NCBI GenBank assembly: GCA_001462235.1
Contig: LIUI01000009.1
Span: 1,755 to 34,829 of the forward strand
Direction: 5' to 3'
DNA length: 33,075 nt
DNA from: Fibrobacteria bacterium GUT307
Lineage (GTDB): Bacteria; Fibrobacterota; Fibrobacteria; Fibrobacterales; Fibrobacteraceae
Part shown: in pieces, positions 1 through 33,075 of the stretch
Layout: every line of letters starts with the position of its first letter
Numbering within the stretch: position 1 is the first letter of the stretch
Notes under the pieces: generated by a model
The model's input: only the letters and a program-made list of their open reading frames with translations
Databases searched by the model: none
What the model was told of the DNA's origin: nothing
Translations under genes and position numbers: made by a program

Positions 1-306
1 TTCCTTAAAGGATGGGAAATTGTTTCTAAAAAAGCATCCCTCGGTTCAAATGTGAAAGAAGTGCTGTCTCAGGTGGAAAGCGCAAGTGTTGACTGCGGCG
101 TGGTGTATGCCACCGATGCGGCTACGGCAAAAAATGTAAAAGTGGTGACCTTCGCTCCGGAAGGCAGCCATAAACCGGTGGTTTATCCTGCGGCCGTATT
201 GAAAGGTTCAAAAAATCCAACTGCAGCACAGGCTTTTTTGGATTTTTTAAGCTCGCCCAAAGCGGTAGCAGTGTTTGAAAAAATAGGATTTACTGTGGTT
301 AAGTAA
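1..306 (+). CDS. modA: ModA molybdate-binding protein, C-terminal part (cut by window edge)
   Basis: The frame is open from base 1 and ends with TAA at 304-306, so only the last ~101 residues of a periplasmic molybdate-binding protein are visible. It aligns over its whole length with the end of the next gene: shared stretches include CGVVYATD, APEGSHKPVVYPAAVL and FLDFLSSPKAVAVFEKIGF. The VVYATD and GSHKPVVYPAAVL segments are typical of the C-terminal lobe of ModA. The protein would deliver molybdate to ModB/ModC. Its amino end, including any signal peptide, lies outside the window. The ATG at 52 is internal, not a start. Confidence 0.85.
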   Translation, partial: FLKGWEIVSKKASLGSNVKEVLSQVESASVDCGVVYATDAATAKNVKVVTFAPEGSHKPVVYPAAVLKGSKNPTAAQAFLDFLSSPKAVAVFEKIGFTVVK

Positions 307-990
307 ATGAAGATATTTGCCGCCATAAGCCTTGCGAAAGTGTTAAATGAAATTGCAACGCTGTACAAAGCCGTTGCACCGGACATAACACTTTCTTTTG
401 AGTTTGCTTCCAGTGGCAAGCTAAAAACCCGTATTGAGAACGGCACCGATGCAGATTTGTTTCTTTCTGCCGGGCAAAAGCAAATGGACGCACTGGCCGG
501 CAAATTCATAAACGATGCTACACGCAAAAATTTGCTGATCAATAAGGTGGTGCTTATAGTGCCGCAAAACAGCACAAAAAGCATTTCTTCTTTTGAGGAT
601 GTTTTAACCGATAAAGTATCGCTCGTAGCATTGGGCAATGCCTCTGCGCCTATTGGGCAGTATTCGGAAGAAATATTTACCTTCTTAAAAGGCTGGGATA
701 TTGTTTCTAAAAAAGCCTTCCTCGCTTCAAATTCAAAGAAGGTGCTAGCTCAGGTAGAAAGCCTAACTGTTGTTGACTGCGGTGTGGTGTATGCCACCGA
801 TGTTGCTGCGGCAAAGAATGTAAAAGTTGCGGCCTTTGCTCCAGAAGGCAGCCATAAACCGGTGGTTTATCCTGCTGCTGTATTGACGGGTTCAAAGAAT
901 CCAACTGAGGCACAGGCTTTTTTGGATTTTTTAAGTTCACCCAAAGCTGTAGCGGTGTTTGAAAAAATAGGATTTCAAGTGGTGAAATAA
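307..990 (+). CDS. modA: Second ModA copy, starting directly at the mature domain
   Basis: This 227-aa protein has a full ModA-type binding fold: FAAISLAKVLNEIA at the start, ASSGKLKTRIENG, DLFLSAGQKQMDAL and the C-terminal VVYATD/PVVYPAAVL region. Its ATG follows the stop of the first copy with no gap and in the same frame. The reading frame is therefore one tandem repeat interrupted by a single TAA. There is no signal peptide: the protein begins at the first strand of the mature domain. It differs from copy 1 at scattered codons and carries one extra codon before DCG. No clear Shine-Dalgarno sequence precedes it. It is either a cytoplasmic or non-functional duplicate, or reaches the periplasm only if joined to copy 1. 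modB follows after 1 nt. Confidence 0.85.
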   Translation: MKIFAAISLAKVLNEIATLYKAVAPDITLSFEFASSGKLKTRIENGTDADLFLSAGQKQMDALAGKFINDATRKNLLINKVVLIVPQNSTKSISSFEDVLTDKVSLVALGNASAPIGQYSEEIFTFLKGWDIVSKKAFLASNSKKVLAQVESLTVVDCGVVYATDVAAAKNVKVAAFAPEGSHKPVVYPAAVLTGSKNPTEAQAFLDFLSSPKAVAVFEKIGFQVVK

Positions 991-991
991 G

Positions 992-1654
992 ATGGATTTA
1001 TTTCCTTTATTTAACTCACTTAGAATTACCGCAATTGCCACTTCTGCCGCATTTGTCGTTGGCATCTTTGCGGCTTACGCTGTTTTGCGTTTGCCGCGAT
1101 TCGTCAAGGGTTTGTGCGATACCATTCTCACCATTCCTCTGGTGTTGCCCCCCACAGTGGTGGGCTATTTTATACTCGTGTGGCTCTCGCCAAGGAGCGT
1201 GATTGGCACAAAACTTTACGAGTGGTTTTCAATGACAATCACCATGCGTTGGTATGCAGCGGTGGTGGCAGTTGCCATCATCGCATTTCCTTTTGTGTAT
1301 AGAACAGCACGTGGAGCATTTGAAAGTTTTGACCAAAACCTGTTGGATGCCGGGCGAACTTTGGGGCTTTCTGAAAAATATATCTTTTTTAGAATACTTC
1401 TTCCCAACTGCAAACACGGAATTATAGCGGGAACGGTGATAGCATTCGCACGCGGCCTGGGCGAATACGGCGCAACCAGCATGGTTGCTGGGTATATCCC
1501 CGGCAAAACAGCTACAGTTTCCACATCCGTAGCATTCTTTTGGCAGATAAACCAAGACGATATGGCGTTTTATTGGGTGATGATAAATCTTGCGGTGTCT
1601 GTTGTATTTATGGTTTTAATCAATGTGTTCAACAAGCCAAAAGTTCGGGGGTAG
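992..1654 (+). CDS. modB: Molybdate ABC transporter permease ModB
   Basis: This 220-aa inner-membrane protein has five to six hydrophobic segments. The ABC-permease EAA-type loop lies around residues 115-165 (DAGRTLGLSEKYIFFRILLP, then ARGLGEYGATSMVAGYIPG), which is characteristic of ModB. The opening LFPLFNSLRITAIAT and the LPPTVVGYF segment also match the family. It forms the membrane channel for molybdate, receives substrate from ModA and couples to ModC. It starts 1 nt after modA and ends 2 nt before modC, so the genes form one operon. Length is normal. Confidence 0.95.
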   Translation: MDLFPLFNSLRITAIATSAAFVVGIFAAYAVLRLPRFVKGLCDTILTIPLVLPPTVVGYFILVWLSPRSVIGTKLYEWFSMTITMRWYAAVVAVAIIAFPFVYRTARGAFESFDQNLLDAGRTLGLSEKYIFFRILLPNCKHGIIAGTVIAFARGLGEYGATSMVAGYIPGKTATVSTSVAFFWQINQDDMAFYWVMINLAVSVVFMVLINVFNKPKVRG

Positions 1655-1656
1655 CA

Positions 1657-2703
1657 ATGCTTGTATGCGATATTGGTAAAAATCTGAACGGCTTTTCTCT
1701 TGATGTGAACATTGCAGCTAAACCCGGCGTTACTGCGTTGATGGGGGCTTCGGGCAGCGGCAAGAGCATGACTCTTCGCTGCATTGCCGGCATTTCCAAA
1801 CCGGACAGGGGGCGAATTGAATTAAACGGCGTTGTGCTGTTTGACTACGAGAAGAAAATCAACCTGCCTCCGCAAAAACGCAACACTGGCTTTTTATTCC
1901 AGGATTATGCCCTATTTCCCAATATGACTGTGCGGCAAAATATTATGACCGGTGCAAAACATAAAACCACCCATGAAAAACAAAGTGCCGCAGAAGAATT
2001 GGCAGAGACCTTTCACATAACGCCGCACTTGAATAAATACCCTTGCCAGCTTTCCGGTGGCGAAAAACAGCGGTGCGCATTGGCACGCATCCTTGCCGGT
2101 TCACCCGATATCCTCATGTTAGACGAGCCTTTTGCCGCTCTTGATAGCCATTTGCGTTGGGAACTGGAACTGGAACTTGCAGGGTTGCTTAAAAGTTTTA
2201 ACAAACCCATTCTCTATGTATCGCACAACCGTAGTGAAGTCTATAGACTATGTGATGACATTGTTATAATGAACGCAGGCAAAAATGAAGTTTTTGGCGA
2301 TAAACGCACGGTATTCAAAAATCCTGCGACTGTTCAAGCCGCGCGGCTTACGGGTTGTAAAAATATAGCGGCGATTGCCATCACGGGAACTCGGATATCT
2401 GTGCCTAATTGGGGCATTGAATTTGAAGCGGTTAAAACACCGAAAGACATTCATTATGTCGGCATTCGGTCTAATTATATAATTCCGGCATCCATTGCGA
2501 AAGAAGGCGATGTTATTGCTGCATTCCCCTTTGAGATAGTGAGTGAAATTGAGGATACTTTCACCAGTATTTTAATGGTACGCAAGCGGGGAACGAATTT
2601 GCCTGTTATTCGATGGGAAATGCCCAAAAAAGAGCGTGCGGCATTACGAGGAATGCCGCAGGAGTTGGCATTTTTGCGTGAATATGTTTTGTTTTTAAGG
2701 TAG
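1657..2703 (+). CDS. modC: Molybdate ABC transporter ATPase ModC
   Basis: This 348-aa ATPase energises molybdate import. Visible motifs are Walker A GASGSGKS (residues 30-37), the Q-loop in FLFQDYALFP, the ABC signature LSGGEKQR (132-139) and Walker B ILMLDEP (152-158). The remaining ~110 residues form a divergent TOBE/MOP-like regulatory tail. An upstream in-frame ATG at 1540 would run 117 nt into modB. The start at 1657 is preferred because the protein then begins like ModC and sits 2 nt after the modB stop behind a G-rich stretch. The 3' end overlaps the convergent nhaD gene by 9 nt. Confidence 0.95.
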   Translation: MLVCDIGKNLNGFSLDVNIAAKPGVTALMGASGSGKSMTLRCIAGISKPDRGRIELNGVVLFDYEKKINLPPQKRNTGFLFQDYALFPNMTVRQNIMTGAKHKTTHEKQSAAEELAETFHITPHLNKYPCQLSGGEKQRCALARILAGSPDILMLDEPFAALDSHLRWELELELAGLLKSFNKPILYVSHNRSEVYRLCDDIVIMNAGKNEVFGDKRTVFKNPATVQAARLTGCKNIAAIAITGTRISVPNWGIEFEAVKTPKDIHYVGIRSNYIIPASIAKEGDVIAAFPFEIVSEIEDTFTSILMVRKRGTNLPVIRWEMPKKERAALRGMPQELAFLREYVLFLR

Positions 2704-3993
2704 GCTCAAATACACTACTGCTCCCGCTACATAACCCAAAGCGGCTAATGGGGCTATTCTTTTGAGGTACCAACCAAAAGTCAAGTTTTTATCCATGCCC
2801 ATAGCCGCAACTCCGGCTGCAGAACCTATGATTAGCATACTTCCGCCTGTGCCAGCACAATAAGATACAAACCCCCAAAACAAGCCATCTTCTCTAAAAA
2901 TTTCCGAAGCGTTGTCTATGGCATACATTTTCATTGTTGCGGCAACGAGCGGAACATTATCAACAATAGCAGAAAGAGCACCAATGGCAAGAGTTATTAT
3001 ACGGATATCGCCAATGTTTTCATCCAATATTTTTGCTAAGGCTGCAAGCTGGCCCGTTGAACCTAAACACCCTACGGAAAGCATAATACCGGCAAAAAAC
3101 AAAACACTTGACATATCAATTTCTTTAAGAGCATGAAAAATGCTAAGACGCTCTACGTTGTAAGTATATTTGCGCCCCAAAAGTTCAGTAACAATCCATA
3201 GAATGCCCAAAACAAAAAACATGGCAATATACGGAGGAACATGGAAAAAACTTTTAATTACCGGCACCATCAAAAGGCCGCCGATTCCTGCAGTGAAAAG
3301 TATATTTTTTTCGTATGAAGATGGTTTTTGCGTTTCTAATGCTGCTTGTGCCAACTCTGAGCGAACTTTGCCCTTAACAATGAAACTGACAATTATTATA
3401 GGCACTAAAAGACAAATTGCGCTTGGCAAAAATAAGGATTCTACAATGCCTAATGCAGAAATCTGCTTGCCAATCCAAAGCATGGTTGTGGTTACATCGC
3501 CAATGGGGCTCCATGCACCGCCAGCGTTTGCCGCTATAACTATTAAACCAGTAAAAAACAGCCTATTCTTTGTGTCGTCAACCATTTTGCGGCAGAGAGT
3601 CACCATGACTATTGTTGTTGTTAAATTATCCAAAACTGCGCTCAAAAAGAAAGCTATCCATGAAATTATCCACATTAGGCTTTTTGCATTATCGGTTTTT
3701 ATGCGAGAAGTTATCAATGAAAAGCCATCGTTTGCATCTATTACAGCCACTATAGTCATGGCTCCCATTAAAAAGAATAAAATTTGAGATAAATCGCCAA
3801 AGGTATCAAACAATTGAAGAGAAACATGTTCCAAACCTTCTCCGTGAGGAGAGCCTTGAAATCTGAACCACACTAGCCAAAGGGCCGCTCCAAAAAAAAG
3901 CGCATTTGCGGATTTATTTATCTTGATATAATGTTCAAGAGCAATAGCTAAATATCCGAGTACAAAAATGACTGCAATAGCTGTTAAAATCAT
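2695..3993 (-). CDS. nhaD: NhaD-type Na+/H+ antiporter
   Basis: This 432-aa polytopic membrane protein of the ion-transporter superfamily exchanges Na+ (or Li+) for H+ across the inner membrane. Family features are the N-terminal LGYLAIALEHYIKINKSANAL, the DNLTTTIVMVTL segment, NAGGAWSPIGDVTTTMLWI, SAIVDNVPLVAA and GTGGSMLIIGSAAGVAAMG. The Asp/Asn/Thr residues in the DN[LV]-type membrane segments are the expected ion-handling positions. Length is typical. It lies 90 nt downstream of a small same-strand gene and converges tail-to-tail on modC with a 9-nt overlap. No strong Shine-Dalgarno sequence is visible before the ATG. Confidence 0.92.
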   Translation of the reverse strand: MILTAIAVIFVLGYLAIALEHYIKINKSANALFFGAALWLVWFRFQGSPHGEGLEHVSLQLFDTFGDLSQILFFLMGAMTIVAVIDANDGFSLITSRIKTDNAKSLMWIISWIAFFLSAVLDNLTTTIVMVTLCRKMVDDTKNRLFFTGLIVIAANAGGAWSPIGDVTTTMLWIGKQISALGIVESLFLPSAICLLVPIIIVSFIVKGKVRSELAQAALETQKPSSYEKNILFTAGIGGLLMVPVIKSFFHVPPYIAMFFVLGILWIVTELLGRKYTYNVERLSIFHALKEIDMSSVLFFAGIMLSVGCLGSTGQLAALAKILDENIGDIRIITLAIGALSAIVDNVPLVAATMKMYAIDNASEIFREDGLFWGFVSYCAGTGGSMLIIGSAAGVAAMGMDKNLTFGWYLKRIAPLAALGYVAGAVVYLSLP

Positions 3994-4083
3994 AACAGCA
4001 TGAATTTAGTCACTATTATCTGCTAAAAGAGTTAATGTTTGGAAAATTGGGACTGAAGATGGCGATTTTTCGGATAAACGGTA

Positions 4084-4317
4084 TTATAAATCGTTCCTCG
4101 GTCGCTTTTTCTTACTAACGCATATACGGTAGCCATCGCCCTGTTTTCCCAGTTTCTCTTGTTTTTCAAAGGATATGTCATAATTTTTCATTATGTAACG
4201 AAATCCCTGCACAATGGGGTTTGTATCTCCTACGGAATCCCAATAAGCGCTGCTGCGATAGGCAGCTTCTTTATTGTACATTTCAATATGTTCTTCTTTA
4301 ATAAGCGGTTCAGTCAT
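4084..4317 (-). CDS. Small hypothetical protein (77 aa)
   Basis: I do not recognise a family. The start at 4317 (MTEPLIKEEH) is chosen because AGGAG lies about 7 nt upstream; a longer frame from 4338 lacks this. The product is soluble, charged and without membrane segments. It contains VGDTNPIVQGFRYIMKNYDISFEKQEKL and a basic end (SKKKRPRNDL). It has its own likely promoter (TTGATG-18-TATATT) and lies upstream of nhaD on the same strand. The gene diverges from the AnfO-like operon. Codon use and the good ribosome site suggest it is a real gene. Confidence 0.6.
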   Translation of the reverse strand: MTEPLIKEEHIEMYNKEAAYRSSAYWDSVGDTNPIVQGFRYIMKNYDISFEKQEKLGKQGDGYRICVSKKKRPRNDL

Positions 4318-4349
4318 CTTATTTTCTCCTTGTTGCAAATGATGAGCAT

Positions 4350-4379
4350 AATATAGAAAAATTTCTACCTTCCCATCAA
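4350..4379 (-). promoter_or_regulatory. Predicted sigma70 promoter for the small 77-aa gene
   Basis: On the minus strand TTGATG (4374-4379) is followed after 18 nt by TATATT (4350-4355). The -10 box lies in the CTATATT context seen at other promoters in this window. The predicted 5' leader is about 25-30 nt and contains the AGGAG ribosome site. Confidence 0.55.
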
Positions 4380-4414
4380 ATGGCTATTAACTATTCCCCA
4401 TAGGAGACAAAACT

Positions 4415-5029
4415 ATGAACAAGATAGCAGTGTTTGCAAACGGAAATTCAAATTTGTGCGATTTCTTTGAAGCTGAACGCTTTTTAATATTTGAACGCAC
4501 CGGAACAGGCTGGGAAAAGGCAAAAGAAGTGAATTTTGAAAAAATAGTTCCCTCTGCTCCTGCATTGACACGGAAAAGCACAGAGGCTCTTTTGCCGCTT
4601 GTTGAGGGTTGCAATATATTGGCAGGCGGTGCCCTATTTGGCATCCCGTTTTCTGTGTTTGACCGTGCCAAGTTGCATATTTTTGAAATTAGCGATATAA
4701 ACGGCGAAACTTTTGATGGCATTGCAGAAGAACTGTGCAATGCAAATGCAGAAGCGGCCATGAAAGAAGCTATTATCAAAGATGCAAAACCTGTTGAAAC
4801 TTCCACGCCCGGCATTTATTTTTTGGATTTAATAGCTTTGCAAAAAGAATGTCCAGAAATATCAAGCAAAAGGGCGATGATGGATTTTTTGAAAGACACC
4901 CCGTTTTTGGAACTGCGCCTTGTATGCAAGCATATTCCGCCTTGGATTGAGAACAACGGGGCCTACAATGTGCAGGTTGCCGGCAATGAAGGCGGTGCTG
5001 TTCAAGCGGTGATTACTAAAAAGTGTTAA
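4415..5029 (+). CDS. anfO: AnfO-family (Fe-only nitrogenase accessory) protein
   Basis: This 204-aa protein resembles the AnfO family of alternative-nitrogenase accessory proteins. The start IAVFANGN..LCDFFEAERFLIFERTGTGW and the segment GCNILAGGALFGIPFSVFDRA match the N-terminal half. The C-terminal half carries GIYFLDLIALQKECPEISSKRAMMDFL, then FLELRLVCKHIPPWIE, as in AnfO C-termini. AnfO is encoded with Fe-only nitrogenase in known diazotrophs; its biochemical role is unsettled. AGGAG lies 8 nt before the ATG. The gene is 13 nt upstream of a conserved unknown gene and near modABC, in keeping with nitrogenase-related metal use. No nitrogenase structural gene is in this window. The assignment is from recalled family features. 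Confidence 0.65.
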   Translation: MNKIAVFANGNSNLCDFFEAERFLIFERTGTGWEKAKEVNFEKIVPSAPALTRKSTEALLPLVEGCNILAGGALFGIPFSVFDRAKLHIFEISDINGETFDGIAEELCNANAEAAMKEAIIKDAKPVETSTPGIYFLDLIALQKECPEISSKRAMMDFLKDTPFLELRLVCKHIPPWIENNGAYNVQVAGNEGGAVQAVITKKC

Positions 5030-5042
5030 CAAAAGGTGTTAG

Positions 5043-5828
5043 ATGAGAAATTTTAACCTGCTGGAAAATAATATGATACAACTTCCCAGCGGCGTGTTTG
5101 CTGGGGTAGATAGCTATACCTGTTACCCAAGCGGAGAATTGGAAGGCGTTAAACTTTCTGAAAAGAATATGCTTGTTACCCATGCAGGCGAGTTGATTCC
5201 GGCTTATATTGAAACACACCGCCGCAAAAATAAATTTTCCGTAGAGTTTTATAAAGGCGGCACGATTAAAGCAATAGCCATCAACGAGATGCAGGAGATA
5301 CAAACCCCTATAGGTGAATTCCCTGCCGAGCTTGTTACTTTTTTTGAGACAGGAGAATTAAAACGCTTCTTTCCACTAGACGGGAAAATTAGCGGGATGT
5401 GGAGCGAGCTGGAAGAAAAGGCTCTTGCAATTCCGCTGTCTTTTGACTTGCCTTTTGCATCGTTTACTGCGATTATCAGCGGGGTTGCTTTTTACCAAAG
5501 CGGCAATATTCGCAGCATAACGCTATTCCCCGGAGAAACGGTGCGTATAGCAACAAAATACGGAGAAATTCCCACAAGGAGTGGTTTTTCTCTGTATGAA
5601 TCTGGAAAGCTGGAATCACTGGAACCAGCCGAACCAACGGTAATAAAAACCCCAACTGGTGCACTTAACGCCTTTGACCCAGATGCGGTAGGTATAAACG
5701 CAGATGTAAATTCCCTTGTATTTGACGAAGAAGGCGAAGTAATTGCCATAAACCCTGCGCCTTTTGGCTCATTGCAAATGTGCAGCCCAGAAGATTGCGA
5801 AAGTTGTTCGCAGGGATGTGAATTATGA
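5043..5828 (+). CDS. Conserved YxSG-repeat protein with C-terminal cysteine cluster
   Basis: This 261-aa protein has no function I can name. It contains five degenerate repeats of the form aromatic-x-[SG/T]-G-x-[LI], at YPSGELEGVKL (res. 28-38), YKGGTIKAI (70-78), FETGELKRFF (101-110), YQSGNIRSITL (151-161) and YESGKLESL (185-193). They alternate with TP[IT]G-type turns. This recalls MORN-like beta-hairpin repeats. The last 15 residues carry C247-x4-C252-x2-C255-x3-C259, a possible metal or Fe-S site. The start at 5043 has AAGG 6-7 nt upstream; ATG 5073 is the alternative. It lies between an AnfO-family gene and an OstA-like gene, overlapping the latter by 4 nt. It is likely cytoplasmic since no signal peptide is seen. 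Confidence 0.8.
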   Translation: MRNFNLLENNMIQLPSGVFAGVDSYTCYPSGELEGVKLSEKNMLVTHAGELIPAYIETHRRKNKFSVEFYKGGTIKAIAINEMQEIQTPIGEFPAELVTFFETGELKRFFPLDGKISGMWSELEEKALAIPLSFDLPFASFTAIISGVAFYQSGNIRSITLFPGETVRIATKYGEIPTRSGFSLYESGKLESLEPAEPTVIKTPTGALNAFDPDAVGINADVNSLVFDEEGEVIAINPAPFGSLQMCSPEDCESCSQGCEL

Positions 5829-6985
5829 AGAACATAATACTCATCCTTTTTCTATTCTTGCCGGCAATATCCCAAACGCCGTTTCTTCCTAATGCAAAAA
5901 TTGAGAAAGGCAAAATGCCGCTTGTTATGGAACATGCAGACTCACTTTTTGCCATGCGAAAAGCGGGACATTTGTTTTTGCAAGGGAACGTTAAATTTAA
6001 GCATGATTCCATTGATTTCAGGACCGAACGGGCTTTTTGGAATAGAATTTCCGATGCGGTTCAAAGCGAAGGTGGTTTTGATTTTCGCTACCCCAAAGGA
6101 AATATAAAGGCAGATAGAGGACATTATGCCAGAAAAACCAACATAGCCATAGCAGAAGGAAACGCCGAGGCTCGCGACTCTGCGGGTAAGGGTGCATTTT
6201 TTGGCGAAAAAATATTTTACAACCGGAGCACAGAATTTATGGAAATACCAATTAAACCATTTGCCCATTATTATTTTGAGGAAAAAGGTGTTTTAGACAC
6301 TCTGGCAATTCGTTCCAAAACAATGATATACAACCAACGTGAGCAGATAGCCATAGCCGCAGACTCTGTTTTAATCACAAGAAGGGATGTTATAATCACA
6401 GGTGATACTGGAATTTACAACCAAAAGGAAGGTTTTTTATCATTAAAGGGAAATCCAAAATGCATCATGAGCGATTACACCGTTACCGGGGATTCCATGT
6501 TTGTGAAACTGCAAGACAACGAGGTAGAATCCGTTTTGGTTATTAAAAATGCACATGGTACGCAACAAACAGCGGCAATTGGCAAAAAACCTGCCCAACA
6601 TTCGGAAGTTTTTGGCGATACTCTCTTTTTGGCGGTAAAAAACAACAAAGCCCAAAGCCTTTATGTAAATCTAGAAGCAAAAGGCCTATTTTACGAAGCT
6701 GATCTACCTGATTATGTAAACAAAATGAGCGGCAATCGCATGGATATTTCCTTTGATTTGGGGCGAATGAAGCTGGCAGAGGTAAAGGGCAATGCCAGCA
6801 GCATGGTATTTAATATAAACCCAGACAGAAAGGTGGATGGAAAAAATGAATCCAGCGGAGAATCCATTTACATCTCCTTTGATTCTGCCCAGGTTAGCAA
6901 AATTAAGGTAAAAGGAAACCTGGCATCTGGTATTTATTACGACATGAGCAAGGTTAATGACACAAAAATAATGACAAACCCTTGA
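5825..6985 (+). CDS. OstA/LptA-like LPS-transport periplasmic protein
   Basis: This 386-aa protein begins with a signal peptide (MKNIILILFLFLPAISQ). It continues with beta-strand-rich OstA-type repeats: LFLQGNVKFKHDSIDFRTERAFWN, GNIKADRGHYARKTNIAIAEGNAEARD, and DSVLITRRDVIITGDTGIYNQKEGFLSLKGNP. OstA/LptA proteins form a beta-jellyroll bridge that carries lipopolysaccharide across the periplasm. At 386 aa it is roughly twice a typical LptA and lacks the LptD barrel, like the OstA-like proteins of several Gram-negative phyla. Its ATG overlaps the previous stop (ATGA), indicating translational coupling. The stop codon lies inside the -35 box of the next promoter. Confidence 0.8.
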   Translation: MKNIILILFLFLPAISQTPFLPNAKIEKGKMPLVMEHADSLFAMRKAGHLFLQGNVKFKHDSIDFRTERAFWNRISDAVQSEGGFDFRYPKGNIKADRGHYARKTNIAIAEGNAEARDSAGKGAFFGEKIFYNRSTEFMEIPIKPFAHYYFEEKGVLDTLAIRSKTMIYNQREQIAIAADSVLITRRDVIITGDTGIYNQKEGFLSLKGNPKCIMSDYTVTGDSMFVKLQDNEVESVLVIKNAHGTQQTAAIGKKPAQHSEVFGDTLFLAVKNNKAQSLYVNLEAKGLFYEADLPDYVNKMSGNRMDISFDLGRMKLAEVKGNASSMVFNINPDRKVDGKNESSGESIYISFDSAQVSKIKVKGNLASGIYYDMSKVNDTKIMTNP

Positions 6986-7010
6986 CAAAATCTTAAAATA
7001 TTTCTATATT
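6982..7010 (+). promoter_or_regulatory. Strong predicted sigma70 promoter of the signalling operon
   Basis: TTGACA (6982-6987) and TATATT (7005-7010) are separated by exactly 17 nt. The -35 box contains the TGA stop of the OstA-like gene (6983-6985). Transcription should begin near 7017 and leave a ~140-nt leader before the first gene at 7157. The sequence around the -10 is nearly the same as in the promoter at 14025-14053. Confidence 0.8.
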
Positions 7011-7050
7011 TGTGTTCGTTATGATTTTAGGCAATAAAAAAGTATTTTTT

Positions 7051-7150
7051 GAACACTTGTTCCCTTCTAGGGGCGCATTTCGCTGTTGTTGAAAGGTTAA
7101 TGGTGGCTTTCGCACCATAAAAAACGAAAATTCAACATTAACAGTGGAGG
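7051..7150 (+). promoter_or_regulatory. Structured 5' leader of the signalling operon
   Basis: The leader contains nested complementary segments. CTGTT+GTTGAA (7083-7093) can pair with TTCAAC (7131-7136) and AACAG (7140-7144), leaving a 3-nt ATT bulge. Inside lies ATGGTG (7100-7105) / CACCAT (7113-7118) around a 7-nt loop. Upstream are GAAC/GTTC (7051-7062), CCCT/AGGG (7062-7072) and a competing GCG/CGC hairpin at 7073-7083. The long stem ends 1 nt before the GGAGG ribosome site (7146-7150). It matches no riboswitch class I know; control of translation start is an inference. Confidence 0.45.
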
Positions 7151-7156
7151 TGTGAA

Positions 7157-7747
7157 ATGAATGTCACATACTTAGGAATCATGTTTTTGCCGATTGTGTT
7201 GTCCGTAGGCTTTATCTTACGCTCCTTCGGCACAGGCAATGAAATGGTTGTTTTGCCGGTTGCTGAGGATTATGAATACCCTGCAACCGCAGAAGCAAAG
7301 GATATCAAAATCGGTTTTGTCTCCGGGACGTATGGGGACATGTTTGTAGAAACTATTATGCCCTCGCTTAAAAAGCTGGGCTATAGGGTTACACTCGTGT
7401 ACTACGACGATTACATACGCCCGAACTTTGCCTTGGCGCAAAACGAGATCGATTTGAATATCTTTCAGTATTATGCGTTTCTCAATAATTTCAAGTTCGA
7501 AAACGACTTGGCTTTATCTGCGATAACGGAAATCCCCACAGCAGACCTTAAATCCGGGAGCTATGTTGTAGTAGCAGCACGCACCAATGATTTGAGCAAG
7601 CAGTTTGTAAGGGATATCATTGACATAATACATTCGGACGATTTTCGCAATATTATCCTTAACCCAACCGGTAAATATGCCGGTTTTCAGCGGCCAAATT
7701 GCTTTTACAATGATGCGCCGTTTGCCGCTTTGAGGAAACATTTGTGA
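7157..7747 (+). CDS. Shortened MetQ/NlpA-like membrane-anchored binding protein
   Basis: This 196-aa protein has an N-terminal hydrophobic segment (res. 5-22) without a lipobox cysteine, so it is probably anchored in the inner membrane facing the periplasm. Residues 50-131 (IKIGFVSGTYGDMFVETIMPSL, YDDYIRPNFALAQNEIDLNIFQ) match the first part of NlpA/MetQ methionine-type binding proteins. Residues 132-181 (GSYVVVAARTNDLSKQFVRDII, then FRNIILN) match the C-terminal strand-helix of that family. The middle, ~80-100 residues that form much of the second lobe, is absent. No MetN/MetI transporter genes are adjacent. GGAGG precedes the ATG, and its stop overlaps the phosphatase start (GTGA). It likely senses rather than transports. 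Confidence 0.7.
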   Translation: MNVTYLGIMFLPIVLSVGFILRSFGTGNEMVVLPVAEDYEYPATAEAKDIKIGFVSGTYGDMFVETIMPSLKKLGYRVTLVYYDDYIRPNFALAQNEIDLNIFQYYAFLNNFKFENDLALSAITEIPTADLKSGSYVVVAARTNDLSKQFVRDIIDIIHSDDFRNIILNPTGKYAGFQRPNCFYNDAPFAALRKHL

Positions 7748-9321
7748 GAATTTCCGTAAAACTATATGCCGGTTTTGCCATTGTGATTGCACTTGCAATT
7801 GCAGTTGGCATTATCGGCATTACCGGAATGCAAAAATTAAAACAATCAGAACTTTCCATGTACGAAAAGCAAGTAATGGGTATTGAACAAGCAGAAAAAG
7901 TAGCATTTTTATTTGAGCGAATACGCTTTAATTGCAAGTTATTGGTAAGCAACAGTTTTGTAATTAACAGCCATTATGACGATAAAAAGGGGATATTTGA
8001 TATAAAAAAACAATTTGAAAATAACGTGGCTGCATTCAAGAAATCCATGGAAACATACAAGGAATTTGCAACAACAGAAGAAATGCTCCATTTCCATGAA
8101 CGCATAATGGATTTATTTGAAAACAACTACCTGCCCGCCGCCAAGCAAATAATTGATAGAAGCATAAACGATATTCCATACCACGATAGCAAACTCCACA
8201 TACAAGTGATGCTTCCCAACATCACAAACATGGCAGACAACATCGCAAATTTGATGACCGGAATGACAAAATTAAACGTTGCCATAGCCAAACAGACAAG
8301 CATAAACAATGCAACAGTTACCCAAAAGTTTATTGCTATGCAAATACTAATTCTAGCCCTAGCTCTTGCTTTTGCGATTTTTATAGCAATCTATATAGTA
8401 AAAAATATAATGGTGCCTATCAAAGAATCTGCAGATGTATTGTATAAAATAGCCGCCGGAAATTTTGATGCAAGGGTTAAGGGCAATTACAGCGGTGAAT
8501 TTGCCACTATAAAAGATTCCGTGAATACCACGGCAGCAGCCATCAAAAGGCATACCAGCGTTGTTTCCGGCGTTGAATACGCCGGGAAAATCCAAAAAAA
8601 CCTGCTCCCGCCAGAAAACGTATTCAGAGAGGCATTTTCCGATTACCACGTAATATGGCATCCAAGAGATATGGTAGGCGGCGATATATACTGGATTAAA
8701 AACTTTGACGAAGGCGTTGTTCTATGCGTATGCGATTGCACAGGCCACGGCACTTCCGGAGCATTGCTCACCATGCTTGTAATGTCTGCGCTGGAGGCTG
8801 CGGTACAGCCCGGCAGTTGCGCAGATACGGCCAATATAATATGGAAAATTGACGAAAGGCTAGTCCAAGTTTTTAGCATGAAAACAGGCGATGGTTGCGA
8901 CCTTGCCGTTTTATTCATAGCAAAGGATGGAAGCATCGCGCTTTCTGCCGGGCATATCAATGTTTTTATTTGCAACGGCAAGGAGGTGCAACGAATTAGG
9001 GGGCAAAAAATTTTTGTGGGAGATGGTAACCTGCGTAGCAAAGAAGATATTAAAATTACACGCATTCCTGCCAACCCGGATAATAAATTCTACATAGCAT
9101 CGGATGGATTATTTGACCAGCCCGGTGGCGAATTGTCTGTGCCGTTTGGTTATAAGACTTTTGAAAAAATTATACTAGAAAACCATGGAGAAAATCAAAG
9201 CATTATATCCGGCAAAATATGGGATGCATTTGAGGAATACCGGGATATGGAACCGCGAGTTGACGATTTTGAATTGATAACATTCAAACCGCATATAGGG
9301 ATATCGTATGGATTTATTTGA
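7744..9321 (+). CDS. SiaA-like membrane PP2C (SpoIIE-type) phosphatase with 4HB and HAMP
   Basis: This 525-aa protein starts at GTG, overlapping the previous stop, with GAGGA upstream. Order: TM1 (~8-28), periplasmic helical four-helix-bundle-like sensor (~30-190), TM2 (~196-219), HAMP (~220-272), linker with YAGKIQKNLLP, then a PP2C domain (~300-517). Metal-binding acidic residues are visible in VGGD (D314), CDCTGHG (D331), GCD (D386), SDGLFDQ (D454) and VDD (D507/D508). The phrase IWHPRDMVGGDIYW followed by DCTGHG is typical of SiaA and related phosphatases. It should remove phosphate from a Ser/Thr of the SiaC-family protein encoded at 12443. The 3' end overlaps the kinase gene by 14 nt. 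Confidence 0.88.
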   Translation: MRISVKLYAGFAIVIALAIAVGIIGITGMQKLKQSELSMYEKQVMGIEQAEKVAFLFERIRFNCKLLVSNSFVINSHYDDKKGIFDIKKQFENNVAAFKKSMETYKEFATTEEMLHFHERIMDLFENNYLPAAKQIIDRSINDIPYHDSKLHIQVMLPNITNMADNIANLMTGMTKLNVAIAKQTSINNATVTQKFIAMQILILALALAFAIFIAIYIVKNIMVPIKESADVLYKIAAGNFDARVKGNYSGEFATIKDSVNTTAAAIKRHTSVVSGVEYAGKIQKNLLPPENVFREAFSDYHVIWHPRDMVGGDIYWIKNFDEGVVLCVCDCTGHGTSGALLTMLVMSALEAAVQPGSCADTANIIWKIDERLVQVFSMKTGDGCDLAVLFIAKDGSIALSAGHINVFICNGKEVQRIRGQKIFVGDGNLRSKEDIKITRIPANPDNKFYIASDGLFDQPGGELSVPFGYKTFEKIILENHGENQSIISGKIWDAFEEYRDMEPRVDDFELITFKPHIGISYGFI

Positions 9322-11467
9322 ACACGAACAGCAAATATACGATGATACCATAAAACGCATAGAAGAAGGCGGCGAAGGCTCTTCTTTTAATTTTGAAGAA
9401 TATGCAAAAATTGCAAAGGAATACGGCAGGTTGCTAAAACAACTTCGCAAAGCTACACGCATAGCAGACAGAACAGCGGCAGATTTACACGAAAGCACTT
9501 TGACCAAATCCACGTTTTTGGCCAATATGTCTCACGAAATACGAACACCCATGAATGCCATAATAGGCATGACCGAGCTTTTGGCACACGAACCCCTTAA
9601 CGACCGCCAAACCAGTTATGTAAACGACATAAATTTATCCGCTCATTCGCTGCTTTCCATTATAGACGGCATATTGGATATATCAAAAATAGAGGCAGGG
9701 AAAATGGCGATTAACCCTGTGGATTACAATTTTCACATTCTCATAGACAATCTTAAATCCATGTTCCACTTTATTGCAAGAAAAAAGGGCATAGAATTCA
9801 AGTACGAAAGCGAAGGCGATATTCCTAACCATTTATTTGGCGACGATATACGGCTTAGGCAGATATTGACCAATATTTGCGGGAATGCCATTAAATTTAC
9901 TAAAGAGGGATATGTAAAATTAAAAGTATCTAGGCTGGAAAATTCCCTTGTATTTGAAGTCAGAGATACCGGCGTAGGCATTCGCAAAGAAGAAATTCCC
10001 AGAGTGTTCAAAGCCTTTGAACAAGCAGACGATTTGAAAAACCGCAGTATTGTTGGAACAGGGCTAGGGCTTACCATAAGCAAGTCTTTTGTAGAAATGA
10101 TGGGCGGCAATATAAGCGTTGACAGCGAATACGGTCAGGGTTCTGTATTTACAATCACAATACCCATAGTGGTTGGCAACAAGGACAACTTCAGTATTTT
10201 GGAAGAAGAGAAAAAAAGCAAAACACTCAACGCACCCAACGCAAATATTTTGGTGGTAGATGACAACGAACTCAATATCAAAGTGGCGTGCGGCTTGCTG
10301 GGCTTATCAAAAATCAACGCTAAATCCGCATCTTCCGGCAAGGAAGCCATTGAGATGGTTAAGCAGGGGCATTTTGATATTGTATTCATGGACCAGATGA
10401 TGCCAGAAATGGATGGAATTGAAGCGGTTGGCATAATAAGAAAACTCGGTGGAAAATACGAAACCATACCGATTATTGCATTGACAGCCAACGCAATTCA
10501 GGGTGCCAAAGAAATGTTTTTAGCAAACGGCTTCAATGATTTTGTATCAAAGCCTATAAATTTAAAAGAATTAAACAACATTCTAAAAAAGTGGCTACCA
10601 TCGGAAAAAGTTAACGAAATGAACTCAGAAGCCAAAAGTAAAACTATTGAAAAAAAATCGGGAAGTTTTCTGGATACTCTTAGCAGGGTAAATGGAATAG
10701 ATACGGAAATAGCTATGGAACGTTTTTCTGGCATGGAAGATATATACCGAGATACATTTGAGCTTTTTTACAAAAAGATTATAAAAGAATGCGAAGCGAT
10801 GTCTGGGTTTTTGAACAGCGAGAATCTCCATCGCTTTTCAATTTCCGTTCATGCTATGAAAACCACGCTTGCCACGGTTGGAGCTATGAATTTGTCTGAG
10901 ATAGCGTTCAAATTGGAAATTGCTTCAAAGAACGGTGATATTGGTTACTGCAAAGATGTGTTTCCGAGTTTTAAGGCAAGTCTTTTATCCTTGCGAGGGC
11001 AATTATCCGGGATATTTCCTAACGCAAAAATCGTATCTGCCGAAAAGGAAGCCGCAGACGAAGCCTATTTGCTGGAAAATATGCCAATGCTCAGTGATAC
11101 GATAGTGCCAAACGAAAGGAGCATATTGGCAGTTGACGATACGGAATTTTTTTTACGCACTTTGAAGTCCATCCTGCAAGGCACCCATTATAAGCTCACT
11201 TGCACAACCTCTGGCTCTAAGGCGTTAAAATTCCTTCAAAAAACGCACCCGAATTTATTCATTTTAGACATAGATATGCCAGATATGAACGGATATGAGC
11301 TTGCGCAAAAAATCAGGGCAAGCGGTCAGACGGCTCCGATTATCTTTTTGACCGGCAACCCCACAAGGGAGTCCGTGGAAAAAGCACTTAGATTGGGAGC
11401 CACAGATTTTATTGCAAAACCTATCTGCAGGGCGCAAGTCCTTGCACGGATTACTAAATTCATATAG
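9308..11467 (+). CDS. Soluble hybrid histidine kinase: HisKA-HATPase-REC-HPt-REC
   Basis: This 719-aa protein has no membrane segment and no recognisable sensor domain; the first ~60 residues look coiled-coil. HisKA has NMSHEIRTPMNAIIGM with His76. HATPase has the N-box around N193, G1 DTGVGI (~220) and G2 GTGLGL (~250). REC1 has VVDD (318-319), acceptor D362 in FMDQMMPEMDG and K415. HPt has H515 in VHAMKTTLATVGA. REC2 has VDD (~610), acceptor D654 in LDIDMPDMNG and K704. All phosphorelay residues are present, so it can run H-D-H-D. It starts inside the phosphatase gene with AGGGA upstream. Its input probably comes from partner proteins of the operon. Confidence 0.93.
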   Translation: MDLFEHEQQIYDDTIKRIEEGGEGSSFNFEEYAKIAKEYGRLLKQLRKATRIADRTAADLHESTLTKSTFLANMSHEIRTPMNAIIGMTELLAHEPLNDRQTSYVNDINLSAHSLLSIIDGILDISKIEAGKMAINPVDYNFHILIDNLKSMFHFIARKKGIEFKYESEGDIPNHLFGDDIRLRQILTNICGNAIKFTKEGYVKLKVSRLENSLVFEVRDTGVGIRKEEIPRVFKAFEQADDLKNRSIVGTGLGLTISKSFVEMMGGNISVDSEYGQGSVFTITIPIVVGNKDNFSILEEEKKSKTLNAPNANILVVDDNELNIKVACGLLGLSKINAKSASSGKEAIEMVKQGHFDIVFMDQMMPEMDGIEAVGIIRKLGGKYETIPIIALTANAIQGAKEMFLANGFNDFVSKPINLKELNNILKKWLPSEKVNEMNSEAKSKTIEKKSGSFLDTLSRVNGIDTEIAMERFSGMEDIYRDTFELFYKKIIKECEAMSGFLNSENLHRFSISVHAMKTTLATVGAMNLSEIAFKLEIASKNGDIGYCKDVFPSFKASLLSLRGQLSGIFPNAKIVSAEKEAADEAYLLENMPMLSDTIVPNERSILAVDDTEFFLRTLKSILQGTHYKLTCTTSGSKALKFLQKTHPNLFILDIDMPDMNGYELAQKIRASGQTAPIIFLTGNPTRESVEKALRLGATDFIAKPICRAQVLARITKFI

Positions 11468-11484
11468 CTTCAAAGGGAATGGCA

Positions 11485-11847
11485 ATGGGCAACACTGAAA
11501 GAAAAATACTTGCTGTGGACGATTCGGACATCATCCTGCATGTTCTAACTGCATTTTTGCGTGGTCAATATAAGTTAACCAGCACAGATTCCGGTAAAAT
11601 AGCACTGACTCTTCTCAAAAAGCTCCGCCCGGATTTATTCATTTTAGACATAGATATGCCGGAGATGAGCGGATTTGAGCTTGCGCTGAAAATCAGGGCA
11701 AGCGGCCAAACAGCTCCGATTATTTTCTTGACAGGCAATTCAACGGAAGAATCCATAATAAAAGCCCTGCAAGTAGGAGCATCTGATTTTATAGCAAAAC
11801 CTATATGCAAGGAAAAACTCCTTGAAAGAATTGCGAGGTTCTTTTGA
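11485..11847 (+). CDS. Single-domain response regulator (lone receiver)
   Basis: This 120-aa CheY-like receiver has no output domain. It has DD (12-13), acceptor D55 in LFILDIDMPEMSG, the T of FLTGN and K105 in FIAKPI. It is strikingly similar to REC2 of the preceding kinase, sharing DLFILDIDMP, KIRASGQTAPIIFLTGN and DFIAKPIC, so it probably arose by tandem duplication of that domain. ATG 11485 is preferred because AAAGGGA sits 7 nt upstream; ATG 11479 would be too close. It may act as a phosphate acceptor or sink for the HPt domain, or signal by protein contact. Its stop overlaps the next start (TTGA). Confidence 0.88.
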   Translation: MGNTERKILAVDDSDIILHVLTAFLRGQYKLTSTDSGKIALTLLKKLRPDLFILDIDMPEMSGFELALKIRASGQTAPIIFLTGNSTEESIIKALQVGASDFIAKPICKEKLLERIARFF

Positions 11848-12443
11848 ATTCCTATATTCCCAATATGGCGCAGTTTAATATACGTCAGTATAACGAAATG
11901 CTAGACAGCAATAGCATAAAGGTTATTTATAGCGGCCCTATTTGGTCTAGCGGTATAGACGGCATAGCAGAAATGTTGCTAAAACGCCTTGAGTTTGACG
12001 ATATATCCTTAAACGCATCGCAAGCAGTATTCTCAATATTTGTGGAGCAAATGAACAACATAATGATGTATTCGGCAGACAAGGAGCGTAAAACCAGTTC
12101 CGAAGGCGATTCTTTGGAAGTATCAAAGGGTATTTTCATATTAGGGATTAAGGATGCAAAGTATTTTATTCAATGCGGAAATGTGGTAACTGAGTATAGT
12201 GCCCAAATCCTAAAAACACGGATAGATCACCTCAACACCCTTGATAAAAAAGGGCTTAGGCAATATTACAAACAGCAATTGCACGCAGAAAACGATAACC
12301 CAGAAAGCAAAGGCGCTGGCATTGGGCTTATTGAAATTGCAAGGCGGGCATCTGCTCCTATTGAATATAAACTTGAACCATATAGCGAAGGTTTGCATTA
12401 TTTCACAATGTATATCACGGTACAGCAAGGAGGGAATGAGTAA
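11844..12443 (+). CDS. siaB: SiaB-family protein kinase (HATPase-like, DUF6272)
   Basis: This 199-aa protein matches the SiaB family, GHKL-fold Ser/Thr kinases that phosphorylate SiaC. An N-box-like segment (FVEQMNNIMMYS, E69 and N71/N72) and a glycine-rich G-box (KGAGIGLIEIARRAS, 157-162) are present. The TTG start at 11844 overlaps the receiver's stop, with GAGG 5 nt upstream; ATG 11865 is an alternative losing seven residues. Its expected substrate is encoded immediately downstream, overlapping by 1 nt (TAATG). In Pseudomonas this kinase is opposed by SiaA; the phosphatase of this operon would play that part here. Confidence 0.8.
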   Translation: MNSYIPNMAQFNIRQYNEMLDSNSIKVIYSGPIWSSGIDGIAEMLLKRLEFDDISLNASQAVFSIFVEQMNNIMMYSADKERKTSSEGDSLEVSKGIFILGIKDAKYFIQCGNVVTEYSAQILKTRIDHLNTLDKKGLRQYYKQQLHAENDNPESKGAGIGLIEIARRASAPIEYKLEPYSEGLHYFTMYITVQQGGNE

Positions 12444-12847
12444 TGGCATTTCGTATAGAAAAACAAAAGACAACCTCTACGCCTTATGTTCTAATTGACG
12501 AAGAAAAAAGCTACATGAAGCTGGAGGGCAGGTGCTTCCACGAGAAGGTTGCAGAATTTTTCAAGGATGTAAATGATTGGCTGGATAGCTACCTAGCATC
12601 TAATTTTAGCCTTTTTACCTTTGACTGCAAAATAGATTATTTCAACAGTTCCACCACAAAGCTATTGCTGAATATGCTCTTGAAAATGGATAAGCACGCT
12701 TCTGCAGATAAAAAAATCATCGTAAACTGGATTACAACCCAAAACAACAGCATCATAATTGAATGCGGCGAAGACTTTAAGGAAGACATGAACAATTTAG
12801 AGTTCAATTTGGTTATAAAATACGATGTGAACCATTTTTTGCGGTAA
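12443..12847 (+). CDS. siaC: SiaC-family regulatory phosphoprotein (DUF1987)
   Basis: This 134-aa protein matches the SiaC/DUF1987 family: an STAS-like fold carrying the KIDYFNSSTTKLLLNML segment at residues 63-79. The Ser/Thr run 69-72 after the Asn corresponds to the phosphorylated position of the family (a Thr in Pseudomonas SiaC). Known SiaC, when unphosphorylated, binds and activates the diguanylate cyclase SiaD. No GGDEF gene follows here; the operon ends and GAPDH converges. The output partner is therefore either elsewhere in the genome or different. The gene overlaps siaB by 1 nt. Confidence 0.8.
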   Translation: MAFRIEKQKTTSTPYVLIDEEKSYMKLEGRCFHEKVAEFFKDVNDWLDSYLASNFSLFTFDCKIDYFNSSTTKLLLNMLLKMDKHASADKKIIVNWITTQNNSIIIECGEDFKEDMNNLEFNLVIKYDVNHFLR

Positions 12848-12863
12848 TATTCGCCAATTTTTA

Positions 12864-12907
12864 CCCCCGATGAAAAGGATTTACCTGAAAATCCTAAAAA
12901 TCGGGGG
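12864..12907. terminator. Composite hairpin between convergent siaC and gap
   Basis: CCCCCGAT (12864-12871) pairs with ATCGGGGG (12900-12907). An inner stem AGGATTT (12876-12882) pairs with AAATCCT (12889-12895). It lies in the 90-nt gap between convergent genes and can serve both directions. A U-tract does not follow on the plus strand and only a short A/T run follows on the minus strand. It is thus a non-canonical terminator or a 3'-end stabiliser. Confidence 0.55.
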
Positions 12908-12937
12908 CATCGGAGTTCTGACAATTAAATAAAAAAA

Positions 12938-14017
<1,080 letters not shown>

Positions 14018-14024
14018 TTAACCC

Positions 14025-14053
14025 TAGACAAATCTAAAAAATATTTCTATATT
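14025..14053 (+). promoter_or_regulatory. Predicted sigma70 promoter overlapping the glycosyltransferase start region
   Basis: TAGACA (14025-14030) and TATATT (14048-14053) are separated by 17 nt, in a context almost identical to the promoter at 6982-7010. The GGAGG ribosome site (14056-14060) and ATG (14064) follow so closely that transcription would start at or within the ribosome site. Confidence 0.6.
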
Positions 14054-14063
14054 TTGGAGGACA

Positions 14064-15575
14064 ATGGTTGCTACGATCTTTTTGGACATATTATTCGTTC
14101 TTTATGTCATTGCAGGAATAGGGCTGGTTCTATACGGCTTTAACTGTTATTTTAGTGTGTTCCTTTTTTTGAAAAATTATAGAAAAAATTATAAATCAGA
14201 CAAAGAAAATCGCGAAAATTTCCTCAAAAACCTAGATATTAACAAACTTCCAAAGGTCACAACCCAATTACCTGTGTTCAATGAGGGAACTTGTGTAGAA
14301 CGCCTTATAGAAAGCGTTTGCGCAATGGAATATCCAAGGCACCTGCACGAAATTCAAGTTTTAGACGATTCCACAGATAATTGTTTAGAGATTTCCAGCA
14401 AAAAAGTAGCAGAAATGAAGGAAAAAGGCTATAACATAACACTTATACACCGCACAGACCGCAAAGATTACAAGGCCGGAGCTTTAAAAGAGGGAATGGA
14501 AAAGTGCGATGGCGAATTTTTAGCGATTTTTGACGCAGATTTTGTCCCGGAAAAAGATTTTTTAATGCACACAGTCCCATATCTTGTAATGGACGAGACC
14601 ATAGGGCTAGTTCAAGGGCGCTGGGGGCACTTAAATAGAGGCGAATCCGGTTTAACCCTTGCCCAATCCATAGGCATAGATGGGCATTTTGTGATAGAGC
14701 AGAGCGCCCGCAGCTGGGGTGGCTTGTTCATGAACTTTAACGGCACCGCAGGCGTTTGGCGCAGGCAAGCCATAGACGATGCAGGCGGCTGGGAAGGCGA
14801 TACCCTTACCGAAGATATGGATCTATCCTACCGTAGCCAGCTTGCCGGCTGGAAAATGAAATTTGTTTTTGATGTGATAGTGCCTGCAGAACTCCCAGCA
14901 GACATAAACGCCTTCAAAAGCCAGCAATACCGCTGGGCAAAAGGCTCAATACAAACAGCCATAAAAGATTTACCGCGAGTTTTCTTGTCTAAAGAGTCTT
15001 TTAAGGTAAAAATCCAATCATTTTTGCATACAACCCATTATTCAATCCATCCTTTAATGCTATTCACAGCTATTTCTGCCTTTCCCCTGCTTGCTTTTGG
15101 GCATTCAAGATTCGGAAATATGCCGGTTTGGGCTTTTTCAACATTATTTGCCATTATAGCCCTTGCAGCTGTGGCTCCGTCCACGCTTTACTTTGTAGCT
15201 CAAAAATTCTCAGGCTCTGTTGGCTGGAAAACGCGGATGGCCGCCCTTCCTTTGCTCATGAGTTTGGGAGTAGGAATAGCAATTAGCAATACATACGCTG
15301 TTTTATCGGCTGTATTTGGCAGGAAAAGCTCGTTTATAAGAACCCCTAAGCAAGGCGGCTCTGTTCGCATAAAAAAATTCAAGCAAAAATTCCCTACAAT
15401 AGCCTTTATGGAATTGTTCGTAGGCGTTTATTGCGTATTCGGCTTGCTGGAATACATAGACGCTAGAGTTTTCCTTATAGGTCCCTTTTTGGCTCTTTAT
15501 GCAGTTGGATTTTTGGCTGTTGGCGCTCTGAGTTTGCTTCATTATATGAGCAATTTGGGCGGCGAAGTTTCATGA
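14064..15575 (+). CDS. Processive-type family 2 glycosyltransferase (cellulose-synthase-like)
   Basis: This 503-aa membrane enzyme has an N-terminal TM (~5-36), a cytoplasmic GT2 domain and several C-terminal TMs. Catalytic motifs are in the expected order: DDS (101-103), DAD (157-159), TED (249-251) and QQYRW (287-291), the set found in cellulose-synthase and mannan-synthase-like enzymes. It would transfer sugars from a nucleotide-sugar to a growing polysaccharide or lipid acceptor at the inner membrane. The actual substrate cannot be read from the sequence. No BcsB/BcsZ/PilZ partners are nearby. It overlaps the downstream CstA-family gene by 4 nt (ATGA), an unexpected pairing. Confidence 0.9.
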   Translation: MVATIFLDILFVLYVIAGIGLVLYGFNCYFSVFLFLKNYRKNYKSDKENRENFLKNLDINKLPKVTTQLPVFNEGTCVERLIESVCAMEYPRHLHEIQVLDDSTDNCLEISSKKVAEMKEKGYNITLIHRTDRKDYKAGALKEGMEKCDGEFLAIFDADFVPEKDFLMHTVPYLVMDETIGLVQGRWGHLNRGESGLTLAQSIGIDGHFVIEQSARSWGGLFMNFNGTAGVWRRQAIDDAGGWEGDTLTEDMDLSYRSQLAGWKMKFVFDVIVPAELPADINAFKSQQYRWAKGSIQTAIKDLPRVFLSKESFKVKIQSFLHTTHYSIHPLMLFTAISAFPLLAFGHSRFGNMPVWAFSTLFAIIALAAVAPSTLYFVAQKFSGSVGWKTRMAALPLLMSLGVGIAISNTYAVLSAVFGRKSSFIRTPKQGGSVRIKKFKQKFPTIAFMELFVGVYCVFGLLEYIDARVFLIGPFLALYAVGFLAVGALSLLHYMSNLGGEVS

Positions 15576-17092
15576 TAACCTTTTTTATAGGTTTAAGCAT
15601 TCTCGCTCTGGGATATTTCACCTACGGACGAGTGATTGAAAGACTCTTTGGAATAAACCCTGTACGCCTAGTCCCTGCAATTAAAAATACTGCCGTATTC
15701 GAAGACAAGCAGGTGCTCCCGCACTGGAAATGCATGCTAATCCATTTTTTGCATATAGCCGGCATTGGGCCTGTGGTAGGAGTTATCCTAGGGGCAAAAT
15801 TTGGGCCTGTGGTATTTTTGATTATCCCCATTGGGAATATTTTTGGTGGAGCTGTTCACGATTACTTTTCCGGAATGATCTCAATGCGAAACAAGGCGAG
15901 TTCATATTTGGAAATATCAAAAAAATTTTTTGGCAAAACATTTGCATTTTTCGCAACCATATTTATGATGGTAACATTGTTCACCCTTGCGGCGGCTTTT
16001 ACCAATGTAAGCGCAGGAATACTAAATTCAAGCCATATAAACCAAACCTTCAATAAAACAAACCCCGTAAGCCCTTATTTCTTTTGGGTGTGCTTGGTTT
16101 TTTCTTATTATGCATTAAGCACATTTTTTCCCATAGGTTCTTTTGTATCTAAGGCGAGCAATGTTTTTGGAGCTATTTTAATTTGCGCTGCCGGAGCTGC
16201 CTTGGTATTTCTATTTAATCATTTGCCTATGCTTCCGGAATTTGATATTATAAATTTTGCAAATAATTTTACGCAGCACCCGCAAGGGCAACCTATTTTG
16301 CCTATGTTGTTTGTAACAATAGCCTGCGGAATAATAAGCGGCTTTCACGGCTCGCAAAATTCAATTACCGCCGGCATAGAATCCAGAGAAAGAAACGGAA
16401 GGCAAACTTTTTATGGAATGATGGTAATGGAAGGATTTTTGGCAATGATATGGGCTGCCGTTGGCGTTACAGGCTACGCCCTTTACCCTGAGCTAACGCA
16501 AAAATTTAACGGAGCATTTATATTATCAGAAATGATAAGAGGGCTTATAAGTTTCAAATTTTTGGCAGAGTTAATTCTTTTTAGCGTTGTAATACTCGCA
16601 ATCACAACAGCAGATGCCGCACTCCGCGTACTCAGGCTATTAATATCAGATGCCTTTAACCTAAAACAAAAATCCTCTGAAGATCGCTTTTTGCTGTGCC
16701 TGCCTATTTTAGGGGTTTGCGCAATGATGGTATTTTGGAGCAATCTTGTACCGGAGGGTTTTGCAATTTTATGGAATTATTTTAGCTTGATGAACCAGAT
16801 TATAGGTGTAATAGGTTTGGCAATAGCGGTTTGCTATATGGTGGCAAAGAAAAAACCGTTTACATGCCTTCTTATACCGCTTGCCTTTTTGTCTTATGTG
16901 GTGTTTCTCTATTTATTTTGGATTAGCCCTCAGCATATAGTAAATGCTCCAAAAGGCTTTGGTTTAAGCTACCCTATTTCATGCGTTATGGCTTCTATAT
17001 GCGCTGCTGTTGTTTGCTTTTGTTGTTTGCAAAACGGAAAGCGTTTAGCTAAATTAGTAGAAGAAAAGAAATTTAGCCCAGACAGCGATTGA
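15572..17092 (+). CDS. cstA: CstA-family carbon-starvation transporter
   Basis: This 506-aa polytopic membrane protein has a family-typical start: GYFTYGRVIERLFGINP, HFLHIAGIGPVVGVILGAKFGP and the GGAVHDYFSGMISMRNK loop. A further conserved block is GIISGFHGSQNSITAGIESRERNGRQTFYGMMVMEG. CstA-type proteins take up pyruvate or peptides during carbon limitation. It is shorter than Escherichia coli CstA (~700 aa), like the shorter members in other phyla. It starts within the glycosyltransferase stop and ends overlapping the convergent TenI-like gene by 20 nt. No terminator is seen between them. Confidence 0.88.
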   Translation: MITFFIGLSILALGYFTYGRVIERLFGINPVRLVPAIKNTAVFEDKQVLPHWKCMLIHFLHIAGIGPVVGVILGAKFGPVVFLIIPIGNIFGGAVHDYFSGMISMRNKASSYLEISKKFFGKTFAFFATIFMMVTLFTLAAAFTNVSAGILNSSHINQTFNKTNPVSPYFFWVCLVFSYYALSTFFPIGSFVSKASNVFGAILICAAGAALVFLFNHLPMLPEFDIINFANNFTQHPQGQPILPMLFVTIACGIISGFHGSQNSITAGIESRERNGRQTFYGMMVMEGFLAMIWAAVGVTGYALYPELTQKFNGAFILSEMIRGLISFKFLAELILFSVVILAITTADAALRVLRLLISDAFNLKQKSSEDRFLLCLPILGVCAMMVFWSNLVPEGFAILWNYFSLMNQIIGVIGLAIAVCYMVAKKKPFTCLLIPLAFLSYVVFLYLFWISPQHIVNAPKGFGLSYPISCVMASICAAVVCFCCLQNGKRLAKLVEEKKFSPDSD

Positions 17093-17582
17093 TAATTTCT
17101 TCCAAGGCTCCCACGGGGTCTGGGTTGTGCCACACGGCACCCAAAACAGCCGCCCCATCAAACCCTAGCTCTGCAAGCTCTGCAATATTCTCTGCCTCAA
17201 CACCGCCAAGAGCAAATAACTTTTGCGTGCGGTTTTCTTCTTTTTGAAAACTTTTCCATGCAGCAATACCGTCCTTTAGCTCCTGCTTGTTAAACCCGGC
17301 TTTATATCCAAATTTGGAAATAGAATCAAAGACCGGGCTTAAAAGGCAAATATCCGCGTCCATTTTTTCCAATTCTCCAAAGCTATGGGCAGAGCCTTGC
17401 CAAGGCAAAATATTGCCATGCCACTTTATATCAATACCTAGCATCCACCTTTCTAGCAAAGGTTCGGGCATTTGTGGTTTTCTAGCATAAAGTATTTGCA
17501 AATCAATTTCAAACATCTGTTCCAGAATTTCATGCTCCCCAGCAAAATTTTCAGGCGAAGAAATCAGGGCTATTTGAAACAT
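17073..17582 (-). CDS. Thiamine-phosphate-synthase/TenI-like protein
   Basis: This 169-aa protein has a TIM-barrel ThiE/TenI pattern: LQILYARKPQMPEPLLERW near the start, GSAHSFGELEK (phosphate-binding GxSxH-like), LSPVFDSISKFGYK and the C-terminal ALGGVEAENIAEL/GFDGAAVLGAVW. ThiE joins HMP-PP and HET-P to make thiamine phosphate; TenI-like relatives often have a different role. It is ~40 residues shorter than classical ThiE and begins at the first strand with little N-terminal extension, so enzymatic ThiE activity is uncertain. It follows the lipoprotein gene directly and overlaps cstA on the other strand. Confidence 0.75.
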   Translation of the reverse strand: MFQIALISSPENFAGEHEILEQMFEIDLQILYARKPQMPEPLLERWMLGIDIKWHGNILPWQGSAHSFGELEKMDADICLLSPVFDSISKFGYKAGFNKQELKDGIAAWKSFQKEENRTQKLFALGGVEAENIAELAELGFDGAAVLGAVWHNPDPVGALEEIINRCLG

Positions 17583-18071
17583 TTAGAAAGGGAAAGGTTG
17601 TTGTTCATTTTCTTCTTGTTGTTTCTTTGGTTCTTCTGCATCTTCTCGCATTTGTTTTGCTTCTTCTTCTTCTCTCTTTTTGCGTTTTATAGAAAGGTCT
17701 TCTAATTTGCTTGGGTCAATAACTATCTTTTCATCTGAGGCACGGTAAAAATTATTGGATTCATCTAAAATATCTATTAGGCCAACCAAACGACCTTTAC
17801 CATCTAGCCCAAGATCCATATTTTTAATAGTGCTTAAACGAATGCGGGCAACGGCGCTTCTGTATTCAGGCAATACGTGCCCTTCGCCGTCCATCATATC
17901 ATCTTTTTCTCCCGGCGTCACATTTTCCATGGCTTCTTTCCAAAAACCGGCTTGAGCCTGCTGAACAAAAGTGATCATCACTTCATTGGTTTTTTCTGGG
18001 TCACGGCGAACCGAGCCGCCTGCACAAGCAACAATGAAAAAAATTATAAGTAACGCCAATAATCTACACAT
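17583..18071 (-). CDS. Predicted lipoprotein with charged C-terminal tail
   Basis: The start at 18071 (MCRLLALLIIFFIVACAGG) gives a lipoprotein signal with the lipid-attached Cys16. A longer frame from TTG 18116 lacks a ribosome site. The mature region has a domain at ~25-125 (FVQQAQAGFWKEAMENVTPGEKDDMM, RIRLSTIKNMDLGLDGKGRLVGL) resembling DUF4878-type accessory folds. It then has a Glu/Lys/Gln-rich low-complexity end. I cannot name a function. It lies between the DoxX/MauE-like gene and the TenI-like gene on the same strand. GGAG is ~11 nt upstream, slightly far. Confidence 0.75.
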   Translation of the reverse strand: MCRLLALLIIFFIVACAGGSVRRDPEKTNEVMITFVQQAQAGFWKEAMENVTPGEKDDMMDGEGHVLPEYRSAVARIRLSTIKNMDLGLDGKGRLVGLIDILDESNNFYRASDEKIVIDPSKLEDLSIKRKKREEEEAKQMREDAEEPKKQQEENEQQPFPF

Positions 18072-18112
18072 AGTTTTTATATCTCCTCTAGAACACAATA
18101 ATATATAAAAAT

Positions 18113-18745
18113 TCAACTCCTAAATAAAATTTTATTACTTCTTGTTAAAAGCCATGTTGTTGGCACAAGCAAAACTAAATCCCTAACCAAGGCTGTCCAA
18201 GCCTCCGATTTTGATTGCGCGCCATCTATCTGAAAACAACCGCAGGTTATGCCTAGGTCAAGAGCGAGTGCCCAAACAAGGGCTATTATAAAACTGGCAA
18301 ACATAGCCAGAATCACCAGCGTGCATTCCCTTACATAAGGGGTTATTATAAGAGCAAGCCCAAACCAAAACTCTACCTGCGGCAAAACCAAAGCCCATAA
18401 ATTTATAAGGTTGTGCGGCAAAAACTGGTATTGAGCAATTAAAACGGCAAAGCCTTTAGGGTCTGCTATCTTAAAATAGCTGGCAAAAATGAACATTCCG
18501 CCAATGCCTATTCTTATAAGGCCCTCTAGCAATCTCTCTGTTAAAGCCCTATTCATTTTCCATGCAGGGACAATTAGCAAGGCACTTAAAAGCGTTTCTG
18601 CAATCCCTATATGCAAGCCGTATTTCCAGGCATTAAATTTATCTGCTAGGCTAAAAATATCCGGGAAAGATATTTCAAGAACTCCCAGAACAAAGGAGAC
18701 GGTAGCGAGCAGCAAGCAAATTACAGAGGCAATTGCAGTTTTCAT
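18113..18745 (-). CDS. DoxX/MauE-family membrane protein
   Basis: This 210-aa protein has an N-terminal TM and then a four-helix DoxX/MauE core: ERLLEGLIRIGIGGMFIFASYFKIADP, QFLPHNLINLWALVLPQVEFWFGLALII and the conserved DLGITCGCFQ. MauE-like proteins take part in redox or disulfide maturation; the CGC motif suggests thiol chemistry. ATG 18745 is preferred with GGAG 8 nt upstream; an in-frame ATG at 18781 has no ribosome site and lies inside the preceding small gene. The start overlaps that gene's stop (ATGA). Confidence 0.82.
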   Translation of the reverse strand: MKTAIASVICLLLATVSFVLGVLEISFPDIFSLADKFNAWKYGLHIGIAETLLSALLIVPAWKMNRALTERLLEGLIRIGIGGMFIFASYFKIADPKGFAVLIAQYQFLPHNLINLWALVLPQVEFWFGLALIITPYVRECTLVILAMFASFIIALVWALALDLGITCGCFQIDGAQSKSEAWTALVRDLVLLVPTTWLLTRSNKILFRS

Positions 18746-18897
18746 TCCGGTTTCTCCAGCACTTCTTGCCCGCCAATCCATTCAACAGATTTATCTTCTG
18801 GAGCACGCAGGTTATTAACAATGGCAGCAAATACGCAAAACAATCCCAGACCTAGCAGGAATTTTATATTTAATTTTTTTACCCAAGTTATTTTCAT
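18742..18897 (-). CDS. 51-aa single-span membrane protein coupled to the DoxX/MauE gene
   Basis: The minus strand from ATG 18897 to TGA 18742 encodes 51 residues. It has a basic start (MKITWVKKLNIK), one hydrophobic helix (FLLGLGLFCVFAAIV, res. 13-27) and a short soluble tail (RAPEDKSVEWIGGQEVLEKPE). AGGG lies 7 nt before the ATG and the stop overlaps the next ATG, both typical of a real coupled gene. Function is unknown. It might be a partner or anchor for the DoxX/MauE protein, or a shortened remnant of a redox protein such as a rhodanese-type domain protein; the latter is speculative. Confidence 0.65.
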   Translation of the reverse strand: MKITWVKKLNIKFLLGLGLFCVFAAIVNNLRAPEDKSVEWIGGQEVLEKPE

Positions 18898-18901
18898 AGA
18901 C

Positions 18902-18928
18902 TAACCCTAATATAGAAAATTTAACCCT
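18902..18928 (-). promoter_or_regulatory. Possible promoter -10 flanked by direct repeats
   Basis: On the minus strand TATATT (18909-18914) lies between two AGGGTTA repeats (18922-18928 and 18902-18908) whose spacing is 20 nt, two helical turns. The second repeat contains the ribosome site of the 51-aa gene. No -35 match is visible, so activation by a bound regulator or simple chance are both possible. Confidence 0.35.
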
Positions 18929-19799
18929 GAATACCCTGCCGAATTTTCTCCAGCAATGCTGCCCCCCCAATCTCCATTTTTGAGAAGGCAAACCATTTTT
19001 TACCCAAATCCTTTAAACTTGCACCCAAATGATAAACATCCCTGCCATCTATTACCAAAAACCTATCGTGGCTTAGGTTAAAATCTATTACCTCTAGCTT
19101 TGGGTACTGGCGATTAAATTTTGCAATGTCTAGGTTCAATTGCTCAGACACTCCTTTTGTAAGCAGGGTAACTTTTACATTTTTCGCTTTTTTGCTGAAC
19201 ATTACCAAAACCGATTCATCTATGTAATTATCTATAAGGAGTATGGATTTTTTTGCAGACTTGATAATTTTATTTGCCAGGATATAAGCATCAAAAATTT
19301 GCCCCGCAAAAAATACCCCGCATTGGGGAATAGCCTCCTTGTTCAGGGCATTGAAAATCCTGTCGATTTTTTTGCCCATTTCCATCTGTTTTTGTTCAAC
19401 TGTTTCCAAACGCTGGGTAACGCCTGCATCTGCGGATATTATAATTTTGCGCATCTTTACAAAAGCCTGCATTACTTGAACGCTTATCTTAATGGCTATG
19501 TCGCTTTGCAGCACGGCAGAGAGCATGGCTATTCCTTGCTCGGTAAAAACGTATGGTAAATATTTTTTGACTTCATTTTGCGCAGCAATTTGCGAGTTTA
19601 AATTCAAATCTCTATATTCGGATTCGGTAAGCTGAAAGCGAAAATCTTCAGGAAATCTCCCGATATTCTTTTTAACTTGTTCGTTTAATTTTTTTACTTC
19701 AACATTATATGCAACTGCAATATCGCTGTCTAGCATTACCTGCAAACCCCGAATATTGAATATTCGGGATTCCACTTCATCTGATAAAACCAAGCTCAT
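18921..19799 (-). CDS. ORF6N-domain DNA-binding protein with PLD-like C-terminus
   Basis: This 292-aa protein begins with an ORF6N domain: IFNIRGLQVMLDSDIAVAYNVEVKKLNEQVKKN, then RFPEDFRFQLTESEY and YVFTEQGIAMLSAVL. This is a KilA-N-like DNA-binding module common in phage and accessory genes. A coiled-coil (~125-150) leads to a phospholipase-D-like tail with YILANKIIKSAKKSILLIDNYID and SHDRFLVIDGRDVYHLGASL. Only an H-x-x-F-x-x-x-D version of the HKD motif is visible, so nuclease activity is doubtful. Its ATG overlaps the rplQ stop (ATGA), tying an accessory-type gene to the ribosomal operon. A 9-bp inverted repeat lies in its 5' coding region. Confidence 0.85.
   Translation of the reverse strand: MSLVLSDEVESRIFNIRGLQVMLDSDIAVAYNVEVKKLNEQVKKNIGRFPEDFRFQLTESEYRDLNLNSQIAAQNEVKKYLPYVFTEQGIAMLSAVLQSDIAIKISVQVMQAFVKMRKIIISADAGVTQRLETVEQKQMEMGKKIDRIFNALNKEAIPQCGVFFAGQIFDAYILANKIIKSAKKSILLIDNYIDESVLVMFSKKAKNVKVTLLTKGVSEQLNLDIAKFNRQYPKLEVIDFNLSHDRFLVIDGRDVYHLGASLKDLGKKWFAFSKMEIGGAALLEKIRQGIQG
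19748..19768. repeat. Perfect 9-bp inverted repeat in the start of the ORF6N gene
   Basis: CCCGAATAT (19748-19756) and ATATTCGGG (19760-19768) are separated by TGA. The repeat lies 31-51 nt into the coding region, covering the codons for Arg-Ile-Phe-Asn-Ile-Arg. It could be an operator for the encoded DNA-binding protein or an mRNA hairpin, or merely reflect the encoded residues. Confidence 0.6.
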
Positions 19800-20188
19800 G
19801 GGACTTGGTCTTCAACCAAGCCCACCAACGCCATTTCTGCAGCATCGCCTGCACGATAATTGCCCAGTTTTAATACTCTGGTATAACCACCGTTTCTGCT
19901 TGCGTAGCGAGGGCCGATTGTATCAAAAAGACCTTTTAAAACTTTAGGATCCATTACAAAACGGGCTGCTTGGCGGCGTGCTGCCAAATCGCCTTTTTTT
20001 GCATAAGTGATTAAACGGTCCACAAGGCTGCGAACCATCTTGGCTTTTAGCAAGGTTGTGCGAACAACCCTTTCTTGAGGGTCTGCTTCCAAGCCTTTGA
20101 GCAATATGGAGGTTGAAAGGCTGCGAAGCATCGCGTGCCTATGTGCTGCATTAGCACCCCACTTTTTAACTTTTACACCGTGTCTCAT
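19796..20188 (-). CDS. rplQ: 50S ribosomal protein L17
   Basis: This 130-aa large-subunit protein lies at the end of the alpha part of the operon. The start MRHGVKVKKWGANAAHRHAML and the SLVDRLITYAKKGDLAARRQA and NGGYTRVLKLGNYRAGDAAEMA segments are diagnostic. It binds 23S rRNA near the exit side. The ATG overlaps the rpoA stop (ATGA), and its own stop overlaps the ORF6N gene start. Confidence 0.98.
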   Translation of the reverse strand: MRHGVKVKKWGANAAHRHAMLRSLSTSILLKGLEADPQERVVRTTLLKAKMVRSLVDRLITYAKKGDLAARRQAARFVMDPKVLKGLFDTIGPRYASRNGGYTRVLKLGNYRAGDAAEMALVGLVEDQVP

Positions 20189-21183
20189 TCTGCATTTCCC
20201 TCTTTTAAGTAGGCATCAACATCCATGCCAAAATTAAGGCCCATTGAAGATAGCAAATCGGTAAGTTCTGCCAAGGATTTTTTGCCAAAATTCTTCTGCT
20301 TCATCATATCGTTTTCTGTGTAGCGAACCAACTCTGCAATTGTATGAATTCCATTTTGCCTTAGGCAATTGCTTGAACGTACAGAAAGTTCCAAATCTTC
20401 CACTTTCAAAAGCAACTTTTGCGCAACAGCCTGCGCATCTACATCTGCATCCAGCCCGTCTGGATTGTCTAAATCGCCCTCAAAGTTTATGAACATCTCT
20501 AGATGGTCAACCAAGAGTTTTGCTGCGTAAGCCAATGCATCTTCCGGGTCTATGCTTCCGTCTGTTGTAATGTCTAATTCCAAACGGTTAAAATCCGTAC
20601 GCTCCTCTACTCGGGTATCTGAAACATACATAGCCACATTCAAAACTGGATTGAAATTGGCGTCTATCAAAATTTCGCCAACTGGAGCATTCTCTGCAGT
20701 TCTTCTGCGGTCAGGGTCATCTGCCGGGACATAGCCACGGCCAGAAGAAACTTTCATCTCTATTTTAAGAGAGGCATTTCCGCAAAGAGTTGCAATATAA
20801 GCATCTGGGTTAAGAATAACAACGGCTGGATTTGCGTCTATGTTCTTTGCCGTTACCTCACCTTCGCCAGATATGTCTAAATACAAGGTTTCTTCTTTGT
20901 CGCTCAAAAGTTTAACGCGAATGGCTTTTAAGTTGAGAATGATGTCTGTTACATCTTCTCTAACACCTTCAATGTTAGCGTATTCCTTTTGAACCTTGTC
21001 TATTTTAACAGACACTATAGCCGCACCTTGAATTGAAGACAATAAAACCCTGCGAAGAGCATTGCCTACTGTTGTTCCCCAGCCGCGTTCTAAAGCCTCT
21101 ATTTCAAATTTCGCACGGCGACCATTTTCAGAGACTTCCGTTTTCTGAAAATTCCGTGGCATTTTTAGGGATTTCCACACCAT
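20185..21183 (-). CDS. rpoA: RNA polymerase alpha subunit
   Basis: This 332-aa subunit scaffolds RNA polymerase assembly. The N-terminal dimerisation domain shows FEIEALERGWGTTVGNALRRVLLSS, GAAIVSVKIDKVQKEYANIEGVREDVTDIILNLK and a FNRLELDITTDGSIDPEDALAYAAKLL end. The C-terminal domain after ~residue 250 has ELSVRSSNCLRQNGIHTIAELV and FGKKSLAELTDLL. It retains the Arg/Asn of the UP-element-binding VRSxNCL motif. GGAG precedes the ATG by 6 nt. It directly follows rpsK; the usual rpsD between them is absent. Confidence 0.98.
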   Translation of the reverse strand: MVWKSLKMPRNFQKTEVSENGRRAKFEIEALERGWGTTVGNALRRVLLSSIQGAAIVSVKIDKVQKEYANIEGVREDVTDIILNLKAIRVKLLSDKEETLYLDISGEGEVTAKNIDANPAVVILNPDAYIATLCGNASLKIEMKVSSGRGYVPADDPDRRRTAENAPVGEILIDANFNPVLNVAMYVSDTRVEERTDFNRLELDITTDGSIDPEDALAYAAKLLVDHLEMFINFEGDLDNPDGLDADVDAQAVAQKLLLKVEDLELSVRSSNCLRQNGIHTIAELVRYTENDMMKQKNFGKKSLAELTDLLSSMGLNFGMDVDAYLKEGNAE

Positions 21184-21195
21184 ACTCGTCTCCTT

Positions 21196-21633
21196 TTAAA
21201 TTCTTCTTCTCTTTTTTGGACGACACCCATTGTGCGGAACGCCCGTAACATCTAAGATAGACAACACTTCCAAACCTGAATTTTTAAGTGCGCGAACAGA
21301 CGATTCACGTGCAGGGCCTGCACCCTTAATGCGAACCGTAACTTTGCGCATACCAAGGGAAAATGCCTGAAGCGCAGCCGCCTCTGCCGCAACCTGTGCT
21401 GCATAAGGCGTGCTTTTTTTGCTGCCTTTATAGCCGGCACGTCCCGGAGAGTTGCCGGCAACCAAATTTCCTTTGGCATCCGTAATGGAAATTATAGTAT
21501 TGTTAAAAGAGGCATAAATATGGGCTACGCCCTGCACATCTATGCGTTTTTTGCCCTTTTTAACCCTAACTTCATCGGTTGCAGGAGCTTCTGCTACCGG
21601 AGCTTCTTTTTCTTCACTAATTTCTTCTGCCAC
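21196..21633 (-). CDS. rpsK: 30S ribosomal protein S11
   Basis: This 145-aa platform protein has the typical core GVAHIYASFNNTIISITDAKGN, SPGRAGYKGSKKSTPYAAQ and the end DVTGVPHNGCRPKKRRRI. The first ~28 residues are an extra Glu/Ala/Pro-rich extension not found in most S11 proteins. The GTG start has GGAG 7 nt upstream, supporting the extension. The gene lies 11 nt after rpsM. Confidence 0.97.
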   Translation of the reverse strand: MAEEISEEKEAPVAEAPATDEVRVKKGKKRIDVQGVAHIYASFNNTIISITDAKGNLVAGNSPGRAGYKGSKKSTPYAAQVAAEAAALQAFSLGMRKVTVRIKGAGPARESSVRALKNSGLEVLSILDVTGVPHNGCRPKKRRRI

Positions 21634-21644
21634 TTGCCTACTCC

Positions 21645-22013
21645 TTACTTCTTCTTGTTAGCTACAGTTTTCTTTGGGCCTTTGCGGGTGCGTGCATTTG
21701 TGCGGGTGCGCTGGCCCCGGACAGGCAAGCCTTTGCGATGCCTGAGTCCACGATAGCTACCTATGTCTTGCAAACGCTTTATGTTCAGGGTTATCTCTGC
21801 CCTGAGCTGGCCTTCTACCTTGTATTCTTCTTCCAGCATACGGCGTATTTTGCCCTGCTCTTCTTCGGTTAAGGTCTCTACCTTCTTGTTCTTGTCTATT
21901 CCCAGTTTGCCGCACACCTCGCGTGAGGTGTGCAAGCCAACGCCGAAAATGGCGGTTAAGCCGTATTCCACGCTCTTATTCTTGGGCAAATCTATACCAG
22001 CGATTCTAGCCAT
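21645..22013 (-). CDS. rpsM: 30S ribosomal protein S13
   Basis: This 122-aa head protein contacts the P-site tRNA and forms intersubunit bridges. [26 protein letters not shown], the [30 protein letters not shown] block and a basic tail ending in KKTVANKKK are standard. AAAGGAG lies just before the ATG. It follows rpmJ by 9 nt. Confidence 0.98.
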
Positions 22014-22022
22014 AATTCTCCT

Positions 22023-22139
22023 TTACCCCTGCTTTTGCTTATGACGGGGTTTTTTTTCACAAATTACACGCAAAATACCTTTGCGGCGAACTATTTTGCA
22101 TGATTCGCAACGCGGTTTTACTGATGCTTTAACTTTCAT
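22023..22139 (-). CDS. rpmJ: 50S ribosomal protein L36
   Basis: A 38-aa protein read directly from the minus strand: [20 protein letters not shown], followed by [18 protein letters not shown]. The zinc ligands Cys11, Cys14, Cys27 and His33 are all present, so this is the zinc-binding (C+) form. It lies between infA and rpsM in the usual order. It is too short to appear among longer ORFs. Confidence 0.97.
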
Positions 22140-22160
22140 AGTTACCTTCCCGAAAAGTAG

Positions 22161-22379
22161 TTATTTATACCTATACGTTATTCGCCCACGGGTTAAATCG
22201 TAGGGAGTCAATTCAACTGTAATCCTATCTGAAAGCAGAATGCGTATAAAGTTCTTGCGCATTTTACCACTGAGATGCGCTAAAACCTCATGCCCGTTTT
22301 CCAAAGATACTCGGAACAAATCGTTTCCCAGAACTTCTGTCACGGTGCCATCCACTTTTATTCCTGTTTCTTTTGCCAC
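22161..22379 (-). CDS. infA: Translation initiation factor IF-1
   Basis: This 72-aa OB-fold protein occupies the A site of the 30S subunit during initiation. [62 protein letters not shown] is the classical pattern, present in pieces throughout. It starts with GTG, whose first base is the last base of the secY stop (TAGTG). There is no map or adk gene between secY and infA, unlike many bacteria. Confidence 0.98.
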
Positions 22380-23740
22380 TAAGATGCCGTCCTGCCGCGA
22401 ATACGGCCGTGTTTTAGGAAACCTTCGTAATTCTTAGTATGCAACTGGGCTTCTATTTGCCTTAGAGTATCAAGGGCTACGCCCACCACTATCAAAACAG
22501 ATGTTCCGCCTATGTAAAAAGACATATTCAAAGCATCTTTCAAATGCAAAGGCCCCACGCTTATGGTTGCCAAAAATATGGCTCCAGGCAGGGTTATGCG
22601 GGTTAAAATATTGTCTATGTATTCGGCAGTTTTGCGGCCTGGGCGAATGCCCGGTATAAAGCCACCGGACTTTTTTAGATTGTCTGCTATATCGCTTGGG
22701 TTATACTGAATTGCTGTGTAGAAGAATGTGAAGAATATTATAAGCAAGCCAAAAATAACACTGTAAGTTATATGTCCCGGCAAAAATGCAGAAGCAAAGG
22801 ATTCTATCCAGCCTGTATTAGGGAACCAAGAAGCTATCATTGCCGGCACAAACATAATAGAAGATGCAAAAATAACGGGAATAACTCCGGCGGTATTCAC
22901 CTTGAAGGGCAAATAACTGGACTGCCCGCCCATTACCTTGCGCCCAACCACCCTTTTAGGGCTTTGAAGCGGAATGCGGCGGTTTGCCTGTTCTATAAAT
23001 ACAATAAATCCTACAATGGCTATCACCAAGGCTATTACCACTATTTCAATCATCAACTGCTGGTTCCCGGCGGCAAACTGCTCGTATTCCATAATCATGG
23101 CACGGGGAAGCCCACCTACAATACCTGCAAAAATTATCAAGGAAATACCGTTGCCAACTCCACGGCTGGTTATTTGCTCACCCAGGTACATGATAAACAC
23201 CGTTCCGGTGACCATAGTTAAAACGGCTAACAAACGGAAGCCCCAGTTGCCGGCTCCGGTTGCAAAATCATCTAACAAAACAGAAACGCCTTGCATACCG
23301 CCTATATTAACCCTTACGCTGGAAAGCCATATTGAAATACCCCAGCCCTGCACTGCGGCAAGAATCACGGTAAAATACCTTGTCCATTGGTTTAGTTTAG
23401 CCCTGCCTTCTTGGCCTTCTTTTTGAAGAAGGCGTATTTGCGGAATTACCGCACCCATAATTTGAATTATAATGCTTGCGCTTATGTATGGCATAATGCC
23501 AAGCGCGAATATGGTTGCTCTTGCAAAAGCACCACCCGTAAAGGAATCGTAAAGACCAAAGAGGTTATTGTTTTGGGAGAAAAAGCTTGCCAAGCGGGTG
23601 GGATCCACGCCCGGAATGCTTATGTGCGCACCTATACGATAAATTATCAAAACACCAAGGGTGAAGAGCAGCTTTTTACGCAGGTCTTCTACCCTAAAGG
23701 CATTTGCAAAGGCGTCTATGGCTTTTTTTAACGTTTCCAT
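22379..23740 (-). CDS. secY: Protein translocase subunit SecY
   Basis: This 453-aa protein has ten predicted membrane spans and forms the channel of the Sec translocon with SecE and SecG. Family features include [27 protein letters not shown], the [13 protein letters not shown] segment, [13 protein letters not shown], the [13 protein letters not shown] region and [20 protein letters not shown]. It lies 3 nt after rplO. Length is typical. Confidence 0.98.
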
Positions 23741-23743
23741 TTT

Positions 23744-24193
23744 TTACTCTACAATCTCAATTTTTCCGCCAGCAGCCTCAATAGCTGCTTTTGCGCTTTC
23801 ACTTACGGCATTAACTTGAAGTTCTATTGCCCTTGTGATTTTGCCCGTTCCTAAAATTTTAATCGGTTTTTTAACATTGCGGATAAATCCCAAATCAAAA
23901 AGAACAACAGCATCAAACTTCAAAGTTTCGGTTGCTTTTTCCAGTTTGGCCAAATTCACTATTTGGGTATCTTTTAGGAATCTGGTTTTGAAACCGCGTT
24001 TTGGCAAACGGCGGTGTATAGGCATTTGACCGCCTTCAAAGGCTACCCTGCCTGCTTTTGCGCTTTTGCGCGCACCAGCGCCTTTTTGACCACGGCCAGC
24101 AGTTGTTCCCCAGCCGGAGCCAGGACCGCGGCCTATTCTTTTCCTGCCTTTAACTTTGGCTTTACCGGGATTTAGATTATTCAAAGACAACAT
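23744..24193 (-). CDS. rplO: 50S ribosomal protein L15
   Basis: This 149-aa protein shows the glycine- and arginine-rich N-terminal extension KGRKRIGRGPGSGWGTTAGRGQKGAGARK and the GGQMPIHRRLPKRGF block that reach into 23S rRNA. The C-terminal AIELQVNAVSESAKAAIEAAGG is also typical. It overlaps the rpmD stop by 1 nt and lies 3 nt before secY. Confidence 0.98.
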   Translation of the reverse strand: MLSLNNLNPGKAKVKGRKRIGRGPGSGWGTTAGRGQKGAGARKSAKAGRVAFEGGQMPIHRRLPKRGFKTRFLKDTQIVNLAKLEKATETLKFDAVVLFDLGFIRNVKKPIKILGTGKITRAIELQVNAVSESAKAAIEAAGGKIEIVE

Positions 24194-24441
24194 TAGGACA
24201 CCTCTGAAATTTTAACCATGTGAATGACCTTGCGGAGCATCCCCTCTATTTGGGGATTAAGGAGATGCTCCTTTTTTTTGCCTATTCCGGTTAAACCCAA
24301 AGATTTTAGATTAACCTTGTGAACAGGCAACGAACGTATAGTGCCAATTATTTGCGTAACGATAATTTTTTTACCGCGCAAAGTTTTTAAGGCATTGAGC
24401 TGTTCGGTAATAACTTTTTGATTTGCGATTTGTTTAGACAT
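24193..24441 (-). CDS. rpmD: 50S ribosomal protein L30 with N-terminal extension
   Basis: The start at 24441 (MSKQIANQ) gives 82 aa. It is chosen because GGAGG lies just upstream and the ATG overlaps the rpsE stop (TAATG); a longer frame from 24510 would run inside rpsE. The core KKIIVTQIIGTIRSLPVHKVNLKSLGLTGIGKK and the HMVKISEVS end are L30. The core is ~60 aa, so about 20 residues are added in front. Confidence 0.95.
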   Translation of the reverse strand: MSKQIANQKVITEQLNALKTLRGKKIIVTQIIGTIRSLPVHKVNLKSLGLTGIGKKKEHLLNPQIEGMLRKVIHMVKISEVS

Positions 24442-24923
24442 TAAGCCTCCCCGCCGCGCAAAGCAGCAAACTGCTTTTTGTTTCTTTGAACCGTAAGCCC
24501 TTCTATGCAAGCACGAACAACGGTGTGAGGATTGGAAGAACCATAAGCCTTTGTTAAAATGTTATGAACGCCGGCAAGTTCCAAAACGGCACGAGCCGCT
24601 GCACCGGCTATAACACCTGTACCAGGCGCGGCCGGCATTAGCAACATGCGAGTTGCGCCAAATTTAACCTTGACTTCGTGAGGGATTGTGCCCTCGTGAA
24701 GGCTTACCTCTACTAGGTTGCGGCGTGCGCTCTCGCTGGCTTTGCGAACAGCCTCTGCGCTCTCTTTTGCCTTGCCAACTCCAACGCCTATTTTTCCATT
24801 ACGGTTGCCAACAACCACAAGGGCGCTCAGAGAAAAACGGCGGCCGCCTTTAACCACTTTTGCGCAGCGGTTAACAGCCACTGTTTTTTCTTCAAATTCC
24901 GAATATTGAGTTTCTCTTTCCAA
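24441..24923 (-). CDS. rpsE: 30S ribosomal protein S5
   Basis: This 160-aa protein is important for decoding accuracy. The dsRBD-like part has [26 protein letters not shown], and the second domain has [42 protein letters not shown]. The start is TTG at 24923, with AAGG 7-9 nt upstream; no ATG is available before the conserved core. It follows rplR by 14 nt. Confidence 0.97.
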
Positions 24924-24937
24924 AATAGCACCTTCGG

Positions 24938-25309
24938 TTAAAATTTAATTCCGCCTGCGCGCACACCCTCTGCAAGGGCCTGCACACGACCGTGATAAAT
25001 GTAGCCACCTCGGTCAAAAACTATGGTTTCAATGCCCTTGGCTTTTGCTGCCTCGGCAACTTTCAAGCCCAACTTGTGGCTTTGCTCTGCCTTGGTCAAT
25101 AAACCAAACTCGCTCTGAAACTCTTTTGAGCCGGTGGATAATTGCAATATAGAAACATGCTTTGCATCATCTATGATTTGCGCAATCATGTTTTTAAGCG
25201 TGCGGCGCACCGTTAAACGGGGGCATTCTGCCGTACCTGCAATTTTCTTGCGCACCCTTAAATGGCGCGCAATTCTTGAATCTCGTCTTATTTTAGCTAC
25301 ATCAAACAT
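24938..25309 (-). CDS. rplR: 50S ribosomal protein L18
   Basis: This 123-aa 5S rRNA-binding protein of the central protuberance shows RDSRIARHLRVRKKIAGTAECPRLTVRRTLKNMIAQIIDD at the front. The end FDRGGYIYHGRVQALAEGVRAGGIKF is also typical of L18. It works with L5 and the 5S rRNA. The gene lies 3 nt after rplF. Confidence 0.98.
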   Translation of the reverse strand: MFDVAKIRRDSRIARHLRVRKKIAGTAECPRLTVRRTLKNMIAQIIDDAKHVSILQLSTGSKEFQSEFGLLTKAEQSHKLGLKVAEAAKAKGIETIVFDRGGYIYHGRVQALAEGVRAGGIKF

Positions 25310-25312
25310 ATT

Positions 25313-25855
25313 TTACTTCCCTGTCTTTTTGCCCTGCTTGCGCAGGATATACTCACCGGAATAGCGAACGCCTTTGCCTTTGTAAGGCTCCGGCTCACGG
25401 TATTTGCGTATCTCTGCCGCAACCTGACCGACTTTTTGCTTGTCTATCCCGCTGATGGTTATTTTGAGTTTATCTTCGCTGGCTTTTAGCTCTATGCCTT
25501 CTGGCGCCTTGTATTCCACAGGGTGCGAAAAGCCCAGCACAAGATTGAGATCCTTGCCTTTTTGTTCTGCACGGTAGCCAACGCCAACTATTTCAAGAGT
25601 TTTTTGAAAACCCTTGCTAACGCCTTCTATCATGTTTGCTACCAAGGCACGGCTAGTGCCGTGGATTGAGCGTGAAAATTTCAGGTCGTCTGGTCTTTTG
25701 ATTTCCAAACCTTCGGCAGTTTTTTCAATGGAAACCACGTTGTGCAAAACCAAAGAGAGCGTTCCCTTTGGCCCTTTAACGCTAACCTTCTTTCCTTCTA
25801 CGGAAACTTCCACTTTCTCGGGAATGGTTATTATTTTTTTTCCTACTCTAGACAT
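25313..25855 (-). CDS. rplF: 50S ribosomal protein L6
   Basis: This 180-aa protein lies near the factor-binding site. SRVGKKIITIPEKVEVSVEGKKVSVKGPKGTL, the VGYRAEQKGKDLNLVLGFSHPVEY repeat and the C-terminal ISGIDKQKVGQVAAEIRKYREPEPYKGKGVRY are diagnostic. Length is normal. The gene is 7 nt after rpsH. Confidence 0.98.
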   Translation of the reverse strand: MSRVGKKIITIPEKVEVSVEGKKVSVKGPKGTLSLVLHNVVSIEKTAEGLEIKRPDDLKFSRSIHGTSRALVANMIEGVSKGFQKTLEIVGVGYRAEQKGKDLNLVLGFSHPVEYKAPEGIELKASEDKLKITISGIDKQKVGQVAAEIRKYREPEPYKGKGVRYSGEYILRKQGKKTGK

Positions 25856-25862
25856 CTTTTAC

Positions 25863-26261
25863 CTACCAAACCTTGCAGAGAACTTCGCCGCCAACATTCT
25901 GTTTGCGAGCTTCGTGATCTGTCATTACGCCATGAGATGTTGAAAGAATAGCATAGCCAAGACCGTTAAGCACTTTGGGCAGTTTTTCCACATTTGAATA
26001 GTGGCGAAGGCCCGGACGGCTAACACGCTGTATTCCCTGAATTGCAGGAATGCCATTTGTATAGCGGAGCAGCACTTTTATAATGCCTTGCTTTCCATCT
26101 TCAATAACAACATATTTTTTAATAAAGCCTTTTTCTTTTAGCACCCTTGCAATTTCTTGCTTTAAGTTGCTGGATGGTATATTTACCACGGGCAACTTTG
26201 CGGCAGAAGCATTGCGTATGCGGGAGAGCATATCTGCGACTGGATCTGTAATTCCTGACAT
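25863..26261 (-). CDS. rpsH: 30S ribosomal protein S8
   Basis: This 132-aa protein binds helix 21 of 16S rRNA; in Escherichia coli it also represses the spc operon mRNA. DPVADMLSRIRNASAAKLPVVNIPSS and the C-terminal LPKVLNGLGYAILSTSHGVMTDHEARKQNVGGEVLCKVW are classical. It follows rpsN by 10 nt. Confidence 0.98.
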   Translation of the reverse strand: MSGITDPVADMLSRIRNASAAKLPVVNIPSSNLKQEIARVLKEKGFIKKYVVIEDGKQGIIKVLLRYTNGIPAIQGIQRVSRPGLRHYSNVEKLPKVLNGLGYAILSTSHGVMTDHEARKQNVGGEVLCKVW

Positions 26262-26271
26262 ATTCTTTCTC

Positions 26272-26457
26272 CTACCAAGACGATTTTGTTATGCCGGGTA
26301 TTTCGCCGGCGAGTGCCATTTCACGGAAACATATACGGCAAAGCCCAAAACGGCGCATAAAGGCGTGCGGGCGGCCACAACGGTTGCAACGGTTGTAAGA
26401 ACGAACACTGAACTTAGGTGTTCTCTTGCATTTTTCTATCATTCTCTTGCTTGCCAT
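26272..26457 (-). CDS. rpsN: 30S ribosomal protein S14, zinc-binding type Z
   Basis: This 61-aa head protein has four zinc-binding cysteines: C24-x2-C27-x12-C40-x2-C43 in [20 protein letters not shown]. The short length and cysteines identify the zinc-dependent form rather than the ~100-aa C-minus form. It follows rplE by 9 nt. Confidence 0.98.
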
Positions 26458-26466
26458 AAAATACCC

Positions 26467-27039
26467 TTAATGTTTTTCACCTGTTTTGGTTTCTTGTTTG
26501 CGGAACGGCAAACCCAAGGACTCCAAAAGGGCGCGCCCTTCTTCGTCTGTGTTTGCCGAAGTTACAAAAATAATATCCATTCCCAATGTTTGAGTAACCT
26601 TGTCTATGTCTATTTCTGCAAAGACGGTTTGCTCTTTTATGCCCAAAGAATAATTGCCGTGATGGTCAAAGCCGCGCTGCGGGATGCCACGGAAATCACG
26701 AACACGGGGCAGGGCTATGTTTATAAAACGGTACAAAAAATCCCACATGTTTGCGCCGTGCAGGGTTACCTTTGCGCCTATGTTCATGCCCTCGCGAAGT
26801 TTAAAATTGGCTATTGCGTTCTTTGCTTTTGTAGCAATAGCTTTTTGACCGGTAATTGCAGAGAGGGTGTTTATAGCCTCGTCCACTATTTTGCGGTCTT
26901 TGTTTATTTTCTCGTGGCTAAGTGCCATGTTAAGCACTATCTTTTGCAGGCGCGGAACCTGCATGACGTTCTTATATTTGAAGCGGGTTTGCAACGCAGG
27001 CACCACTTCTTTTCTGTAAAATTCTTTCAATATGCTCAT
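26467..27039 (-). CDS. rplE: 50S ribosomal protein L5
   Basis: The start at 27039 (MSILKEFYRKEVVPAL) gives 190 aa and has AGGA ~8 nt upstream; an in-frame start at 27075 would overlap rplX by 26 nt. The core has VPRLQKIVLNMALSHEKINKDRKIVDEA, GQKAIATKAKNAIANFKLREGMNIGAKVTL and the GFDHHGNYSLGIKEQTVFAEID block. It binds 5S rRNA with L18 and contacts P-site tRNA. The C-terminus is slightly longer than usual. Confidence 0.97.
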   Translation of the reverse strand: MSILKEFYRKEVVPALQTRFKYKNVMQVPRLQKIVLNMALSHEKINKDRKIVDEAINTLSAITGQKAIATKAKNAIANFKLREGMNIGAKVTLHGANMWDFLYRFINIALPRVRDFRGIPQRGFDHHGNYSLGIKEQTVFAEIDIDKVTQTLGMDIIFVTSANTDEEGRALLESLGLPFRKQETKTGEKH

Positions 27040-27049
27040 TTGCAAATCC

Positions 27050-27355
27050 TCAAATTGCCTTGCCTGTTTTAACACTAACCCTTATGCTTCTTTTGCCGGG
27101 CTCCTTCACTCTTTTTGTGCGGACGGGTTTGCCGCCTTCCAAAAGCATCACATTAGAAATGGCTATTGGCATTTCTTTTTCTATAATGCCGCCGTTCTGG
27201 TTTGTTTTGCCGGGCTTTTCGTGCTTTTTACGCACGTTAATGCCGTTCACTATAACCTTTCCTAAGTCTGGGAAAACCTTGGTAACAAGGCCCTTTTCGC
27301 CTTTGGAATTACCAGATATAACTATAACTTCATCGTTCTTTTTTATTGCCGGCAT
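27050..27355 (-). CDS. rplX: 50S ribosomal protein L24
   Basis: This 101-aa assembly-initiating protein carries the KOW motif [24 protein letters not shown] and the [15 protein letters not shown] and [17 protein letters not shown] segments. Its start overlaps the rplN stop by 1 nt. Length is typical. Confidence 0.98.
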
Positions 27356-27723
27356 TATAACACCTCTGGAGCTAAAGATATAATTTTCATATATTTGCGG
27401 TCGCGAAGCTCACGAGCTACAGGCCCAAAAATACGAGTGCCGCGAGGTTCTCCGTCTTTGTTTATGAGAACTACTGCGTTATCGGAAAAACGAATGAAGC
27501 TGCCGTCTTTGCGGCCATACTCTTTGCGAGTGCGCACAACCACAGCATGAGCAACGGAGCCTTTTTTCACCTTGCTCTGCGGGATTGCCTCTTTAACGCT
27601 CACTACTATTTTGTCTCCAATACGGGCATAACGGGTGTTTGACCCACCCAGCACTCGGATGCAGGCGACTTCCTTGGCTCCGCTGTTATCGGCCACGACT
27701 AGTCTGGTTTCTTCTTGAATCAT
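27355..27723 (-). CDS. rplN: 50S ribosomal protein L14
   Basis: This 122-aa protein contributes to an intersubunit bridge. [46 protein letters not shown] at the start and the [28 protein letters not shown] end are diagnostic. It lies 19 nt after rpsQ, one of the larger gaps in the operon. Confidence 0.98.
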
Positions 27724-27742
27724 AAAGCCTTACTCCAAAAAA

Positions 27743-28003
27743 CTATTTCTTTTTCTCCACTATCCGCACCAAACGCCAGCGTTTAGTTGCAGATAGAGGT
27801 CTTGTTTCCATTATCTCCACCACATCACCCTTGGCAGCCTCGTTTTTTTCATCGTGGGCTTTGAGTTTTGTAGTGGTTGTCATAATCTTATTATAAACAG
27901 GATGGCGTTTGCGATTTTCAACTACAACCGTGATGGTTTTGTCCATTTTATCGGAAAACACAACTCCTTGCCTTAGCTTACGGCGATTTCTTTCTTCGCT
28001 CAT
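27743..28003 (-). CDS. rpsQ: 30S ribosomal protein S17
   Basis: This 86-aa OB-fold protein shows [62 protein letters not shown] and an IVEKKK end. It binds helix 11 of 16S rRNA. Its ATG overlaps the rpmC stop by 4 nt. Confidence 0.98.
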
Positions 28004-28209
28004 TTTGCCCTCCCGGCTCTGGCACTTTCAATGGTTTTTACCCTTGCAATATCTTTGCGGATCTCGCGCACAAGGCAAGGATTATCCACGTGCCCGGTTT
28101 TTGCTTCAAAGCGGTTTTTGAGCAAAGCAATGCTCAAATCCTTTAACCTTTCTTTGAGCTGCTCACCGCTCAATTCGTTCAATTCCCTTAATTTTTCTTT
28201 ACGTTTCAT
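28000..28209 (-). CDS. rpmC: 50S ribosomal protein L29
   Basis: This 69-aa two-helix protein lies at the polypeptide exit. [57 protein letters not shown] has the family pattern, including the IAR-x-KT motif near the end. It overlaps rplP by 1 nt and rpsQ by 4 nt. Confidence 0.97.
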
Positions 28210-28622
28210 TATATCTCCGAAGCCTCAACTATTTTAACTTTTATGGGCAATTTTTGCGCAGCACCACTCAAAGCCTCTAATGCGAGCGTTCTTTCTACTC
28301 CGCCCATCTCAAATAAAATGCGCCCGGGCAACACAACTGCAGCCCAGAATTCCGGGGCACCCTTGCCTTTACCCATACGGGTTTCGGCTGGTTTTTTGGA
28401 AACCGGTTTATCCGGGAACACGCGAATCCACACGCGGCCGCCTCTTTTAATTTTACGGGTCATGGAAATACGGGCTGCCTCTATTTGGCGGGCTGTGAGC
28501 CAACATTGCTCAAGAGCTTGAATGCCAAAATCTCCAAAAGCGATATAATCGCCACTGGTGGCAACGCCTTTCATGCGGCCTTTCATCATTTTGCGGTGTT
28601 TTGTTCTCTTTGGGCTAAGCAT
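28209..28622 (-). CDS. rplP: 50S ribosomal protein L16
   Basis: This 137-aa protein lies next to the A-site tRNA. It starts [19 protein letters not shown] and continues with the GLQALE-type segment [57 protein letters not shown]. The Arg of the MGKGKG region, hydroxylated in some bacteria, is conserved. It lies 3 nt after rpsC. Confidence 0.98.
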
Positions 28623-28625
28623 AAA

Positions 28626-29294
28626 TCAAATCCTTTTTGGTTCGTTAGAAGAAAAATCCCCTTTGCGAAGTTTTTCCCCGTGCATAATCCATACCTTTAC
28701 GCCATTGGTGCCGTAAAGAGTTTTTGCGGTGGCTGTTGCATAATCAATATCTGCGCGAAGGGTGTGAAGCGGAACCCTGCCTTCTGCGTATTTTTCTACG
28801 CGGGCTATTTCTGCTCCACCCAAGCGGCCGCCTATTTGAATACGGATGCCCTCAACTCCAAAACGCATGGCATTTTGAATGGCACGTTTCATGGCACGGC
28901 GCCCGGTTACACGCTTTTCCAATTGGCGGGCAATATTTTCTGCTACTAATTTTGCATCAGTTTCGCCACGCTTAATCTCTATTATCTCAATATGCACATC
29001 TTTTTTGGTTACAATTTTCAATTCTTCTTTTAAGCCATCAACTACTTCGCCTTTGCGGCCTATTATAACGCCGGGACGGGCGGTGTGGATTAAAACTTCT
29101 ACAGTATTTTTTGTGCGGCGAATCTCTATTTTGGAAATTTGAGCACCTTCAAATCTTTTTGATAAATAACGGCGAACCTGCATATCGTTGAGAATGAATT
29201 TTGAAAAATCCTTTTTCTTTTCTACGAACCACTGGGAATCCCAGGTTTTGATGATTCCGAGGCGCAGACCGTTTGGATGTGTTTTTTGACCCAT
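28626..29294 (-). CDS. rpsC: 30S ribosomal protein S3
   Basis: This 222-aa head protein lines the mRNA entry channel. MGQKTHPNGLRLGIIKTWDSQWF, the KH domain with VLIHTARPGVIIGRKGEVVDGLKEEL, and the C-terminal GRLGGAEIARVEKYAEGRVPLHTLRADIDYATATAKTLYGTNGVKVWI are diagnostic. The gene is 11 nt after rplV. Confidence 0.98.
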   Translation of the reverse strand: MGQKTHPNGLRLGIIKTWDSQWFVEKKKDFSKFILNDMQVRRYLSKRFEGAQISKIEIRRTKNTVEVLIHTARPGVIIGRKGEVVDGLKEELKIVTKKDVHIEIIEIKRGETDAKLVAENIARQLEKRVTGRRAMKRAIQNAMRFGVEGIRIQIGGRLGGAEIARVEKYAEGRVPLHTLRADIDYATATAKTLYGTNGVKVWIMHGEKLRKGDFSSNEPKRI

Positions 29295-29305
29295 TTATAC
29301 TCCGG

Positions 29306-29731
29306 CTAGTCTGAAACGACTATTGTAAGATGAGATAGTGACTTGTGAATAGAAAATGCTCTCCCGTGCGAGCGGGGCCTTGCTCTTTTTATTATAGGGC
29401 CTCCGTCTGCAAAAATAGCGCGTATTTTAAGCTCACTTGGCGACTTTGCTGTGCCGCCTTTTTTGATGCAAGCTTGATTATAATTATTTACGGCGGTTTT
29501 CATGGTTTTTTCTACTATGAGCGCACCTTTTAATTTTGTGCGTAAAACCGATAATATGCCAAAAGCTTTTTCTACAGAGCCGTTGCGTAAAACATCTATG
29601 AGGCGGCGCATTTTTAAAACGCCATAACGGGTATTGCGAAGTGTTGCAACACCGTAGCGAATATCGCCGGCATCTTCGTTTTCCAAAATGGAAACGCCAC
29701 TCGCAACTTGTACCAAAACTTGTTTGCTCAT
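29306..29731 (-). CDS. rplV: 50S ribosomal protein L22
   Basis: This 141-aa protein forms part of the peptide exit tunnel with an extended beta-hairpin. [45 protein letters not shown] and [39 protein letters not shown] match the family. It has a ~15-residue N-terminal extension. It overlaps the rpsS stop by 4 nt. Confidence 0.97.
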
Positions 29732-30009
29732 TTTTTACCTCCGGATTTTTCTTCCTTGCGGTGCCCCTTGAATTCACGGGTGGGGGAAAATTCACCCAAC
29801 TTGTGCCCAACCATATTTTCCGAAACATACACGGGTATGAACTTCCTGCCGTTATACACGGAAAACGTGAGACCGACCATATCCGGAACAATGGTAGAAC
29901 GGCGCGACCAAGTTTTAATTGCCTGTTTTTTACCTGAGGCATTCATGGCCTCGGCTTTTTTCAAGACCGAGGTATCTACAAATGCTCCTTTTTTCAAAGA
30001 CCTTGACAT
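29728..30009 (-). CDS. rpsS: 30S ribosomal protein S19
   Basis: This 93-aa head protein shows [73 protein letters not shown] and a lysine-rich end. It binds 16S rRNA with S13. It lies 3 nt after rplB. Confidence 0.98.
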
Positions 30010-30012
30010 TAA

Positions 30013-30843
30013 TTATGACCTCTTCTTCTGACGGTGGCGCACAATCATTTTATCGGTGCGTTTGTTGTTACGAGTTTTTTTGCCCTTTGAGTTTTTACCC
30101 CAAGGCGAACATGGATGGCGACCACCGGATGTGCGGCCTTCGCCGCCGCCAAGAGGATGGTCTATTGGGTTCATTACCACGCCGCGCACCGAGGGGCGAA
30201 TGCCCAGCCAGCGGCTGCGACCGGCAGAACCGGAAACTTCGTTGTTGTGATCTACGTTGGACAACTGCCCGACTGTAGCAAGGCAAACCGACAAAATTAA
30301 GCGAACCTCGCCAGAAGGCAAACGAACTTGGCAGTACTTTTCGTCTTTTGCAACTAGTTCTGCGGAAACACCTGCAGAACGAGCAAGCTGGCCGCCATGG
30401 CCGGGCTTTAATTCTATGTTGTGGATTTGCGCATTTAAAGGAATATCTTTTAGAGGCATGGTATTGCCAACTTTGTACTCTGCTCCGGTGCCGGAAGCGA
30501 GTTTTTCCCCAACTTTAATGCCATGCGGGGCTAAAATATATGCTCTGCTTCCGTTTGCGTATTTAACAAGCGCAATGAAAGCGGAACGATTTGGATCGTA
30601 TTCAATGGTTTCTATTGTGCATGGAACATTGGATTTTCTTTTGAAATCTATAATGCGGTATCTCTTTTTATGACCGCCACCACGGCGGCGGCTTGAAATA
30701 TGCCCCTGATTGTCCCTGCCGGAACTCCTTTTTATGCCAACGGTAAGCGGCTTGTATGGCTTTTCTGCAGTGACTTCTTCCTTTGTGCTAATCTGTTTGT
30801 AGCGCAAAGTAGGAGTGGTTGGCTTGTAACTTTTTATTCCCAT
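30013..30843 (-). CDS. rplB: 50S ribosomal protein L2
   Basis: This 276-aa protein is needed for subunit association and peptidyl-transferase assembly. [39 protein letters not shown], the [29 protein letters not shown] segment and the [30 protein letters not shown] loop with its conserved His are diagnostic. AGGA precedes the ATG. Length is typical. Confidence 0.98.
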
Positions 30844-30854
30844 AATATCCTCTG

Positions 30855-31169
30855 CTACATTCCCTCAAATTCGGCTATTTTGTTGCCTGATTTTAGTTTT
30901 ACGTATGCCTTTTTCCAATTTGGCAATTTACCGGTGGTCACTTTTGTTCTTAACTGGGCACGTTTTACTTTGCCACGTACAATAAGGGTGTTAACCGCAT
31001 CTACTTGAACGCCAAAATAGCTTTCTATGGCTCTTTTGATTTCAAATTTATTTGATTTGATATCTACGCGGAACACATACGTGTGGGCATCGTTTAAACG
31101 GTCGTAATTTTTTTTAACCGTTTTGTCTGTGATATGAGGCGCAATTAAAATTTGATATGCTTCTTTCAT
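30855..31169 (-). CDS. rplW: 50S ribosomal protein L23
   Basis: This 104-aa exit-site protein docks trigger factor and [64 protein letters not shown] is the family pattern. Its ATG overlaps the rplD stop by 4 nt. The gene lies 11 nt before rplB. Confidence 0.97.
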
Positions 31170-31798
31170 CTTTTTAAGCCTCCGTCTGTTAATGATTTCA
31201 GAGCGTCTTGAGACAAAATTATATGGCGAGCACGGATAATATCGTAGGTATTCACGTCTTTAACCCAAGCCCAGCGCGCCCAAGGCACATTGGAAAGGGA
31301 GTGAACTAGATTTTTTTCTTCCGAAGCGGCTATGAACAAGACATTCTTTTGCTCAAAACCGGCTTTGCCGGTTATGGTGAGAAATTCTTTTGTTTTGGGC
31401 GCGGCAAAATTGAATGTTTCGAAAAGCCCAACGCAACTGTCTTTTGCACGGCTGGAAAGAGCGGAACGGAAAGCCAATCTTTTGACTTTTTTGTTCACTT
31501 TTTCAAAGTATTTGTGCTTTTTTGGACCGTGTGCTTTATTGCCACGAACCCAGATAGGGGATGTATTTTGGCCTGCGCGAGCTTGGCCTGTCCCTTTTTG
31601 TTTCCAAGGCTTGCGACCGCCGCCGCTAACCGAAGATTTATTTTTTGAATGGGCTGTGCCCTGCCTACGATTATTCAAAATGGCTTTCACAGCCAAATAA
31701 ATAGCTATTTCATTTGGTTCTATGCCAAAAAAATCTGCTGGGAGTTCTATTTCTGATTTGAATTCACCGCTGGATGCATATAATTTTGCTTTTGACAT
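31166..31798 (-). CDS. rplD: 50S ribosomal protein L4
   Basis: This 210-aa tunnel protein also represses the S10 operon in some gammaproteobacteria. The long tunnel loop is visible as NNRRQGTAHSKNKSSVSGGGRKPWKQKGTGQARAGQNTSPIWVRGNKAHGPKKH. The C-terminal RARHIILSQDALKSL is also typical. It overlaps rplC by 1 nt. Confidence 0.98.
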   Translation of the reverse strand: MSKAKLYASSGEFKSEIELPADFFGIEPNEIAIYLAVKAILNNRRQGTAHSKNKSSVSGGGRKPWKQKGTGQARAGQNTSPIWVRGNKAHGPKKHKYFEKVNKKVKRLAFRSALSSRAKDSCVGLFETFNFAAPKTKEFLTITGKAGFEQKNVLFIAASEEKNLVHSLSNVPWARWAWVKDVNTYDIIRARHIILSQDALKSLTDGGLKR

Positions 31799-32496
31799 TA
31801 GCCTTTCCTCACTACGATTATGCCGTTTTTAGGACCAGGCACCGAGCCGCGCACAAAAATTAAATTGCGTTCGGCATCAATTTTCTCTATTTGGATATTC
31901 TTTATGGTTACATTTTTATTGCCAAACTGGCCGGGCGCTCTTTTACCGGGGAAAACCCTGCCTGGATAGGTGTGAGCGGACAATGACCCCGGTTCCCTGA
32001 TATTATGGCTACCGTGGCTGCGAGGGCCGCTATGGAAACCGTGCCGCTTTATGCCGCCGGAAAATCCGTGCCCTTTTGAAATGCCGGAAACCTTTATCTG
32101 CTCCGAGATTTTGAATATCTCAGAGGCATTGTATGTTTTGCCAACTGGCCAAGCCGAAACATCTTCCGCATCAAATTCGCAAATATAGCGAGGTACCGTA
32201 ACCCCTTTTGGGCTTTCCCAAGGGCTATGGACTTTCTTTTCTGATCCGGGCTTTTTAGAAGATTCTTTTTCCAATTCGGGCACAAGATGCTTAAATTGCA
32301 TGGCGTAGGCCTTTGTTGTTCTTTGAATTTTTTGTTCGCCAAAGGCTACCTGCACCGCAGCATAGCCATCTTTCTCTTTTGTTCTATGAAGAACAATAGT
32401 GCAAGGGCCCGCTTCCAGAACCGTTACGGGAACTGAATCTCCGTCTTCGGTAAAGATGCGGGTCATGCCCAATTTTTTTGCTAGTATTCCGTTCAT
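31798..32496 (-). CDS. rplC: 50S ribosomal protein L3
   Basis: This 232-aa early-assembly protein shows MNGILAKKLGMTRIFTEDGDSVPVTVLEAGPC at the start. The core loop is SGISKGHGFSGGIKRHGFHSGPRSHGSHNIREPGSLSAHTYPGRVFPGKRAPGQFGNK, with the conserved Gln that is methylated in some bacteria. An insertion around residues 75-95 (EKESSKKPGSEKKVHSPWE) is longer than in many relatives. The gene is 24 nt after rpsJ. Confidence 0.98.
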   Translation of the reverse strand: MNGILAKKLGMTRIFTEDGDSVPVTVLEAGPCTIVLHRTKEKDGYAAVQVAFGEQKIQRTTKAYAMQFKHLVPELEKESSKKPGSEKKVHSPWESPKGVTVPRYICEFDAEDVSAWPVGKTYNASEIFKISEQIKVSGISKGHGFSGGIKRHGFHSGPRSHGSHNIREPGSLSAHTYPGRVFPGKRAPGQFGNKNVTIKNIQIEKIDAERNLIFVRGSVPGPKNGIIVVRKG

Positions 32497-32520
32497 ACAA
32501 AAACTCTATTTTAACATTCC

Positions 32521-32889
32521 CTACATGGATTTTACATCTATTTCTACACCGGACGGAATGTCTATTTTTGACAAGGCATCCGTAGCTTGCGGAGATAGAT
32601 TATACATATCAATCAACCTTTTATGCGTTCTGGACTCAAATTGCTCACGAGAGGTTTTATCTACGTGGGGGCCACGCAAAACCGTATATTTTTGAATCTT
32701 GACAGGTAAAGGTATGGGGCCAGAAACTCTGGCACTCATATCCCTTGCGATTTTAACCAATTTTGACGATACTTGGTCTAGCAAGCGATGGTCAAAAGAG
32801 CAGAGACGAAAACGAACAGGTTTTTCTCTGCGAATTGCGCCTTGTGCAGGCTTCTCTTTGCGAGCGGGTTTTTCTGTAACAGGAGACAC
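32521..32889 (-). CDS. rpsJ: 30S ribosomal protein S10
   Basis: This 122-aa protein has the S10 core VRFRLCSFDHRLLDQVSSKLVKIARDMSARVSGPIPLPVKIQKYTVLRGPHVDKTSREQFESRTHKRLIDM. A basic ~20-residue N-terminal extension (SPVTEKPARKEKPAQGAIRR) precedes it. The start is GTG at 32889, with GGAG ~10 nt upstream. Canonical S10 is ~102 aa. Besides its 30S role, S10 is also NusE in transcription antitermination. It follows tuf by 14 nt. Confidence 0.96.
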   Translation of the reverse strand: MSPVTEKPARKEKPAQGAIRREKPVRFRLCSFDHRLLDQVSSKLVKIARDMSARVSGPIPLPVKIQKYTVLRGPHVDKTSREQFESRTHKRLIDMYNLSPQATDALSKIDIPSGVEIDVKSM

Positions 32890-32903
32890 TTTATTATAAC
32901 TCC

Positions 32904-33075
32904 TTATTTAATAACCGCTGTTACTGCACCTGCGCCAACAGTCCTTCCGCCCTCGCGGATGGCAAAACGCAAGTCCTTGTCCATAGCCACGGCAGAGATC
33001 AATTCAACCTCTATGCCAACATTGTCACCGGGCATAACAAACTCTACGCCCGAGGGCAGCTTGATGGTGCCCGTG
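32904..33075 (-). CDS. tuf: Elongation factor Tu, C-terminal end (cut by window edge)
   Basis: The last 56 residues are visible: [20 protein letters not shown], then [19 protein letters not shown] and [17 protein letters not shown] before TAA at 32904-32906. This is domain III of EF-Tu, which delivers aminoacyl-tRNA to the ribosome. The gene continues beyond the right edge. It sits upstream of rpsJ in the common fusA-tuf-S10 arrangement. Confidence 0.97.

Follow-up and report, generated by a model that had tools for sequence, protein, structure and literature searches.

Why does a mod operon carry, between its exported ModA and the permease gene modB, a second ModA frame without a signal peptide, and what would such a protein do? 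The locus opens a window of 33,075 nucleotides (the whole stretch of DNA analysed, G000:C9:1755-34829) from an assembly (G000) of a termite-gut type bacterium with 2.62 Mb in 157 contigs, 90.9% completeness and an estimated contamination of 3.55%.

Anatomy of the tandem modA locus

The tandem is followed directly by the genes of a molybdate ABC transporter:

1..306, + strand: 3' part of modA copy 1 (signalled ModA) and its stop TAA at 304-306; open reading frame and TIGR01256 profile
307..990, + strand: modA copy 2, a complete 227-aa ModA domain without signal peptide; TIGR01256, Pfam and AlphaFold
992..1654, + strand: modB, molybdate ABC transporter permease; TIGR02141, 189.7 bits (cut-off 182.6)
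1657..2703, + strand: modC, ATP-binding subunit; TIGR02142, 217.3 bits (below the cut-off of 285), and Pfam ABC_tran

In the window, copy 1 is an open frame at 1-303 that encodes 101 residues of the C-terminal part of ModA. The ATG of copy 2 at 307 directly adjoins the TAA of copy 1 in the same frame, and copy 2 ends with its own TAA at 988-990, a single base before modB (TAA-G-ATG). Both copies exceed the TIGR01256 (ModA) cut-off of 62.5 bits, with 143.6 bits for copy 2 and 79.0 bits for the copy 1 fragment. They are 82.2% identical in DNA over the mature part, and copy 2 opens with the first strand of the mature domain. The original prediction of an in-frame tandem duplication of the mature binding domain, opening right after the stop codon, is thus confirmed by the profile scores, the open reading frames and the alignment. 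Furthermore, modC matches ABC_tran in Pfam, with an SMC_N match below its cut-off, and a TOBE domain was not found in it by Pfam.

A scaffold gap of 121 N (C9:1634-1754) splits copy 1 just upstream of the window. The 5' part of the gene, on the far side of this gap at G000:C9:1163-1633, carries the signal peptide and a Shine-Dalgarno-like AGGAGG. The gap is probably spurious because both of its flanks (C9:1610-1633 and 1755-1778, the latter being window 1-24) carry the same 24 bases. Merged over these bases, the two halves give a 250-aa open reading frame, the length found in a close relative (G001), whose protein they match at 96% and 99% identity. A third ModA copy inside the gap was considered and is unneeded, as the merged halves already reach the length of the G001 gene. 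No Shine-Dalgarno sequence is visible by eye before copy 2, so the output of copy 2 may be low; a promoter scan at the locus found none and is uninformative as evidence.

Directly upstream of copy 1 lies a 383-aa protein (L003:2-1150, clipped by the contig end) that looks by eye like an outer-membrane β-barrel and has no Pfam match. Further along the window, 5825-6985 encodes a protein with an LptD_N domain, in a stretch that is otherwise unremarkable.

Absence of an export signal from copy 2

Among their first 35 residues, the three copy 2 proteins have no more than 8-10 uncharged ones in a row versus 15-26 in 10 signalled ModAs, and their most hydrophobic 12-residue stretch averages 1.3-1.7 in hydropathy versus 2.15-3.35. 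This simple hydrophobicity measure was applied to 13 of 14 sequences, L027 being left out for an N-terminus that falls in an N run. By this measure, neither a Sec nor a lipoprotein export signal was found on copy 2, in agreement with the prediction that it has no signal peptide. A longer in-frame start was considered as well and is impossible with TAA directly upstream; the same stop codon leaves copy 2 without a signal except by read-through. Collectively, the lack of an export signal and the stop codon directly upstream indicate that copy 2 is a ModA-domain protein and not a periplasmic ModA.

Conservation of the tandem in relatives

We searched 41 genomes, namely G000 and 40 relatives, of which 12 belong to the genus. 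Matches were found in 11 of the 41, and modA is present in 6 of the 12 genomes of the genus. Three of these six (G000, G001 and G002) carry the TAA-ATG tandem, a recurrence that chance does not explain, and in all three copy 2 is open and full-length at 227 aa, with TAA directly before ATG each time. The tandem is known only from these three closely related genomes. The G001 contig, C31, is taken to be LIUG01000031.1 of Candidatus Fibrimonas termitidis GUT221. Outside the group, 43 of 43 ModA loci (50 loci minus the 7 of the group itself, which were examined separately) contain a single ModA frame in the DNA retrieved, extended N-terminally beyond the matching part, and in none of them did this DNA include a second, signal-less copy. 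One of the 43, L069, matches only over 38 residues near the C-terminus.

Within the genus, G009 and G011 each have a single modA, and G005 has two modA genes, both with a signal, at a distance of approximately 180 bases. The second modA of G005 (L025:4862-5539) is independent and signalled; it shows the ligand changes Ser→Ala and Tyr→Phe and a different loop replacing VPVGQY, and judging from these residues it may perhaps serve another substrate. In the single-copy relatives, modA is joined directly to modB. In several relatives, the stop codon of modA and the start codon of modB touch or overlap, for example as TAA-ATG in locus L026; single-copy G009 has TAA-T-ATG.

Copy 2 is encoded with modBC in G000 and G002 and apart from them in G001. 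There, modBC are found on a separate contig (C7), preceded by a topoisomerase-like frame; the tandem, where copy 2 is still open, has an adenine-methylase-like frame after it (both frames named by eye). Provided that the G001 assembly is correct here, copy 2 has persisted after losing its connection to modB. In addition, a truncated third copy-2-type 3' end lies at a contig edge of G001 (C10; L077:1-159); other sequence stands in place of its stop codon, and it ends in residues closer to copy 2 of G000 than to the full copy 2 of G001.

Duplication history and selection

In the full DNA tree, the copy 1 clade of the three genomes has a bootstrap value of 97, their copy 2 clade 100, and both together 78. 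Both clades branch as (G000, G001), G002. The matching branching indicates a single duplication that took place before the three genomes diverged. The modA pair of G005 falls elsewhere in the tree and arose independently. The copy 2 start aligns with a first-strand Leu codon of copy 1 (TTG, CTG or CTT there, ATG in copy 2). As modA and modB meet as TAA-ATG in L026, this ATG may derive from the former modB start, to which mature modA became joined, or else from a point mutation in the Leu codon.

To compare synonymous and non-synonymous change, we applied a codon branch model (own script) to 11 of 14 sequences, with G005_2, L026 and G019 left out. For the first 160 codons, omega is 0.217 in the copy 2 crown, 0.66 on the copy 2 stem and 0.098 elsewhere; for all 229 codons, the values are 0.184, 0.87 and 0.110, respectively. 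A crown omega of 1 is rejected in both sets (p = 2.3e-10 for 160 codons and 2.5e-18 for 229 codons). The difference between stem and crown is not significant over 160 codons (p ~0.08) and reaches p ~0.013 over 229, both computed by hand from the likelihoods. With crown values of 0.22 for copy 2 versus 0.09 for copy 1, non-synonymous change in copy 2 is about twice as fast. In G001, the last third of the two copies is 96-97% identical versus 72-89% in the rest of the gene, the pattern of gene conversion between the copies, and the two copy clades are lost in a tree restricted to this last third. Gene conversion as the sole cause of the low dN/dS was considered and rejected, since the first 160 codons alone give the same result. 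Collectively, copy 2 is under purifying selection after a faster stem. The prediction that it has been kept for some time is borne out by these ratios and by the orthologues in three genomes, and the locus is a real, conserved and selected signal-less ModA paralogue.

Fold and ligand site of copy 2

The AlphaFold model of copy 2 shows a complete ModA fold with a pLDDT of 95.9, in which residues 2-6 form the first strand. Among solved structures, ModAs match it best, with a TM score of 0.93-0.95 and an rmsd of 1.4-1.5 for 4kd5. Pfam matches of copy 2 are confined to SBP_bac families, and neither a DNA-binding domain nor another extra domain was found by Pfam.

Ligand positions were placed by alignment with E. 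coli ModA, using what we take to be its ligand numbering. Structure prediction and residue counts relied on 29 rows chosen from more, with G002 left out. The positions compared are those of Acinetobacter baumannii ModA, for which ligand contacts with the backbone NH of S39, S66, V150 and V177 and the hydroxyl of Y195 are reported (PMC11734730). The corresponding copy 2 residues are Ser8, Ser36, Ile116, Ser143 and Tyr162, of which Ser8, Ser36 and Tyr162 are kept. Position 143 is Ser in copy 2 and Val in 27 of the 27 other ModA rows, and position 116 is Ile in copy 2 and Val (13), Ala (13) or Leu (1) in the others. Moreover, copy 2 has an inserted Val155 before the Tyr loop that is absent from all 27 other rows. 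Copy 2 of G002 carries the same Ile, Ser and insertion. As aligned, the predicted ligand site is kept but altered, identically in all three copy 2 proteins. Because the contact at position 143 is a backbone NH in A. baumannii, the change from Val to Ser keeps this group and need not alter ligand binding; molybdate binding by copy 2 may persist.

Compared with ModA (TIGR01256; Pfam SBP_bac_11), copy 2 thus shares the score over the cut-off, the fold, three ligand residues and the position in the mod operon; it differs by the missing signal peptide, by Ile and Ser (the latter for Val) as third and fourth ligand residues, and by one additional residue before the Tyr loop. The proposed job of copy 2, cytosolic oxyanion binding, is that of the molbindins (Mop) and other TOBE-domain proteins, which bind molybdate or tungstate in the cytosol with a fold unlike that of ModA. 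Copy 2 has no TOBE domain, and no TOBE protein (PF03459) was detected in any of the 12 genomes of the genus, whereas 12 of 14 control genomes were positive. ModA-like domains fused to helix-turn-helix regulators also place a ModA-type domain inside the cell; unlike these, copy 2 has no DNA-binding domain. A further model for the possible job is the molybdenum storage protein MoSto, which is a different protein and differs in load, since a ModA binds one oxyanion. In Azotobacter vinelandii, MoSto is reported to store more than 100 Mo atoms each and to donate Mo for FeMo-co in vitro (PMC6448029).

Role of copy 2

We favor, with slightly more confidence than doubt, a cytosolic molybdate-binding paralogue that is made by translational coupling and kept by selection. 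A tandem duplication would have copied mature modA from the first β strand to the stop codon, minus the signal sequence. Ribosomes finishing copy 1 could restart on copy 2 at the adjoining ATG, presumably as they pass from modA to modB. Copy 1 would remain the exported binding protein of ModABC, and copy 2 would stay in the cytosol, fold as a complete ModA and have its altered ligand site kept by purifying selection. Inside the cell, it would most likely bind molybdate or a related oxyanion, and from this we infer the leading options for its role: buffering or donating molybdate, or sensing it.

Sensing could take the specific form of a cytosolic molybdate sensor that acts on ModBC or on transcription, replacing ModE or the missing TOBE of ModC. 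The place of copy 2 between modA and modB, its altered pocket and the absence of TOBE domains from all 12 genomes fit such a regulator. We nevertheless consider it unlikely, as no DNA-binding or additional domain was found in copy 2, copy 2 of G001 no longer adjoins modBC, and the single-copy relatives, likewise without TOBE, manage without copy 2. A redundant duplicate in the course of decay would account for the faster stem (omega 0.66-0.87), a crown changing twice as fast as copy 1 and the truncated copy-2-type end in G001. Such a duplicate is not expected to show a crown omega of 0.18-0.22 with neutrality rejected, frames that are open and full-length in three of three genomes, or shared derived pocket residues that are conserved, and we regard decay as improbable. 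The tight TAA-ATG and TAA-G-ATG junctions might alternatively make copy 2 a mere translated bridge from modA to modB. For this purpose an open frame would suffice and no conserved protein would be required, against an omega of 0.2. Moreover, modA joins modB directly in the single-copy relatives, and the retention of copy 2 in G001 without modB behind it speaks against a bridge role, which is therefore very improbable.

The original prediction had also left room for a read-through of TAA to a double-length ModA. With the shared frame and the single stop between the copies, such a double ModA might be made and exported. This reading is not supported: TAA is kept in all three genomes with ATG next each time, no linker separates the copies, no fused double ModA was found in the 41 genomes searched, stop and start codons also touch or overlap between modA and modB in several relatives, and TAA is the least leaky stop codon in bacteria. 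We judge an exported double ModA to be hardly credible. An assembly artefact of the metagenome bin, which the same prediction named as the finding that would undo it, could draw on the scaffold gap just upstream with its repeated 24 bases and on the estimated contamination; TAA-ATG itself lies in sequence free of gaps, and two further assemblies repeat it with the divergence of orthologues. An artefact is thereby excluded for the junction, and as a general explanation it is extremely unlikely.

Molybdenum context of the genus

Among the 12 genomes of the genus, molybdopterin oxidoreductases were detected in none (11 of 14 controls), and MoaA exceeded its cut-off in none (best score 72 bits versus 284; 7 of 14 controls over the cut-off). 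NifQ gave no match, nor did it in any of the 14 control genomes, and is hence uninformative. NifD-family matches are present in 5 of the 6 modA-bearing versus 0 of the 6 modA-free genomes (two-sided Fisher p = 0.015, ignoring relatedness). In four of the five NifD-positive genomes, a nifD-like frame of full length scores 638-641 bits and falls slightly short of the cut-off of 653.55; the fifth, G002 (assembly 60% complete), has NifE/NifN-B-like frames only, with no full nifD or NifH. In G005 and G011, nif and mod lie on one contig. According to an earlier study, nif genes in this phylum are sporadic and laterally gained (PMC4704652).

In G000, only weak partial matches to nifH/D/K/E/N were obtained and none of these genes was found; the stretches matching both flanks of the G001 nif cluster (G000 C99 and C36) have no nif beside them. 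A nitrogenase role therefore cannot hold in G000 unless the ~9% absent from the assembly contains these genes. The need for molybdate within the genus may be due to nitrogenase, which by the present data does not account for the retention of the tandem in G000. In nif-bearing relatives, copy 2 could serve nitrogenase cofactor synthesis; we put forward its handling of molybdenum for nitrogenase only as a hypothesis. A broader proposal combines these points: one signal-less tandem duplication would have turned a periplasmic binding protein into a cytosolic molybdate carrier or sensor, selected beside its exported parent in bacteria with no detectable TOBE-type proteins and perhaps supplying nitrogenase cofactor assembly. 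Taken as a whole, this proposal is tentative and claims more than we would expect to hold. If true, nature would here offer a clean example of how gene duplication moves a binding protein to another compartment in a single step, with the adjoining exported parent as a control. Copy 2 would also be a testable candidate for the cytosolic holder of molybdate in bacteria where the search detected no TOBE-type binding protein. No known tandem or cytosolic ModA was recognised from titles and the beginnings of abstracts in the open-licence literature, a search that cannot show absence from print. Finally, frames of 847-877 aa in G001:C26, G002:C57, G005:C80, G009:C60 and G011:C35 have both nitrogenase-family and radical-SAM matches, from which we infer that they are probably NifN-NifB fusions.
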